A DNA stretch of 64,000 nt from Collinsella sp. An268 (GTDB lineage: Bacteria; Actinomycetota; Coriobacteriia; Coriobacteriales; Coriobacteriaceae). Each line of letters opens with the position of its first letter. The stretch's first letter is position 1. The stretch covers positions 310,001 to 374,000 of the forward strand of contig NZ_NFJH01000001.1 of the NCBI RefSeq assembly GCF_002159765.1, given 5' to 3'. The position numbers and the translations under genes are program-made. This document shows, piece by piece, positions 1-64,000 of this stretch. The notes under the pieces are model-generated. The model did no database searches. It saw nothing but the letters and a program-made list of their open reading frames with translations, and was not told the origin of the DNA.

Positions 1-1831
1 CCATCTCGGAGACGCCCCACTGCAGGGCGCTCGCGGCCTGCTTGGGCTCCGTGACCACCGGGACGTACAGATGGGGCAGGCCGTTGTAGCCCGAGAGTTC
101 CACGCGCTTGGGGTCCACCATAATCAAGCGGACATCCTCCGGGACCGTGCGCATGAGCAGCGTGACGACGATGGAGTTAATCATAACGGACTTGCCCGAG
201 CCGGTGGTGCCGGCGATGAGCAGGTGCGGCATCTTGGCGAGGTCGGCGACGATGGGCGAGCCCTCCGCGTCACGGCCGATCGCGAGCTCCAGAGGACCAC
301 CCTGAACATAGGGCAGCACGTCGCCGAGGTTGACGTTTTGGCGCTTGCGGTTGGGAATCTCGATACCCACGAGCGAGGTGCCGGGGATGGGCGCGAAGAT
401 GCGGACCGACTGCGCCGCGAGGGTGAGCGCGATGTCGTCCTCGAGGCTCGAGATGCGGCTCACGCGCTCGCCCTCGCCCGGCTGCACCTTGAACGTCGTG
501 ACCGTGGGACCGGAGATCCAACCGACCACGCGCGAATGCAGGCCGAACTCCTCGAGCGTCGACTGCAGCGACTCGGCGGTCTGGGCGAGCTCGGCGTCCG
601 AGGACGCCGCCTTGGCAGACTGCGGATTGTGGTTGAGGATGGTCGCCGGGGGCAGCGCGCGCCCCTCGGGCTCCCCTGCGGCGTCGACGTCTGCCGCGGG
701 CGCGGCGTCCGGCGCGCTGTCGCCCGCGGCTGGCGTCGCCTGAGCGCGCGCAGTAGGACGAAGCAGAAAATCGGGAATGGCCGGCGCGGTCTCCGCGGCA
801 GAGGGCTCTGCCGCGCTCTTATCGGAAGGGGCGTCCGCGGCGCGCTCGGCTGCCGGCGCCTCCTTCGCTGCGGAAGCCGCCTGCCCGCGCGAGGCGCGGC
901 CCTTCGCGCGAGAAGCGTCGATGAGGGTCGTCGGCGCTGAATCGGCCTCGGAGTACGTGTCCTCGATGGGGATGAGCGTCGTCTCGGCGCGCTCGGCGGC
1001 AAGCTGGGCGGACAGGTCGACGAAGGGGTTGTCGTCCCCGTCATCCAGATCCTCGATCAACGTGGTCCTCTGCGTATCGAGCGCGCGGTCGGACTGGGCG
1101 AGCGCGCCCTCCTTCCCATGCGAGAAGATCCCCCGCGTCGCACGCCGCGGCGCCTGCGGGGGCTCCTCGCCCCAAGGCGTCTCGTTGACGGACACGCGGC
1201 GACGCTCGGCCAGGCGCTCCGCGCTGTCGCGCACCGCGCCGATCACGGAGCTGATAGAGAACCCGACGAGTGCGGCGCCGGCGACGCCCACGCCGACGAG
1301 CACGACGGTCGCGATCGGCTTCCCGAGACCGGCGGCCAGAAACGACGCGATCGCGAAACCCACGAACCCGCCGCTTCGAGCGAGGTCGGCCTCACCAACC
1401 GTGACGCCCCACACCATCGTGTCGGGCGTCATGGCGAGCACGAGGAGCCCGAGGACCGCCACGAAAACCAGGCTCGAGCCGATGACCGTGCGGGCGGGCA
1501 TCTGAACGGCGCCGCGCAGGAACACGAGGGCGGCACAGCCGAGGATGACGAAGGGCAGCACGTATCCGCCCAGGCCGAAGCCCAGGTGATAGAAGCCGGC
1601 TATGGCCTGCGTCACCGGCGCGGTCGCCGGCGTGACGACGGCGATGAGCGAGGCGACCGCGATGACGGCCAGCACCACGCCTGCGATATCGCGCCCCGCG
1701 CCCTGATCCCACAGGGGCTCCGCGGGGGCCGCGGCGGCCGCGGATGCGTTCGCTCGCAGGTGGCGTTGAGACGCCTTGCCCTTGCCGGCGCGCTGCTTCG
1801 CCTTGGCGCCCTGTCCCTTACGCTCGGCCAC
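1..1831 (-). CDS. ftsK: FtsK/SpoIIIE DNA translocase, C-terminus cut by window edge
   Basis: The first 610 residues of a septal, ATP-driven DNA pump that clears and aligns chromosome termini at division. The start is GTG at 1831, one base after the RNase J stop, so the two genes are probably co-transcribed. About four hydrophobic segments lie in residues 45-210. An Ala/Pro/Glu-rich linker follows to about residue 400, then the motor domain with Walker A GTTGSGKS near residue 540 and the downstream VDPKRVELSGYNG block typical of FtsK. The reading frame is open to base 1, so the Walker B region, the rest of the motor and any gamma domain lie outside. The short linker and the 4-TM layout fit the bacterial SpoIIIE/FtsK class. 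Confidence 0.95.
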   Translation of the reverse strand, partial: MAERKGQGAKAKQRAGKGKASQRHLRANASAAAAAPAEPLWDQGAGRDIAGVVLAVIAVASLIAVVTPATAPVTQAIAGFYHLGFGLGGYVLPFVILGCAALVFLRGAVQMPARTVIGSSLVFVAVLGLLVLAMTPDTMVWGVTVGEADLARSGGFVGFAIASFLAAGLGKPIATVVLVGVGVAGAALVGFSISSVIGAVRDSAERLAERRRVSVNETPWGEEPPQAPRRATRGIFSHGKEGALAQSDRALDTQRTTLIEDLDDGDDNPFVDLSAQLAAERAETTLIPIEDTYSEADSAPTTLIDASRAKGRASRGQAASAAKEAPAAERAADAPSDKSAAEPSAAETAPAIPDFLLRPTARAQATPAAGDSAPDAAPAADVDAAGEPEGRALPPATILNHNPQSAKAASSDAELAQTAESLQSTLEEFGLHSRVVGWISGPTVTTFKVQPGEGERVSRISSLEDDIALTLAAQSVRIFAPIPGTSLVGIEIPNRKRQNVNLGDVLPYVQGGPLELAIGRDAEGSPIVADLAKMPHLLIAGTTGSGKSVMINSIVVTLLMRTVPEDVRLIMVDPKRVELSGYNGLPHLYVPVVTEPKQAASALQWGVSEM

Positions 1832-1832
1832 G

Positions 1833-3500
1833 CTAGACCTCCATGACCACGGGGATGATCATCGGGCGGGTCTTGGTACGGTTCCAGATAAAGTTGGAAA
1901 CGGAATCGCGCACCGCTTTGCGCAGGGCGTCGGTACCGCTCGCCGTGAAATTAAACTTGCCCTTCTCGATGACCTTGATGATGGCCTCCTCCGCATCGTG
2001 CGCGAACGCGTCGTCGATGGTGAACGAGACACCACGGCTCGAGAACTCGACCGCATCGATCTTCTTCCGTTTCAGCGAAACGATGGCGACGGCGGTGACC
2101 ATGCCGTCGTTGGCGAGCTTCTGACGGTCGCGCAAGACGATGGGGTCGGTGTCGCCGATGCGCAGGCCGTCGACGTACACGACGCCGGACTCCACCGCCT
2201 GGCCGACCTTGACGACGCCGCCGCGCATCTCGAGCGTGTCGCCGTTATCGAGAATGAAGATATGGTCGTCAGGGATGCCCATCTTGCGCCCGAGGGCGGC
2301 ATGGGCGCGCAGATGCACGGCCTCGCCGTGAACCGGCATGAAGTAGGTCGGCTTCGTCATGGCGAGCATGAGCTTGAGCTCCTCCTGACTGCCGTGACCG
2401 GAGACGTGCACGAGCGTGCGGCTCTTATCAAAGACGTCGCAGCCGATCTTCGCCAGGCTGTTGACGACCTGCTGGACGGCCTTCTCGTTGCCGGGCACGG
2501 GCGTGGCCGAGATGATCACGGTGTCACCCGCGTGGATGGAGAGCGTTTTATGCTCGCCGTTTGCCATGCGCGACAGCGCCGAGAGCGGCTCGCCCTGAGA
2601 GCCGGTGCACATGACGACGAGCTTGTCCTCGGGCAGGTTGTTGATCTCGTAGGCATCGATGAGATCCTGCTCGTCGATATTCAGATAACCGAGCTCGCGC
2701 GCAACCCGGGTGTTGGTGAGCATCGAGCGGCCCGTCACCACGACCTTGCGGCCGCAGCGCTTCGCGGCGTCGCAGATCTGCTGCAAGCGGTGGATGTGCG
2801 ACGAGAAGCTCGCGACGAACACGCGGCCGCTGGCGTTCTTGATCGCGCTGTAAAGCGAGGGACCGACCTCGGCCTCGGACTTGGTGAAGCCGGGTACGGT
2901 GGCGTTGGTGGAGTCCGAGAGCAGAAGGTCGATACCCTGCTTGGCGAAACGGTTGATGGCGGCGTAGTTGGGGCGCACGCCGTCAATGGGCGTCTGGTCG
3001 AGCTTGAAGTCGCCCGTGTGCATGACCGTGCCCTGGGGCGTCTTGATGTAGACGCCGAGCGCGCCGGGTATCGAATGCGTCATCGAGAAGAAGTCGATGG
3101 TGATCTGGCCGAGCGAGATATGCGAACCGTCCTTGACCTCGCGGAACTTAGGCGCCTTGATGCGGAACTCGGACAGCTTGCCCTCGATGAAGCCGAGGGT
3201 GAGCTTGCTGGAGAAGATCGGCACCTTGTTGTTGAGGTCCTGCAGAAGATACGGCAGGGCGCCGGTGTGGTCCTCGTGGCCGTGGGTCACCACGATGCCG
3301 CGCAGCTTGTCCTCGTTCTCGAGCACGTAGGTGTAGTCGGGCAGCACGAGGTCGACGCCGGGCTGGGAGTCGTCGGGAAACATGAGTCCCGCATCGACGA
3401 GCACCATATCGGGCCCGCACTCGAACGCGGTCATGTTCTTGCCGATGCCGTCAAGGCCGCCGAGCGGGATGATGCGGAGAGGCGGATTCTGTTTTGCCAT
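1833..3500 (-). CDS. rnj: Ribonuclease J
   Basis: A metallo-beta-lactamase/beta-CASP RNase (5'-3' exo- and endonuclease) acting in rRNA maturation and mRNA decay in bacteria that lack a full RNase E system. HGHEDH, the zinc-binding motif, lies at residues 73-78. The beta-CASP region includes the TGSQGEPLSAL block, and GHGSQEELK with PVHGE follow near the C-terminus. I chose ATG 3500 (555 aa, the usual family length) because an AAAGGA site lies upstream and the protein then begins directly at the conserved fold. An in-frame start at 3548 would add 16 residues with no ribosome-binding site. It overlaps nothing and leads straight into ftsK. Confidence 0.95.
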   Translation of the reverse strand: MAKQNPPLRIIPLGGLDGIGKNMTAFECGPDMVLVDAGLMFPDDSQPGVDLVLPDYTYVLENEDKLRGIVVTHGHEDHTGALPYLLQDLNNKVPIFSSKLTLGFIEGKLSEFRIKAPKFREVKDGSHISLGQITIDFFSMTHSIPGALGVYIKTPQGTVMHTGDFKLDQTPIDGVRPNYAAINRFAKQGIDLLLSDSTNATVPGFTKSEAEVGPSLYSAIKNASGRVFVASFSSHIHRLQQICDAAKRCGRKVVVTGRSMLTNTRVARELGYLNIDEQDLIDAYEINNLPEDKLVVMCTGSQGEPLSALSRMANGEHKTLSIHAGDTVIISATPVPGNEKAVQQVVNSLAKIGCDVFDKSRTLVHVSGHGSQEELKLMLAMTKPTYFMPVHGEAVHLRAHAALGRKMGIPDDHIFILDNGDTLEMRGGVVKVGQAVESGVVYVDGLRIGDTDPIVLRDRQKLANDGMVTAVAIVSLKRKKIDAVEFSSRGVSFTIDDAFAHDAEEAIIKVIEKGKFNFTASGTDALRKAVRDSVSNFIWNRTKTRPMIIPVVMEV

Positions 3501-3589
3501 GATGTCGGTTGGGTCCTTTCTGTCGCAGACATAGATAAACGCAGGCAAAGGCCTGCGAAACGTATGAGGTAATGTGCACAGGTATTGTT

Positions 3590-3595
3590 ATTGTA
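3590..3595 (-). promoter_or_regulatory. Possible -10 element for RNase J
   Basis: TACAAT on the minus strand, about 90 bases upstream of the RNase J start, in the 157-base gap after recO. No convincing -35 hexamer is visible at 16-18 bases, so this is tentative. Confidence 0.35.
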
Positions 3596-3657
3596 CCGCC
3601 CGGCGCCCCGCTGTCCGCACGCGCGCCCCCAAGGCCCACAGGAACTACCGAGCCGGC

Positions 3658-4416
3658 TCAGCAACCGAGCATGAACTCGAGGGCGCGGAGGCGCGAATCG
3701 AGATGGACGGCGGCCCACACGTGCGCGAAGGCGAGCAGGAGCGCCGCAGTCGCCGCATCGATCCGCGCCGCGGCGAGCTCGTCGAACCTCATCGCCATGA
3801 GCGCGCGCAGCCAACCGACCGCCGCGCCGTCAACCTCCTCGGCACCGGCGATGGAGGTGGCGCAGGACGCGCACAAAAGACCGCCGGCCGCAGCGGAGAA
3901 ATAGCTGACTGCCTCGTCCCCGCAGCTCACGCAGGAGGTGAGGTCGGGGCGGTATCCGATGTGCGCCAGCAGCTTGAAGACATAGGCGGCGACGATGAGA
4001 TCCAGGTGCGCGCCGTCGAGCGCGCCCGAGGCGCCGCCGAGGACGTCGAGCGCGCGCACCGTGATGGGGAACACGAATCCGTCCGTGGCATCCTCGAACG
4101 AACAGAGGCGCGCGACTTCGGCCACCGAGCTGGCAGCCGTCAGAAGCCCATAGTCCGGCGCACTCCCCAGCGGGGCGGCCATGAGCTCGGCCTGCGAGAC
4201 GATATCGAGCGACTTGCCGCGGGCGAGCAGCATATCGGTGGTGCAACAGAGCTCGCAGCGCGCCGCGAGCCTGCTGCCCGGCTTGCGGGCGCCCTTGGCT
4301 ACGGCGCGTATCTGACGGCCATCCTGAGCGAGAAGGGTCAGGATGAGATCGCTCTCACCGAGCTTCGTCTTGTCCAGCACCAATGCGAGGCACCGGTACG
4401 TACCCCTGCCGGCCAC
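3658..4416 (-). CDS. recO: DNA repair protein RecO
   Basis: A recombination mediator that, with RecR, loads RecA on SSB-coated gaps. 252 aa, the normal length. The N-terminal OB-fold starts with the conserved pattern YRCLALVLDKTKLGESD, in which the recurrent GESD turn is seen. A helical domain follows, with a four-cysteine zinc site (CVSC near residue 160 and CASC near 183) as in Gram-positive RecO. It lies 27 bases after era on the same strand, the common era-recO pairing. The plus-strand frame opposite is only a GC-driven shadow. Confidence 0.93.
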   Translation of the reverse strand: MAGRGTYRCLALVLDKTKLGESDLILTLLAQDGRQIRAVAKGARKPGSRLAARCELCCTTDMLLARGKSLDIVSQAELMAAPLGSAPDYGLLTAASSVAEVARLCSFEDATDGFVFPITVRALDVLGGASGALDGAHLDLIVAAYVFKLLAHIGYRPDLTSCVSCGDEAVSYFSAAAGGLLCASCATSIAGAEEVDGAAVGWLRALMAMRFDELAAARIDAATAALLLAFAHVWAAVHLDSRLRALEFMLGC

Positions 4417-4443
4417 AGCGCCCTCCTATCGTTCGACGGGCGC

Positions 4444-5550
4444 TTACTCGTCGGCAGCGTACCCCATGCGCCTGATCTCGCGCACGTCGCTTCGCCAAGA
4501 GGGCTGGACGCGCACCTCGAGATCGAGGTAGACGCGACATTTGAAGAGTCTCTCGAGATCGGCGCGGGCCTCGGTGCCGATGCGCTTGATCATTGCCCCC
4601 CGCTTGCCGATGATGATGCCCTTCTGCCCGTCGCGCTCGACCAAGATGGTCGCATGCACCGCGAGCACGTCGCCGTGCTTCTTGAACGTCATCTCGTCGG
4701 TGACGACACCGACGGCATGGGGGACCTCCTCGCGCGTGAGGAGTAGCACCTTCTCGCGGATGAACTCGGCGACGAGCATCTCATCCGACTCGTCGGTCGC
4801 CATATCGAGCGGGAACCAGCGCGGACCCTCGGGCAGGCGTGCGGCGACAAGCGCGCAAAATGCGTCTACGTTGAAGCCCTCGACCGAGGAGATGACGATC
4901 TCGTCGTCGAACGACATGAGCTCGTGCGCGCGGTCGAGCTGCGCGGAGACCTGCTCGGGCGTCGCCTGGTCGATCTTGGTGAGGACGAGGATCTTGACGG
5001 CGCGCGCGCCGCGCACGCGCTCGGCCACCCAGGCGTCACCCGAGCCGACGGGCTTCGTGGCATCGATGAGGAACGCGACGACATCCACATCGCCGAGCTC
5101 GGCGAGCGCGCTGCGGTTGAGCTCGCCGCCGAGCGAGTCCTGAGGCTTGTGCAGGCCGGGGGTGTCCACGAACACGATCTGGCAGTCGTCGCGATTGAGC
5201 ACGCCGCGCATGCGACGACGCGTTGTCTGGGCGACCGGCGAGGTGATGGCGACCTTCTCGCCGAGGCAGGCGTTGAGAAGCGTCGATTTTCCCGCATTGG
5301 GACGCCCGACGAGGGCGACGAAGCCGGACCGGAACCCCGGGGGCACGTCCGTGCCCGGGAGCATGCCGAACGGGGTCTCCCCAAAGTCGTCCGCCGCCGC
5401 GTCGCCCGCCGTCTCGCCAAGAGGGCACTCGCCGGCGTCGAGCAGGGCGTCGAGCTCGTCGTCGCTCAAATCGGCGAAGGGGTCGACCTCGACGAACTCC
5501 TCCTCGCCGGCGGCGTCGCCTGTCATCACACGGTCCGTATCGTGGGCCAT
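4444..5550 (-). CDS. era: GTPase Era with acidic N-terminal extension
   Basis: A ribosome-associated GTPase that binds the 3' end of 16S rRNA during 30S maturation. G1 is GRPNAGKST near residue 82, G3 DTPG, G4 TKID. The C-terminal KH domain contains IIIGKRGAMIKRIG. The start is ATG 5550, preceded by TAAGGAG at 5-base spacing; a GTG two codons earlier overlaps that site and is unlikely. The first about 72 residues are an Asp/Glu/Ala-rich extension missing from E. coli Era, so the protein is 368 aa instead of about 300. It follows the dgkA stop by 9 bases. Confidence 0.95.
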   Translation of the reverse strand: MAHDTDRVMTGDAAGEEEFVEVDPFADLSDDELDALLDAGECPLGETAGDAAADDFGETPFGMLPGTDVPPGFRSGFVALVGRPNAGKSTLLNACLGEKVAITSPVAQTTRRRMRGVLNRDDCQIVFVDTPGLHKPQDSLGGELNRSALAELGDVDVVAFLIDATKPVGSGDAWVAERVRGARAVKILVLTKIDQATPEQVSAQLDRAHELMSFDDEIVISSVEGFNVDAFCALVAARLPEGPRWFPLDMATDESDEMLVAEFIREKVLLLTREEVPHAVGVVTDEMTFKKHGDVLAVHATILVERDGQKGIIIGKRGAMIKRIGTEARADLERLFKCRVYLDLEVRVQPSWRSDVREIRRMGYAADE

Positions 5551-5559
5551 ACGCACTCC

Positions 5560-5937
5560 TTACAACAATCCGAGGGCCCGGGCAAACACGAGGATGCCGA
5601 CGACGGCCGCGGTGAGGGACAAAACGAAGACGCTCGCGGCAGCGATGTCCTTCGCGCGCTTGGCAAGCGGGTGGAGCTCCTGCGTCGCGAGGTCGACCAC
5701 CGCCTCGAGGGCCGTGTTGACGAGCTCCGCGAAGAGCACGATGCCGATGCAGAGAACGATGAGCGCCCAGGAGATGGCGTCGATGCCGATGACGAGGCCC
5801 GCGACGATAGCGGCGGCCCCCACGCAGAGCTGCACGTTGATGTTGCGCTCCGTCGTCACGGCGGTGATGAAGCCCTCGAGGGCGTAGCGGAAGGAGCGGA
5901 TGAACGTGGGGTGGTCGCGCTCAGAACCGGGAATCAT
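5560..5937 (-). CDS. dgkA: Diacylglycerol/undecaprenol kinase (DgkA family)
   Basis: A small membrane kinase that phosphorylates undecaprenol (Gram-positive type) or diacylglycerol. 125 aa. A soluble N-terminal helix (SFRYALEGF) is followed by three hydrophobic segments. The signature ELVNTALEAVVD, with its catalytic Glu and Asn, lies between segments 2 and 3. The start overlaps the ybeY stop by 4 bases, so translation is coupled. Lipid recycling for the cell wall is the likely role; the substrate cannot be told from sequence alone. Confidence 0.9.
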   Translation of the reverse strand: MIPGSERDHPTFIRSFRYALEGFITAVTTERNINVQLCVGAAAIVAGLVIGIDAISWALIVLCIGIVLFAELVNTALEAVVDLATQELHPLAKRAKDIAAASVFVLSLTAAVVGILVFARALGLL

Positions 5938-6458
5938 GCGTCGTCTCCCTCCTCCTCAGCGCTATGGCGCGTGAGCGGGCCCAGGTCGAGGGCGGCGGGG
6001 TCCTCGCCGCGCCTCTCGGCGAGCGCGCGCAGGAGGTCGTCCTCGCGCGCCTCCATCACTTCCGCCTCGTCGTCTTCGATATGGTCGTATCCCAGCAGGT
6101 GGAGCATGCCGTGCACGAGCATGAGACGGCACTCGTCCTCCGGCGTGTTGCCGAACCCGGGCGCCTGCCGGGCTATCTGCGCGGGCGCGAGCACGATGTC
6201 GCCGAGCTCGACCGCCTCCTCCCCGTCGGCGCCGGAAGCCGGGTCGTCGCACTCGAACGAGAGGACGTCGGTGACCCTGTCGATACCGCGCCACGTGGCG
6301 TTGAGCTCGCGCATGCGCTCGTCGTCGACCCAGGAGAGCGACACCTCGCAAGGAACTGTGACCCCCTCGGCTTCGAGTACGAAGGCGCAGATACCAGCAA
6401 TCTCCTCATCGGATAGCAGCGCCTCGCACCCGCTATCGCACGCTATGAGAACGGCCAT
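5934..6458 (-). CDS. ybeY: Endoribonuclease YbeY
   Basis: A metal-dependent RNase needed for 16S rRNA 3' processing and ribosome quality control. The zinc motif HGMLHLLGYDH is present near the C-terminus. ATG 6458 is chosen because AAAGGAGG lies 6 bases upstream, giving 174 aa; the frame is open further upstream but without a site. It starts 25 bases inside phoH and overlaps dgkA by 4 bases. The phoH-ybeY-dgkA-era-recO string is a well-known conserved cluster. Confidence 0.93.
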   Translation of the reverse strand: MAVLIACDSGCEALLSDEEIAGICAFVLEAEGVTVPCEVSLSWVDDERMRELNATWRGIDRVTDVLSFECDDPASGADGEEAVELGDIVLAPAQIARQAPGFGNTPEDECRLMLVHGMLHLLGYDHIEDDEAEVMEAREDDLLRALAERRGEDPAALDLGPLTRHSAEEEGDDA

Positions 6459-7455
6459 GCTCGGCCTCCTTTCGCTCGCGCCGGTCGCCTGCGCGACCCG
6501 GCTCGCCTTCCGCCTCGAAGGCATCGTACGCCTCGACGATGCGGCCGACGAGCGCATGGCGCACGACGTCGGCGCGGTCGAGATGGATGAAGGCGATATC
6601 GCGCACCCCGCCGAGTATCGCCTCGATATCGGTGAGGCCCCCGCGACGCATCGGGAGGTCGCGCTGGGTCATATCGCCCGTGATGACGAACTTGGAGTTG
6701 AAGCCCAGACGCGTGAGAAACATCTTCATCTGCTCGGGCGTGGTGTTCTGGGCTTCATCCAGCACGACAAACGCGTCGTTCAGCGTCCGCCCGCGCATAT
6801 AGGCGAGCGGCGCGATCTCGATGACGCCGCGCTCGACGAGCTCGCCGGCGCGCTCCATATCGGTCATATCGAAGAGCGCGTCGAAGAGCGGACGCACGTA
6901 CGGGTCGATCTTCTCCTCCAGGGTGCCGGGCAGAAACCCGAGGCTCTCCCCCGCCTCGACCACCGGGCGGGTGAGCACGATGCGGCTGACCTCGCGCCGC
7001 TTGAGGGCGCCCACCGCCATCGCCATGGCGAGATAGGTTTTGCCGGTTCCCGCAGGGCCCACGCAGAACGTGACGGTGTTCTCCCGGATCGCGTCGATGT
7101 AGCGCTTCTGCCCGATGGTCTTGGGCCTGAGCGCACGGCCCCGGTACGTGAGCAGGATGTCGTCGCGGAAGCTCGCCGCGTCGAGACCGCTCTCCCCCAG
7201 GGCGTCGTAGAGGCGCTCGACTTCGTCCGGAGCGAGCGCCCTTCCCTCCGCGGCCTCGCGAATGAGCTGCGAGAATAGACGCGTCAGGAGCTCGACCTCA
7301 CCGGAGAGCCCGGAGAGCGCGATCACGTTGCCGCGCACGATGACGGAGGCGGGCGACCGTCTCTCGATGAGACGCAGGTTGGCGTCAGATGCGCCCGTCA
7401 CAAGCCGTGCGTCGACCCCGTCGGGTATGGTCAGGGTCACCTGTGCGTTATCCAC
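6433..7455 (-). CDS. phoH: PhoH-family ATPase (PhoH-like, YbeZ)
   Basis: A P-loop ATPase of the PhoH family, linked to RNA metabolism and usually next to ybeY. 340 aa from GTG 7455. A small N-terminal domain (residues 1-110) is followed by the ATPase with Walker A GPAGTGKT at 133-140 and Walker B VVLDEAQN. The GTG start has GAGGTG upstream and overlaps the mtaB stop by 8 bases; a longer in-frame reading upstream lies inside mtaB and is rejected. The C-terminal tail, after GRIVEAYDAF, is charged and variable and overlaps the ybeY start. Confidence 0.92.
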   Translation of the reverse strand: MDNAQVTLTIPDGVDARLVTGASDANLRLIERRSPASVIVRGNVIALSGLSGEVELLTRLFSQLIREAAEGRALAPDEVERLYDALGESGLDAASFRDDILLTYRGRALRPKTIGQKRYIDAIRENTVTFCVGPAGTGKTYLAMAMAVGALKRREVSRIVLTRPVVEAGESLGFLPGTLEEKIDPYVRPLFDALFDMTDMERAGELVERGVIEIAPLAYMRGRTLNDAFVVLDEAQNTTPEQMKMFLTRLGFNSKFVITGDMTQRDLPMRRGGLTDIEAILGGVRDIAFIHLDRADVVRHALVGRIVEAYDAFEAEGEPGRAGDRRERKEAEHGRSHSVR

Positions 7456-8767
7456 ATGCCACCTCGCTTGCCTCGGCGCCTTCCGACGCCGCAACCGTCC
7501 CCCAGAGCTCGCCGGAATCCTCGACGCCCTCGATGGCGACCGGGACGCGCGTCGCCAGGAGAGCGTCGGCGCCCCCGCGCAGCCGCAGCCGGTGATACGA
7601 GCCGAGCGTGACCTGGCTCGCGCCTTCGACGACGCCGAACTCCACGGTACCCACGCGAGAACGGGCGTCTGCGAGCGCGAGCTCGCGGGCAAGCGCCCTC
7701 ATGGCGCGCCCGCGCGCCTCTTTCAGCTCGGGGGGAACCTGATCGTCCATGGCTGCCGCCGCAGTACCGGGCCGGGGGCTGTAGCGGAACACGTGCATCC
7801 GCGCGAACCCCACCTTCCGGCAGAACGCGAGGGATTCCGAGAACTCGGCGTCGGTCTCGCCGGGAAATCCGACGATGACGTCGCAGGAGAGCGCGATGGC
7901 GGGAATGCGGCGGCGGGCCCTCAGGCAGAGGTCGTGAAACTCCTCGGCGGTATAGGGCCTGCCCATGCGCGCGAGCGTTGCCGAGCATCCGGACTGGAGC
8001 GGGAGGTGTAAAAACGGGGCGATGCGGTCGGGGTGCGCCGCCATGACGTCGAGCAGGCGATCGGTGACATCCATGGGCTCCAGCGAGGAGAGGCGAAGCT
8101 GCGGGATCGCCGTCTTATGCAGGATGGTCTCGACTAGCTCGTCGATCTCGACATGCGCATCGCCGGCACCGATCCCGTCGTACGCCCCCAGGTTGACGCC
8201 CGTGAGAACGACCTCGGGGACGCCCGCCCTCTCGGCGAGGCGGACCTGGTCGAGCACCGCGGGCACCGGGACGGAGCGCTCCGGCCCGCGCGCTTTCCAG
8301 ACGATGCAGTACGTGCAGCGGTTGTTGCAGCCGTCCTGCACCTTGACGCCCCAGCGCGAACGGCCGAGGACACGGGCAAGGTCATGAGGGTCGACGGCGT
8401 CGTCGAGGCTGTCACCGTCGTTCACGAGCCCCAGCAGGGAGCACGCGCGCGCGACCACGTCCACCTTGGAGGGCTCCACCACAACGCGATCGGAGAGCGT
8501 CTCCAGCATGTCGGGATGCAGGTTGGCAGCGCACCCGCACGCGATGACCCAGGGGCGGCGCGCACGCCCGAGCGCATGGCGCACGGCCTTGCGCGTCTTG
8601 GCCTCGGCCTCGCCGGTCACGGCGCACGTGTTGATCACGACAAGCGACGCCTCGTCGGGGTCGACCAGCGTGAAACCGGCAGAGACGAGCTCGGCGGAGA
8701 TGCGGTCCGACTCGACGCGGTTGACGCGACAGCCGAGGTTTACCACAGAGACGAGAGAATCGGCCAC
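7448..8767 (-). CDS. mtaB: tRNA (N6-L-threonylcarbamoyladenosine37-C2)-methylthiotransferase MtaB
   Basis: A radical-SAM methylthiotransferase that adds a methylthio group to t6A at tRNA position 37. 439 aa. The N-terminal UPF0004 domain carries the three cysteines of the auxiliary cluster (C13 in LGCRVN, C48, C78). The radical SAM motif CNNRCTYC (C147, C151, C154) is followed by a TRAM-like C-terminal region. The VNLGCRVNRVES opening matches MtaB better than MiaB or RimO. It lies 7 bases after dnaJ and overlaps phoH. Confidence 0.88.
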   Translation of the reverse strand: MADSLVSVVNLGCRVNRVESDRISAELVSAGFTLVDPDEASLVVINTCAVTGEAEAKTRKAVRHALGRARRPWVIACGCAANLHPDMLETLSDRVVVEPSKVDVVARACSLLGLVNDGDSLDDAVDPHDLARVLGRSRWGVKVQDGCNNRCTYCIVWKARGPERSVPVPAVLDQVRLAERAGVPEVVLTGVNLGAYDGIGAGDAHVEIDELVETILHKTAIPQLRLSSLEPMDVTDRLLDVMAAHPDRIAPFLHLPLQSGCSATLARMGRPYTAEEFHDLCLRARRRIPAIALSCDVIVGFPGETDAEFSESLAFCRKVGFARMHVFRYSPRPGTAAAAMDDQVPPELKEARGRAMRALARELALADARSRVGTVEFGVVEGASQVTLGSYHRLRLRGGADALLATRVPVAIEGVEDSGELWGTVAASEGAEASEVACG

Positions 8768-8774
8768 GGCTCAC

Positions 8775-9923
8775 CTAGTCCAAGATGTCATCGATGGCGT
8801 CGCGGATGCGGTCGCCCACCGAGCGGCGTGGGGCGGGCGCGAACTCCTCGCCCCGGCTCTTGGCGAAGCGCTCCAACAGCTCGCGCTCCTCCACGCTGAG
8901 CCTGCGCGGCACCGTGACCCGCACCTGGGCGATGGCGCGGCCGCGGGAGCCGCCGCCCCCGATGCGGGGCATGCCCTTCTCGTCCACGGTGACGGTGTCG
9001 CCAAACTGGGTGCCGGCGGGTATGTCGAAGGTGATGGTCTCGTCGGGCATGATGCCGGCGACCTCTACCGTGCATCCCAGGGCGGCCTGGGCCATGCCGA
9101 TCTCGACCTCCAGGGCAAGGTCATCGCCCATCCGGTGGAAGCGCTCGTGCTCCTCCACGGCCACCGTCACGATAAGGTCGCCGGACTCCGCACCGCGGTA
9201 GCCCGCCTCGCCGTAGCCGCGCACGCGCAGCTGCCGCCCGGAGGAGATGCCCGCCGGAATCTGGACATCGATCTTCTCGTGGTTGGGCGTGCGACCCTGC
9301 CCGTCGCACATCTCGCAGGGGTGGTCGATGACCACACCCTCGCCGCCGCAATCCGGGCAGGGGGACGAGGACTGCATCTGGCCGAATATGGAGCGCTGCA
9401 CCGTCGTCACGAAGCCCGTGCCATGGCAGCGCGGGCACTGCTGCTCGTGCGCGCCCTCGGAAAGGCCCGTGCCCTGACAGTCCTCGCATGGGGCGAGGCG
9501 GTCGTAGCTGATGGTCTTCGTGCAGCCAAGCGCCGCCTCCTCGAGCGTCACGCTGAGGGAGATGGCCATGTCGCGGCCCTGGCGCCGCGTCTGGCGACGG
9601 CGCCCGCCGGCCGCTCCCCCGCCGAAGAACGACGAGAAGATATCGTCCATCCCCATGCCGCCGAAGATGTCGTTGAGGTCGACATAGCCCGAGCCCATGG
9701 GCCCGTCCGCCGTACCGAAGCGATCGTAGTTGGCGCGCTTCTGCTCATCGGAGAGGACGGAATACGCCTCGTTGAGCTCCTTGAACTTCTCCTCGGCGTC
9801 CGGGTCGTCGGAAACATCCGGATGCACCGTGCGCGCCTTCTTCAGAAACGCGCGCTTGATGGTGCGCTGGTCGGCGTCGCGGTCGACGCCGAGCACCTCG
9901 TAATAATTCCTTTTCTCAGCCAA
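8775..9923 (-). CDS. dnaJ: Chaperone protein DnaJ (full-length type I)
   Basis: Hsp40 co-chaperone of DnaK. The J domain at residues 6-70 has the catalytic HPD (34-36). A Gly/Phe-rich linker with FFGGGAAGG follows. Four CxxCxGxG repeats (CEDCQGTG, CPRCHGTG, CPDCGGEG, CEMCDGQG) form the two zinc centres near residues 150-215, and both substrate-binding beta domains follow. 382 aa. The start is TTG 9923, preceded by GGGAG and AAAGGG. grpE/dnaK are not adjacent. This is the complete DnaJ, in contrast with the modified paralogue directly upstream. Confidence 0.95.
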   Translation of the reverse strand: MAEKRNYYEVLGVDRDADQRTIKRAFLKKARTVHPDVSDDPDAEEKFKELNEAYSVLSDEQKRANYDRFGTADGPMGSGYVDLNDIFGGMGMDDIFSSFFGGGAAGGRRRQTRRQGRDMAISLSVTLEEAALGCTKTISYDRLAPCEDCQGTGLSEGAHEQQCPRCHGTGFVTTVQRSIFGQMQSSSPCPDCGGEGVVIDHPCEMCDGQGRTPNHEKIDVQIPAGISSGRQLRVRGYGEAGYRGAESGDLIVTVAVEEHERFHRMGDDLALEVEIGMAQAALGCTVEVAGIMPDETITFDIPAGTQFGDTVTVDEKGMPRIGGGGSRGRAIAQVRVTVPRRLSVEERELLERFAKSRGEEFAPAPRRSVGDRIRDAIDDILD

Positions 9924-9959
9924 AACCCTTTACACTCCCCACTTCGGTTGGCACCCCGG

Positions 9960-9983
9960 CGTGGCGCCCTTGCGCGCGCCACG
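9960..9983 (-). terminator. Hairpin between the two dnaJ genes
   Basis: An 8-bp perfect stem (CGTGGCGC with GCGCCACG, 8-base loop) about 70 bases past the stop of the upstream dnaJ-like gene. No U-tract follows, so it may be a weak terminator or a leader structure of dnaJ. Confidence 0.3.
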
Positions 9984-10054
9984 TCCGGCATCGTCCGTTG
10001 TACCCGCTGAAAACCAACGGTAATCACCCGCGGCGGATGCGGCGGGCGCCCCCG

Positions 10055-11167
10055 TCACAACAGGTAGTACGGGCGCCAGTACAGACCGCTCGAGCAGCTC
10101 ACGAACCACAGCATGATGAGCGCGTAGAAAAGCGCGTTGCCGAATCCCGCGAGGAAGCGCTTGCCGCCTCGCTTCCACCACAGGGGCGTGCGGTGCATAA
10201 CGTCGTCGGAGAGCACCTGGAACACCCCGAAGCCGAATACCGCGACGCATACGATGGCGATGACCGAGAGGATCTGCATGAAGGCGAAGAGCAGCACGAA
10301 GGGCGCCGCGAAGCCCATGAGGTAGAAGCCCTGGTGGGCGCGCCCCTCAAGGCGCTCGGCGGCAACGCGCGCGCGTCCGATGAGGTCGCCGCCCGCCGCC
10401 CCGTTGGTGCCGGCGTGCCCCATGCCGGCAACGCGCACGCGGTCGCCGTCGTGGGTGCCCGCGGGGAACTCGATGACCGCCTCGCTCATGACCTGCGTGC
10501 GCCCGGTCCCGCCGCACTCGGGGCAGGGATCGGCGACGACCTTGCCCGAGCCGCCGCACTCGGGGCAGACCATCTGGAACGTGCCGCCCCCGAACAGAAA
10601 CGACATGTCGACGCCGATGGAGCCCGTGCCGCCGCAGCTGGGGCAGGTGTGCGCGTGCTCGCTCGAGACCGAACCCGACCCGTGGCAATGGCCGCACGGC
10701 TCGTAGCGCCGGTACCGGATGCCCTTGCGGGCGCCGCGCTTCACCTCGTCGGCGGAGAGCTCGACGTCCACGACGACGTCGGCGCCGTTCTCGGGGTTGT
10801 ACGCGGAGGCGCTCCTGCCCCGCGCCTGCCCCCAATCGCCGAACCCCCCGCCGAAGGGGAACCCGCCACCGAAGGGAGAGCCCGCGTACCCGCCGCCATA
10901 GGAGGCGTAGGGGTTCGCACCGGCGGATGCCGCCGCATAGGGGTTTCCCGAGCGCATGGCATCGTAGCGCGCCCGCTTCTGGTCGTCGGATAGGACGGCG
11001 TACGCCTCGGAGACCTCCTTGAACTTCTCCTCTGCATCGGGTGCCTTGTTCACATCCGGGTGGAGCTTGCGGGCCTTCTGCTGAAACGCCTTCTGAATCT
11101 CGCGCTTGTCGGCATCTTTGGAGACCCCGAGAATCGCGTAGTAATCCTTTTCGTTCATAGTCGCCAC
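10055..11167 (-). CDS. DnaJ-like protein with zinc fingers and C-terminal membrane segments
   Basis: 370 aa. The J domain (residues 9-72, HPDV at 37-40) is followed by a Gly/Tyr/Ala-rich linker. Four zinc repeats (CGHCHGSG, CPSCGGTG, CPECGGSG, CPECGGTG) occupy about residues 165-230, and then only a shortened first substrate-binding domain. In place of the second beta domain, the last 90 residues hold two or three strongly hydrophobic stretches, around GFAAPFVLLFAFMQILSVIA and GNALFYALIMLWFVS. The chaperone is therefore probably tethered to the membrane. GTG 11167 is used because AGGAGG lies 11 bases upstream; ATG 11158 is the alternative. The function beyond recruiting DnaK is not known. Confidence 0.85.
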   Translation of the reverse strand: MATMNEKDYYAILGVSKDADKREIQKAFQQKARKLHPDVNKAPDAEEKFKEVSEAYAVLSDDQKRARYDAMRSGNPYAAASAGANPYASYGGGYAGSPFGGGFPFGGGFGDWGQARGRSASAYNPENGADVVVDVELSADEVKRGARKGIRYRRYEPCGHCHGSGSVSSEHAHTCPSCGGTGSIGVDMSFLFGGGTFQMVCPECGGSGKVVADPCPECGGTGRTQVMSEAVIEFPAGTHDGDRVRVAGMGHAGTNGAAGGDLIGRARVAAERLEGRAHQGFYLMGFAAPFVLLFAFMQILSVIAIVCVAVFGFGVFQVLSDDVMHRTPLWWKRGGKRFLAGFGNALFYALIMLWFVSCSSGLYWRPYYLL

Positions 11168-11205
11168 GGGAGAACGAACCTCCTAGGTTGAGACAGATGT
11201 GGCTT

Positions 11206-11232
11206 ATTGTACCTGAGCGGCCGGAACGTCAA
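11206..11232 (-). promoter_or_regulatory. Probable promoter of the dnaJ-like gene
   Basis: Minus-strand TTGACG (11227-11232) and TACAAT (11206-11211), 15 bases apart (16 if TTTGAC is taken), about 40 bases upstream of the start codon. It lies in the 133-base gap after hemW. Confidence 0.55.
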
Positions 11233-11300
11233 ACGCAAGATAGCCGGCCCCTACCGCGCGTACACATGACTGACGGCAACCCTACCTGAACCTTACGGGC

Positions 11301-12542
11301 CTACGATACCTCCGTCGCCAGGTCCCAGAACCGCGCGTAGAGCTCGTTGCCCAGAAGCCAGCCGCGCTCCGTAGGCACCAGGCGGGCGCCGGGCGCGTGC
11401 TCTCGCCACGCCGCGGCGCCATCCGGCGCATCGGTCCACGCGGCAAGCCCGGCGGCGCAGACATCGCGAAGGGCGCCGTCGACGGCCCCGTCCCCCATGC
11501 AGGCCGCAGCGCGGGCGATTAGCGCCCGATCGACCCCGTCGGTCATGCGCATGCCGAGCATGAGGTCCTCGGCGAGCGCCTCCCGCTCATGCAGGAGCTC
11601 GATATCGAAGCGCGCGGCCGCGTCATCGAGCTGCACGAGGCGCACGCGATCGCGCGGGTCCACCGATCGCGTCGGCGCGTCGCCCTCGCCTCCCGGAAAG
11701 AGTCGGCGCAGCCTCAGGTACGTGGCGCCGTCGAGCATGCCCGCGGCCGAGCGTCCGATACCGAGATAGCCGGCGCCCGTCCAGTACATGCAGTTATGGC
11801 GGCAGCGCCGCCCCGGCAGGGCGTAGCTCGCCACCTCGTAGCGCGCATACCCCGCCCCCGCCAGCACCGATGCGGCGGTCTCCATGCAGCTCGCCTGAAA
11901 GTCCTCGTCCGGAACGAGGCGCGGGTCCCGCTCAGCGCGCCGAGCGAGCGGAGTCCCCTCCTCCAACGTCAGCGGATAGACCGAGACATGGTCGGGCCGG
12001 GCCTCGACCGTGCGCGCAAGCGTAGCGCGCCACGACGCTCCCGTCTGCCCGGGCAGACCGCACATGAGGTCGCACGACACGGTGAAGCCGTGCCGTCGCG
12101 CGCGCTCGAGCGCCGCAAGGGCGCCGCGGGCGGAGTGCAGCCGTCCGATGCGTCCGAGTTCGTCGTCGTCAAGGCTCTGCACCCCCAGCGAGATGCGGGT
12201 CGCACCGGCCGCGGCCAGACGCTGCGCGAGGGCCTCGCCAAAGGATTCGGGGTTTGCCTCGCAGGTGAGCTCGGAGGGGGCGCACCATCGGCGGATATGC
12301 GCGACGAGAGTGGCGAGACTCTCTCCGAGCACCGACGGCGTGCCGCCGCCGATGTACACGGTCTCAACGTCCTCGAGGGCCCCGCACGCGCCAAACGCGT
12401 CGATGCGCGATTCGAGCTGCGCCAGATAGGCCCCGGCGACGCGGGCGAGCCTCTCGCCCGTGAGCCCGCAGGAGTCGAAATCGCAGTAGGCGCACTTGGC
12501 ATGGCAGAACGGGACATGCACGTAGAGGGCGCGCACCGTCAT
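11301..12542 (-). CDS. hemW: Radical SAM heme chaperone HemW (formerly coproporphyrinogen oxidase-like)
   Basis: A radical SAM protein of the HemW family, now regarded as a heme-binding chaperone rather than an oxygen-independent coproporphyrinogen oxidase. The cluster motif CHAKCAYC (C13, C17, C20) is followed by D instead of the second aromatic-site cysteine of true HemN, and GGGTPSVL is the SAM-contact GGGTP motif. 413 aa from ATG 12542, whose ATGA overlaps the dus stop. A lepA-to-hemW order upstream of dnaJ is common in Gram-positive bacteria and supports the name. Confidence 0.9.
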   Translation of the reverse strand: MTVRALYVHVPFCHAKCAYCDFDSCGLTGERLARVAGAYLAQLESRIDAFGACGALEDVETVYIGGGTPSVLGESLATLVAHIRRWCAPSELTCEANPESFGEALAQRLAAAGATRISLGVQSLDDDELGRIGRLHSARGALAALERARRHGFTVSCDLMCGLPGQTGASWRATLARTVEARPDHVSVYPLTLEEGTPLARRAERDPRLVPDEDFQASCMETAASVLAGAGYARYEVASYALPGRRCRHNCMYWTGAGYLGIGRSAAGMLDGATYLRLRRLFPGGEGDAPTRSVDPRDRVRLVQLDDAAARFDIELLHEREALAEDLMLGMRMTDGVDRALIARAAACMGDGAVDGALRDVCAAGLAAWTDAPDGAAAWREHAPGARLVPTERGWLLGNELYARFWDLATEVS

Positions 12543-13524
12543 GCGCAATCGGCCTCGATCTCATCTACGAGGGCCATGAACTCCTCGTAGGTCGTGCAGG
12601 TGACCACGCGCCCGCGCCAGGCGGCGGCATGCGGCAGACCTTTGAGATACCAGGTCGCGAAGGTTCGGGCCCGCGCCATAAGGGGAAGGTATCGGTGCAC
12701 GAGCCCCAGATGCTCGCGCAGGGCGTCGAGGCGCTCGCGGGCATCGTGCGCAGGCACCGGGGCCCCGTCACGGACGCAGGCGAGGGCATCCTGGAAGATC
12801 CACGGGTTTCCGTACGACCCGCGCGCGATAAAGACTCCGGAGGCTGCCGTGTCGGCTAGGCGGCGCGCCGCGCACTCGGCATCGAATACGTCGCCCGACC
12901 CGATGACCGGGACGCTCACGGCACGCGCCACCTCATCGATGACCGACCAGTCCGCCGTGCCCGTGTAGAGCTGTTTGGCGGAGCGCCCGTGCACGGCGAT
13001 GGCGGACGCGCCCGCCTGCTCGAGACGGCGCGCGAGCTCAGGCGCCGTGCGCTCGCCCGTGCGAAACGCCGTCCTCATCTTGACGGTCACGGGAACCTGC
13101 GCGCGAGCGGTGCATGCGCGCACGATCTCCTCGGCGAGCTCCGGCGTCTCCATGAGCGCGCAGCCCTCGCCTTTGGTGATGACCTTGCGGGCGGGGCACG
13201 CCATGTTGACGTCGATCAGGGTGAGCCTCTCGCCGACGCGCTCCTGCACGGCCTCGACGGCACCGGCGAACTGATCGGGCTTCGACCCGAAGAGCTGCAC
13301 GCAGATCTGCGGCTCCTCCTCTTCGGGGAGCACGAGCCGCCAGGTCTTGTTGCTCGCGTACGCGAGCCCGGCGACGCTCACCATCTCAGAATAGGCGAGG
13401 CGGGCGCCGCGCCGCCGGCACATGATGCGGTAGGCGGCATCGGTGACCCCCGCCATGGGCGCCAGCAGAAAGGGCTGCTCGGCAAGGTGGGCGCGCACCA
13501 GGGCCGCGCCGTCGGTCTCCGCCA

Positions 13525-13525
<1 letters not shown>
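12539..13525 (-). CDS. dus: tRNA-dihydrouridine synthase (DusB-like)
   Basis: A flavin enzyme that reduces uridine to dihydrouridine in the tRNA D-loop. 328 aa. The TIM barrel opens with FLLAPMAGVTDAAYR. The catalytic cysteine is in NMACPARKV, and IGSGDVF and FIARGSYGNPW form the FMN phosphate site. The start is GTG 13525, which shares one base with the lepA stop; the open frame further upstream is inside lepA. The C-terminus overlaps hemW by 4 bases. The exact Dus class (DusB-like) is inference. Confidence 0.9.
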
Positions 13526-15342
<1,817 letters not shown>

Positions 15343-15343
15343 T

Positions 15344-15349
15344 CTATAC
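15344..15349 (-). promoter_or_regulatory. Possible -10 element for a leaderless lepA transcript
   Basis: Minus-strand TATAGA immediately after the rpsT terminator U-tract. A start site 6-8 bases downstream would fall at or next to ATG 15333. No clear -35 is seen. Confidence 0.35.
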
Positions 15350-15350
15350 G

Positions 15351-15377
15351 AAAAGGGCCCGTCGGAAAACGGGCCCT
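15351..15377 (-). terminator. Intrinsic terminator of rpsT
   Basis: A perfect 9-bp GC-rich stem (AGGGCCCGT with ACGGGCCCT, 6-base loop), followed on the minus strand by TTTT. It lies 25 bases after the rpsT stop and directly before lepA. Confidence 0.85.
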
Positions 15378-15401
15378 CGGCAACGCGATGCGAAGTGCAG
15401 G

Positions 15402-15665
15402 TTACTTGATGGAGTTCACGAGGCCCTGCACGCCGGACTTGCGGTTGGAAGCCTGGTTCTTGTGGATGATGCCCTTGGAGGCAGCCTGGTCGAGACGCTT
15501 GTAGGCGCGGGAGGCGGCAGCCTGAGCGGCATCCTTGTCGCCCTCGGCGACGGCGGCCTGAACATGCTTGACGAGCGTCTTGAGCTCGGAGCGGACGGCG
15601 CGGTTGCGGACACGCGCCTTCTCAGCGGTACGGATACGCTTCTTCTGGGACTTGATGTTTGCCAC
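15402..15665 (-). CDS. rpsT: 30S ribosomal protein S20
   Basis: A basic, all-helical primary 16S rRNA-binding protein. 87 aa with the family opening [18 protein letters not shown] and the conserved SELKTLVK and [22 protein letters not shown] blocks. GTG 15665 is the start because AAAGGA lies 10 bases upstream; the open frame reaching 15734 has no such site. It is monocistronic, with its own terminator downstream. Confidence 0.97.
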
Positions 15666-15744
15666 TTTCGTTGGTTCCTTTCGATCTTGATCGATCAGTT
15701 CGTTATCCGGGCCTCTGAGACACGGTGAGGTCACACAAGCGGTT

Positions 15745-15750
15745 AGTCTA
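15745..15750 (-). promoter_or_regulatory. Possible -10 element of rpsT
   Basis: Minus-strand TAGACT preceded by TGC, an extended -10-like context, about 80 bases upstream of rpsT. The -35 (TTCCGC at 17 bases) is poor. Confidence 0.35.
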
Positions 15751-15790
15751 GCACAAGTGCGTGACCTGCGGAAGTGCAGAAGCTATGGAA

Positions 15791-16795
15791 TTACTGCGCC
15801 CATGTGGGGGCCTGCCGGGGCGCGGGAGGCGCGGTGCGCTTGCCCGCGATGTGGGAGATCCAGACCGTGAAGGCGACCTGCCCGTCCCGCGAGCCTTTGA
15901 GCGCCGCCTCGACGTCCACGGCCTCGGCGAGCGCGGCCTCGAGCTCCTCGGAGGTGAAGCGGCGCGCCCATCCCAGATGGTTGCGCACCTGCCAGCCCTG
16001 CAGCCCAAGCACGTGCGCGAGCTCGCGCCCCTGCCCGCGCCGATCGAGCGCCTTGGCGCACATGAGCTCGCGCAGCCGGGTGCAGAGAAGGGAGAAGAGC
16101 CGCACCTCGCTTTTGGGCGGCTGCAGCCGATAGAGCTCCAGCGCCCGCGGCAGGTCGCGCGCTGCCACGGCGTTGAGGAAGTCCCAGGGCTTCACCTCGG
16201 CCGTGCGCACGACCAGCCTCTCGACGTCGACCCGCTCTATCCGCGGCGCATCGACCATCTGCGCGAGCGTCTTGAGCTCGTTGCCGAGCATGCGCGTCCC
16301 GTCGCCGGCGCGCGCGATGAGCTCCTCCGCCGCATCGAGCGAGATCTCCTTGCCGTGCCGGCGCGCCATGCCCTGCACAAGCAGGGGGAGCTCCCTGCCC
16401 TTTTTTGCCGCGCAATCGATGACGGCCTTCTTGTCGACGGCTGCGACAGCCTTGTAGAGCCGCGTGTTCTTGGCCATCTGCGCCGCGAGTATGAGCAGGA
16501 CCGTGGTGGGAGCGGGGTTCTTGACATAGGCGACGAGCCCCTCGCGGACCGGTTCGGCAAGCTTGTCACACCCCTCGAGGATAACGAGGCGGAAGTCGGC
16601 GCCCATGGGGTAGGTGTTAAGCGAGCCGATGATGTCGTCGATGTCCGGATCCTTTGTCATATCGCGCACATCGAGGTTGAAATCGGCCATGCCGGACGCC
16701 TCGAGGCGCTTCTTCAACCTGTCGACCGCAGCCTCGCGCTTGACCTCGTCGGGGCCGACGGCGAGATAGACCGGCAGCAGGGCTGATGCAGCCAT
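15791..16795 (-). CDS. holA: DNA polymerase III delta subunit
   Basis: The clamp-loader subunit that opens the beta ring. 334 aa. The fold starts VYLAVGPDEVKREAAVDRLK. The family pattern TVLLILAAQMAKNTRLYKAV, the helical GTRMLGNELKTLAQM and the C-terminal collar region around LFSLLCTRLRELM are visible. The start is ATG 16795 with GAGGAGG upstream; a longer open frame to 16909 lacks a site and overlaps comEC. A comEC-holA-rpsT order is widespread in Gram-positive bacteria. Confidence 0.92.
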   Translation of the reverse strand: MAASALLPVYLAVGPDEVKREAAVDRLKKRLEASGMADFNLDVRDMTKDPDIDDIIGSLNTYPMGADFRLVILEGCDKLAEPVREGLVAYVKNPAPTTVLLILAAQMAKNTRLYKAVAAVDKKAVIDCAAKKGRELPLLVQGMARRHGKEISLDAAEELIARAGDGTRMLGNELKTLAQMVDAPRIERVDVERLVVRTAEVKPWDFLNAVAARDLPRALELYRLQPPKSEVRLFSLLCTRLRELMCAKALDRRGQGRELAHVLGLQGWQVRNHLGWARRFTSEELEAALAEAVDVEAALKGSRDGQVAFTVWISHIAGKRTAPPAPRQAPTWAQ

Positions 16796-16805
16796 CGAAA
16801 CCTCC

Positions 16806-19166
16806 TCACGTAGATGTAGCTGACACATTGTACCCCGACCGGGCATCGATGGGACACGGGCGCGCGGTGGCGACGCGCGCCCCCTCATCGTCGGGGAACA
16901 GCGTGACATCGCCCGCTTCGATGGTGCAGATAAAGGGACAGCCCGCTTGCGCGAGCAGCTGCCGCGCCTCCCGGCTCGGATGCCCGTAAGCGTTGCCCTC
17001 CCCGGCGCTCGCCACGGCGAGCTCGGGCGTCAGCGCGGCGAGCATCTCCTCATCAACCGAGGCCGCAGAGCCGTGATGTCCCACCTTGAGCACATCGATG
17101 TCGCCGACGGCGTCGGCGTACGCATTCGCCTCATCAGCCTCGGTGTCGCCGGTCAAGAGCATGCGAAGGGCTCCCCCCGCCCCCTCATAGGTGACATCAA
17201 GCACGAGCGACTCGCCGTTCTCCTCCCCCGTCACCTCGCCATGGGGCCAGACGACCCGCGCCTCGAACCCGCCGACCCGGATGACGCTTTCGAGCGCTAT
17301 CTCCTCAAGGGGAGATGGCCCCTCCTTCACCTCGCGCGGCGCGTCGGCGGCGGCGCCCTTAGCCACCAGCACGCGGTCGACGGTAAACGCATCGAGCACA
17401 TCCGGCAGACCGCCCCAGTGGTCGCTGTCCCAATGGGTGATGACGACGGCATCCAGATGCGTGACGCGCTGGCGCGCCAGGGCGTAGCGCACCTGCTCGT
17501 CCACCCCGGCATCGACGAGCAGCGTTGAGCCGCCCTCGCGCACGAGTATGGCATCCGCCTGCCCGACATCGAGCACGGTGATCGACGCGGGCGCAAAGCA
17601 TGCCATCCAAGCCGTCGGCGCAGCGAGGGCGGCGACCGCCGCAAGAGAGCCAGCGATAAGCAGGCGCGGCTTGGGCAGGCGCCACCGGATATACGCGGCG
17701 GCGGCAAGACCGTAGGGTGCCAGGAGCAGGGGCGCTCCCACGGTTGACGGGTCCACGGTGACCGCGGCCCACGGCGGGGCCGCAAGCGCGTCGGCAACAA
17801 AGAGGGAGAGACGGCTCAGCAACAGGGCGGGAGCCCAGACGAGAGGGAGGCCCGGCAGAGCCACCGATACGGCGGCCCCTATGAGGCCCGCGACGAGCAG
17901 AGCGGTCATCAAGGGCCCGAGCAGCAGGTTGGCGATGGGCGCCACCAGCGAGACCTCTCCAAAGATCGGGACGGTGAGGGGCAGCGTGGCGAGCTGCGCC
18001 ACCAAGGTGAGGGCGAGCGGCGACGCGACCGCGCGCGGCATGCGGCACCCCTGAAGCAGCGCCTCCGCATAGCCGAAGAGAAGATGGATGGCGGCGACGC
18101 TCACCGCGGAGAGCTGGAAGCCGAGATCGTACACCACCCCGGGCTGAGCGGCCGCGAGCACCATGATGGCGAGGGCGAGGCCGGAGATGCCGTGGGCGCG
18201 GCGCCCGCCGACCTGCGCCGCCAGCGCAGCCGTGACCATGACGAGTGACCGCAGGGCCGATGCGGCGCACCCGGTGAAAAGGACGTAGGAGCCCATGACG
18301 ACGGCGAGCACGGCGGCGCGCGCAGCGGGTCCCGCCCCGATAACCCTCAGCGCGAGCATGACGAGCGCGGAGACCAGAGCGAGATGGCTCCCGGACACGG
18401 CCACGAGATGCGAGGTCCCTGTCCGCGAGAAGGATGCGTCGGCATCCGCCGCGGCTAGTTCTGTCGTCCGGCCGCACACGATACCCGCGATCAGAGCGCG
18501 GGCGGGGTCCCCATCGGGTTCGAGCGCGGAGAGCACGCGCTCGCGCACCGCATCCCACGGCGCTCGCGCCGACCCCCTCTCGGGCTCGATGTGCACAGCC
18601 CGGACCGCAGCAACCTTGCCCTCCATGAACGACCGGCGCCCCCACTCGTCATCCGCCAGGCGCTCGACGCGCCCGACGCACCGCAGGCGCTCACCCGACC
18701 CCAGCAGCACATCGGTTTCGAGCGTCACGCCCACGGGAAAGCCTCCTTCCGGCCCGTACCAGCCCGCATCGATAGAGGAGCCGAAGGAGGTCGTTGTCGG
18801 GTCGCCTGCGGTCACCATCGTGCCCGTTCGGACCGCTGCGCCCATGAGCGCCTCATACCCGGCGGAACGCGATATGAGCGCTCCCGCCGAGGCGAAGGAG
18901 CCCGCGAGCGCCCCCATCGCCGCCCATCGGAGCAAGGCGCGCGCGTGCGGCCCGAACCGTCCCAAGGCGACAAATCCCGCGAGCGCTACGCAGCCGAGCG
19001 CCACCGCCGCAGCGACAGCCGTCGCGGTGCCCGCACCGCTAGCGAACCCCCGCCATCCCAGCTCCATCAGGCAGCCTGCGACCGCGAGCTCCGCGAGGGC
19101 GCCCGCCATGGAGTACGGCATCAGGGGACGGGGTGGGAGATCGCCCGCGGGGGTGGCTACAGGCAT
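16806..19166 (-). CDS. comEC: ComEC/Rec2 DNA-uptake channel
   Basis: A polytopic protein proposed to carry single-stranded DNA across the membrane in transformation. 786 aa. N-terminal hydrophobic helices and an OB-like loop come first. The ComEC competence domain follows (about residues 205-480, with the hallmark FSRTGTSHLVAVSGSHLALV). The C-terminal metallo-beta-lactamase domain starts DVGQADAILV, has HWDSDHWGGLPD as the metal motif and LTGDTEADEAN, and ends in VGHHGS. All three parts are intact. The ATG overlaps the comEA stop by 10 bases, giving a coupled comEA-comEC operon. Confidence 0.93.
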   Translation of the reverse strand: MPVATPAGDLPPRPLMPYSMAGALAELAVAGCLMELGWRGFASGAGTATAVAAAVALGCVALAGFVALGRFGPHARALLRWAAMGALAGSFASAGALISRSAGYEALMGAAVRTGTMVTAGDPTTTSFGSSIDAGWYGPEGGFPVGVTLETDVLLGSGERLRCVGRVERLADDEWGRRSFMEGKVAAVRAVHIEPERGSARAPWDAVRERVLSALEPDGDPARALIAGIVCGRTTELAAADADASFSRTGTSHLVAVSGSHLALVSALVMLALRVIGAGPAARAAVLAVVMGSYVLFTGCAASALRSLVMVTAALAAQVGGRRAHGISGLALAIMVLAAAQPGVVYDLGFQLSAVSVAAIHLLFGYAEALLQGCRMPRAVASPLALTLVAQLATLPLTVPIFGEVSLVAPIANLLLGPLMTALLVAGLIGAAVSVALPGLPLVWAPALLLSRLSLFVADALAAPPWAAVTVDPSTVGAPLLLAPYGLAAAAYIRWRLPKPRLLIAGSLAAVAALAAPTAWMACFAPASITVLDVGQADAILVREGGSTLLVDAGVDEQVRYALARQRVTHLDAVVITHWDSDHWGGLPDVLDAFTVDRVLVAKGAAADAPREVKEGPSPLEEIALESVIRVGGFEARVVWPHGEVTGEENGESLVLDVTYEGAGGALRMLLTGDTEADEANAYADAVGDIDVLKVGHHGSAASVDEEMLAALTPELAVASAGEGNAYGHPSREARQLLAQAGCPFICTIEAGDVTLFPDDEGARVATARPCPIDARSGYNVSATST

Positions 19167-19882
19167 AGGCGGTCCTTCATGTTCTCGAACTTCTTCTCAC
19201 CGATGCCGCTCACCCGCATCAGGTCCTCAAGTGCCGAGAAGGGGCCGTTCTGCTCGCGGTCCTCCACGATGGCCTCTGCCGTGGAGGGCCCCACGCCGGG
19301 TAGGGTATCGAGCTCATCTGCGGTGGCCGTATTGATGCTCACCAGTGGCTGCGCGCCAGCCTGGTCGCCCGCACCGCCTTCCGATACGGATGAGGAAGGC
19401 GAGGCGCCGCCCTCCCCTATCCGCGGGACGTAGATCTTCATCCCGTCCGTCACCCTCATGGCGCGGTTAAGCGACGATATGTCGGCATCGGCGGCAAGCC
19501 CGCCCGCAGCATCCAGGGCGTCGGCAACGCGGGAGCCAGCATCGAGCTCAACGACGGCAGGAGACGCGACAGCGCCGGCAACGTCCACCACGACGAGCTC
19601 GCCTGCGTCCGCATCTTCAACAGAACCTTCGGTCCCATCGCCCTCTGATGCGGCATCGGTGCGCCCCTCATCCTCCGTCGACCTCGCATCCGTGGCCGAC
19701 TCTCCGCGCTCGATCACGACGCCGTCCCCCGCAGCCATGCCCGAGCCGAGCGCGATACCGGCACAGACAGCCGCGGCAAGCGCCACGACGACAATCGCCG
19801 AGCTCACAGACCTGCCGCTGACTCCTGCAACACGCCGCAGGACACGGTCCCGCACCGCTTTGCCCTCCCTTTGCTGCGCCAT
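19157..19882 (-). CDS. comEA: ComEA helix-hairpin-helix DNA receptor
   Basis: A membrane-anchored DNA-binding protein for transformation. 241 aa. A single N-terminal transmembrane helix (about residues 27-49) is followed by an acidic low-complexity spacer. An SLBB-like domain comes next (VDVAGAVASPAVVELDAGSRV through KIYVPRIGEG), then a second short linker. The C-terminal tandem HhH is SINTATADELDTLPGVGPST and VSGIGEKKFENMKD. The start ATG 19882 has no good Shine-Dalgarno sequence; the nearest purine run is inside a stack of hairpins, so translation may be structure-controlled. Confidence 0.92.
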   Translation of the reverse strand: MAQQREGKAVRDRVLRRVAGVSGRSVSSAIVVVALAAAVCAGIALGSGMAAGDGVVIERGESATDARSTEDEGRTDAASEGDGTEGSVEDADAGELVVVDVAGAVASPAVVELDAGSRVADALDAAGGLAADADISSLNRAMRVTDGMKIYVPRIGEGGASPSSSVSEGGAGDQAGAQPLVSINTATADELDTLPGVGPSTAEAIVEDREQNGPFSALEDLMRVSGIGEKKFENMKDRLCL

Positions 19883-19889
19883 AGCAATC

Positions 19890-19932
19890 GCCCCCTCGGG
19901 GGCATCCTCTCATGAGGAGACCCCTTTGGGGG
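19890..19932 (-). promoter_or_regulatory. Triple hairpin in the comEA leader
   Basis: Three adjacent stems directly upstream of the comEA start: GCCCCCTCGGGGGC (19890-19903), TCCTCTCATGAGGA (19905-19918) and CCCCTTTGGGGG (19921-19932). The outer arms can also pair with each other. It could be a terminator after thiI or could hide the comEA ribosome-binding site. Confidence 0.5.
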
Positions 19933-20067
19933 CGTTGGTTCGCAAAACAGGCGCGATGACTGACCGCAGCCTGATGTCGATTTGACCGCTGCGCGAATCT
20001 GTCAGCGCCATGCAGGCCATTTGACAAAAGCGCGCCGGGTTGTTCTCAGAGCGTGAAAAAATGAAGA

Positions 20068-21306
20068 CTACATGGAGGCATCTCTCGGTGCGAGCGCATC
20101 GTGGCGCGCACGCAGCATACGCGGGGGCCGATACGAGGAGCTCTCGAAGTCAACGTACTCGACAGCGCCGACGAGGCGCTCGATCATCGCCTCATGGTCG
20201 ATGCACTCCCAAGCCTCATGCACCGCCTCGAGCTTGGCGTGCGTCTCGGGGCGCCGCGGCATGAACAGCGTGCAGCAGTCGGGAGCCGTCTCGCAGGAGA
20301 TGTCATAGGTCCCGATCTCCTCGGCGCGCGCGATGATCTCCTGCTTGTCCGATCCGATAAGCGGGCGGAACACGGGGATATCGACGACCTCGTTCACCGC
20401 CATGATGTTCTCGAGCGTCTGCGAGGCGACCTGGCCGAGCGACTCTCCCGTGACGATCGCCTTCGCGCCCTCGATGCGGGCGATGCGCTCCGCCACGGCG
20501 TACATCACGCGGCGGTACATGATGACCCGGAGGTCCCCCGGGCACGCCAGAGAGATCTCGCGCTGGGCATCCCCGAAGGGGACTACGTACAGGCGGCCGA
20601 TCTGAATGGCGGGGGCGAGCCTCTCGATGATGTCCTGACAGAGGTACTCGCTCGTATCCGCCGTCTGCGGCCGCCCGGAGAAGTGCACCGGCACGCACAC
20701 GGCTCCGCGCCGTGCGAGCATCCACGTGGCGACCGGCGAGTCGATGCCCGATGAGAGCAGCGTCACGACCTTGCCGGCACTGCCGACGGGCAAGCCCCCT
20801 ACACCGCGCTCGGAGCGCGCATACACGTAAACGCTGCCCTGCACCACGAGCACGTTCACGACGGCATCGGGGTCCCTCATCTGGACCTTCTTGTCGGGGA
20901 ACGCCTCGCACAGCACCTCGCCGACCTGTCGGTTCAAGTCCATGGACGTCAAGGGGTAATCGGTGTTCGAGCGCTTAGCGCTCACCTTGAACGTGTGGAA
21001 GGGCTCCGCCTCGCCAAGGGCGCGCACGGCGGCGCGGCCGTATTCCTCCGGATCTCGGTTCGTGTGATACGCCAGGGAGACGCGCGCCACACCTGGCACG
21101 CGGCGGATGACCTCAAAGGCCGGCTCGACGGAGGCGGCGTCTGAGAACGTAACGAGGATGTGCCCCGATATGCGCGTGACGCACGAGAGCGAAAAGGCGG
21201 CACACGCCGCCTTGATCGAGTCCATGAGGACATGCTCGAAATGAGCGCGGTTCTTACCCTTCAGGCCCACCTCATGGTAGTGGACCAGGCAGACGCGGCT
21301 GGCCAT
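20068..21306 (-). CDS. thiI: tRNA 4-thiouridine synthase ThiI (no rhodanese domain)
   Basis: An ATP-dependent enzyme that thiolates U8 of tRNA and may feed thiazole synthesis. 412 aa. An N-terminal ferredoxin-like/THUMP region carries YHEVGLKGKNR and GHILVTFSDA. The PP-loop pyrophosphatase is LLSSGIDSPVATWML near residue 186, with VTGESLGQVASQTLENI downstream. The E. coli rhodanese extension is absent, as in Gram-positive ThiI, so sulphur must come from a partner cysteine desulfurase. It lies 3 bases after rpoZ, so the two genes are probably co-transcribed. Confidence 0.92.
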   Translation of the reverse strand: MASRVCLVHYHEVGLKGKNRAHFEHVLMDSIKAACAAFSLSCVTRISGHILVTFSDAASVEPAFEVIRRVPGVARVSLAYHTNRDPEEYGRAAVRALGEAEPFHTFKVSAKRSNTDYPLTSMDLNRQVGEVLCEAFPDKKVQMRDPDAVVNVLVVQGSVYVYARSERGVGGLPVGSAGKVVTLLSSGIDSPVATWMLARRGAVCVPVHFSGRPQTADTSEYLCQDIIERLAPAIQIGRLYVVPFGDAQREISLACPGDLRVIMYRRVMYAVAERIARIEGAKAIVTGESLGQVASQTLENIMAVNEVVDIPVFRPLIGSDKQEIIARAEEIGTYDISCETAPDCCTLFMPRRPETHAKLEAVHEAWECIDHEAMIERLVGAVEYVDFESSSYRPPRMLRARHDALAPRDASM

Positions 21307-21309
21307 GTG

Positions 21310-21591
21310 CTAGGCGTCCGCGGGACGATGGCCGAGGGCGTCCTCGTAGCGCTCGTGGTTATACGAGATGTCGCCGTCGACGATCTCGTCCATCGCCATG
21401 GAGATGGCATCCTCGCCGGAAAGCGCCACGGTGATGTCGTCGACATCGGTCACCGCGAGAACGCGGTTGTGCTGGCCGCGCAGCATGCTGTTGATGTCGC
21501 ACGCGCGCTTTGAGGCGAGCGCGGCGAGCAGGAAGCGGTTGTTATCGGTCTTATCGAGCAGATCGTCAATAGGGGGAGTGACAACAGACAC
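21310..21591 (-). CDS. rpoZ: RNA polymerase omega subunit
   Basis: A small subunit that assists beta-prime folding and core assembly. 93 aa with PPIDDLLDKTDNNRFLLAAL, ASKRACDINSM and a C-terminal acidic helix. It lies 5 bases after gmk, the standard gmk-rpoZ pair. Confidence 0.93.
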   Translation of the reverse strand: MSVVTPPIDDLLDKTDNNRFLLAALASKRACDINSMLRGQHNRVLAVTDVDDITVALSGEDAISMAMDEIVDGDISYNHERYEDALGHRPADA

Positions 21592-21596
21592 GACTC

Positions 21597-22166
21597 TCAG
21601 TTCCCTTCATACCTAGAGATGATGGCGGAAAGCTCGGCGGTTGCCGTGTCGAGATCGTCGTTCACCACGACCTCGTCGTACTGATCGGCCAGCGCGAGCT
21701 CCCGTTCGGCGTTTGCAAGGCGAAGTTCGATCGTCTCGGGCGTCTCGGTACCGCGGCCGATGAGGCGCGAGCGCAGCTCTGCGGCCGAGGGCGGCTTGAT
21801 GAAGATGAGAACCGCATCGGCGAAGCGCTCCTTGACCGCGAGCGCACCCTGAACATCGATTTCCAAGATGAGGGACGCGCCGGCATCGAGATTGCGCTCG
21901 ACTTCGCTCACCAGCGTGCCGTAGCAGTTGCCGTGGACGTACGCCCACTCCACAAAGGCGCCCTCGTCTACGAGGCGCGCGAACGTGTCCTTATCGAGGA
22001 AATGGTAGTTCACGCCGTCGACCTCGCCGGGGCGGGGAGCGCGCGTGGTAGCCGAAACCGTCAGGCCCAAGCCCGGGCGCTCGGCGCGCACCCGCGCGAC
22101 GAGCGTACCCTTGCCGGCACCTGACGGTCCCGAGATGACGAACAATCTAGGCGTCAACGAGCTCAC
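21597..22166 (-). CDS. gmk: Guanylate kinase
   Basis: Converts GMP to GDP with ATP. 189 aa. The P-loop GPSGAGKG is at 13-20, the GMP-binding block is SATTRAPRPGEVDGVNYHF, and IDVQGALAVK and the lid RLIGRGTETPETIELRL follow. It starts directly after the mihF stop (no gap), continuing the mihF-gmk-rpoZ-thiI unit. Actinobacteria commonly keep mihF and gmk together downstream of pyrF, and the same holds here. Confidence 0.96.
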   Translation of the reverse strand: MSSLTPRLFVISGPSGAGKGTLVARVRAERPGLGLTVSATTRAPRPGEVDGVNYHFLDKDTFARLVDEGAFVEWAYVHGNCYGTLVSEVERNLDAGASLILEIDVQGALAVKERFADAVLIFIKPPSAAELRSRLIGRGTETPETIELRLANAERELALADQYDEVVVNDDLDTATAELSAIISRYEGN

Positions 22167-22475
22167 TTACTTGGTGAGCGCCTCGAGCAGCTGCTCGCGC
22201 TGGCGCACGCCGAGGCCCTGGACGCGACGGGTGGCGGAGATGCCGAGCTCGTCCATGATCTTGGCGGCCTTAGCCTTGCCGTAGCCCGGCAGGGACTCGA
22301 TGAGGGTCGAGACCTTCATGCGCGAGGCGATGGGGTCCTCGGAGTTGAGGACGGAATCAAGAGAGATCTCACCCTTCTTGATCTTGTCGCGGAGCTCGGC
22401 GCGGGCGTGACGGGCCGCCGCTGCCTTCTCAAGAGCTGCCTTGCGCTGCTCGTCGGTAAGCTGAGGGAGCGCCAT
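22167..22475 (-). CDS. mihF: Actinobacterial integration host factor (mIHF)
   Basis: A nucleoid-associated DNA-bending protein restricted to Actinobacteria. 102 aa. The helical N-terminus is ALPQLTDEQRKAALEKAAAA. The C-terminal H2TH-like DNA-binding part has VSTLIESLPGYGKAKAAKIM and LGISATRRVQGLG. ATG 22475 has GGAGGT at 5 bases; an upstream ATG would place the site inside the gene. It is a strong marker for the phylum and, with gmk next to it, shows the classic actinobacterial order. Confidence 0.94.
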   Translation of the reverse strand: MALPQLTDEQRKAALEKAAAARHARAELRDKIKKGEISLDSVLNSEDPIASRMKVSTLIESLPGYGKAKAAKIMDELGISATRRVQGLGVRQREQLLEALTK

Positions 22476-22592
22476 GTGAACCTCCAAATAGACGTGGTTA
22501 CGTATATCTTTTATCTGGCATAACGCCGCATTTGCGCACGTCAGCCAATGACCGGATACATACCTTAGACGATACCCGGGTAAAGTTCAAGC

Positions 22593-22620
22593 AGCTACCG
22601 GCTATTTTTAGCCGGTAGCT
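22593..22620 (-). terminator. Long hairpin after the pyr operon
   Basis: A perfect 12-bp stem (AGCTACCGGCTA and its complement, TTTT loop) in the gap between pyrF and mihF. No U-tract follows on either strand, so termination is inferred from position. The rest of this 218-base gap should hold the mihF promoter, but no convincing hexamer pair was found. Confidence 0.6.
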
Positions 22621-22693
22621 GGGCTTGCTCCATAGAACAAACGCTTAACGAGGCTCCGCCCGGGCCCCGGCGAACGACAGAGATACCTTTGGC

Positions 22694-23419
22694 CTAGGCG
22701 TCGCGCACCAGCTCGCCCACGATCGCCTCAAAGGCCGCGAGCGGGTCATCTGCCCCGGTGATGGGCCTGCCGACGACAAGATGGCTCGCCCCGGCGGCGA
22801 TGGCGGCGGCAGGTGTCGCCACGCGGCTCTGGTCGCCGAGCGCCGCCCCCGCCGGGCGCACGCCCGGCGTGACGATCCAGGCATCCTCACCCAGAAGTTG
22901 ACGCATGGCTTGCGCCTCCTGGGGAGAGCAGACGACGCCGTCGGTGCCGTTGTCGCGCGCGAGCGCCGCGAGGCGCGCCGCCTCGTCGGCAAGCGGCCCG
23001 GCAACGCCGATGGAGGCGAGAGCGGGCGCATCCATGCTCGTCAGAACCGTGATGGCGATGACCCGGGCGCGCTCGCCGCCGCACGCCTCGGCCGCCTCTC
23101 GCGCGCCCTCGCAGGCCGCGGCGAGCATCGGGCCCGCGCCCAGGCCGTGCACGGTGAGAAGGTCGGCGCCGGTGGCTGCAGCGGAGCGCGCCGCACCGCG
23201 GACCTGGTGGGGTATGTCATGAAACTTGAGGTCGAGGAAGACCTTGAAACCGCGCTCCTTGAACGCACGCACGATGGAAGGTCCCTCGGCATAATACAGG
23301 GTCATGCCGATCTTGACCCAGCGCGCGTGCCCGGCGAGGATGTCGGCGAGCTCGAGCGCTCGCGTACGGTCGACGTCAAGCGCGACCATGATCCGGTCGC
23401 GCGCAAGAGCCTCTAGCAT
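22694..23419 (-). CDS. pyrF: Orotidine 5'-phosphate decarboxylase
   Basis: The last step to UMP. 241 aa. The catalytic motif DLKFHDIP is present, with LTVHGLGAGPML and the phosphate-binding VVGRPITGADDP at the C-terminus. ATG 23419 overlaps the pyrD stop by 7 bases; the open frame upstream is within pyrD. It is the last gene of the operon. pyrE and carAB are not in the window. Confidence 0.95.
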   Translation of the reverse strand: MLEALARDRIMVALDVDRTRALELADILAGHARWVKIGMTLYYAEGPSIVRAFKERGFKVFLDLKFHDIPHQVRGAARSAAATGADLLTVHGLGAGPMLAAACEGAREAAEACGGERARVIAITVLTSMDAPALASIGVAGPLADEAARLAALARDNGTDGVVCSPQEAQAMRQLLGEDAWIVTPGVRPAGAALGDQSRVATPAAAIAAGASHLVVGRPITGADDPLAAFEAIVGELVRDA

Positions 23420-24336
23420 TCGAACGCTCCAATCAGCTCGTTGATATCGCGCACGCCCTGGGACTCGGCCCAGGCCTCGAGCTCCGCCAGGATGCGTACG
23501 GCGGCATCGGGCTCGGGGAAGCTCGCCATGCCGACCGAGACCGCGCTGGCGCCCGCCAGGATGAACTCGGCCGCATCCTCGCCCGTCATGACGCCACCGA
23601 CGCCGCACACGGGGATATCGACCGCCTGGCAGACCTCCCACACCATGCGCACCGCGATGGGATGCAGAAGCGGACCGGAGAGCCCGCCGGTGGGCTTGGA
23701 GAGCTTCGAGCGCCGGGTGTGCACGTCGATCGCCATACCCGGGATGGAGTTGATGACCGTGAGGCCGTCGGCGCCCTCCGCCTCGAGGGCGCGCGCGATC
23801 TCGGGCAGGCGCACGGGCGCCATCTTGACGAGGAGTGGACGCTTGGTGATGGGACGGCAGGCACGCATGACCTCGGCCGCACCCTCGGGGGTGGAGCCGG
23901 CAGCAGCGCCGCCCTGGTCGATGTTGGGGCAGCTCACGTTAAGCTCGAACGCCGCAGCCCAGGGGCAGAGCTCCTCAAAGAGCTCGAGGGCGGCGACGTA
24001 CTCGGCCGTAGAATGACCTGCCACCTGGCAGATCACGGCCGTGCCCTTGGATGCGAGATCGGCGAGGAACTCACCAGACTCGGCGACCATACCGCGCACG
24101 CCGGGGTTCTGGAGGCCGACGGAGTTCATCATGCCGCCACGGACCTCGGTCATGCGGGGCTTAGGGTTGCCCGGCCACGGCTCGGCGGCGCACCCTTTGG
24201 TGGTGATGGCACCGAGGCGAGAGACGTCGAAGAAATTCTGGAACTGCCAGCCAAACCCAAAGGTACCGGAGGCGGTGTTGATGGGGTTCTTAAGCTTTAT
24301 GCCGGCGAAATCGACGGCCATGGACACGCTGCTCAC
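23413..24336 (-). CDS. pyrD: Dihydroorotate dehydrogenase B, catalytic subunit (class 1B)
   Basis: Oxidises dihydroorotate to orotate with FMN. 307 aa. N-terminal VDFAGIKLKNPINTASGTFG, the active-site cysteine in ELNVSCPNI, and GVGGVMTGEDAAEFILAGAS at the FMN site. The cysteine base and the adjacent pyrK define the NAD-linked heterotetrameric class 1B. It overlaps pyrK by 4 bases and pyrF by 7. Confidence 0.95.
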   Translation of the reverse strand: MSSVSMAVDFAGIKLKNPINTASGTFGFGWQFQNFFDVSRLGAITTKGCAAEPWPGNPKPRMTEVRGGMMNSVGLQNPGVRGMVAESGEFLADLASKGTAVICQVAGHSTAEYVAALELFEELCPWAAAFELNVSCPNIDQGGAAAGSTPEGAAEVMRACRPITKRPLLVKMAPVRLPEIARALEAEGADGLTVINSIPGMAIDVHTRRSKLSKPTGGLSGPLLHPIAVRMVWEVCQAVDIPVCGVGGVMTGEDAAEFILAGASAVSVGMASFPEPDAAVRILAELEAWAESQGVRDINELIGAFEC

Positions 24337-25130
24337 CAGACGACCTCCTTAGCATCGAAGACGGGACCGCACATGCAGGCGCCCTTCATACCGCTTTTGG
24401 TCTCGACCGCGCAGGTGGCGCAGGCACCAAAGCCGCAGCTCATCATGCGCTCGAGGGACGCCTCGCACGCAACGCCGGCGCGCTCTGCGGCGGCGGCGAC
24501 CTTTGCCATCATGGGCTCGGGACCGCAGGTGGCAACGTAATCGAAGTCGTCGCCCTCGGTCTCAAGCACCTGCTCGGCAGCGGCGGTGCAAAAGCCGTGG
24601 TATCCGGCGGACCCGTCATCGGTCGCGATGGAGATGACCGGCGACCCGGCCGCCTCGAACTCGGCCTCGCCCACAAGGCGGTCGGCCGATGCGGCACCGA
24701 TGCAGACCGTATAGGGGATGTTACGACGCGCGAGCTCGCGCGCAAGGCAGAGGATGGGGGGCACGCCGATGCCGCCTGCGATGAGCAGGGCGCGGCGGCA
24801 GCCCTCGGGGATGGTCCAGCCGTGACCGCCGGGGCCGAGCACCGTGGTGGTGGCGCCGGGCTCCATACGAGAAAGGCGCTCGGTACCCTCCCCCACAACG
24901 GCATACCAGATATCGATCGTTCCGGCCTCCGCATCCACCTCCGCGAAGGACAGCGGGATGCGCAAAAGGCTCATGGCGTTGCCGGGCACCGCGATGTTGA
25001 CAAACTGTCCGGGGACGAGCGCGGCGGCGAGCGCCGGCGCAAGGATGCGCAGGGCGAAGACGTCCCGCGCGATGGGCTCGTTTGACACGATGGTGACATC
25101 GTGCACGCGAGCGGGTGAAGGTGTGGGCAT
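24333..25130 (-). CDS. pyrK: Dihydroorotate dehydrogenase B, electron-transfer subunit
   Basis: An FAD/[2Fe-2S] protein that passes electrons from PyrD to NAD. 265 aa. It has a ferredoxin-reductase-like barrel with RIPLSFAEVD (FAD site), a nucleotide-binding region IAGGIGVPPILCLAREL, and C-terminal cluster cysteines in SCGFGACATC and CMCG. ATG 25130 follows GAGGGGAG; the open frame upstream to 25184 is in the 57-base gap after pyrC. Confidence 0.95.
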   Translation of the reverse strand: MPTPSPARVHDVTIVSNEPIARDVFALRILAPALAAALVPGQFVNIAVPGNAMSLLRIPLSFAEVDAEAGTIDIWYAVVGEGTERLSRMEPGATTTVLGPGGHGWTIPEGCRRALLIAGGIGVPPILCLARELARRNIPYTVCIGAASADRLVGEAEFEAAGSPVISIATDDGSAGYHGFCTAAAEQVLETEGDDFDYVATCGPEPMMAKVAAAAERAGVACEASLERMMSCGFGACATCAVETKSGMKGACMCGPVFDAKEVVW

Positions 25131-25187
25131 ACCGCTCCCCTCTCTCGATACCGGGCCGGGCACCCGCGCGCCCGGCCCGCACATGCG

Positions 25188-26457
25188 TTACTGAACCGCG
25201 CCGTCCACGAGCGTGGCGACACCGCCGACGTAGACGTCGGTTGCGCGACCGGTGACGGAGACACCGTCGAAACCGCAGTTACGCGCCTTCGACGCATAGC
25301 CGTCCTCGCCCACGGTCCAGGCGATATCGGGGTCGAAGACCGTGATGTCGGCAAGCGAACCCGCCGCGATGCTCACCGGGTCGACGCCGAGGATCCTGCG
25401 CGGGTTGACGCTCATGAGCTCCACCATGCGCGCGTAGTCGATGACACCCGGCTTGACGAGATTCGTGATGACGAGCGCGAGGGAGCACTCGATGCCCGTC
25501 ATGCCGAAGGGCGCGTACTCGAACTCGCGCGCCTTCTCCCAATCGGCATGGGGCGCATGGTCGGTCACGATGGCGTCGACGGTACCGTCGGCCACGCCGG
25601 CACGCACTGCGGCGGCGTCCTCGGCCGTGCGCAGCGGCGGGTTCACCTTGAGCCGCGTGTCGTAGGTTCCGTCGATGGCCTCGTCGGTGAGGAACAGGTG
25701 GTGCGGCGCCGCCTCGCACGTGACGGGCAGGCCCTCGGCCTTGGCGGCGCGGACCGCCGCGATGCCGCGCGCGGTGGAGATGTGCTGGATATGGAGCTTG
25801 GCACCCGTGAGGCGCGCGATCTGGATGTCGCGCACGACCTGAAGCTCCTCGCCCTCCGCGGGCCAGCCGGCAAGACCGAGCCTCGTGGAGACGGGACCCT
25901 CGTTGATCTGGCCGTCCCCGACGAGCTCCTCGTCCTGGCAGTGGCTCATGAAGACCTTGCCGAACATCTTGCCGTAGTCCATGCAGCGGCGGAGCATCCC
26001 GGCGCTCTGCACCCCGCGGCCGTCGTCGGTGAAGGCGACGGCGCCGTGGGCGACCATATCGCCCATCTCTGAGATGATCTCGCCCTTGAGGCCCTTCGTC
26101 ATGGCGCCGGAGGGGAACACGCGGCAGTGCCCCGCGCGCTCGGCGCAGGCCCGCACGTATTCGACAACCGTGCCGTTGTCGGTGACCGGGTTGGTGTTGG
26201 GCATGGAGCACACGCCGGTCATGCCGCCCTTGGCCGCCGCCCGGGTCTCGGACTCGATCGTGCCCTTGTGCTCGAATCCGGGCTCGCGGAGATGCACATG
26301 CATGTCCACGAGGCCGGGAACGAGGTATTTGCCCGTGAGGTCGCGCACCTCGGCGTCAGCCTGAAGTGCCTCCCCCACGCGCGCGATGCGATCGCCCTCG
26401 ATGAGAACGTCCAGAACGCCGTCGATGCCCGCGACGGGGTCGACGACGTGGGCACCC

Positions 26458-26474
<17 letters not shown>
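25188..26474 (-). CDS. pyrC: Dihydroorotase (PyrC, class I)
   Basis: A zinc amidohydrolase that closes carbamoyl-aspartate to dihydroorotate. 428 aa. The metal motif DMHVHLREPGFEHKG identifies the class I bacterial type; HISTARG and TDHAPH supply further metal and catalytic residues. ATG 26474 has GGAGG at 8 bases, and the first 17 bases overlap pyrB. A TTG/GTG a few codons upstream is not needed. Confidence 0.95.
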
Positions 26475-28088
<1,614 letters not shown>

Positions 28089-28133
28089 CTATGTTTCCTT
28101 GCGGTATCTCGTACACGCTTAAAGGCAAGCTAG

Positions 28134-28139
28134 ATTATA
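28134..28139 (-). promoter_or_regulatory. -10 element of the pyr operon promoter
   Basis: A consensus TATAAT on the minus strand, 148 bases upstream of pyrR. The -35 is weak (GGTTTG at 17 bases), suggesting an activator or a -10-dependent promoter. The remaining bases up to 28209 hold only a short CG-rich hairpin after the glycosyltransferase stop. Confidence 0.65.
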
Positions 28140-28209
28140 CACGTTTCTGTAACCGCCAAACCGCGAATGTCCGTCTCCATAGCGAGGCGACCACAAGCCC
28201 GGGCTCGGG

Positions 28210-29286
28210 CTACGCAGCGCCCTTGCGCCCCTTCAGAACCCCCATGCGCGAGAGGGCGTAGCGCACGCCCATGACGCGCGCGGTGTAGAGAAACTCTCTC
28301 AACAGGTACCCGTAGTACGCAAGCCCGCTATAGGGTCGCACCTCATAGCCCGTCAGCTCGAAGTAGCGCTTCTTTGCCCCGGCGGAAAGGTTGTCCATAC
28401 CCGCGATGATATCGGGGTCCATGCGGCGCAGGGTGGCGACGACCTTCTCGCGCACACCGGGCTCCCCCAGATGCCCGTACCCGATAGCGAGACCCACATG
28501 CCGCATGCCCATACGGTCGAGCGCCGCCTCGATCCCGGGGTCTGTCTCCCCCAGGCTATCGAGGATGTCGCGCATGTCGTTCCAGCGCTCGATACCCAAA
28601 AGCGAGGTGTCTCCGCAGGTGGAGGCGCCGGGTCGGCGGTCGCGATAGCAATAGTAGCAGTCGTCGGTATACACGATGCTGCGCGCGCGGGCGAGCGTGT
28701 CGATCATGAAGGGATTGTCGACCCATCCAGCGCCGGGCACCTCGCGCAGGCGGATGCCGAACTCGTCCAAGAAGGAACGGAGGTAGAGCGCCGTCCAGAT
28801 ACTCGGATGGTATTGGATGAGCACGGGCGCCTCGCGCAGGGTGAAGGGCTGCCGCGGCGGTTTGACGCGACGGTAGAACGTGTTGCGGCAGAAGAGCTCC
28901 TCCGGCGTATCCGGATCCTGGATGCGCCAGTACGCCGACTTCACCACGTCGGGAAGCTCGCCAAAGGAGGACGCAAAGGCAAAGAGACGGTCGTACATGT
29001 GGGGTTTCGCGAAATCATCGGGCTCCATGATGGCCACATAGGTGCCCCTCGACGCGGCGATGCCCCGGTTGACCGAGGCCCCGTACCCCTCGTTCTCCTT
29101 GTCGATGATGCGCACCCGCCCGTCGCGCGCCGCATGGTCGCGCATGATGGCGAGCGAGCCGTCGGTCGACCCGTCGTTCACGCAGATGATCTCAAGCGCC
29201 ACCTCGTCGTTATCCTCGACGCTCAGGAGGCACTGGTCGAGATACTCCTCGACGTTGTAGACGGGAATGATGACCGATACGTCCAC
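28210..29286 (-). CDS. Family 2 glycosyltransferase
   Basis: 358 aa. A GT-A fold with DVSVIIPVYNVEEYLDQCL at the N-terminus, CVNDGSTDGS (nucleotide-sugar site) and MEPDDF (metal-binding DxD-like). A long helical C-terminal part ends in a basic tail without a transmembrane helix. Start GTG 29286. It lies 9 bases after wzt in the same operon, so it probably builds or extends the polysaccharide exported by the ABC pair. Similar enzymes make teichoic or capsular polymers; the sugar cannot be told. Confidence 0.85.
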   Translation of the reverse strand: MDVSVIIPVYNVEEYLDQCLLSVEDNDEVALEIICVNDGSTDGSLAIMRDHAARDGRVRIIDKENEGYGASVNRGIAASRGTYVAIMEPDDFAKPHMYDRLFAFASSFGELPDVVKSAYWRIQDPDTPEELFCRNTFYRRVKPPRQPFTLREAPVLIQYHPSIWTALYLRSFLDEFGIRLREVPGAGWVDNPFMIDTLARARSIVYTDDCYYCYRDRRPGASTCGDTSLLGIERWNDMRDILDSLGETDPGIEAALDRMGMRHVGLAIGYGHLGEPGVREKVVATLRRMDPDIIAGMDNLSAGAKKRYFELTGYEVRPYSGLAYYGYLLREFLYTARVMGVRYALSRMGVLKGRKGAA

Positions 29287-29295
29287 GGCGGCACC

Positions 29296-30084
29296 CTACG
29301 AGAACTGGTTGCGGTACGCCTGGCAGACCTCTTCGACCGGTCCGTCCATACGCAGGTCGCCCTTTTCGATCCATACGGCACGGCGGCAGATGCGCTCGAC
29401 CTGCTCGATGGAATGGCTCACGAACAGAACGGTCACGTCGCCGGACTCGATGAAATGCTTGATGCGGTCCTCGCACTTCTGCTGGAAGAACACATCGCCC
29501 ACCGAGAGGGTCTCGTCCACGATGAGGATATCCGGTTCGGTGATGGTGGCGATGGCGAAGGCGATGCGCGCGACCATACCGCTGGAGTAGTTCTTGAGGG
29601 GCATGTCGACGAACTCGCGCAGCTCGGCGAAGTCGACGATCTCGTCGAACTTCTCGTCGATGAACTCACGGCGATACCCCAGAAGCGAGCCGTTGAGGTA
29701 AATGTTCTCACGCGCGGTGAGCTCCATATCGAAGCCGGCGCCGAGCTCGATGAGCGGTGCGATGTTGCCGCGCACCGTGCAGATGCCCTCACTCGGCTCG
29801 AGCACGCCCGCGATGATCTTGAGCATCGTGGACTTGCCGGAGCCGTTGGTGCCCACCAAGCCCACCACATCGCCGCGCTGAACCTTGAACGAGATGTTCT
29901 TGAGGGCGCGGAACTCGCTGAAGAACAGCTCGTGGCGCATGAGCTTGATGAAGTACTCCTTGAGGTTGTTGAGCTGCTCGGACGCCATGTTGAAGATCAT
30001 GGTGACGTCGTCGACCTCGATAGCGTACTCCCCTGCCGAAGCAGGCTCGTTGTACTGGCGGTAGATACCGGTGGGGGTAGCCAT
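29296..30084 (-). CDS. Polysaccharide ABC exporter, ATP-binding protein (Wzt/TagH-type)
   Basis: Nucleotide-binding subunit that energises export of lipid-linked polysaccharide. 262 aa. Walker A GTNGSGKST, the signature NYSSGMVARIAFA (an unusual YSSGM form typical of Wzt/TagH/RfbE-type ATPases), Walker B ILIVDETLSVGD and the H-loop FVSHS. No long C-terminal carbohydrate-binding domain is present, so the substrate is probably recognised without one, as in short TagH-like proteins. ATG 30084 with AAGGA at 6 bases; 9 bases after wzm. Confidence 0.9.
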   Translation of the reverse strand: MATPTGIYRQYNEPASAGEYAIEVDDVTMIFNMASEQLNNLKEYFIKLMRHELFFSEFRALKNISFKVQRGDVVGLVGTNGSGKSTMLKIIAGVLEPSEGICTVRGNIAPLIELGAGFDMELTARENIYLNGSLLGYRREFIDEKFDEIVDFAELREFVDMPLKNYSSGMVARIAFAIATITEPDILIVDETLSVGDVFFQQKCEDRIKHFIESGDVTVLFVSHSIEQVERICRRAVWIEKGDLRMDGPVEEVCQAYRNQFS

Positions 30085-30093
30085 GATGCGTCC

Positions 30094-30912
30094 TTAGATG
30101 TAGAGGATGAACTTGTGCTCGGTCTTGCGGAACACGAAGATGCCGATGGCGAGCATGACGACGGACCAAACAGCGCAGAGGGCCAGGATCTCGAGCGAGG
30201 GGTTCTGCTGCCAGAGCACGATATCGCGCATGAAGGTGACGAACCCGTACATGGGGTTCATCTTAACGATACCGATGGTCCACGCGGGCGCGCCGCGGTC
30301 GAGGAGCATCTGGAAGTCCCAGAACACCGGCGTCAGGTAGTTCCAGGCGGTGAGGACGACGCTCCACAGATGGATGACGTCGCGGAAGAACACGGTGGCG
30401 GCGGAGAGTATGAGGCCGATGCCGATGCAGAAGACCATGAGGAGGCCGAGGCACACGGGAAGCCAGATGAGGTGCCAGGTGGGCACGACGCGGAACCACA
30501 GCATGACGAAGGCTACAGCGATGAGCGAGAAGGCGAAGTTGACGAGCGCGAAGAGCACCTTCTGCACGGGGAACACAAAGCGGTCGATCTTGACCTTCTT
30601 GAGGAGCGGCGCCGCCTCGAGAATGGAGGTGACGGCCTTGCTCGTGGAATCGCTCATGAGCGAGTAGGTGATGTTGCCGAGAATGAGGTAGAGCGGGAAA
30701 TGCTCGATGTTGGAGCCGAGGAGCGTCGAGAACACCACGCTCATGACGACCATCATGAGAAGCGGGTTGAGCACGCTCCAGGCAACGCCGAGGAAACTCC
30801 GGCGGTACTTGATCTTAAAATCCTTGGTAACGAGCTGCTTGAGGACGAAGATGTCCTTCTCAAAATCGCTGCGCGCATGCGTGGAGTAGGTGCCCTCGTT
30901 TGTGTTGGCCAC
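30094..30912 (-). CDS. Polysaccharide ABC exporter, permease (Wzm/TagG-type)
   Basis: 272 aa. The ABC-2 permease has six hydrophobic stretches, starting from VLKQLVTKDFKIKYRRSFLG, the cytoplasmic entry segment typical of Wzm/TagG, and ending RKTEHKFILYI. GTG 30912 follows GAGGAG at 6 bases; the open frame upstream is in AT-rich spacer DNA. It is first in the wzm-wzt-GT2 operon and is divergent from tRNA-Asn, with an AT-rich palindrome (AATTTTTT/AAAAAATT) between them. Confidence 0.9.
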   Translation of the reverse strand: MANTNEGTYSTHARSDFEKDIFVLKQLVTKDFKIKYRRSFLGVAWSVLNPLLMMVVMSVVFSTLLGSNIEHFPLYLILGNITYSLMSDSTSKAVTSILEAAPLLKKVKIDRFVFPVQKVLFALVNFAFSLIAVAFVMLWFRVVPTWHLIWLPVCLGLLMVFCIGIGLILSAATVFFRDVIHLWSVVLTAWNYLTPVFWDFQMLLDRGAPAWTIGIVKMNPMYGFVTFMRDIVLWQQNPSLEILALCAVWSVVMLAIGIFVFRKTEHKFILYI

Positions 30913-30986
30913 GGACGGCTCCTCTTGCTTGGGGTTCGTATATGCGAGATGCATTCTAACACACGCCAATTTTTTAAAAAATTCCC

Positions 30987-31014
30987 TTGCCATCCGCCAC
31001 GAGTTCTGTATACT
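30987..31014 (+). promoter_or_regulatory. Promoter of tRNA-Asn
   Basis: TTGCCA (30987-30992), 16 bases, TATACT (31009-31014). Initiation near 31021 gives a 24-base 5' leader before the tRNA. Confidence 0.8.
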
Positions 31015-31044
31015 AATCCTTGTTGCTTGCGAGCAGCCACCAAT

Positions 31045-31119
31045 TCCTCGGTAGCTCAATGGTAGAGCACGCGGCTGTTAACCGCGCTGTTGTAGGTTCG
31101 AGTCCTACCCGGGGAGCCA
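31045..31119 (+). tRNA. tRNA-Asn (GTT anticodon)
   Basis: A complete cloverleaf of 75 bases including a gene-encoded CCA at 31117-31119. The acceptor stem pairs TCCTCGG with CCGGGGA (one T-G pair). The anticodon arm is GCGGCTGTTAACCGC, with GTT in the loop, and the T-arm is GTAGG TTCGAGT CCTAC. It has its own promoter upstream and terminator downstream and points away from wzm. Confidence 0.97.
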
Positions 31120-31131
31120 TTGATTTCCTGA

Positions 31132-31152
31132 CCCGCCTCCGGCGGGTTTTTT
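31132..31152 (+). terminator. Intrinsic terminator of tRNA-Asn
   Basis: CCCGCC, TCC loop, GGCGGG, then TTTTTT, 12 bases after the CCA end. Confidence 0.92.
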
Positions 31153-31164
31153 CCTTAAAGAGCA

Positions 31165-31172
31165 CCATTTGA
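31165..31172 (+). repeat. Left 8-bp target site duplication
   Basis: CCATTTGA immediately outside the left end of the insertion sequence; repeated exactly at 32508-32515. Confidence 0.85.
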
Positions 31173-32507
31173 GGCTTATAGGACAAAAAGTGTGTATGGG
31201 ATTCCTGTATCACTGCAGGTAGATACCTATAAGTTGCCTCTTCGAGTTGCATCGTCCCAACTTTTTGCCTGGACAAAAGGTGTGTATAGAATTTCATATC
31301 CTCGCAAGTAGACCATGTTGTTTCTAACAGTGAAGTTGGCCTATCTGCGAGGTTGCCATGGGAAATCCCCGCTGCCCTGTTTGCGGCTCCAATATGGTTA
31401 AGAACGGGAAAACGAAAGCTGGCAGGACTCGCTTCAGATGTAGGTGCTGCGGCTCGAGCTCGGTGAGGAAGAGCGACACCTCTGCCAAGGACCTTAGAAC
31501 CTTCCTGGCGTGGCTTTTGTCCCGCAAACGTCAATCAGATATGACGGGGGCCGGCAGGACCTTCAGAAGGAAGTGCGCGCCCTTCTGGGATATATGGCCC
31601 ATGCCGCCCAAGATAGAGGAGCCGCGAAGCGTCATCTACGTTGACGGCATACACCTCGGAAGAAAGGCCGTCGTGCTCATCGCCTCGGATGAGCGCCACG
31701 TACTGGGACGGCACCTTTGCCGTGCGGAGAACAGCCGCGGCTGGTCGGCCTTGATGCAGCGCATAGCCGCCCCCGAGGTGGTCGTCTCGGACGGGGGCGA
31801 CGGCTTTCCGAAGGCGCTCAGAAAGACATGGCCCCGTGCGCACCATCAACGCTGCATCTTCCACGCATTCTCCCGGGTCAAGCGCTACACCACCTCGAAG
31901 CCCCGCACGCAGACGGGCGCAGAGCTGTACGGCCTTGCCAAAGCGCTGCTCGGCATCACCACCCTTAAAGAGGCGCAGGGGTGGGCGGAGGCATTCCTTG
32001 CGTGGTCCGAGGGGTGGGACGACTTCCTATCGGAGAGAACGAAGACGGAAGAGGGAAGGTGCGTCCTCGCGCATGAACGCCTCGTCAAGGCGCGGAGGTC
32101 TCTCGCCCGGCTCATCAACGCCGGGACGCTGTTCACCTACCTTGATCCCCGCCTAGAGCACCTCGCCCCTCTCCCGGCCACCAACAACCGTATCGAAGGC
32201 GGCACCAACGCGCAGCTCAGAGCCATGCTCAGGGACCATAGGGGACTTTCTATCGAACGCAGGCTCAAGGCGATCTTCTGGTGGTGCTATATGCACGGCC
32301 CGAGCCCCCTGCCTGCAGCGGAGATCCTGCGTGCCATGCCGACGGACGGCTCTATCAGAGCTATATACGAGAGACTCAATCAGCAGGACAAGCTACAAGG
32401 AACCATTCCTCAGTGGGGAGATGCCATAGTGTGGTCAGAGCTGCATCGCTCCGAGCCATACCGCATGGACTGGGACTAGCCCATACACACTTTTTGTCCT
32501 ATAACCC
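31173..32507 (+). mobile_element. Complete IS256-family (IS1249-like) insertion sequence
   Basis: A 1335-bp element. The 28-bp terminal inverted repeats (31173-31200 and 32480-32507) match at 27 positions and share TTATAGGACAAAAAGTGTGT. An exact 8-bp duplication CCATTTGA flanks it, which is the size made by IS256-family enzymes. One transposase gene fills most of it. A diverged copy of the repeat core (GGACAAAAGGTGTGTAT) lies 98 bases inside the left end at 31271. The intact ends and flanks suggest a recent insertion. Confidence 0.92.
31358..32479 (+). CDS. IS256-type transposase with N-terminal zinc ribbon (IS1249 group)
   Basis: 373 aa. The N-terminal CPVCGSN...CRCCGSS region forms a zinc ribbon (about residues 6-35). 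The DDE catalytic core follows, with IYVDGIHLG (first Asp near 94), VVSDGGDGF (second Asp), a CxxH-like RCIFHAFSRVKRY element and NRIEGG supplying the Glu. The zinc-ribbon variant of the family is described for actinobacterial IS1249. ATG 31358 is preceded by weak purines (GCGAGGTTGCC). The frame is complete, so the enzyme may be active. Confidence 0.92.
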   Translation: MGNPRCPVCGSNMVKNGKTKAGRTRFRCRCCGSSSVRKSDTSAKDLRTFLAWLLSRKRQSDMTGAGRTFRRKCAPFWDIWPMPPKIEEPRSVIYVDGIHLGRKAVVLIASDERHVLGRHLCRAENSRGWSALMQRIAAPEVVVSDGGDGFPKALRKTWPRAHHQRCIFHAFSRVKRYTTSKPRTQTGAELYGLAKALLGITTLKEAQGWAEAFLAWSEGWDDFLSERTKTEEGRCVLAHERLVKARRSLARLINAGTLFTYLDPRLEHLAPLPATNNRIEGGTNAQLRAMLRDHRGLSIERRLKAIFWWCYMHGPSPLPAAEILRAMPTDGSIRAIYERLNQQDKLQGTIPQWGDAIVWSELHRSEPYRMDWD

Positions 32508-32515
32508 CCATTTGA
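32508..32515 (+). repeat. Right 8-bp target site duplication
   Basis: CCATTTGA directly after the right end of the insertion sequence, identical to 31165-31172. Confidence 0.85.
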
Positions 32516-32823
32516 CGCAGCGCGTTATCCGCAAGGCGTTATCCACGCGCTCTTGATTGCCGCGAACGTCACGAACCCACCGCAATTCTTTCGAGCTCAT
32601 GACCTTGCTCTACGGTCTGGAAACCGTTCGGGAACCACTTAACAAAAACACTTCGCGTCAAGGTAAGGATGGAATCGGGGTTTCTCAGGTAGCCCGATTT
32701 TACTCAACCTCTCTACCAGCAGTTTTGCAAGGGTCGTTGCATCATCTACTCAGGAGAGTGCGATTCAATCCTTACCTTGATGCGAAGTTTTGATACTGAC
32801 CCCCTACTCGAATGTTAAGCGCG
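32516..32823. other. Non-coding spacer between IS and glycosyltransferase
   Basis: No credible gene. It contains two GCGTTATCC copies near 32530 within a GCGCG/CGCGC palindrome and the large inverted repeat listed separately. It lies downstream of the 32824 gene and could include its terminator. Confidence 0.6.
32650..32788. repeat. 139-bp imperfect palindrome (28-bp arms)
   Basis: Arms at 32650-32677 and 32761-32788 are complementary at 26 of 28 positions, around a core CTTCGCGTCAAGGTAAGGAT on the left. 83 bases separate them. Outside, the minus strand runs into GTTTTTG. It could be a MITE, a structured RNA or a two-ended remnant of another element. Confidence 0.7.
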
Positions 32824-34128
32824 CTACGCCGTGGGCTCCTTGACGACGTCGTCGAGCGTGACGGCGACGTTGTGCGGGGTGGGCACCCAATCGACCTTAC
32901 GGAAAAGCGCGACCACGTTGATGGGGATGTACGTAAGCATGAACAGCGGATAGGTAAAGAGGTTCGCCACAAAACGCCAGCGCACAGGGCAATGGAAATG
33001 CTTTCTCTCAACGATGACCACGATGAGCCCGCCGATAAAGAACGTGAGGTAGCTCGTGGCAAGCATGGTGATGAGCGACACAAGGCAGCTGTCCAGCTCG
33101 GCTGCGGTCGCAAGGAACCCATGGCTCAGGCTTCCCACAACGAGAAACGCAAGGTTAGCCACAGTAGAGAGCATGGTAAAGATGGTCCCCGGCCCCACCG
33201 TTACAAAGAAGTCGTACGCGGCGAAGCGTCGAAAGAGCGTAAACGACTTGAACAGCCCCAAACCGTAGGTAAAGAAGACCTGATAGAACCCCTTGGTCCA
33301 GCGCATGCGCTGCTTCCAGGAAGCCTTAAAGGTCACCGGCTGCTCGTCAAAGAACTCGGCGGGCGCGTAGGCAATCCGAATCCCGTGCATAGCGCAGAAG
33401 GTGGAGAACTGGATGTCCTCGGTGAGCGTATGGAACCGCCACCCTTGCATACCCCGGACGATGTCGGCCGAGATAAGGTAGCCGGAACCCGAGACCGCAC
33501 ACGAGGTGCCGCAAAGCATGCGCGCGTTGTTGAGGAAGCGCGCCTCGCGGATGAAGGACGTGGCGTAGGCCGCGCTAATCCACGAGCTGCCGAAGTTCTT
33601 GGAGTTACGGTAGCTCGTGACGGCCTGGTATCCCTGGTCGAAGGCGTCATTCATGATGCGGGTGTAATCGCGCGAGACAAGGTTATCGGCATCAAAGATA
33701 AAGAAACCCTCGTGCCGTCCGGGGTACTGCTCGAGGATACGCCGAAAACCGTAGTCCATGACCCAGCTCTTGCCCTTACGCGCAAGGTCGTTGCGCTCGT
33801 AGACGATGGCACCGGCGCGCCGCGCCGCCTCGGCCGTGTTGTCGGTGCAGGCATCAGCGACCACAAAGACGTCGATAAGCTCGGAGGGATAATCCTGGTC
33901 GAGGATAGACCTCACGAGGTTGCCGATCACGGGCTCCTCATTATGCGCCGCGATAAAGAACGCGTACCGATGGAGACGCTTGGCCGGAGGATAGCTCACC
34001 TCCCCCTTGAGGAGACCCACCACAAAGAGAATGAGCTGGTAGAAGCAGAGCACGCTCAAAAGCATCATGAGCGTGTAGTTAAAGACCGTGATGGGAGTCC
34101 AGTCGGCAGGAAAAGGGAAGAACGGCAT
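32824..34128 (-). CDS. Membrane family 2 glycosyltransferase (processive synthase type)
   Basis: 434 aa. One N-terminal transmembrane helix is followed by the cytosolic GT-A domain. Visible motifs are AAHNEEPVIGNL, VVADACTDNT (first Asp), FIFDADNLV (DxD), TLTEDIQF (TED, catalytic base) and QRMRWTKG (QxxRW, the processive signature). Three or four C-terminal membrane helices follow. This is the layout of cellulose, hyaluronan and poly-GlcNAc synthases. No BcsB- or PgaB-like partner is adjacent, and the polymer is unknown. It probably belongs functionally with the wzm-wzt-GT2 unit now separated by tRNA-Asn and the IS. Confidence 0.88.
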   Translation of the reverse strand: MPFFPFPADWTPITVFNYTLMMLLSVLCFYQLILFVVGLLKGEVSYPPAKRLHRYAFFIAAHNEEPVIGNLVRSILDQDYPSELIDVFVVADACTDNTAEAARRAGAIVYERNDLARKGKSWVMDYGFRRILEQYPGRHEGFFIFDADNLVSRDYTRIMNDAFDQGYQAVTSYRNSKNFGSSWISAAYATSFIREARFLNNARMLCGTSCAVSGSGYLISADIVRGMQGWRFHTLTEDIQFSTFCAMHGIRIAYAPAEFFDEQPVTFKASWKQRMRWTKGFYQVFFTYGLGLFKSFTLFRRFAAYDFFVTVGPGTIFTMLSTVANLAFLVVGSLSHGFLATAAELDSCLVSLITMLATSYLTFFIGGLIVVIVERKHFHCPVRWRFVANLFTYPLFMLTYIPINVVALFRKVDWVPTPHNVAVTLDDVVKEPTA

Positions 34129-34207
34129 GCGCGAGAGCGCCTCCCAGAATCGCAGAGGGTAAGCTGGCAGATACGCGAGAGTGTAGCCGATGCTTCGAGC
34201 TCTCGAA

Positions 34208-34275
34208 GTGAGAATAGGGGGACGGGTGCGTTTTTCTCAAAAATGAGAGAAACGCACCCGTCCCCCTATTCTCAC
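34208..34275. repeat. 68-bp near-perfect hairpin overlapping the rluD stop
   Basis: Arms 34208-34239 and 34244-34275 (32 bp each, one G-T-type mismatch, AAAA loop). The core includes GGGGGACGGGTGCGTTT. The rluD stop codon lies in the right arm. There is no U-tract. The length and composition resemble REP-type palindromes more than a terminator. Confidence 0.85.
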
Positions 34276-35291
34276 TGGAGCCCGAGCTGGGGCACGATCT
34301 CCTCCCCCGCCTCCGTGCGCCCGAGCGATGCCGGCTCGAGCTCCTCGAGAACCGCGGCGAGATCCCACGGCAGCTCATCGCGGCACTCGATGGTCTCCCC
34401 CGTCTCCGGGTGGGTGAACGCAACGCGCCAGGAGTGCAGGAACTGTCGCGTGAGCCCGCGGTCCGCCCGCTCGGCGTACCGCCCTCCCCGACCGTACAGG
34501 GGGTCGCCCACGCAGGGGTGGTTGATGTGGCGCATATGCACGCGGATCTGGTGCGTGCGCCCCGTGTAGAGATGGCATTCGAGCAGCGTGTAGCCGTCAT
34601 CGAAGCGCCCCGCATCGAAGCGCTCGAGCACCCTGAACGTCGTGATGGCCTGGCGCGCGAAGGGGTCGTCGGAGACCGCCATCTTCTGGCGGTCCCGCGT
34701 GGAGCGGGCGATGCCGGTGTCGATACGACCCTCGTCCATGGCGACGTAGCCGTGCACGAGCGTGATGTAGCGGCGGTCGAGCGTGCGGAGGCGGATGAGG
34801 TCCTGCAGCGCGCGCTGCGTGTCGTCGTCCTTAGCGGCGAGCATGAGCCCCGAGGTGTCCCGGTCGAGGCGGTGAACGATGCCGGGGCGGTCCTCCCCCT
34901 GCACGGTGCCCAGGTGCTCGATACCGCAGTGGTAGACAAGGGCGTTTGCGAGCGTGCCGTCCGCATGCCCGTGCGCGGGGTGGCAGACCAGCCCCCGCTG
35001 TTTGGAGAGCACGATGAGATAATCGTCCTCGTAGCGGATATCGAGCGGGATGTTCTGGCCCACCACGATGCCCGGCTCCTCCCTGTCGGGGAGCTCGACC
35101 GAGATGCGGTCGCCCGCGGCGACGGCGTACTTCTTGGAAAGACACGTCTCCCCGTTCACGACGACCGCGCCGGCCTCGATGAGATGGACGCAAGCCGACC
35201 GAGAGGGACAGGCGTCCTGTACCCCGAGAAACGCGTCGAGCCGAGTGCCGGCGTCAGCCGCATCGACGAGAATATGTACGTCTCCCGGCAT
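34272..35291 (-). CDS. rluD: Pseudouridine synthase RluD/RluA family
   Basis: Isomerises uridines in 23S rRNA. 339 aa. An N-terminal S4 domain (RLDAFLGVQDACPSRSACVH) is followed by the catalytic HRLDRDTSGLML with the essential Asp. GRTHQIRVHMRHINHPCVGDP completes the fold. ATG 35291 is 1 base from the lspA stop, so the pair is coupled; the family often follows lspA in Gram-positive bacteria. The last codons run into the large palindrome at 34208-34275. Whether the target is the RluD or RluA site is not shown. Confidence 0.92.
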   Translation of the reverse strand: MPGDVHILVDAADAGTRLDAFLGVQDACPSRSACVHLIEAGAVVVNGETCLSKKYAVAAGDRISVELPDREEPGIVVGQNIPLDIRYEDDYLIVLSKQRGLVCHPAHGHADGTLANALVYHCGIEHLGTVQGEDRPGIVHRLDRDTSGLMLAAKDDDTQRALQDLIRLRTLDRRYITLVHGYVAMDEGRIDTGIARSTRDRQKMAVSDDPFARQAITTFRVLERFDAGRFDDGYTLLECHLYTGRTHQIRVHMRHINHPCVGDPLYGRGGRYAERADRGLTRQFLHSWRVAFTHPETGETIECRDELPWDLAAVLEELEPASLGRTEAGEEIVPQLGLQ

Positions 35292-35292
35292 G

Positions 35293-35925
35293 CTAGAGCC
35301 CCTCCCCGGGCGTTCTGTCGGCACCGTCGCCAGAGCCGGCGGCCGAGGGCTCTGGCGGGACGTCCCCCGCAGAGGACGCCTCCGGCTCACGGTCGCGATG
35401 CGCTGCAGGGGAGAACACCATGAAGCCGATGAGCGCTATGGCGACACCGACGGTGATGCCGATATCGGCTACGTTGAAGACGGGGAAGTCGATGAACGCG
35501 GTCGCGATGAAATCGGTGACGAACCCGAAGAGCGCGCGATCGATGGCGTTGCCGATGGCGCCGCCCGCAAGCATACCGAGGCCCACGACCTCCCAGCGCG
35601 ACACCAGGCGGGCACGGGTGAGATAGATGGCGGCCGCAGCCACGACGACCACAGCGAGCAGCACGAAGGCGGAGCCGAAGCCCGCCGCCAGCCCGAACGA
35701 GACCCCGGTATTCGCGACGAAATCGAACTCGATCACACCGGGAATGACCGTCATCGGGAACGCGCCGGCCACCAGCGCGTCGCGCACCCAGGCTTTGGTG
35801 AGCTGGTCCACCACCAGCACGAGCAGGCCGAGCGAGCCGGCAACCGCCAGCCGCCACGGCAGCCCGGGCACCATCCGCGTGCCCGGGCACCTCTGTTGCT
35901 CGTCTCGCGAAGCAGCCGGGACCAC
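35293..35925 (-). CDS. lspA: Lipoprotein signal peptidase (signal peptidase II)
   Basis: Cleaves signal peptides of diacylglyceryl-modified prolipoproteins. 210 aa with four transmembrane helices. It has VVDQLTKAWV after helix 1, NTGVSFGL, and the catalytic aspartates in GNAIDR and NVADIGI. GTG 35925 has GGAGG at 5 bases inside the end of ileS, giving tight coupling. A 35-residue hydrophilic, Pro/Ser-rich C-terminal tail is longer than usual. Confidence 0.94.
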   Translation of the reverse strand: MVPAASRDEQQRCPGTRMVPGLPWRLAVAGSLGLLVLVVDQLTKAWVRDALVAGAFPMTVIPGVIEFDFVANTGVSFGLAAGFGSAFVLLAVVVVAAAAIYLTRARLVSRWEVVGLGMLAGGAIGNAIDRALFGFVTDFIATAFIDFPVFNVADIGITVGVAIALIGFMVFSPAAHRDREPEASSAGDVPPEPSAAGSGDGADRTPGEGL

Positions 35926-38754
35926 TTAAGCCTCCAGCGCCTCGGCGCAGCGGTCGCAGATATGGGCATGCGCACCGTGGGCGCCCGTTGAGGTGCGGTA
36001 GTTCCAGCAGCGGTCGCAGCGCTCGCCCCGCGCGGCCTCGACAGTAGCGGAGACCTCGTCGCCCAAGGTGAGCTCAACCTCGGAGACGATGAAGAACTCG
36101 GCGAGGTCGGGTGCGCCGTCGCCGGTGAGGAGCGCGTAGCTCGCCTCGGGCACCGTGGCCGCGACGCGCACCTCCTGGCTCTTGGTGAACGCGCCCTCGG
36201 AGCGCTTGTCCTCGAGCGCCTTCGTCACGACGGCGCGCAGCTCGAGCGCCGCGTCGAGCACGGGTGCGAGCTCGGCCGCCTCCTCGAGGGTGATGGGCGC
36301 CCGGTACCAATCGAGGAGCGCGGCGTACTCCTGCCCGTCGCGGATGCCCTCGGGGGTATAGGCCATGACCTCGTCGCACGTGAACGAGAGGATGGGCTGC
36401 AGGTCGCGCAGGAGCATCGACAGGAGCTCGGCCAGAACGGTCTGCGCGCTGCGACGAGCCAGCGAACCCTCGCGCTCGCAGTAGAGGCGGTCCTTGAGCG
36501 CATCGAGATAGACGTTGGAGAGCTCGGTCACCACGAAGTCGTAGAGCGTGCGGTAGGCGCGGTTGAACTCGTAGGACGCGTAGGCGTCGTCCACCTCGGC
36601 CTGAACCTGCGTCAGGCGCGCCACCATGATCTTGTCGAGCGGCGTGAGGTCGTCGAACGCCACGTGGTCGCGCTCGGCGTCGTACTGGCCCTCGAGCTCG
36701 CCCAGCAGGAAGCGGAACGTGTTGCGGAAGCGGCGGTAGGCGTCCGAGGTGCGCGCGAGGATCTCATGGTCGATGGCGACGTCGGTCGACGTGTCGACCG
36801 ATGCCACCCACAGGCGGATGATGTCGGCGCCCATCTCGTCGCAGACCTTGTTGGGGTCGATGACGTTGCCGAGCGACTTGGACATCTTGCGGCCCTGGCC
36901 GTCGAGCGTGAAGCCCTGAGAGACGACCGCCTTGTAGGGTGCGACGCCGTTGGCGCCCACGCTCGTGAGAAGCGAGCTCTGGAACCAGCCGCGATGCTGG
37001 TCGGAGCCCTCGAGGTAGAGATCCGCCGGATAGCGGAGCTCGGGGCGATTCTCGCATACGGCCTTCCAGGAGACGCCGGAGTCCCACCACACATCGAGGA
37101 TGTCCCGGTCGGCCTTCAGATGATGGCCGCCGCAATGGGGGCAGACGCAGGCATCGCCGAGGTACTCCTCGGGTGCCTTCGTGAACCAGGCGTCGGAGCC
37201 CTCGGCCTTGAAGAGGGCTATGACGGCGTCGAGCGTGGCGTCGTTCATGACCTTCTCGCCGCAGTCGGCGCACGTGAAGCTGGGGATCGGCACGCCCCAG
37301 TTGCGCTGGCGCGAGATGCACCAATCCGGACGGCCCTCCACCATGGCGCCGATACGGTTCTTGGCGCGATCGGGGTACCACGTAACATGGTTCAGCACCT
37401 GATCGAGAGCCTGCTCGCGAAGGCCCGTCTCGTCCATGGAGACGAACCACTGGTCCGTCGCGCGGAAGATCGTCGGGTTCTTGCAGCGCCAGCAGTGGGG
37501 GTAGGAGTGGTTGATCTTGACCTCGGCGAGCAGCATGCCGCGCTCGGCGAGCCAGGCGATGATCTTCGGGTTGGCCTCATCGGTGTCCAGGCCGGAGAAG
37601 GGGCCGCCCGTACCGTAGGTATCGCCCACATAGAATCGGCCGTCGTCGTCGACGGGCATGATGATGGGGAGGTCGCAGCGCACACCGGTGTAGTAGTCGT
37701 CCACGCCATGGCCGGGCGCGGTGTGCACGCAGCCGGTGCCGTCCTCGAGCGTGACGTAGTCGGCCGTGACGACGCGGCCGGTTACGCCCTCGAAGATGGG
37801 CTGCTTATAGGTGAGGCCCACGAGGTCCTCGCCTTGAGCGCACCAGGGCGCGTCGGCGCCCTCCGGCGTGAAGAGGCGCGCGTCCTCGAGCTTCGCGACG
37901 CCGTGGAAGACCTTCTCCCACAGCGCCTTCGCCATGATGCCCAAGCGACCCTGGGCCTCGACGGCCACGTAATCGGCCTCGCCCAAGAGGGCCACGCCGG
38001 CGTTGGCGGGAAGCGTCCAAGGGGTCGTCGTCCAGATCACGACGTCGACGGGCACGCCCGCCGTCTTGAGCTCATCCGGCACGTCGATAAGCTCGAAGCG
38101 CACGAAGATGGAGGGCGAGACCTCGTCGGCGTACTCGATCTCGGCCTCGGCGAGCGCGGTGTGGCAGTGCTTGCACCAATGGACGGGCTTGCGGCCGCGG
38201 TAGATCATGCCGCGGTCGAACATGGCCTTGAAGACCTCGATGTCGGCGGCATCGTGCTCGTGATAGAGCGTGAGATAGGGATGGTCCCAGTCGCCGAGGA
38301 CGCCCAGGCGCTTGAAGCCCTCGCGCTGCAAGTCGAGGTTCTCGACGGCGAACTCGTGGCACATTTCACGGATCTTGGCCGTGGGCGTGGCGTTGAAGGC
38401 CGCCGTGCCGAGCGCCTCCTCCACCTTGTGCTCGATGGGCTGGCCATGGCAGTCCCAACCGGGGACGTACGGCGTCTGATAGCCGTTCATGGCGTGATAG
38501 CGCATGATGATGTCTTTGGAGATCTTGTTCATCGCGTGGCCGATGTGGATGGGGCCGTTCGCATACGGGGGGCCATCGTGCAGGACGAATTGCTCATGGC
38601 CCTCGTTCTTCTTCTGAAGCTGCTCGTAGAGATGGTTCTCGTTCCACCGCGCAAGGCGGGCCGGCTCGCTCTTAGAGAGACCCGCGCGCATGGGGAACCC
38701 CGTCTTGGGGAGATGCATGGTCTCCTGGTAGACGCTCTTCTCTTTCTTCGCCAT
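35926..38754 (-). CDS. ileS: Isoleucyl-tRNA synthetase
   Basis: Charges tRNA-Ile. 942 aa. The class I motifs are PPYANGPIHIGHAMNK (HIGH) and KMSKSLGNVIDPNK. The CP1 editing domain holds TTTPWTLPAN, and the WxWW-like region contains DVWWDSGVSW. The C-terminal zinc motif CDRC...CDRC is complete. This is the bacterial type with a zinc tail. ATG 38754 has AAAGGG upstream. A T-box leader precedes it, so expression should rise when uncharged tRNA-Ile builds up. Confidence 0.97.
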   Translation of the reverse strand: MAKKEKSVYQETMHLPKTGFPMRAGLSKSEPARLARWNENHLYEQLQKKNEGHEQFVLHDGPPYANGPIHIGHAMNKISKDIIMRYHAMNGYQTPYVPGWDCHGQPIEHKVEEALGTAAFNATPTAKIREMCHEFAVENLDLQREGFKRLGVLGDWDHPYLTLYHEHDAADIEVFKAMFDRGMIYRGRKPVHWCKHCHTALAEAEIEYADEVSPSIFVRFELIDVPDELKTAGVPVDVVIWTTTPWTLPANAGVALLGEADYVAVEAQGRLGIMAKALWEKVFHGVAKLEDARLFTPEGADAPWCAQGEDLVGLTYKQPIFEGVTGRVVTADYVTLEDGTGCVHTAPGHGVDDYYTGVRCDLPIIMPVDDDGRFYVGDTYGTGGPFSGLDTDEANPKIIAWLAERGMLLAEVKINHSYPHCWRCKNPTIFRATDQWFVSMDETGLREQALDQVLNHVTWYPDRAKNRIGAMVEGRPDWCISRQRNWGVPIPSFTCADCGEKVMNDATLDAVIALFKAEGSDAWFTKAPEEYLGDACVCPHCGGHHLKADRDILDVWWDSGVSWKAVCENRPELRYPADLYLEGSDQHRGWFQSSLLTSVGANGVAPYKAVVSQGFTLDGQGRKMSKSLGNVIDPNKVCDEMGADIIRLWVASVDTSTDVAIDHEILARTSDAYRRFRNTFRFLLGELEGQYDAERDHVAFDDLTPLDKIMVARLTQVQAEVDDAYASYEFNRAYRTLYDFVVTELSNVYLDALKDRLYCEREGSLARRSAQTVLAELLSMLLRDLQPILSFTCDEVMAYTPEGIRDGQEYAALLDWYRAPITLEEAAELAPVLDAALELRAVVTKALEDKRSEGAFTKSQEVRVAATVPEASYALLTGDGAPDLAEFFIVSEVELTLGDEVSATVEAARGERCDRCWNYRTSTGAHGAHAHICDRCAEALEA

Positions 38755-38785
38755 CGCTCATCCCTTTCCTACCGGGGCGCCTGGC

Positions 38786-38810
38786 AAAACGCCCCGTATC
38801 GTACGGGGCG
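38786..38810 (-). terminator. Second hairpin between T-box and ileS
   Basis: A perfect 9-bp stem CGCCCCGTA/TACGGGGCG with a 3-base loop, then TTTT on the minus strand, 32 bases before ileS. It could act as a further terminator, or could compete with the GCGCCCCGG next to the ribosome-binding site. Confidence 0.6.
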
Positions 38811-38846
38811 CCGCGAAAAGAGTTTCCGACGCCCCGGGGCGCCAAC

Positions 38847-38884
38847 AAAAAAAGCGCCCGTCCCTGCAAGCTGGGACGAAGCGC
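38847..38884 (-). terminator. T-box terminator hairpin
   Basis: The minus strand reads GCGCTTCGTCCC, loop AGCTTGCA, GGGACGGGCGC, then TTTTTTT. It follows the T-box motif, as in regulatory terminators of this class. Confidence 0.85.
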
Positions 38885-39188
38885 TCATGAAACGGGTCTT
38901 GCCCGCGTGAAGCTCTTCGCTATACCACCCAGCTTAGGTGCACATTTGCACCCGTACTCGGCCGACCACATGACGGCGGTCGTCCCGGCGACGCCTACTA
39001 AGATGCATGGTTGGGGACGGGGTCAAAACATGCAGCCGTCCCACCAGCCCTGTTCGGGTCGCGGCTCCGGGGTGATTTTCACGCGGGCGCGCAGGCGAAC
39101 CTCTCAGCCAAGGCACTCGGCGCCTCGGGTCCGCTCTCTCATCTGCGCGGGGACCGGCTACTCCTCCCCATCACAGCCTGTGGGCGGT
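38847..39188 (-). promoter_or_regulatory. T-box riboswitch leader of ileS
   Basis: The T-box sequence reads GGGTGGTATAGCG (38919-38931 complement), close to the consensus GGGTGGTACCGCG with TA for CC. In stem I, AGTA (39159-39162) faces GTGAAAATCACC (about 39071-39082), with complementary GGGG/CCCC below. The loop contains ATC at 39074-39076, the expected isoleucine specifier. A terminator follows. The GGAGCCGCGACCC region may form stem II/III. A -10-like TACAAT is at 39189-39194. Confidence 0.85.
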
Positions 39189-39194
39189 ATTGTA
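39189..39194 (-). promoter_or_regulatory. Probable -10 element of the ileS leader
   Basis: TACAAT on the minus strand at the 5' edge of the T-box leader, just beyond the end of the DUF523 gene. The -35 is weak. Confidence 0.45.
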
Positions 39195-39209
39195 GCATGC
39201 GCACGGACG

Positions 39210-39641
39210 CTATTCCATATATTGCGCCGGCGTAACACACGAAACGCCGCGCCCGCGCAAAAGGCGCGCAAAAACGCCGTCACCGGGCACGAGGACACCA
39301 GAGAAGGTGCCGTCGTAGATTTCATCCACGCCGCACGAAGGGCTGCGCGGCTGCAGAATCGCCATGTCGATGGGACCGCCCGAGAGGGCGCGCTCAAGCT
39401 CGCGCTTGGCGCCGGCGCGGAACTCCTCGTCCACACTCGCGCCAAACTCGTTCACCACGGCGCCTTCCAATATCTCCGACCGTGGACGCGGCGTGGGAAG
39501 CCCACCGGCGACCTCGGGGCAAACGGGCACCACCTCATGACCCTCCGCGCGCAGGCGCTCGATCAGGGCGAGGTTCTCGTTCGAACCGCCGTTGTACTTG
39601 CACCGCTCGCCCAAAAGGCAGACGCTCACCACCACACGCAT
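39210..39641 (-). CDS. DUF523 domain protein
   Basis: 143 aa with the family opening VVVSVCLLGERCKYNGGSN, VPVCPEVAGGLPTPR and the C-terminal LQPRSPSCGVDEIYDG. The conserved cysteines (SVCLLG, PVCPE, PSCG) suggest metal or cluster binding, but no activity is established for the family. It lies 11 bases after the NYN gene and upstream of the ileS T-box, so it is probably in the upstream operon. Confidence 0.85.
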   Translation of the reverse strand: MRVVVSVCLLGERCKYNGGSNENLALIERLRAEGHEVVPVCPEVAGGLPTPRPRSEILEGAVVNEFGASVDEEFRAGAKRELERALSGGPIDMAILQPRSPSCGVDEIYDGTFSGVLVPGDGVFARLLRGRGVSCVTPAQYME

Positions 39642-39652
39642 CGCGCTACCCC

Positions 39653-40519
39653 CTAGTTCTCCTGCTCGCGCAGGCGCAGATAGATCTGATGCTGACCAGA
39701 GCCACTCTCGGGCTCAGCGAACTCGTAAACCCCGAGCGACTTCAAGAACGGGCGCAGCTTCTTGAAGCCGTAGTTGCGCACATCGAAGTCGGGCAGGCGT
39801 TTGGCAAGCTCGTCCCCCACGCGCCCCAGCGCGACCCAGCCGTCGTCATCGGAGAACTTGTCGATGATGGCGTTGATGGTCTGGCGGATCTTTTTCATGT
39901 GGTTGCGCCGCGCCGCGCGACTCATCTCGGCAAAGTTCACGGCATCTCCCGCGGCCTCGCCGCCGTTACCCGCGCCAGCTGCGCGTGCTCCACCCGCATC
40001 ACCGGGATGACGACGGGCACGGCGCTCGGCGGTGCCTGAATCAGAGACCTCCGCGTCGTCCTCACCCTCGTCCGCACGGGAGGCATAGAGCAGGTCGAGA
40101 TACTTGAACTGGTTGCAGGCAGAGATGAAGGGCTCGGGGGTCTTCTGCTCCCCCATGCCGATAACCTGCATGCCGCTCTCACGCAGGCGCGCAACAAGGC
40201 GCGTGAAGTCGGAGTCAGAGCTCACGATGGCAAACCCGTCAACATTTCCCGAATAGAGGATGTCCATCGCGTCGATGATCATCGCCGAATCGGTAGCGTT
40301 TTTGCCCGCGGTGTAGCTGTACTGCTGCATGGGGATGATCGAGTTTTCGAGCAGGCAATCCTTCCACGAAGTGAGCCTCTGGCTCGTCCAGTCACCGTAG
40401 ATGCGCTTGTACGTGGCGACGCCGGAATTTGCCACCTCGTCGAGAATAATCTTGATGTATTTGGGCGCGATGTTATCCGCATCGATAAGAATCGCGAACC
40501 GAAGGTCATTATCAGACAC
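39653..40519 (-). CDS. NYN-domain RNase-like protein with C-terminal OST-HTH/LOTUS domain
   Basis: 288 aa from GTG 40519 (AAAGG at 8 bases). The N-terminal PIN-like NYN domain carries FAILIDADNIAPKYI, KNATDSAMIIDAMDIL and VSSDSDFTRLVARLRESG, giving the three conserved Asp positions of the active site. An acidic, Ala/Gly-rich linker (about 165-205) follows. A C-terminal OST-HTH/LOTUS winged helix (DGWVALGRVGDELAKRLPDF) ends the protein. RNA processing is the likely role, inferred from the domains. It lies after the large palindrome that separates it from ftsH. Confidence 0.85.
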   Translation of the reverse strand: MSDNDLRFAILIDADNIAPKYIKIILDEVANSGVATYKRIYGDWTSQRLTSWKDCLLENSIIPMQQYSYTAGKNATDSAMIIDAMDILYSGNVDGFAIVSSDSDFTRLVARLRESGMQVIGMGEQKTPEPFISACNQFKYLDLLYASRADEGEDDAEVSDSGTAERRARRHPGDAGGARAAGAGNGGEAAGDAVNFAEMSRAARRNHMKKIRQTINAIIDKFSDDDGWVALGRVGDELAKRLPDFDVRNYGFKKLRPFLKSLGVYEFAEPESGSGQHQIYLRLREQEN

Positions 40520-40622
40520 GTTTCCAGCCTTTCTGAAACACAGGATTACCCCCATGGTACCCTGCGCGCACAACCAGCACGTCAAGCCCACAGGAACTCT
40601 AGGCCAGAGCCTCAACCCAAGT

Positions 40623-40730
40623 GGCCGCCCCTCCCCGGCGCAACCGTCTGGCGCAGTTCCGCAGAAAGCCCCGCCGAAGCGGGGCTTTCGAGGACTGTCT
40701 GAGCACAGACGGTTGCGCCGGGGGGCGGCC
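40623..40730. repeat. 108-bp nested palindrome after ftsH
   Basis: Outer arms 40623-40650 and 40706-40730 match apart from a 3-base length difference; the core is GGCGCAACCGTCTG and its complement. Inside sits a perfect 10-bp stem at 40665-40688 that can serve as the ftsH terminator. The outer arms are longer than needed for that. Confidence 0.8.
40665..40688 (-). terminator. Probable ftsH terminator
   Basis: AAAGCCCCGC, CGAA loop, GCGGGGCTTT. Symmetric A/T flanks allow use from either strand. It is 61 bases beyond the ftsH stop. Confidence 0.7.
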
Positions 40731-40748
40731 AACCTACCGGTTGATCGC

Positions 40749-42662
<1,914 letters not shown>

Positions 42663-42775
42663 TGACATATCTCCCATCGGGTTGTTGCAATGCTTTGAGG
42701 ATACCCAAGTCTTCGCTCGATAAACCGAGCCAAGGCCCCTCCGCCGTTATCAAGAAGGGCGGTTTTCGGTTGCCC

Positions 42776-42804
42776 TTGAGTCGCACCCACACGGTTTGTA
42801 TGAT
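42776..42804 (+). promoter_or_regulatory. Promoter of the MATE gene
   Basis: TTGAGT (42776-42781), 17 bases, TATGAT (42799-42804). The transcript would carry a perfect CGGGACG/CGTCCCG hairpin before the ribosome-binding site. Confidence 0.8.
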
Positions 42805-42860
42805 GGTTCAGTTTGGGAGCATACGGGACGGGCGTCCCGGGAAGGCGGCAGGGGTAGCGC

Positions 42861-44276
42861 ATGGCACAGACGAGGCAACACAGGTCACAGCAGTCCCTCG
42901 ATGTTACTCGGGGCATCATCTGGCAACAGCTTCTGCTGCTCTGCGTCCCCATCTTCTTCAGCTCGTTCTTCCAGCAGGCGCACGCCCTCATTAACACGTT
43001 TATCTTAGGCCAGTTCGGCGGGAAGCTCGCCCTGGGAGGCGTACAGGCGACCGCCTCGCTCTTCGAGCTCGCCGTTGGCTTCTCGGTTGGCGTGGGCGCT
43101 GGATGCGCCGTCATCTCCGGCCAGTTCTTCGGCAGCCATGACGACGAGCGCCTCTCGCGCGCCATCCACACCGCCATGACCGTGGCGCTCGTGCTGGGAC
43201 TTACGCTCTCCGTCGCCGGCGTCATCTTCATCCCGCACGTGCTCGAGCTCATGGGGACACCGGCCGAGCTTATGGCCGAGGCCGTGCCCTACGCACGCTG
43301 CTACGCGGCGGGCATGGTCTTCTCGCTCGTGCTCAACATGGGTTCCGCACTCCTTCGCTCGGTCGGCGACACGCGCACCCCCGCCCTCATCATCGCGAGC
43401 GGCTGCGTCATCAACGCCGTCCTCGACTACATCCTCGTCGCCATACTCGGCCTCGAGGCTATGGGCTGCGGCATCGCGACCGCAACCACGCTCTTCATCA
43501 ACGCCGCGCTCATCTGCGCGCGCCTCATGCGCGCCCCCGGCGCCTGGCGCCTCATCCCCAGCCACCTCGGAATCGATAGGCGCATCTGCGCGAGCATGCT
43601 CGCAACGGGGCTTCCCTTGGGCATCCAGTCCTCGGTCTACTCGGTGTCGAACATCATCCTCCAGTCCACGGTCAACACCTTTGGAACCGACGCCGTGACC
43701 GGCTGGGGCCTCTCGAGCCGCCTCGATGCGATCGTATGGATGGTCACCGAGGCACTCGGTGTCTCCATGACGACGTTCGCCGCCCAGAACTTCGGCGCCC
43801 GCAACTACGAGCGCATGCGCCGCGGCTACCACACCTCGCTCGTAATCACCGTCGCCCTCGTGGGCGGCCTTTCAGCGCTCCTCGTCGCATTTGTGGGACC
43901 GCTCTCGCGCATCTTCATCGACGACCCCCACGTGACCGCCTACACGACCACGATGATCCACTTCATCGCACCGTTCTACCTGTTTTACTCGATCGTCGAC
44001 AACACCTCGGGCGCGATTCGTGGCTCGGGCGAGAGCTTTCGCCCAATGCTCCTCACCATCCTGGGTACCGTCGTCTTCCGCGTGATCTGGCTGCTTGCCG
44101 TCGTGCCACTCCACCACACCATCGAGACGATGCTGCTCGTCTACCCGGTGACCTGGATTCTCACGGCGGTCCTCTTTGTTGCCTACCACCACTGGGGGCA
44201 TTGGCTCCGCCATGCTGAGGCGCGCGCCGCCAAGCTCAAAGGCGAGTCCAGCGAACGCCGTATAGTGGAGATCTAG
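42861..44276 (+). CDS. MATE family efflux transporter
   Basis: A multidrug or metabolite exporter driven by an ion gradient. 471 aa with about 12 hydrophobic helices in two similar halves. The first starts VTRGIIWQQLLLLCVPIFFS; the second half starts after MRAPGAWRLIPSH. It has the MATE-typical ALLRSVGDTRTPA and GAIRGSGESFRP loops. AGGGG precedes ATG 42861. It is the only large plus-strand housekeeping-like gene outside the IS, divergent from ftsH. Substrates are not predictable. Confidence 0.92.
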   Translation: MAQTRQHRSQQSLDVTRGIIWQQLLLLCVPIFFSSFFQQAHALINTFILGQFGGKLALGGVQATASLFELAVGFSVGVGAGCAVISGQFFGSHDDERLSRAIHTAMTVALVLGLTLSVAGVIFIPHVLELMGTPAELMAEAVPYARCYAAGMVFSLVLNMGSALLRSVGDTRTPALIIASGCVINAVLDYILVAILGLEAMGCGIATATTLFINAALICARLMRAPGAWRLIPSHLGIDRRICASMLATGLPLGIQSSVYSVSNIILQSTVNTFGTDAVTGWGLSSRLDAIVWMVTEALGVSMTTFAAQNFGARNYERMRRGYHTSLVITVALVGGLSALLVAFVGPLSRIFIDDPHVTAYTTTMIHFIAPFYLFYSIVDNTSGAIRGSGESFRPMLLTILGTVVFRVIWLLAVVPLHHTIETMLLVYPVTWILTAVLFVAYHHWGHWLRHAEARAAKLKGESSERRIVEI

Positions 44277-44595
44277 AGCTGCGCGTAGTTTGTGGGTGTC
44301 TAACGCCGCGGTCCGCACGCGCTCCGCCGAATTTCGAGCATTCGACGAAGCGTCTAAGGGCCCACGTCGACGTTTTCTGCAAGATTTGAGGTAATGAACC
44401 CGGTTGATGAACCCGAAGCATAGCTTGTGGAAAGAACGCTGGTAAAACGCCTGCAATTATCGTGGTAGTGGACCCGCAGCCATCGAGAACGGATTTTGCG
44501 CATTTTGGGGTTCACTACCTCGATAATTGCAGGAAGCGACGGCACACACTCACTAGTGCGATAGTTGCCTGGAGTGGCTGCGCCAATGTCTACGG
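44277..44595. other. Non-coding gap with three related 24-26-bp repeats
   Basis: No gene seen. TGCAAGATTTGAGGTAATGA begins one copy at 44378-44401. A second (44450-44475) and an inverted third (44508-44533) match each other at 24 of 26 positions and share TGCAATTATCG. The pair can form a hairpin around a 32-base loop. No U-tract is present. It lies between the convergent MATE and SpoU genes, where terminators would be expected. Confidence 0.75.
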
Positions 44596-45486
44596 TTACG
44601 AGAACATGCCGGGACGGTAGTGGTAGCTGTTGCTCGCATGGGGACAGAGCTGCCAGAACGCCACGGCAGAGGCAGCGGCGACATTGAGCGAGTCGACCCC
44701 GTGCGCCATGGGAATGCGGACGGCGACGTCACAGCCGGAAACGGTGCGCGCGGTCAGGCCAGCGCCCTCGGTGCCCATGAAGATGGCGAGCCGGTCGATA
44801 TCGAGAAGCGCCGGATCATCGAGCGAACGCGAGTCGTCGGTGAGCGCCATGGCGGCGCACGTGAAACCGGAGCGGTGGAGAACATCGAGCCCGTCCGCCG
44901 GCCAGGTTCGCGCGGTCTTACCTATGCGGGTCCAGGGCACCTGAAAGACCGTCCCCATGCTCACGCGAACCGCACGGCGATACAGCGGGTCGCAGCACGT
45001 GGGGCTCACGAGGATGCCGTCGACGTTGAGCGCAGCGGCAGAACGGAAGATCGCGCCGACGTTGGTGTGGTCGACGATGCCTTCAAGGACGCACACACGC
45101 ACCGGGTGCTCACCTGCCGCCTTGCAGAGGCCCTCAAGAAACGTCGTCGGTTCAACGAGCGGCGGGCGGCGGAACGCGGCGAGCGCGCCGCGCGTGACGG
45201 TAAAGCCAGTCAGCTGCTCCATAAGCTCCATAGGGGCAACAAACACCGGAACGTCTTCTTCGATGGTAGCGAGCAGAGGCGCGAGCTGGTCCAGCCAGCG
45301 CTCGCCCATAAGAAAGCTCACCGGGGTGAGCCCGGCGTCGAGCGCGCGCTCGATCACCTTGGCGCTCTCGGCGATGAAGATGCCCTTCTCGGGCTCGAGG
45401 ACGCTTCTGAGCTCACGCTCGGTGAGGCGCGTGTAGGCGTCGAGCCGCGAGTCGGCGAGATCGTCGATGCGAAGGATGTCCGCCAT
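44596..45486 (-). CDS. SpoU/TrmH-type rRNA or tRNA 2'-O-methyltransferase
   Basis: 296 aa. A substrate-binding N-terminal domain (ERELRSVLEPEKGIFIAESAKVIERAL) is followed by the knotted SPOUT domain with the three motifs VDHTNVGAIFRSAAAL, FMGTEGAGL and PMAHGVDSLNVAAASAVA. The deep-trefoil-knot pattern is typical of 23S rRNA methyltransferases such as RlmB or TsnR. The precise target is unknown. ATG 45486 starts 1 base from the folA stop, forming a thyA-folA-spoU string. Confidence 0.9.
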   Translation of the reverse strand: MADILRIDDLADSRLDAYTRLTERELRSVLEPEKGIFIAESAKVIERALDAGLTPVSFLMGERWLDQLAPLLATIEEDVPVFVAPMELMEQLTGFTVTRGALAAFRRPPLVEPTTFLEGLCKAAGEHPVRVCVLEGIVDHTNVGAIFRSAAALNVDGILVSPTCCDPLYRRAVRVSMGTVFQVPWTRIGKTARTWPADGLDVLHRSGFTCAAMALTDDSRSLDDPALLDIDRLAIFMGTEGAGLTARTVSGCDVAVRIPMAHGVDSLNVAAASAVAFWQLCPHASNSYHYRPGMFS

Positions 45487-45487
45487 G

Positions 45488-46117
45488 CTAGAACACCGCG
45501 TCCACGATGCGCTCCACTACCTCTGCACCGAGGTCGATAGCAGCGTCGATGACCGCAGATGCGACCGTGTCCTCTTTGCGCTCCGCACGCTCGTAGGTCA
45601 CAAAATCGTAGGCGATGCCGGCATCGCCCTCCCCTTCCGCAATTGTATAGCCACCGTCGGTTGCGGCGACGCGCCAAGAGACGTCGTGATCGAGGTCGGG
45701 AAAATAGGCGTCCGCGGGGCGGATGCAGTGGTTCTTGGTCACGATCGCGCGCGAGCACAGCGGCAGCATCTGGCGGTACACCTCAGCCCCTCCGATGACC
45801 CACGCCTCCTCATCGGGCGCTAGAAGCGCAAGGGCTTCCTCGACCGAATGCGCGACCTCAACGCCGTCGCGCACAAAAGAGGCGTCGCGCGTGAGCACGA
45901 TGTTGCGGCGATCCTTGAGCGGGCGCGCACCCGGGAAGCTTTCGAGCGTCTTGCGACCCATGATGACCGTATGGCCCTTGGTGCAGCGCACGAAATGGCG
46001 CATGTCCGCACGGTTGGCGACGACCATGTCACCCGCGCGACCGATGCCCCAGTCATCGCACACCGCAACGATGGCATTGAGGTTATTCAGGGGCTTTGGC
46101 TCGTTCTTAGACGGCAA
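45488..46117 (-). CDS. folA: Dihydrofolate reductase
   Basis: Reduces dihydrofolate with NADPH, restoring the folate oxidised by ThyA. 209 aa. LNAIVAVCDDWGIGRAGDM, the NADPH motif VIMGRKTLESFP, and VIGGAEVYRQML. About 35 residues after the fold (ERAERKEDTVASAVIDAA and on) extend past the usual 160-170 aa; they look helical and amphipathic and their role is unknown. It overlaps thyA by 11 bases, the expected metabolic pair. Confidence 0.93.
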   Translation of the reverse strand: MPSKNEPKPLNNLNAIVAVCDDWGIGRAGDMVVANRADMRHFVRCTKGHTVIMGRKTLESFPGARPLKDRRNIVLTRDASFVRDGVEVAHSVEEALALLAPDEEAWVIGGAEVYRQMLPLCSRAIVTKNHCIRPADAYFPDLDHDVSWRVAATDGGYTIAEGEGDAGIAYDFVTYERAERKEDTVASAVIDAAIDLGAEVVERIVDAVF

Positions 46118-46955
46118 TGGGGATTCCTTTCACCTGAGGACCGGTCTCGTATCCCTCAACGATAACGTCGTCGGTCGTGAAGTCGTAGAAGTCGGTGACA
46201 TCCGGGTTGAGCGAGACCTTGGGGGCGGGATACTGCGGGCGCTCGATGAGCTCACGGATGATGGGCACGTGCCGGTCGTAGATGTGGGCGTCCACGATGA
46301 CGTGCAGAAGCTCGCCGGCAACCATGCCCGAGACCTGCGCCACCATCATGAGGAGAATCGCGTACTGGCAGACGTTCCAGTTGTTCGCTGCGAGGATGTC
46401 CTGGCTGCGCTGCATGAGGCACATGTTGAGGGTCGGCTTCTCGTCCCCTTCCGCATGCGTTACGTTGTAGGTCACGCTGTAGGCGCAAGGGTACAGGTGC
46501 ATCTCCGAGAGGTCGGCGAAGGTGTACATGTTGGTCATGATGCGGCGCGAGAACGGCGTGTGGGCAAGGTCAAAAAGCACGCGGTCCATCTGGTCGAAGT
46601 CGCCCTCGGGATAGTGGCTCTTCTGCGCGATCTGGTAGCCGTACGCCTTGCCGATAGAACCGGTCTCGTCGGCCCACTCATCCCAGATATGACTCTTGAG
46701 GTCATGGATGTTGTTGGACTTCTTCTGGTAGATCCAGAGAATCTCGTCCATGGCGGACTTAAGCGCCGTGCGGCGAAGCGTGAGCGCCGGGAACTCATCA
46801 CGCAGGTCGTAGCGCGCCGTCACACCGAAGTTCTTGATGGTGTAGGCGGGCGTTCCGTCCTCCCAATGGGGGCGGACCTTCTCACCTTCCGTGGTGGTGC
46901 CGTGGTCGAGGATGTCGCGGCACATCTTTACAAACTGAACGTCGGCCTTGCTCAT
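46107..46955 (-). CDS. thyA: Thymidylate synthase
   Basis: Converts dUMP to dTMP with methylene-tetrahydrofolate. 282 aa. The nucleophile is in MHLYPCAYSVTYNV, and MQRSQDILAANNWNV and VIVDAHIYDRHVP give the dUMP phosphate and folate contacts. The N-terminus carries RTALKSAMDEILWIYQKKSN. It is ThyA (not the flavin ThyX common in other Actinobacteria). It lies first in the thyA-folA-spoU unit, 36 bases after the unknown gene upstream. Confidence 0.96.
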   Translation of the reverse strand: MSKADVQFVKMCRDILDHGTTTEGEKVRPHWEDGTPAYTIKNFGVTARYDLRDEFPALTLRRTALKSAMDEILWIYQKKSNNIHDLKSHIWDEWADETGSIGKAYGYQIAQKSHYPEGDFDQMDRVLFDLAHTPFSRRIMTNMYTFADLSEMHLYPCAYSVTYNVTHAEGDEKPTLNMCLMQRSQDILAANNWNVCQYAILLMMVAQVSGMVAGELLHVIVDAHIYDRHVPIIRELIERPQYPAPKVSLNPDVTDFYDFTTDDVIVEGYETGPQVKGIPIAV

Positions 46956-46990
46956 GCCAAAACGCCTCCCTCTCTAGAAAACAACCGGTC

Positions 46991-47641
46991 TTAGCGTCCG
47001 GCAAGCGCGTCCCAACAAGCCTCGCGCACATCGCCCGCAACCTCGAAGCGCGGCAGCGGCTGCGCCACGGGCGCATGCTCGACCTCGTCCTTCTTACGGC
47101 GGCACAACCGCGAGAAGACCGATCCGTGCTTCTTGCACATCTCCATGAGTGCGGTGTCGCAGGCGACCGCGCAAAGGGCAAAGTGCTTGATAAGGTCAGC
47201 CTTCCACGCGGGCGGGATAGGCCGCGTGAGATACAGCCGGGTCGAGAGGCCCGAGTAGGTGCCGCTTGCACGCTTGGCGTCGTCGGGGCTGGCAAAGGAG
47301 GCGAGCCGCTTACCTGCAAGACCGGCGGTCCCGTCACCGGCGGCCGCAATGATGAGCTGGAAGGACCGTGCAAGCTCCTCGCGCCCATCGTCTGCGTCAC
47401 CCGCCGCGGCGCCCATGATGCCGAGCGCCGTCATAGCACAGGAGATGGCGCTCGCATAGGCACCCTCAACAAGGGCGATGTGCGCCTGGACAAGGCAAAC
47501 GTCGGGTGCGGGAACACCGGTGAGGTCGTCGTCCTCCGGCTCCTGCCAGCGGCCAACCAGGCCTGCAGCGCCCTCAACGTCACCGCCACGGAGAAGCTCC
47601 CAGGCCTCAGCCGCCCCATCGATGTCTCGGCCGCAATCCAT
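46991..47641 (-). CDS. Unknown protein, helical
   Basis: 216 aa and not recognised. Ala-rich, predicted helical with regular AEAWELL, QAHIALVEGAYASAISCAMTA and LARSFQLIIAAA stretches, resembling TPR-like repeats. The basic part KKHGSVFSRLCRRKKDE near the C-terminus may be an RNA or membrane contact. ATG 47641 is preferred since GAGGGG is 9 bases before it, rather than abutting ATG 47650. It sits between ffh and thyA on the same strand, so co-transcription with ffh is possible. Confidence 0.7.
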   Translation of the reverse strand: MDCGRDIDGAAEAWELLRGGDVEGAAGLVGRWQEPEDDDLTGVPAPDVCLVQAHIALVEGAYASAISCAMTALGIMGAAAGDADDGREELARSFQLIIAAAGDGTAGLAGKRLASFASPDDAKRASGTYSGLSTRLYLTRPIPPAWKADLIKHFALCAVACDTALMEMCKKHGSVFSRLCRRKKDEVEHAPVAQPLPRFEVAGDVREACWDALAGR

Positions 47642-47676
47642 GTCGACCATCCCCTCGCAACGTCAATCCCCGCGTA

Positions 47677-49161
47677 TTAGAACTTGCGACCCTTCATCTG
47701 CTGCTCCATGGCGCGCAGCATGTCCATGTCGGAGCCGCCGGCGCCCGCACCGCCAAAGGGGTTGCCGCCGCCCATGAGGTTGGCCATGTTGGGCATGCCC
47801 GCCATGCCGGGGACGCGCATCTTCTTGCCCTTCTTACCCTTCTTGCCCTTTTTGCCGCCCTGCATCTGCTGGGTCATGGCGCGCATCTTGCCCATCATCT
47901 TGTTCATCTCGCCCCACTGCTTCATGAGGTTGTTGACGTCGGTGGGCGTGGTGCCGGAACCGCGGGCGATGCGCGCGCGGCGCTGGCCGTTGATGCACTT
48001 GGGGTTCAGGCGCTCCTCGCGCGTCATGGACTGGATCATGGCCTCGTTCTTGTCGAGGATGGTCTCGTCGAGGTTGCCGCCCATCTGGTTGAGCGCACGC
48101 TGGCCGCCGGGGAGCATGCCGAGAATGCCCTTCATACCGCCCATCTTACGGACGGCGCGCATCTGCTCGAGCATGTCGTCCATCGTGAGGCCCTCGCGAA
48201 GCATGCGCTCGGCGGACTCCATCTGCTCGGCCGTGGCGGCTTCCTGGGCCTTCTCGATGATGCCGATGACATCGCCCATACCGAGGATGCGCTTGGCCAT
48301 GCGCTCAGGGTTGAAGACCTCGAGCGATTCGGGTTTCTCGCCCATCGACACGTACTTGATGGGCTTGCCCGTCACGGCGCGGACCGAGAGGGCGCCGCCG
48401 CCGCGGGCGTCGCCGTCGAGCTTGGAGATGATGACGCCGTCGAAGTCGGTGCGCTCGGCAAACGTCGAGACGACGTTCACGATGTCCTGACCGGTCATGG
48501 CATCCACGACCATGAGCACCTGATCGGGCTTGACTGCGCGCTTGATGTCGACGGCCTCCTGCATCATCTGCTCGTCGATCTGCAGGCGTCCGGCGGTGTC
48601 GACGATGACCACGTCGCGCAGCTTGTCGACGGCCTCGCGAATAGCGCCCTGGGCGATCTCGACCGGGTGCTCGCCGTCACCGCGGAAGACCGGCACCCCG
48701 ATCTCGCCGCCGAGCGTGGCGAGCTGGTCGGCCGCCGCGGGGCGATAGACGTCGCACGCCGCCAGAAGTGGGCTTCTCCCCTGCTTCTTGAGGAGGTAGG
48801 CAAGCTTCACAGCGGCGGTGGTCTTACCGGAGCCCTGCAAGCCCACGAGCATGATGACGTTGGGGATGCGGCTCGAGAGCACGAGCTTGCTCTCGGTGGA
48901 GCCCAAAAGCTCGATGAGCTCGTCGAGCACGATCTTGACGACGTTCTGGGCGGGCGTGAGCGACTCGAGCACCTCGGCGGTCATGCAGCGCTCACGGGTC
49001 TTGGCGACGAAGTCCTTCACGACCTTGAAGTTAACGTCCGCCTCGAGCAGCGCCATGCGGATATCGCGCATCGCGCTCGTGATGTCCGCCTCGGTGAGCT
49101 TGCCCTTGCCGCGGAGGCGGTCGAACGTGTCGTTCAGGCGGTCGGACAGAGAGTTAAACAT
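47677..49161 (-). CDS. ffh: Signal recognition particle protein Ffh
   Basis: SRP54 GTPase that binds signal sequences and 4.5S RNA. 494 aa. The N domain is FNSLSDRLNDTFDRLRGKGK. The G domain has GLQGSGKTTAAVKLA (about residue 107), VDTAGRLQIDEQMM and SKLDGDARGGGAL. The Met-rich M domain has GMLPGGQRALNQMGG, and a Lys/Gly run (KKGKKGKKGKK) and a Met-rich tail end it. It would normally stand next to ftsY-smc, but an accessory island separates them here. Confidence 0.97.
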   Translation of the reverse strand: MFNSLSDRLNDTFDRLRGKGKLTEADITSAMRDIRMALLEADVNFKVVKDFVAKTRERCMTAEVLESLTPAQNVVKIVLDELIELLGSTESKLVLSSRIPNVIMLVGLQGSGKTTAAVKLAYLLKKQGRSPLLAACDVYRPAAADQLATLGGEIGVPVFRGDGEHPVEIAQGAIREAVDKLRDVVIVDTAGRLQIDEQMMQEAVDIKRAVKPDQVLMVVDAMTGQDIVNVVSTFAERTDFDGVIISKLDGDARGGGALSVRAVTGKPIKYVSMGEKPESLEVFNPERMAKRILGMGDVIGIIEKAQEAATAEQMESAERMLREGLTMDDMLEQMRAVRKMGGMKGILGMLPGGQRALNQMGGNLDETILDKNEAMIQSMTREERLNPKCINGQRRARIARGSGTTPTDVNNLMKQWGEMNKMMGKMRAMTQQMQGGKKGKKGKKGKKMRVPGMAGMPNMANLMGGGNPFGGAGAGGSDMDMLRAMEQQMKGRKF

Positions 49162-49192
49162 GAGAGGCTCCTATCATGGCGCACTTCCAAGA

Positions 49193-49290
49193 GCGAGTGG
49201 TCGTATGGTACAACGCTCGGACTGTCCTCGAAGACCGTAGCGCAGCTACGGCCTCCTGCGGAGCTCGCAACGAACCATACGACCACTCGC
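49193..49290. repeat. 98-bp palindrome upstream of ffh
   Basis: Perfect 17-bp arms (GCGAGTGGTCGTATGGT at 49193-49209 and its complement at 49274-49290) enclose smaller stems, including CCGTAGC/GCTACGG. It marks the ffh side of the island. A promoter for ffh in the rest of the gap (49291-49453) is not clear; TATACT at about 49314 is a -10 candidate. Confidence 0.8.
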
Positions 49291-49334
49291 CCGTGCGGCT
49301 TGCATACTAGCTACAGTATAGAAGAACCTAAGGG

Positions 49335-49361
49335 TTGCCGCCCAGCGGAGCTGGACGGCAA
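49335..49361. terminator. Hairpin after the island operon
   Basis: TTGCCGCCCAGC with GCTGGACGGCAA (one mismatch, 3-base loop), about 93 bases past the NERD-helicase stop. No T-run follows, so termination is only likely. Confidence 0.5.
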
Positions 49362-49453
49362 ATCGGACAACCTGACAGACCGAATCAATCAGACTCTTAA
49401 CAGCAGGCTACAAGTTTTGCATTCATTCCCTTCGGCATTGGCTCTGAAGCCCC

Positions 49454-51232
49454 CTACTTAACTCCAGGGGTTACGTTAATCGCATACAGCCGTTTAGCAA
49501 GTTTCGAAACAGGCTTGTTCGGAGTTTTGGAACCACACGAGGGGTCAATTAACCGCAGCGTTTGGGCACACTCTAGGCTAGACATGTCGCACACTATTCT
49601 CAGCTCATGCTTCGCTCTCGACGCACCCGTATAGAACATGAGCCCAGGAAATGGGTCGTAGACACTTGAAGGTTCTTCCCACATAGATCGGTCGACGTCT
49701 ATGAGAATAACCGCTTCAGCCTCAAGTCCTTTGAACTTCCTGCAGGTAGTCACTGGGACAGAGGTCTTCTTCCACCTTTCCGCTATGGCGGGAAACCTCA
49801 TCCCACGTGAACCGCTAACTAGAAACTGGGCCTTTAGAGCACTCTGCGCCAAGGTCTTGCAGGTTAATATGACGATGTCGTTGATTCCAACCTCATTGAG
49901 AGCCTTGATTTGCTCGTCAATAAACTTTGCCTGGGCGTCAGAGCCGTCAGACGCGAACAACAGCGGTGGACTGCTAAGCGACTGCATGACCAGTTGGACA
50001 TCATCCTTCCCACCGATTGCCCGGCTCGAACAAATTGCTATGTCCTTTGTATTCCTGCAATTTACATAGAGTGTCAACTTGCAGTCCGCATCGTTGAAAA
50101 GCGTTGGGAGTTTGGAGCCCTGAATCAATTGGTTCTTATCGTAGAAGACGTAGAAGGAGCCGTCCCTCGCGCGCATAATATCCTCGAGAATGTCGACGAC
50201 CATGGCGTTGTCTATTGCTTCGATCCCAAAATCCTGGCCTTCGTCTATAACCACGCTAGCGTAGGGAAACCCTTCCCCTCCATCCTCTTGGCTCATAAGC
50301 CAGCTGGCTAAGCCGTCATAATCCGGCACGGGAGAATTGCAGACTTTACACGCAAGGCCGGCAATTGTATAGACATCCACGCCGTCCACCCCAGAGAGGC
50401 GCGCCGCCACGTCGTCTTTAAGCAGTGCGTTATAGCAAAGGTAGAGCACGCGACGACCTCGCGTAACTTCGTCTTTAGCGTGCTCAATCGCTATGAGAGT
50501 TTTCCCTGTCCCCGCGGCGCCCGCTATAACCGCTACCTTTTGGTCGCGAATAAACGATAGGACGCGCGCCTGAGACTCCAAAAGACGAGAAAACCTATAG
50601 TCTGCAAGGTCGTAACGGTATCTCTTGGTTGGGACGACTGAAAACTCGGGACAAATCACCCTCTCGAGAATCCTTCTAACGCCGGCAGCGGTCAGAGGCG
50701 TACTTTCGGGGCGATACGCCATAGCCATTATGGATTTGATCTTAGGCTCGGGATTCCCGAGGTCGTCAAAGAACAGTGTGGTGTCAAAGGAAGCCTCTGG
50801 AGGGAAATTGACTTCCCGCATTTGATGTGCCTTGATTGAAGGAAACCATACGGCACGCATGAATCCGCAGCGGCGACACTCCTCACGAAGCCCCACCTCG
50901 GTGAACCGATCCCGGATATGGAACTTCATGGCATTCGCCTGCGAGTAAGGGCCGCCGTGTTTCATAGGTAAGCCGTTACCATAAAACCACTCGCCGTCAT
51001 GGTAAGACACCTGGCCTGCTTTCGCCTCAATGCATAAAACACCTAGCGAGGGGTGAAACACGACGAAGTCGGCTTCGCTTTCGCGCCACACGCCCTCCTT
51101 GCTGCTCGTCAAATCATACGAATGGACGACGTAGAACTCGTCCGACATGCGCTCTAGTGAAGCGTAGATGTCTCCTTCATGACTCGCCGGATTGAAGGCG
51201 CGCGGTCCGGAACCCGGAATCATTATTGCCAT
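49454..51232 (-). CDS. NERD nuclease-like / superfamily 1 (UvrD-like) helicase fusion
   Basis: 592 aa. The N-terminal NERD domain (about residues 17-125) has the PD-(D/E)XK-like pattern: EGD near 19, ESEADFVVF with its Asp, and LCIEAKAG (ExK). The helicase part has Walker A GAAGTGKTLIA (about 238), motif II VVIDEGQDF, motif III/IV DKNQLIQG and VNCRNTKDIA, and motif VI TGASRAKHELRI. Nuclease and helicase appear catalytically complete. ATG 51232 overlaps the upstream helicase stop by 10 bases, with AAAGGTGG as ribosome-binding site. It is third in the island operon. AT-rich codons (ATA, AGA) contrast with neighbours. A related pairing of NERD and UvrD-type helicase is found in defence contexts. 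Confidence 0.85.
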   Translation of the reverse strand: MAIMIPGSGPRAFNPASHEGDIYASLERMSDEFYVVHSYDLTSSKEGVWRESEADFVVFHPSLGVLCIEAKAGQVSYHDGEWFYGNGLPMKHGGPYSQANAMKFHIRDRFTEVGLREECRRCGFMRAVWFPSIKAHQMREVNFPPEASFDTTLFFDDLGNPEPKIKSIMAMAYRPESTPLTAAGVRRILERVICPEFSVVPTKRYRYDLADYRFSRLLESQARVLSFIRDQKVAVIAGAAGTGKTLIAIEHAKDEVTRGRRVLYLCYNALLKDDVAARLSGVDGVDVYTIAGLACKVCNSPVPDYDGLASWLMSQEDGGEGFPYASVVIDEGQDFGIEAIDNAMVVDILEDIMRARDGSFYVFYDKNQLIQGSKLPTLFNDADCKLTLYVNCRNTKDIAICSSRAIGGKDDVQLVMQSLSSPPLLFASDGSDAQAKFIDEQIKALNEVGINDIVILTCKTLAQSALKAQFLVSGSRGMRFPAIAERWKKTSVPVTTCRKFKGLEAEAVILIDVDRSMWEEPSSVYDPFPGLMFYTGASRAKHELRIVCDMSSLECAQTLRLIDPSCGSKTPNKPVSKLAKRLYAINVTPGVK

Positions 51233-54200
51233 AGGCCACCTTTCAACGCCTTGACAACCTCTGCAGGATCGTCAACAGCAGCTTGGAAGACCCTCCAGCC
51301 TTTCACGCCCTCTTCCATGTTGCCAAACGACTCGCGAAACTCCTCCATACTCTGACCGTTCATAACGGCCACATGCTCGTCCCTCCAAACGAGTAGGGCA
51401 TCTGCCTCGTTGCCGCACACGTCATAAAACGTGACGTCTGCATAGGGAGAGGAACAGTTCAGAGAACCTGCGAGTGCATTGAGATGGTCGAAGAACTCCC
51501 TCTCACTAGAATCGACGCAGCGATTCATGGCAAAAGAAAACGCCTCGGTACAGCCCGCAGCGCCGAATGAGGGGCCGTTGAATGCCGGCGTGAGCTCAAG
51601 GCATCCTTCAACCTTTCCGTTGTCACATACGTCTTCTTCAGACAAACTCTGAACCGATGCAGACTCTCCTCCCTCCCCTTCTTTGCCTGTGGAGTCCCCG
51701 AGGAAGACCGAGAGGATATCCCGCGCCGCTCCTCTGGATATCACATGTTGGCGACCCTGGTTGAAGTAATTAGCTATACAGTTATAACAGCAGGTCTCTT
51801 CACCACAGTCACAGGTTGAAACTATTTCGAATGCCTCCCGAAGTAGATCTTCGACCATATTGCCAAGCTGCTGTGCGTGACCAGCACCACCTGGGACGTT
51901 GTCATAGAGCAAGACGGACTCTAGGCCGACGAAGTTGACGAAATGGGTAGCACCTATCTCGCTACCAGGTACCTCGAGAAGCCGCAAAGCCGCAGCATGC
52001 AGAGCCCACATGGTTGACTCCCACGCCTCGGGTGCAAACCGATCAGGCGAAGACTCTGGATGAAACGCAAGCTCAAGGATGTCGCTTGTAAACGGTGCAG
52101 CGAGTGCGTTAACGTGGAAAACATGAGGCTCATTGGCCGAAGACTTGCAGTATTTCCAATGTTGGATTTCATCCTGGCTGTCCCCAGCCGCGCCGCACCT
52201 GCTACAAATCCAAAAACCTGCACCTCTATTCTCGTTGATAGCGTAAAGTTGCGCGTTAGACGCCTGCCTCGTCTTTATAAGACCTCCAGGAAGCCTGATC
52301 TCCCTGCCATGGTCTTCTTCAGGCCACTTCTGCGCAAATTGAATCATCGAGTAACCACGGGCTCGTGGTTTGCGCAATCCAATCTGCCGGTTCTTTTGGA
52401 GCTTGCCTTCGAACCCGTATTCCGGGACAATCAGCCTTTTCTTCAGTGATACTTTTTTGTGACACACTGGACATTCTTGCATCTCGTCAACATTGTCTAT
52501 AGGAGGAAGAAAAGTGCCACAGTGCTCGCAGGTGCCATAACGCCTCTGCTCGAGGTCTCTTCCAAAGAGCCGTTTAATGCCGCGCGAACGCCACAACTTC
52601 TTGTCAACAACGATCTCAGATCCAGGCGCATACTCCGTTATGGCCTGTCTAAGGCCACGTTGAAGCCTATAGCCTTCTCTGTCATCCTTAGAAAGGTCCG
52701 CGAGCTCAAGTTCGACCAAATCTGTTGGGAAGCCGTACTTTGGCAGCACCCCCGTGCTCGCAAGCACGTCTATGGTGTGCTCTCTCTGCAGGCGTCCAAT
52801 TTGCCCTTGAAGACGCTGCTTAACATATGCGTCCTCAGTCGACTTCTCTCTCGTTGCCAGAGACTCGTAATCAGCATGCTTGAGGCCGTGCGTGCGCACG
52901 AGTCTACCCATATGGCCGCCAAGCTTGTCACCCGGAGCGACAAGCAAGTCAGTCCATTTCCAATCCTCGCAACCCAAATCCTTCGCCAGTCGCGAATCAG
53001 CAGAGAATATCCGATCAATCTGCTTCTTCAACCGCGCGGGGCGACTATTGAGGTACGAGCGGAGCACCTCGAGCCCCATTGGCTCTGCATCCGCCACCGC
53101 CAAAAAGTCGTTGTATTTCTTCGCGTAGCCACGCTCCTCAGATTCGGGTAGTTGGAAGAAACATGAGAGCGCCGTAGCGAAAAGGTGCCTACGAGCAATA
53201 AGGGAATTGTCAAGATAGCAGGTCGGTGGCTTCGTCGCTCCCCCGATCATTTTCCTCGGGCTTCTAAAGAACGCGACGTCATGTGGCCTCAGCTTCGCAA
53301 ACGTAATAGCGAAACCAGGTTTCCCTGCTCGCCTGCCAACTCGTCCGGCACGCTGGGTATAATTTGCGGTCGAGGGAGGGACGTTGCGCATAAAAATGGC
53401 ACGCAAGTCGCCTACGTCGACACCTAGCTCAAACGTGGTGGTACAAGACAAAATGTTGACTTTTCCATCAAGGAACTCCTGCTGTACATTCCTTGCCGCC
53501 TCAGCAGACAACTGGGCCGTATGTTCCTTTATGGTAATGGGTAGAGGTTCCTCTAGATAGCGTTCCTTGTAGTACTCATCTTTTTCTCTTACCTCCCAGT
53601 ATGTCACAGGTCGGGTGCTGCCCTTGCAACCCCGCGTCATACAAACACCATGGGTGTCTATGTGGGTCATACACCCACATGTGTCACAGAGATATAGAGT
53701 GTCGTCAGGATCGTGGGCATACAGTGTCCAGAGATCCTTATTCAGCTGATAAACTTTCTTCCCCTGCAAGTTCTCTAGACCCTCAACCCCGATGCGCAGT
53801 TTGGAAAGATTCTTTAGATAAAGACAGGTGAAGTTCCCCAATGCTTGCAGAATCGCCAAAGAATCAGGTCGCTCCAGATTAACGCCATGAATCCGCTGGG
53901 CATAAGATCGTATAAATCTGCTCCTGCCATTCTCAGTGCCGATAGCATTTCCAACAAATGAGTAGCGGTTGTCCTCCTCCTTCAAACTCATAGTAGAGTC
54001 GAAATAGAAATAGGTCGGCTGCCTAGGATTATGCCTATCTCCCTTATCAACCAACTTGGATTGCTTGATTGAGCCCCGAGCCCTTAAGCTGTCAAGACAA
54101 TAGGCGAAGAAGACCTTGAAGTCCTCAAGTGTAAGCCATGAGAACTCAGCCTCTCCAAGGTTTTTGTCAATGCATTTCTGCATTGCCAGAAAGACTCTCT

Positions 54201-56550
54201 TGTCTTCAAGTCCCTTCAAGCAGTCCGTCGGATAGATGCGAACGGCTCCGAGTCCATCGAGGCTGTTACGCGAATCTATCGCACTGAGCTCGTCAAGAAC
54301 CCACGCCTCGGCCTTGCTCCTGCCTACGTTCAGCCCCTCGTACCGCTTCGGGGCCTCATTGCAAAGCCATGTAATCACCTCTGAGGGCTTTACGCCTTCC
54401 CCGTCGTCCAGCTCTTTTACCGCCTCTTGAATGAGTTGTCGACGGGTTATGTTCGTATATGTGCGCTCCATAGCCGGGGCAAAGTACGCCGCATCCTGCC
54501 GCCTGTCCGAGAAGCAGATTATATTGCCCGCGTGAGGGGCGTCATGGTCTAAAAACCCGGAGAAGAGATCGTCCGGATCCTCCTCGGCTTTAGTGTCAAA
54601 AGCGGGCACGTCCCGTACAAGGTCATAGCAAACTACGCTGCCGGCTGCCTCAGGGGAAACGCGCATGGGTTGGATGGCGTTTTTGCGTGTATAACCACAA
54701 TGTTTGCAAGAAGCATTCTCTTCGGTTGACTCACTTTTTGCTATGGGCACACGGTCAACAGGCTCATGGGCGTAAAGGTGTCGGCCACCTTCGTTGCTTG
54801 TATGGAGCGACCCGCATATAGGGCAGAGCCAAATCACGTCAGCTTCGTTCTCGTCCTTCTGCTCGCCTTGGTTAAGGAGGCGGTAGTAGCTATGCGGCAA
54901 GAATTCTTCGTCGGCGTCAGTTCCCTCATGCCTCGGGGAGAGCCAGGGCACGCCGGTGGCCTCGTCCATGGCCTCTGTTCCCAAAATATATGCTTGTCCG
55001 CAATGCCGGCAGACAGAAACCTCATAGACGGGTATGCTCTCCCCGTCTTCACGTTTGACCTGAAGCCGCTTCTCAGAAATAAGCTTTCGCGTCGAGAGGT
55101 TTATGAAAATCCCCTCCGGAGCGCGTAAAAAGGAATGATATCTACAGGACAGTACCGGAACGTCCTCGCTTCGTTGGGCAGTCGACAGCACTTCCACCAT
55201 TGACGAAAGGACCTTCACGCCTTCTGGAGTCCCCTCAAGACCGTCAATTCCAATAGAACTCATTTCACTCAACGAGGTAAGGTCAAGGAGGCTCTTGTCC
55301 GTTTCACGGATTAATGACTGAGCAGAGGCCTCCCCGAGCAGAATGGATCCCAACCCGAGCAGCGGCGTCTCGGCCTCATCAAGTCTTTTCATTATATGAG
55401 ACGGGATATGAGGTTCCAGGATCCTGCGCAAACCTTCTGTACAGTCGTTTTCGTTGCCGTCGAGTACGTCGAGAAGCTCGTTCCAGAGAGGCAGCGGTAA
55501 AGAGCCCCACGGCGTTTCGTCCAAGCTGTCCACGGGATCGTCTTTGACGCTTGTAACAACGTCAAGGTCATGCGTGTCGCATGAAAACGGTTCGCCAAAC
55601 AAGTCTTGCGCAAACTTAGCAACCCGAGGTAGGTCTTCTTCCGTACCGATCGTCGCCGACGTCATATAACAATGAAGCTTAAGCTCCGCACCAGAATCGA
55701 CCGCAACACGTGCCTTAAGACGACGAATAAGGTAAGCAACCTCGGTACCTAGAGCTCCCGTATAGACATGGGCCTCGTCAATCGCTATATGCCTCCACCT
55801 CGCACCGAAGACGCTTCCGAATAGGCTTGCGTCTTCTGGGCGCAGAAGCAGGTATTCGAGCATGGAGTAGTTTGTAAGGAGTATATTCGGCGGGTTTTTT
55901 CGAATCTCCTCGCGGGAGAGCAGCTCGTTGGGCAGCCGTTCTTGATTTGACGCGCTTAATTTCCATTTCGAGACGGCTTTCTTTTCTGTCTCTTCCGTCT
56001 CACCGGTATAGCGGCCAAAAGTGATCGGAGTGCCTTTTAGAAGCTCTCTTAAACGCTTGAGTTGGTCGTTTGCCAGCGCGTTCATGGGGTAGAGCAAAAT
56101 GGCGCGGACTCCGGGGCTAGCGCCCTCGCTTTCGAACTCGGAAAGAATGTCATTGATTATAGGTAGGAGAAAGCATTCGGTTTTACCACTACCCGTTCCC
56201 GTCACGACAGCGTAATTCCTATCCCTGGCAGCTTTGCGAATAGCCTGTACCTGATGGACATACAGGGGACGGTCTGGGTTGAAAAGCTCCGGATCGCCTC
56301 CTGCTAGGGTAAGCATGCTATTGCAGAACGTACCCTCCTCCACCAGTTGCCGAACCGTTTTGTCCTTTCGGTATGGAGGGGCAGCTTCTAGGAAAGGCCC
56401 TTTTGCAAGGAAGCCGTCACCTCCAAGAATATCGACAAGCTGCTTCTGTAAGTCGTTGTCGGCAAAATGTATGGTCGTCGCAAGGTACTCTTTGTACGAG
56501 TTGAACACTTTTTTGGACGTGGCAATTGGGTTAAACGCAGCCTCGGACAC
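51223..56550 (-). CDS. Large DEAH helicase with C-terminal DUF1998 (DruE-like)
   Basis: 1775 aa. Superfamily 2 core: Q-motif-like YVHQVQAI (97-104), motif I TGTGSGKT (117-124), YPMNALANDQ (Ia), LTNYSMLEYLL, motif II DEAH (258-261), motif III TSATIGT and motif VI QRAGRVGRRAG (about 1070). Cysteine pairs are scattered through the inserts (CRHCG, CPICG, CKHCG, CEHCG with CPVCHK, CSRCGA). The DUF1998 signature CDCGEETCCYNC...YFNQGRQH lies at about 1580-1610. About 165 further residues follow. Size and order fit DruE of type III Druantia; a DISARM or BREX role is less likely because no methylase is present. Start GTG 56550. Confidence 0.85.
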   Translation of the reverse strand: MSEAAFNPIATSKKVFNSYKEYLATTIHFADNDLQKQLVDILGGDGFLAKGPFLEAAPPYRKDKTVRQLVEEGTFCNSMLTLAGGDPELFNPDRPLYVHQVQAIRKAARDRNYAVVTGTGSGKTECFLLPIINDILSEFESEGASPGVRAILLYPMNALANDQLKRLRELLKGTPITFGRYTGETEETEKKAVSKWKLSASNQERLPNELLSREEIRKNPPNILLTNYSMLEYLLLRPEDASLFGSVFGARWRHIAIDEAHVYTGALGTEVAYLIRRLKARVAVDSGAELKLHCYMTSATIGTEEDLPRVAKFAQDLFGEPFSCDTHDLDVVTSVKDDPVDSLDETPWGSLPLPLWNELLDVLDGNENDCTEGLRRILEPHIPSHIMKRLDEAETPLLGLGSILLGEASAQSLIRETDKSLLDLTSLSEMSSIGIDGLEGTPEGVKVLSSMVEVLSTAQRSEDVPVLSCRYHSFLRAPEGIFINLSTRKLISEKRLQVKREDGESIPVYEVSVCRHCGQAYILGTEAMDEATGVPWLSPRHEGTDADEEFLPHSYYRLLNQGEQKDENEADVIWLCPICGSLHTSNEGGRHLYAHEPVDRVPIAKSESTEENASCKHCGYTRKNAIQPMRVSPEAAGSVVCYDLVRDVPAFDTKAEEDPDDLFSGFLDHDAPHAGNIICFSDRRQDAAYFAPAMERTYTNITRRQLIQEAVKELDDGEGVKPSEVITWLCNEAPKRYEGLNVGRSKAEAWVLDELSAIDSRNSLDGLGAVRIYPTDCLKGLEDKRVFLAMQKCIDKNLGEAEFSWLTLEDFKVFFAYCLDSLRARGSIKQSKLVDKGDRHNPRQPTYFYFDSTMSLKEEDNRYSFVGNAIGTENGRSRFIRSYAQRIHGVNLERPDSLAILQALGNFTCLYLKNLSKLRIGVEGLENLQGKKVYQLNKDLWTLYAHDPDDTLYLCDTCGCMTHIDTHGVCMTRGCKGSTRPVTYWEVREKDEYYKERYLEEPLPITIKEHTAQLSAEAARNVQQEFLDGKVNILSCTTTFELGVDVGDLRAIFMRNVPPSTANYTQRAGRVGRRAGKPGFAITFAKLRPHDVAFFRSPRKMIGGATKPPTCYLDNSLIARRHLFATALSCFFQLPESEERGYAKKYNDFLAVADAEPMGLEVLRSYLNSRPARLKKQIDRIFSADSRLAKDLGCEDWKWTDLLVAPGDKLGGHMGRLVRTHGLKHADYESLATREKSTEDAYVKQRLQGQIGRLQREHTIDVLASTGVLPKYGFPTDLVELELADLSKDDREGYRLQRGLRQAITEYAPGSEIVVDKKLWRSRGIKRLFGRDLEQRRYGTCEHCGTFLPPIDNVDEMQECPVCHKKVSLKKRLIVPEYGFEGKLQKNRQIGLRKPRARGYSMIQFAQKWPEEDHGREIRLPGGLIKTRQASNAQLYAINENRGAGFWICSRCGAAGDSQDEIQHWKYCKSSANEPHVFHVNALAAPFTSDILELAFHPESSPDRFAPEAWESTMWALHAAALRLLEVPGSEIGATHFVNFVGLESVLLYDNVPGGAGHAQQLGNMVEDLLREAFEIVSTCDCGEETCCYNCIANYFNQGRQHVISRGAARDILSVFLGDSTGKEGEGGESASVQSLSEEDVCDNGKVEGCLELTPAFNGPSFGAAGCTEAFSFAMNRCVDSSEREFFDHLNALAGSLNCSSPYADVTFYDVCGNEADALLVWRDEHVAVMNGQSMEEFRESFGNMEEGVKGWRVFQAAVDDPAEVVKALKGGLWQ

Positions 56551-56556
56551 TTGTCC

Positions 56557-59500
56557 CTACCTTTCCTTCTGTATGGGAATGTCTATAAACTGATCGGTTT
56601 GCTTAAGTCCGAAATCGTCAACCGGATATATGGTCAAAATGTACCTGTCGCGCTGGGCGTACTTGGCAATCTGGGGTTCAACCTCCTTGCGCTGCTCTCC
56701 TTCGTTAAAATGCAGCTCTTTTCTTATAGATTCAGTATATGTATCTCTACGCCGAATCTCCCCATAGAACTCACAAGCTGCCGGGGCGTCGAGTTCGATA
56801 TAGTTTTCCTCGTCGCCGCAAATTGCCCTGACGCTCTTGAAACCAAAACCTTCGTCAACCCTAGCAATGACGACGACATCTGCTTTATTTGGGTAAAACA
56901 CGTCCTCTACGCAGCGTTCACCGTACTCGACACCTAAAGCTATATCCGCAATGTGCAAGTCCTCATAGCTCCGCACAGCAAAACAGGACGGGTCGTGGAA
57001 CAGATTCAAATCGACTCTCGTTTGGTCTACGAGGGGGATCTTCCACCAGACGCTACCGTCTAGGAGTATGTTTACCGAGCGCAAATGACGCCTATCAGTT
57101 GACGTCAAGGTAACCGTGCTTTGACGACCGGCCATGTTCAAAACGTCAGGGTAATACAGCGGTTCCTTACACGTGCTCTGCATAAGGAGTTTCGGAACCT
57201 TTATCTCAATGCCTGCCAGCGACAGCTCACAAGAGATTTCACTAAACGACTGGCCACCGAATTCGAAAACCTTCATAGAGACGCTGTCACGCCCAAGCAG
57301 ACAGGAGAAAACAAGCTTCGCCCCTTTACGAAGCATGACGTTTCCGCGCCCGTTATCCCACCTTGCTTCATCCTCCAAATCCATGAGGACCCGACATTGT
57401 GCCAGAGCTCTAAATGAGTACCTAGCAACAAAGCTTCCCGCGTCATGTCTAACCGAAACAATAATCGGGCTGCTTATGGGAATCACGACGAACCTGTAAC
57501 GCATGACCAACTTGCCATTCGCCCGAAGTCGGGATTCGACTGTCTGGATTCCCCCGTGCATGGTGGAATAGGGGACCTTGCTCAAATCGACAGAAGCGTG
57601 ATTACCGTCCTGAACGGCAAGGTACTCGGAAAGGTCGCGTGTAGAACCGGCGAATGTTCTGGTAATCAGTAATTGGTTGAAAATACCGCTCTGTGCAGAT
57701 TCGAAGATGATTTTTGGAAGGCCGCAAAGACACCCGCCGTTACTGTCCATGGAGTAGACGTCCTCGCCATCCCCAGTAACCCCTATGGCATGATCTTTCT
57801 CTATTGAGACCGCCAGCCCTTCCGACCAGGCGGCAACAACCTCACCGCTTGCGTCTTGGAGCTCAAAGAACGCGCCCGGCCCGACTGTGCATGAATATAA
57901 CGTCGCATGGACGCCTGAAGACAGTTCACAGTCAGCTGTTTGTTCTATGTCGGCTCCCTCGCCAGGAACAAGCTTCAGCCCAGCATCAGGAAGAATAGCC
58001 ATACGTCGTTGACGCGAGACAGAACCACGTTTCTTCTGGGGATACGATCCGTCAGACATTCTGACGAACTCCCAGCAACCTGGGTGAAGTCTCTTTATGC
58101 TTTGAGTTACCTGCGCAATCTGCTTAAACGTTTCATTCCTATCAGCGGAGGAGCCCTTTTCTTGTGGCCGTAGAACCTGCCGTTCCACCAGCATTTCGAC
58201 CTCATAACGCGGTGCAAACTCGACGTCAAGAGCGACGGGCCTAAGGACATAGCCTCCAACTTCTGCCCATACAGGTTCTGAGCGGACTTTTGCCGAGTTA
58301 ACCAAATACGTTACCCGACAACCTCTCAACTGATCAGGAACCTTGCAGCCCTTTATATGAACGACCAGCTTACCAACCGACATGTCAAAAAGGAGTATGG
58401 CTTTGGGAAAAGCGAAAAGCCCTGCTTCATGAGCGCCCTCGGATATGGCACCGTTAACGTGGAGCTGTTTTCTGGTCTGAACGTTCGCGCTCGAGCCTGC
58501 CACCTCGGCTCTCTTCTTGTCACACACGTCAGATAAAGCTGAAAGCGCGTCCTCCGGAAGGCTCTCGTTTGAAATGGCCGTGAACCCTTCTGCCGCGGAA
58601 ACGGTATCGAGTTGGGTTGCCGTATCAACAGCCGAATTGAGCAGTGGCTCGAGTATGGTCGCGGGTACGTTGTCGAAGATCTTGCCCAGAACCTTTCCCA
58701 TTTTTAGCGAAGGTTCCGTTTTCAACATGCTAATGAGGCCCGCTCCCGAGGTAATACGAGATCTGGTGACCAGTGGAAGCACGACGTCTTCCCACAGTTC
58801 ATGCCAAATGCTTTTTGAAAGCCCGCCGTTGATAAGCGCCGAATAGAAATAGCGAAACGATTCGCCCCTCTCCTTAAAGCAGGGCATAGACTTTTTATCG
58901 AGAAGCCGGACATAAGCTCTTTTGAATAAACTCTGACGGTTTCCGTCCTTAATTCCCAACATGGAAAAGAAGTTGTCCCAAAGGTTATCTCCGTCGAAAC
59001 AGGCGTTCACGTTATAGGCTACAAAAACAAGGAAGGCATCTGGAACCACATCTTCAATGAAATTGAGAAGCTCCTTGTAGCTTTGAGCGCTGCTGGTGTT
59101 ACCAGAAATAAGTTTTTTAAAGTCAGTGCTCAAATCGTCAAGATCGATCGGCATGTCTGAAAACGCTTGGAAAGTTAAGTATGTTTGGTATTGCACCGAA
59201 AGGTCTTCAAAGGCACGGCGCGCCTCTTGCTCATAGGTCGCCAACGCTTTTGAAATGTCCTCATTCACAAAAAAGCTTGTATAGGTCTTCCCACGCCGAG
59301 AGCTCGAACGGAGTCTCATGTGCTCCAAAGAGGTGGGTTTATCCTTATGCCTCGCACTCTTTAAGTCGGCGTTTGCCTTGTCGACAATGCGGTGAGGGGT
59401 ACTCTCCTGCCCAATCTCCCTTACCTTGCCGTACGCATCTGCGACCGGCTCCTTCTTCTCCTCTGTATCCTTGAGCAACCGCTTGGCGAATGCTTCCGGA

Positions 59501-59712
59501 TTCTGTTGGTATTGCCTCTCCAAGTCGTCGAGGACGTTCTCCTCGCGCTCGGTCAATTCGCTGATTATTACCTGAGGAGAAAGCATGAAAGCATCGGGGA
59601 GCGTCTTCGCACCCAGATTTATGAGCTTCCTCCGAAAGGTGATATTACCCACCTTCAGCTTGCTAAGGGGTGTAGAATTAAGACGGGCTATGAAATCATC
59701 TGCATCAGCCAA
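56557..59712 (-). CDS. Large defence-island protein (DruH-like candidate)
   Basis: 1051 aa, first gene of the island operon. Residues about 10-70 (STPLSKLKVGNITFRRKLIN, then LGAKTLPD) resemble the HhH fold of the RNA polymerase alpha C-terminal domain. A helical middle (70-420) is followed by a long beta-rich C-terminal half without recognisable motifs. No nuclease, methylase or ATPase signature was found. Start TTG 59712 has GAGGAG at 6 bases; the stop is 6 bases before the helicase. The about 1000-aa partner next to a DruE-like helicase is the layout of type III Druantia, so DruH is a candidate. The identity is an inference from position and size. Confidence 0.7.
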   Translation of the reverse strand: MADADDFIARLNSTPLSKLKVGNITFRRKLINLGAKTLPDAFMLSPQVIISELTEREENVLDDLERQYQQNPEAFAKRLLKDTEEKKEPVADAYGKVREIGQESTPHRIVDKANADLKSARHKDKPTSLEHMRLRSSSRRGKTYTSFFVNEDISKALATYEQEARRAFEDLSVQYQTYLTFQAFSDMPIDLDDLSTDFKKLISGNTSSAQSYKELLNFIEDVVPDAFLVFVAYNVNACFDGDNLWDNFFSMLGIKDGNRQSLFKRAYVRLLDKKSMPCFKERGESFRYFYSALINGGLSKSIWHELWEDVVLPLVTRSRITSGAGLISMLKTEPSLKMGKVLGKIFDNVPATILEPLLNSAVDTATQLDTVSAAEGFTAISNESLPEDALSALSDVCDKKRAEVAGSSANVQTRKQLHVNGAISEGAHEAGLFAFPKAILLFDMSVGKLVVHIKGCKVPDQLRGCRVTYLVNSAKVRSEPVWAEVGGYVLRPVALDVEFAPRYEVEMLVERQVLRPQEKGSSADRNETFKQIAQVTQSIKRLHPGCWEFVRMSDGSYPQKKRGSVSRQRRMAILPDAGLKLVPGEGADIEQTADCELSSGVHATLYSCTVGPGAFFELQDASGEVVAAWSEGLAVSIEKDHAIGVTGDGEDVYSMDSNGGCLCGLPKIIFESAQSGIFNQLLITRTFAGSTRDLSEYLAVQDGNHASVDLSKVPYSTMHGGIQTVESRLRANGKLVMRYRFVVIPISSPIIVSVRHDAGSFVARYSFRALAQCRVLMDLEDEARWDNGRGNVMLRKGAKLVFSCLLGRDSVSMKVFEFGGQSFSEISCELSLAGIEIKVPKLLMQSTCKEPLYYPDVLNMAGRQSTVTLTSTDRRHLRSVNILLDGSVWWKIPLVDQTRVDLNLFHDPSCFAVRSYEDLHIADIALGVEYGERCVEDVFYPNKADVVVIARVDEGFGFKSVRAICGDEENYIELDAPAACEFYGEIRRRDTYTESIRKELHFNEGEQRKEVEPQIAKYAQRDRYILTIYPVDDFGLKQTDQFIDIPIQKER

Positions 59713-59755
59713 CTTAAACTCCTCAAAACCCGTCCAAGCGCATATTCCTAACTAC

Positions 59756-59783
59756 ATTATAAGAACGAAATTCATAGAAACAA
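59756..59783 (-). promoter_or_regulatory. Promoter of the island operon
   Basis: Minus strand TTGTTT (59778-59783), 16 bases, TATAAT (59756-59761), about 45 bases before the TTG start. This is the best sigma-70-like site near the island. Confidence 0.75.
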
Positions 59784-59863
59784 CTAGAACCGACTCTGCC
59801 ATCTGTCTTTCAACCATTAAGAGGGGACGTGGGATCACGTCGTCTTGAAACTAGCCCCAACAC

Positions 59864-60058
59864 TTGCCGCGAGCGAAATATATCCGTGAAGAGCATGTTA
59901 AGTTAGGGCAGTTTACTCCGACCACTTTGTCAACCTCGCAAATTCAAACGATTGCCGGGATACGATGGCGTTGTCGAACGAAGGGAGCAATCATAGCCCC
60001 GGTACCGGTCAAGGAATCTACATTCGATGACATAGACGAGACGTATGGGCGCAGCTAG
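59864..60058 (+). CDS. Small open frame at the antitoxin position
   Basis: 64 aa, unrecognised. The N-terminal half is basic and unremarkable. The C-terminal part TKGAIIAPVPVKESTFDDID vaguely recalls the RGKPVAVIVPV-like tail of Phd/YefM antitoxins. It lies 17 bases before the toxin-like frame. It may be a decayed antitoxin or only chance. Confidence 0.3.
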   Translation: MPRAKYIREEHVKLGQFTPTTLSTSQIQTIAGIRWRCRTKGAIIAPVPVKESTFDDIDETYGRS

Positions 60059-60075
60059 GAACCATTCAAGATTTC

Positions 60076-60408
60076 GTGCGAAGGGCGGCCTATAAAGTCG
60101 TCGTCGCCCAAGCCGCCCACAACGACTACGAGGTCGCGCTCGACTACATAGCGCAAGTGCCCTGCGCTCCGAGCGCAACAGAACGTCTACACACTGAATC
60201 TGTCTCCACGCTTTCAAGTTTGATGCAGAATCCTGCATTCTACCCTGTTCATAGCGGTGCGATCGAAATCTTCCGTCGCACCATGTACTGGCGCAGCGTG
60301 GACTCCTACCGCCTGTTCTATGTCGTCGACAGAGAGCGATCCCCAGTAACGGTCTTCTCGTTTCTGCATAAGAGCCAAGACGCCATGAGAGTTATTCTCA
60401 TTGACTAC
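60076..60408 (+). pseudogene. RelE/ParE-family toxin without its own stop codon
   Basis: About 111 residues of a RelE/ParE fold: YKVVVAQAAHNDYEVALDYI, APSATERLHTESVSTLSSLM, NPAFYPVH, SYRLFYVVDRERSPVTVFSF, HKSQDAMRV. The family normally ends there. Instead the frame stays open to 61848, running antisense through ftsY into smc, so the native 3' end appears lost and the end given is the expected domain end. The start is GTG 60076. Without a credible antitoxin it is probably inactive or a remnant at the island edge. Confidence 0.65.
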
Positions 60409-60651
60409 CGTTCCTCGCGCGAGCCCTTGTGGCGAAACACTTTACTCCGATCCCTTTGTCTCCAATCTGGGATGACAGAATTCTGCGACCACTTCCGATT
60501 TTTTGAGTACGCCAGAGATACCTTATGGGGCGGAACTCTCGACAAACGTGATGAAATACACATAAAACCAGCAGCAGACGCACGGGAACCTGCACTTCGT
60601 CGACAGGGGCGGCGGCGCCGGGGCGCGGGGCGTGCCCGGCCCCCAGCACGG
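60409..60651. other. Spacer between the toxin remnant and ftsY
   Basis: No gene on either strand. The AT-rich island composition gives way to GC-rich DNA near 60590, which marks the probable right border. A GGCGGCGGCGCCGG run can form hairpins just after ftsY. Confidence 0.5.
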
Positions 60652-61566
60652 CTACTCCGCGCCGACGAGCGCGCGGCAGAACTCGTGCGCGTCGAAGGCC
60701 TGCAGGTCCTCCACATGCTCGCCCACGCCGATACGGTAGATGGGGAGCTTGAGGCTCTGCGCGACCGCGAGCGCGATGCCGCCCTTGGCCGTGCCGTCGA
60801 GCTTGGTCATGATGATGCCGTCGAGGCCGAGCGCCTCGTTGAACTCCTTGGCCTGGGTAAGGCCGTTCTGGCCCGTCGCCGCGTCGATGACGAGCACGAC
60901 GAACACGTCCATGGCGCCGGCCCGCATCTGGGCGGCGCGCTTGCGCGTGACGTTGACGACCTTGGCGAGCTCGCGCATGAGCTCGGGGCTCGTGTGGAGG
61001 CGCCCCGCCGTGTCGATGAGGACGAGGTCGGCGCCGGTGCGGTCCGCCTCGTCGAGCACGTCGTAGCAGACGCTCGCCGGGTCGGAGCCGCGGTCGCGCT
61101 TGACCACGGGCACGCCGGCGCGCTCGCCCCAGACGTCGAGCTGCTCGATGGCCGCGGCGCGGAACGTGTCCGCCGACCCGATGACGACGCGCTTGCCGGC
61201 CCCATGCGCGGCGCTCGCGATCTTGCCGACCGTAGTGGTCTTCCCCGCACCGTTGATGCCCACGAAGAGAACGCACGACGGCGTCGTATCAAACGGGTCG
61301 CGCGCCACCGGGACGAAGATCTCCGCCAGGCGGTCGGCGAGCGCGCGCCGCAGCTGGTCGGCGGTCTTCAGGTTCTTGCGTGCCGCGAGGTCGCGCAGGT
61401 CGTCGCTCACCTTGAGCGCGATCTCGGCACCCATGTCGCCCATGACGAGGGTGTCCTCGAGATCCTCCCAGAAGGACTCGTCGACCTCTCCGCCAAAGTA
61501 GAAGATCTCGTTCAGGGCCTCGCGGCTGCGCTCGAGACCCTGCTGGAGTTTCTCAAAAAAGCCCAT
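60652..61566 (-). CDS. ftsY: Signal recognition particle receptor FtsY
   Basis: The membrane-associated SRP receptor GTPase that docks Ffh-ribosome complexes at the translocon. 304 aa, the short form without the acidic A domain. The NG domain has FEKLQQGLERSREALNEIF, G1 GINGAGKTTTVGKIA, ADTFRAAAIEQL, DTAGRLHT, G4 TKLDGTAKGG and GVGEHVEDLQAFDA. It starts 1 base after smc ends, so the two are co-transcribed. ffh, its natural neighbour, is now about 11.5 kb away beyond the island. Confidence 0.97.
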   Translation of the reverse strand: MGFFEKLQQGLERSREALNEIFYFGGEVDESFWEDLEDTLVMGDMGAEIALKVSDDLRDLAARKNLKTADQLRRALADRLAEIFVPVARDPFDTTPSCVLFVGINGAGKTTTVGKIASAAHGAGKRVVIGSADTFRAAAIEQLDVWGERAGVPVVKRDRGSDPASVCYDVLDEADRTGADLVLIDTAGRLHTSPELMRELAKVVNVTRKRAAQMRAGAMDVFVVLVIDAATGQNGLTQAKEFNEALGLDGIIMTKLDGTAKGGIALAVAQSLKLPIYRIGVGEHVEDLQAFDAHEFCRALVGAE

Positions 61567-61567
61567 C

Positions 61568-64000
61568 TTATGCGTTCACGACCTTTCCCGTCGCGCGGTC
61601 GAGCCGCTGGCTCACCACGCGGCTCACCCCGTCTGCCTGCATCGATACGCCGTAGAGGACGTCGGCGTCCTCCATCGTGCGGCGCTGGTGCGACACCACG
61701 AGGAGCTGCGTCTTGTGCCGCAGCACGTCGATGGCGTCCAGAAGCTTGGAGAGGTTCGAATCGTCGAGCGCCGCCTCGACCTCGTCCAGCACGTAGAACG
61801 GCACCGTGCGCGTCCTGTACACGGCGAAGAGCAGCGCGAGCGCCGTAAGCGACTTCTCGCCGCCGCTCATGAGCATCATCTTGGTGATGCGCTTGCCGCG
61901 CGGCTGCGCCACGACCTCGATGCCGGTCTCGGCCGGGTGCTCGGGGTCGGTCATCTCCAGGTGCGCGGCACCTCCCGGGAAGAGCATGCCGAAGATCTCG
62001 CGGAAGTTCTCATCGACCCTCTCGAAGGTGGTAAGGAACGCCCGGCGCATCTTGCGGTCGATGGCTGCGGTGATCTTCGTGAGCGCCTTGCGCGCGCTCT
62101 CCAAGTCGGCGAGCTGCGCCTCGATGTAGTCGGCGCGCTGCCGCAGCCGCTCGTACTCCTCCATGGCGACCTGGTTCACGGGCCCCAGGTTGTTGATCTT
62201 GGCGACAAGGGCCCTCAGCTCGCGCTCGGCGGCGTCTCGGTCGTCGGGCGCGGGCAGCTTCAGCGCCTCCTCGAGCACGGTGGCGCCGTCGGCCGTGATC
62301 GCCTTGATGGCGTTCTCGACCTGCACCTCGAGGCGCCCGCGCGCCACCTTTACCTCGTTCAGCTCAGCCTGGGCCCGCTCGACCTCCGCCTTGGCGGCGG
62401 CGACCTCCGCCTTCGCGTCCTCGATGGTCTTCTTGAGGGAGGCGGAGTCTGCCTCCTCGAGCGATGCCTGATCGCGCAGGCGCGCCGCCCAGTCGAGAGC
62501 GCGCTCGGAGAGCGCGGTGTAGCGATCGTGCAGCGGGTCGACGCGCAGGCGCAGCACCTCCAGCGAGCGCGATGCCTGCTGGGTGGCGCGGATCCTGCGA
62601 TCAATGCCCTCGAGACGGCGCTCGAGCTCCGGCACGCGCCCGCCGAGGCTGCGCGAGCGCTCCTGCGCCTGGGCGCGCCGGACCTTGGCGTCGGACAGCT
62701 TGCCGGCCGCCTCGGCATCGTCGCGCCGGATGCGGTCGAGCTCGTCGGCGACCTCCGCCATCTGCTGGCTGAGGTCGCCCGCCTGCGAACGGGCCTCGTC
62801 GCGCTGCCGTGTGAGGACCTCGACGCGCGGGGCGGCCTCGCGAACCTGCTGGGCGGCGCGCTCGCGGCGCTGCTCGATCTGCTGGCGCTCGGCGCGCGCG
62901 GTCGCCAGCGACTGCTCCAAGCGTCCGATCTCGGCGATCAGAGACCGGCGCTCCCCCTCGAGCCGCGCGATCTCGCCCTCGGCAGATCGCTCCTGGGCGC
63001 GCGCAGCGGCGACGGCCTCCTCAGCCTCCTGAACGAGCTCCGTCGCGTGCGCGAACACGGCGGCGAGCTCGGGCTCGATCCGCTCAAGCTCGCGGATGCG
63101 CCGCTTGCGCTCGAGCGAGCCGGCGGCGGCGTCGGTGGGAGAACCCAGGCGCACGACGCCGCCCGCGCTCACGCGGGCGCCCTGCGGCGTGACGTAGACG
63201 ACCCCCGGCAGCACCGGGGCTGCAAGCGCGTCTTCAAGGGTATCGACGACGTAGAGGCCTCCCAAAAGCGCGCCCACGACGCCGGCGTACCCCTCACGCA
63301 CCGCGAGGCGGTCCACGAGCCGGTAGCCCGCCGCGGGAACGGCGCCGGGAGCTGCGAGGTCCCGGCGCGCGAGCAGCGCCTCTCCGGAGAGCTCGTCATC
63401 ACCGAGCACGGCAGCCGCCGCACGGGTGAGGTCTTGGGCGCCGTCCACCACGAGCGCATCGATATCGGAGGCGAGGAGCATCTCGACGAGGCCCTCGAGC
63501 TCCGTCGGCACCTCGATGATGTCGCCGAGGCGGGCGTGCGCGTCGGCGGGAACGGCAGAGGTCAGCCGCGCGGCAAGCGGAGAGGCGGCCGTCAGGCGCT
63601 CGTCCAGCCGCCGGGCGCTCGAGAGCTCGGAGCGCACCTCGCCAAGATGCGTGCGCGCCTCAGCCTCGCGGGCGCGGCGGTCCTTGAGGGCGGCCTCAGC
63701 CGTGCGGATGGACTCTTTGGCGTCCCCCGCCTGCGCCTTGGCCTCGGCCAGGAGGGCGTCGAGCTCCTCTGCCCGCTCCCGGCGGTGCTCGAGCGAGGCG
63801 GCAACCTCCTCGGCCCCCTCCTCGATCTGGGAGAGGCGCGAGGCGTACATCTCGTCCTCGAGCTCGGCGTTGGAGAGGGATTCCGTCAGCTTGGCGAGCT
63901 CCAGCGCGGCGTTATCGGCCGTGCGCTGGCATTCGCGCTGCTCGCGGCTGAGCGTCGAGAGCTCGTCATCGAGCTCGACGCGGCGCGCGTGCAGTTCGCT
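61568..64000 (-). CDS. smc: Chromosome segregation protein SMC, N-terminus outside window
   Basis: The C-terminal 810 residues of condensin SMC. Seen in order: coiled coil at the window edge, the hinge (LGDIIEVPTELEGLVEMLLA through AGGVVRLGSPTDAA, with the Gly-rich dimer face), a long coiled coil rich in Arg/Glu/Ala, and the C-terminal head. The head has NNLGPVNQVAMEEYE, signature LMSGGEKSLTALAL and Walker B PFYVLDEVEAALDDSN. The frame is open to base 64000; the Walker A half lies beyond. A smc-ftsY operon is standard. Confidence 0.96.
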   Translation of the reverse strand, partial: SELHARRVELDDELSTLSREQRECQRTADNAALELAKLTESLSNAELEDEMYASRLSQIEEGAEEVAASLEHRRERAEELDALLAEAKAQAGDAKESIRTAEAALKDRRAREAEARTHLGEVRSELSSARRLDERLTAASPLAARLTSAVPADAHARLGDIIEVPTELEGLVEMLLASDIDALVVDGAQDLTRAAAAVLGDDELSGEALLARRDLAAPGAVPAAGYRLVDRLAVREGYAGVVGALLGGLYVVDTLEDALAAPVLPGVVYVTPQGARVSAGGVVRLGSPTDAAAGSLERKRRIRELERIEPELAAVFAHATELVQEAEEAVAAARAQERSAEGEIARLEGERRSLIAEIGRLEQSLATARAERQQIEQRRERAAQQVREAAPRVEVLTRQRDEARSQAGDLSQQMAEVADELDRIRRDDAEAAGKLSDAKVRRAQAQERSRSLGGRVPELERRLEGIDRRIRATQQASRSLEVLRLRVDPLHDRYTALSERALDWAARLRDQASLEEADSASLKKTIEDAKAEVAAAKAEVERAQAELNEVKVARGRLEVQVENAIKAITADGATVLEEALKLPAPDDRDAAERELRALVAKINNLGPVNQVAMEEYERLRQRADYIEAQLADLESARKALTKITAAIDRKMRRAFLTTFERVDENFREIFGMLFPGGAAHLEMTDPEHPAETGIEVVAQPRGKRITKMMLMSGGEKSLTALALLFAVYRTRTVPFYVLDEVEAALDDSNLSKLLDAIDVLRHKTQLLVVSHQRRTMEDADVLYGVSMQADGVSRVVSQRLDRATGKVVNA

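Follow-up and report, generated by a model that had tools for sequence, protein, structure and literature searches.

Druantia type III is built on a two-gene core, in which a fast-evolving protein of ~1100 aa with Ig-like domains (DruH) precedes a YprA-like DEAH/DUF1998 helicase (DruE). The reference DruE proteins of this type that we compared (2038-2115 aa) belong to a group that ends in PLD domains (PMC12458937, PMC13192584), and DruH reportedly evolves faster than DruE and is the likely sensor (PMC13192584). A 'Druantia Type III-like' or III-B branch has also been described, with helicases that mostly lack a nuclease domain (Bell et al. 2025, PMC12458937), and the M. smegmatis DruH-DruE pair (1132 + 1667 aa), whose trigger is a minor tail protein, protects against phage without a recognised nuclease domain (PMC13316683). 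Two further YprA-based systems are TALON, in which the helicase is combined with a NERD nuclease and with TPR-CSD and TBP genes, and ARMADA type II, in which it is joined by a GajB-like helicase of the UvrD family and in which inactivated Vsr tails are frequent (PMC12458937).

The window, by which we mean the whole 64,000-nt stretch of DNA that was analysed, comes from a coriobacterium of the gut and carries three co-directional minus-strand genes at 59712-49454, encoding proteins of 1051, 1775 and 592 aa and separated by gaps of +6 and -10 nt. Open reading frames, starts and stops are exactly those of the original prediction, which had read the locus as a Druantia III-like DruH/DruE pair followed by an additional nuclease-helicase. 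The features of the locus are as follows, in window coordinates.

49162..60650, no strand: genomic island without counterpart in congeners, delimited by blastn and GC content
59756..59783, minus strand: possible promoter TTGTTT-16 nt-TATAAT, read from the sequence
56557..59712, minus strand: P0003, partner protein of 1051 aa; TTG start with GAGGAG 6 nt upstream; HhH-type N-terminus, helical region and tandem Ig-like domains
51223..56550, minus strand: P0002, YprA/DruE-like DEAH helicase of 1775 aa; GTG start; assigned by PADLOC, Pfam and tree
55645..56256, minus strand: DEAD/DEAH helicase domain, P0002 residues 99-302 (Pfam PF00270, 6e-21)
53329..53565, minus strand: Helicase_C domain, P0002 residues 996-1074 (Pfam PF00271, 3e-12)
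51775..52005, minus strand: MZB/DUF1998 zinc-binding domain, P0002 residues 1516-1592 (Pfam PF09369, 1.5e-12; 8.1e-14 in the genome search)
51235..51642, minus strand: C-terminal 'dock', P0002 residues ~1637-1772, degenerate and PD-(D/E)xK-like, co-occurring with the NERD-UvrD gene
49454..51232, minus strand: P0001, NERD-UvrD nuclease-helicase of 592 aa and proposed effector; ATG start; assigned by PADLOC, Pfam and family alignment
50903..51190, minus strand: NERD nuclease domain of P0001, with D55, E69 and K71 unchanged across 13 members of the family
49592..50587, minus strand: UvrD-type helicase domain, P0001 residues ~216-547, with Walker A and B invariant or nearly so

The operon lies within an 11.5-kb island between ftsY (60652-61566) and ffh (47677-49161), two genes that are separated in congeners by <20 bp (G003, G007, G002) or ~30 bp (G006). 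In blastn comparisons with congeners (L187-L189 and L191), homology to the window ends at 49161-49162 and restarts at 60650-60653, and GC content is 48-54% in the island and 60-73% in its flanks. Besides the three operon genes the island contains a ParE-like ORF and nothing else; the methylase, PglZ and PLD genes that the original prediction had declared missing were indeed not found within it, and a search for a flanking repeat pair marking its ends returned none. The ParE-like toxin domain (window 60076-60459, plus strand; 8e-5, just above the Pfam cut-off) sits at the ftsY end, and its ORF is probably truncated, since the reading frame continues into antisense ftsY with no stop. Near the ffh end, just downstream of the operon, there is an inverted repeat of 22 nt (91%) around a 64-nt spacer (window 49188-49295). 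The operon was predicted to be driven by a single good promoter, of which a perfect TATAAT (59761-59756) can be recognised, but the TTGTTT located 16 nt upstream of it is weak; since the two-hexamer scan listed nothing at this site and gave fewer promoter-like sites than shuffled sequences, the promoter is weakly supported. The operon was probably acquired horizontally and probably serves against phage. The congener G006 (matching Candidatus Coprousia avicola) harbors its own trio at another site, with the NERD gene truncated where the contig stops, and its proteins share 51% (helicase), 46% (NERD) and 25% (partner) identity with those of the window; the family member G012 (matching Enorma massiliensis) presents the partner-helicase pair and no NERD gene.

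The domain matches of P0002 agree with the predicted 1775-aa DEAH helicase with DUF1998, and PADLOC assigns it best to DruE1 (8e-179, 595 bits) and then to DruE3 (1.6e-155, 518 bits). To place it, we inferred a tree of 74 helicases from an alignment made with a faster method than full iterative MAFFT, using quick tree searches with SH-aLRT as the only support measure. The resulting tree shows P0002 within a clade of 32 rows (SH-aLRT 99) that excludes three plasmid-borne reference type III DruE proteins as well as the type I and ARMADA-type helicases. P0002 is thus a YprA/DruE-type DEAH + DUF1998 helicase, as the 'DruE-type' label implied, but in a clade separate from the reference type III DruE. 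Its C-terminal tail is also shorter (163 aa versus 382-393 aa in the reference type III DruE), with no profile similarity between the tails, and where reference DruE proteins end in PLD domains, P0002 ends in the dock and is followed by a separate nuclease gene. P0002 itself lacks any recognisable active nuclease domain. The P0002 clade fits the III-like branch of Bell et al., to which we matched it by description and size only: both form a separate branch usually devoid of a nuclease domain, and the proteins of that branch and of the M. smegmatis pair are close in size to the actinobacterial relatives, three further pairs of which measure 1087+1647, 1107+1609 and 1124+1666 aa (the last at L199). 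No NERD-UvrD effector with a dock, by contrast, was found in the main text of the description of that branch. The relatives of the helicase found in a plasmid collection are all distant and include type III DruE proteins. In the Ruminococcus phage NatCom_28274 (L092 5251-12674), a 916-aa gene and a 1558-aa helicase of the P0002 clade lie between the genes for endolysin and exonuclease, so that a phage, too, carries a two-gene form, with neither dock nor NERD gene.

The upstream partner, P0003, returned no match in PADLOC, NCBIfam or the PDB, its Pfam matches are all sub-threshold, and a search of the plasmid collection was negative; compared by hhalign with three reference DruH proteins (STY4851 family), it gave a probability of 0.3%. 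A DruH identity is thereby ruled out at the HMM and profile-profile level, and the 'DruH/DruE pair' of the original prediction was not borne out: the proposed model search recovers DruE for the helicase and no DruH for the partner. 'III-like two-gene core plus effector' remains a fair label for the locus, but its partner is not recognisable as DruH by sequence, and its helicase lies outside the reference DruE clade. Against the upstream partners of related helicases from Bacillota and other phyla, hhalign reports probabilities of 93-96% over 268-524 columns, and P0003 therefore belongs to a partner family of its own, which evolves fast and pairs with these helicases in several phyla. Between congeners, the partner changes faster than the helicase (25% versus 51% identity). 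In some members of the family, the N-terminus bears HhH repeats of the RNA-polymerase-alpha-CTD type (up to 1.7e-35), and the region of P0003 that aligns with it forms a helical unit in the predicted model. Helices prevail in this model (mean pLDDT 79) as far as residue ~415 and give way to a row of beta-sandwiches, for which a fold search returned generic tandem Ig/FnIII-type matches only, the DruH structure 9tud not being among the matches listed. Ig-like domains are present both in the P0003 model and in DruH (PMC13192584; 9tud), although the Ig fold itself is common and at structure level speaks neither for nor against DruH membership. P0003 shares the general character of DruH, which suggests the same role without implying the same family: by analogy, the divergence of P0003, its HhH-type N-terminus and its row of Ig-like domains point to a putative infection-recognising subunit.

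The third gene encodes the predicted 592-aa nuclease-helicase fusion. P0001 matches the PADLOC model RTasNERD-Hel (PDLC03813, filed under DRT) nearly end to end at 8e-46, as well as Pfam UvrD_C_2 (4.7e-8), and relatives of P0001 match Pfam NERD (1.5e-9 and 2.5e-10); the family alignment shows conservation of both the PD-(D/E)xK set D55, E69 and K71 and the Walker motifs, so that its NERD and SF1 helicase motifs are intact. The PADLOC name points to an association with reverse transcriptases, but the island yielded no reverse transcriptase gene. A helicase gene followed by a NERD gene is encountered again in ten or more further genomes, and in nearly every case a large partner gene precedes the two, so that the trio is far beyond chance; its order is seen in Coriobacteriia, Clostridia and Chloroflexota. 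A P0001 homologue lies directly 3' of the helicase at L009/L005, L010, L017, L019, L027, L028, L037, L041, L045, L048, L057, L112 and L113, and 13 loci show the NERD and helicase genes overlapping or abutting. The neighbourhood scan thus identifies the NERD-helicase as a recurrent and real part of the system, and its conserved catalytic motifs are those expected of a partner able to supply the nuclease, as had been proposed. At L113 (2906-8502), the helicase is short of ~260 C-terminal residues, DUF1998 among them, and the NERD gene lacks its N-terminal part, as the result of a deletion or a misassembly that spans the helicase-NERD junction. The two-gene form, with neither NERD gene nor dock, is common, and since the M. 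smegmatis pair of similar size defends without a recognised nuclease domain (PMC13316683), the NERD gene is dispensable for some members. In viral contigs, a search for the NERD family gave five matches, weak and partial. At L114 (231-4433) and L154 (346-1962 and upstream), a NERD-UvrD gene precedes a gene of ~300 aa and a DEAD helicase of ~540 aa, DpdF/PsyrT-like at L114, which is possibly a separate three-gene system.

Helicases that precede a NERD-UvrD gene, and almost no others, bear a C-terminal region of ~130 aa, which we term the dock and whose boundary in P0002 was placed by eye at residue 1612. Within the P0002 clade, 123-205 residues extend past DUF1998 when a NERD gene lies downstream, as opposed to 0-44 in nearly all members without one; exceptions to this are L032, with 134 aa but no NERD gene next to it, and L030 and L055, with a 391-aa tail and a GajB-like gene downstream. 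In the predicted structure, the core of the dock (pLDDT >90) runs through helices, three strands, a helix, a strand and a helix, and its nearest solved structures are mostly PD-(D/E)xK nucleases (AbaSI, PvuRts1I, Can2, Bax1, Vsr), with weak Z-scores of 3.1-5.7. Foldseek returned nothing under 1e-3, Pfam and PDB sequence profiles nothing significant, and the dock alignment contains no invariant acidic residue. The model thus hints at a degenerate nuclease fold. The inactive Vsr tail of type I DruE was discarded as the origin of the dock, because the L060 helicase has a type I tail of ~97 aa and then the dock, and NERD-less type I helicases are dock-less; the ARMADA- and DruE3-type nucleases were discarded for want of profile similarity.

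We then mapped dock and NERD gene on a helicase tree from which the dock region was excluded and rows without downstream sequence were dropped. Both are present in 13 rows, both absent in 49, and the dock stands alone in one, L032, whose MAG encodes a NERD-UvrD gene at another locus, L041. The dock state switches nine times, and in 8-9 of nine independent pairs the NERD gene changes in the same direction, never in the opposite one (p ~0.004), a result not independent of the discovery, since the dock came to attention in the first 80 loci and the tree used for the test was the same. Among loci added later, L111 and L112 have both, L197-L199 neither, L113 is truncated and therefore undecided, and L118 has a NERD gene but no dock. 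The NERD gene led to L111, L112 and L118, the partner to the choice of L197-L199, and L153 is the L057 locus again. Pairwise distances among docks correlate with those among NERD proteins (r 0.685, p 0.0002; partial 0.68) and not with those among the helicase chains that carry the docks (r 0.13, p 0.16). Furthermore, the NERD genes adjoining docks form one clade (SH-aLRT 96), within which the type I and DISARM copies described below are nested, and the dock-less loci L015 and L118 present a divergent NERD-UvrD gene beside the DUF1998 system.

Dock and NERD-UvrD gene occur together in three system types. The type I Druantia locus L060 (DruD1 match at 1.3e-30) has a NERD-UvrD gene, and a dock profile built without L060 matches the C-terminus of its helicase (9e-12) after the usual type I tail. 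The locus of the window resembles it in this cassette and in DruE1 being the best PADLOC model of P0002, but has no DruA-D genes in the island and a helicase of another clade. L111 is a DISARM locus with a DrmM-type methylase, a weak DrmE, DrmA, DrmB and then the NERD-UvrD gene, in which DrmB carries a dock at 654-780 (6e-17) behind its MZB domain at 504-604; no DrmC was present among the retrieved genes. DISARM (DrmA/DrmB/DrmC) likewise combines a DUF1998 subunit with a downstream nuclease, but the window has no DrmA/DrmB split, methylase or DrmC, and no DISARM or ARMADA genes (methylase, BrxHII/DrmD-type helicase, DrmA + DrmB) were found in the island. Each of these two cases is a single locus, and among 11 genomes of the order of the L111 genome there was no second DISARM system with a dock. 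Unlike TALON and ARMADA II, the island is devoid of TPR-CSD, TBP, BrxHII and PglX, with no sign of TPR-CSD or TBP and no room for them, and it joins nuclease and UvrD helicase in one protein. L038_hel2 (L038 15817-24236) and L073 (9998-17925) show a weak dock-like C-terminus (1.4e-4 and 1.1e-3) followed by GajB-like UvrD genes, in agreement with the ARMADA II architecture (PMC12458937); together with L030 and L055, they raise the possibility that the dock principle reaches ARMADA II and similar operons.

Taken together, we consider it reasonably probable that the operon is a Druantia type III-like member of the YprA branch without a nuclease domain, armed by a separate effector through a dock cassette. 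P0003 would recognise infection and license the YprA-type helicase, as by analogy with DruH; the helicase, like others of its family, would load on phage DNA and translocate along it; its C-terminal dock would hold the NERD-UvrD protein, which would unwind the DNA and then cut it through its intact PD-(D/E)xK centre. Dock and NERD-UvrD gene would constitute one cassette that DUF1998-based defence systems have acquired, lost and exchanged. Holding the NERD-UvrD nuclease is the most likely role of the dock.

A canonical type III Druantia (DruH + DruE) beside an unrelated, independently acting NERD-UvrD gene, a mere neighbour in a defence island, would also account for the PADLOC DruE call and for NERD-UvrD genes of this family at loci that yielded no DUF1998 protein (L115, L117 and many of L155-L172). 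DruH is undetected, however, and the NERD gene, besides its overlapping or abutting position in 13 loci, tracks the dock on the tree and in divergence; these correlated changes largely refute such an arrangement, which we regard as very unlikely. Linkage offers a subtler explanation, in that dock and NERD gene may co-vary only because deletion or recombination affects them as a single stretch of DNA, without any functional link. They are adjacent, so that part of their co-inheritance could be linkage, and clean losses leave the helicase ending just past DUF1998. Yet a neutral tail would hardly be retained on the helicase so consistently, L032 keeps its dock without an adjacent NERD gene while having one elsewhere in the MAG, and in no sampled locus does a NERD gene of the dock clade lie beside an intact dock-less DUF1998 protein; linkage without function is therefore also improbable in our estimate.

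A functional link could alternatively mean that the dock is a regulatory or DNA-binding tail, such as a helicase brake relieved by the NERD-UvrD protein, with no recruitment involved. Degenerate nuclease folds can bind DNA, and the support for docking consists of co-occurrence and co-divergence. Against it, the dock is found on three different host proteins, always C-terminal after DUF1998, and the NERD gene is the common factor among them; we consider a regulatory tail unlikely, if somewhat less so than the two preceding explanations. Recruitment of the effector by the dock is the reading we retain.

The association of dock and nuclease with two other known phage-defence systems makes the pair look like an interchangeable 'warhead'. 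The dock of the cassette, its repeated joint gain and loss with the NERD-UvrD gene, and its occurrence on type I Druantia and DISARM are new, with no description in PMC12458937, PMC13192584 or PMC13316683. We see the arguments as evenly balanced on the broader proposal that DUF1998/YprA systems (Druantia III-like, Druantia I, DISARM and perhaps ARMADA II) swap effectors by means of a degenerate-nuclease dock behind DUF1998 that recruits a UvrD-family nuclease-helicase, the cassette moving as a unit. The cassette suggests a way in which phage DNA could be destroyed by some of the many Druantia-type helicases that have no nuclease domain, and the rule that a dock implies a NERD-UvrD protein could be used to annotate such systems. 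A transferable dock, if true, would explain the swapping of effectors among defence systems.
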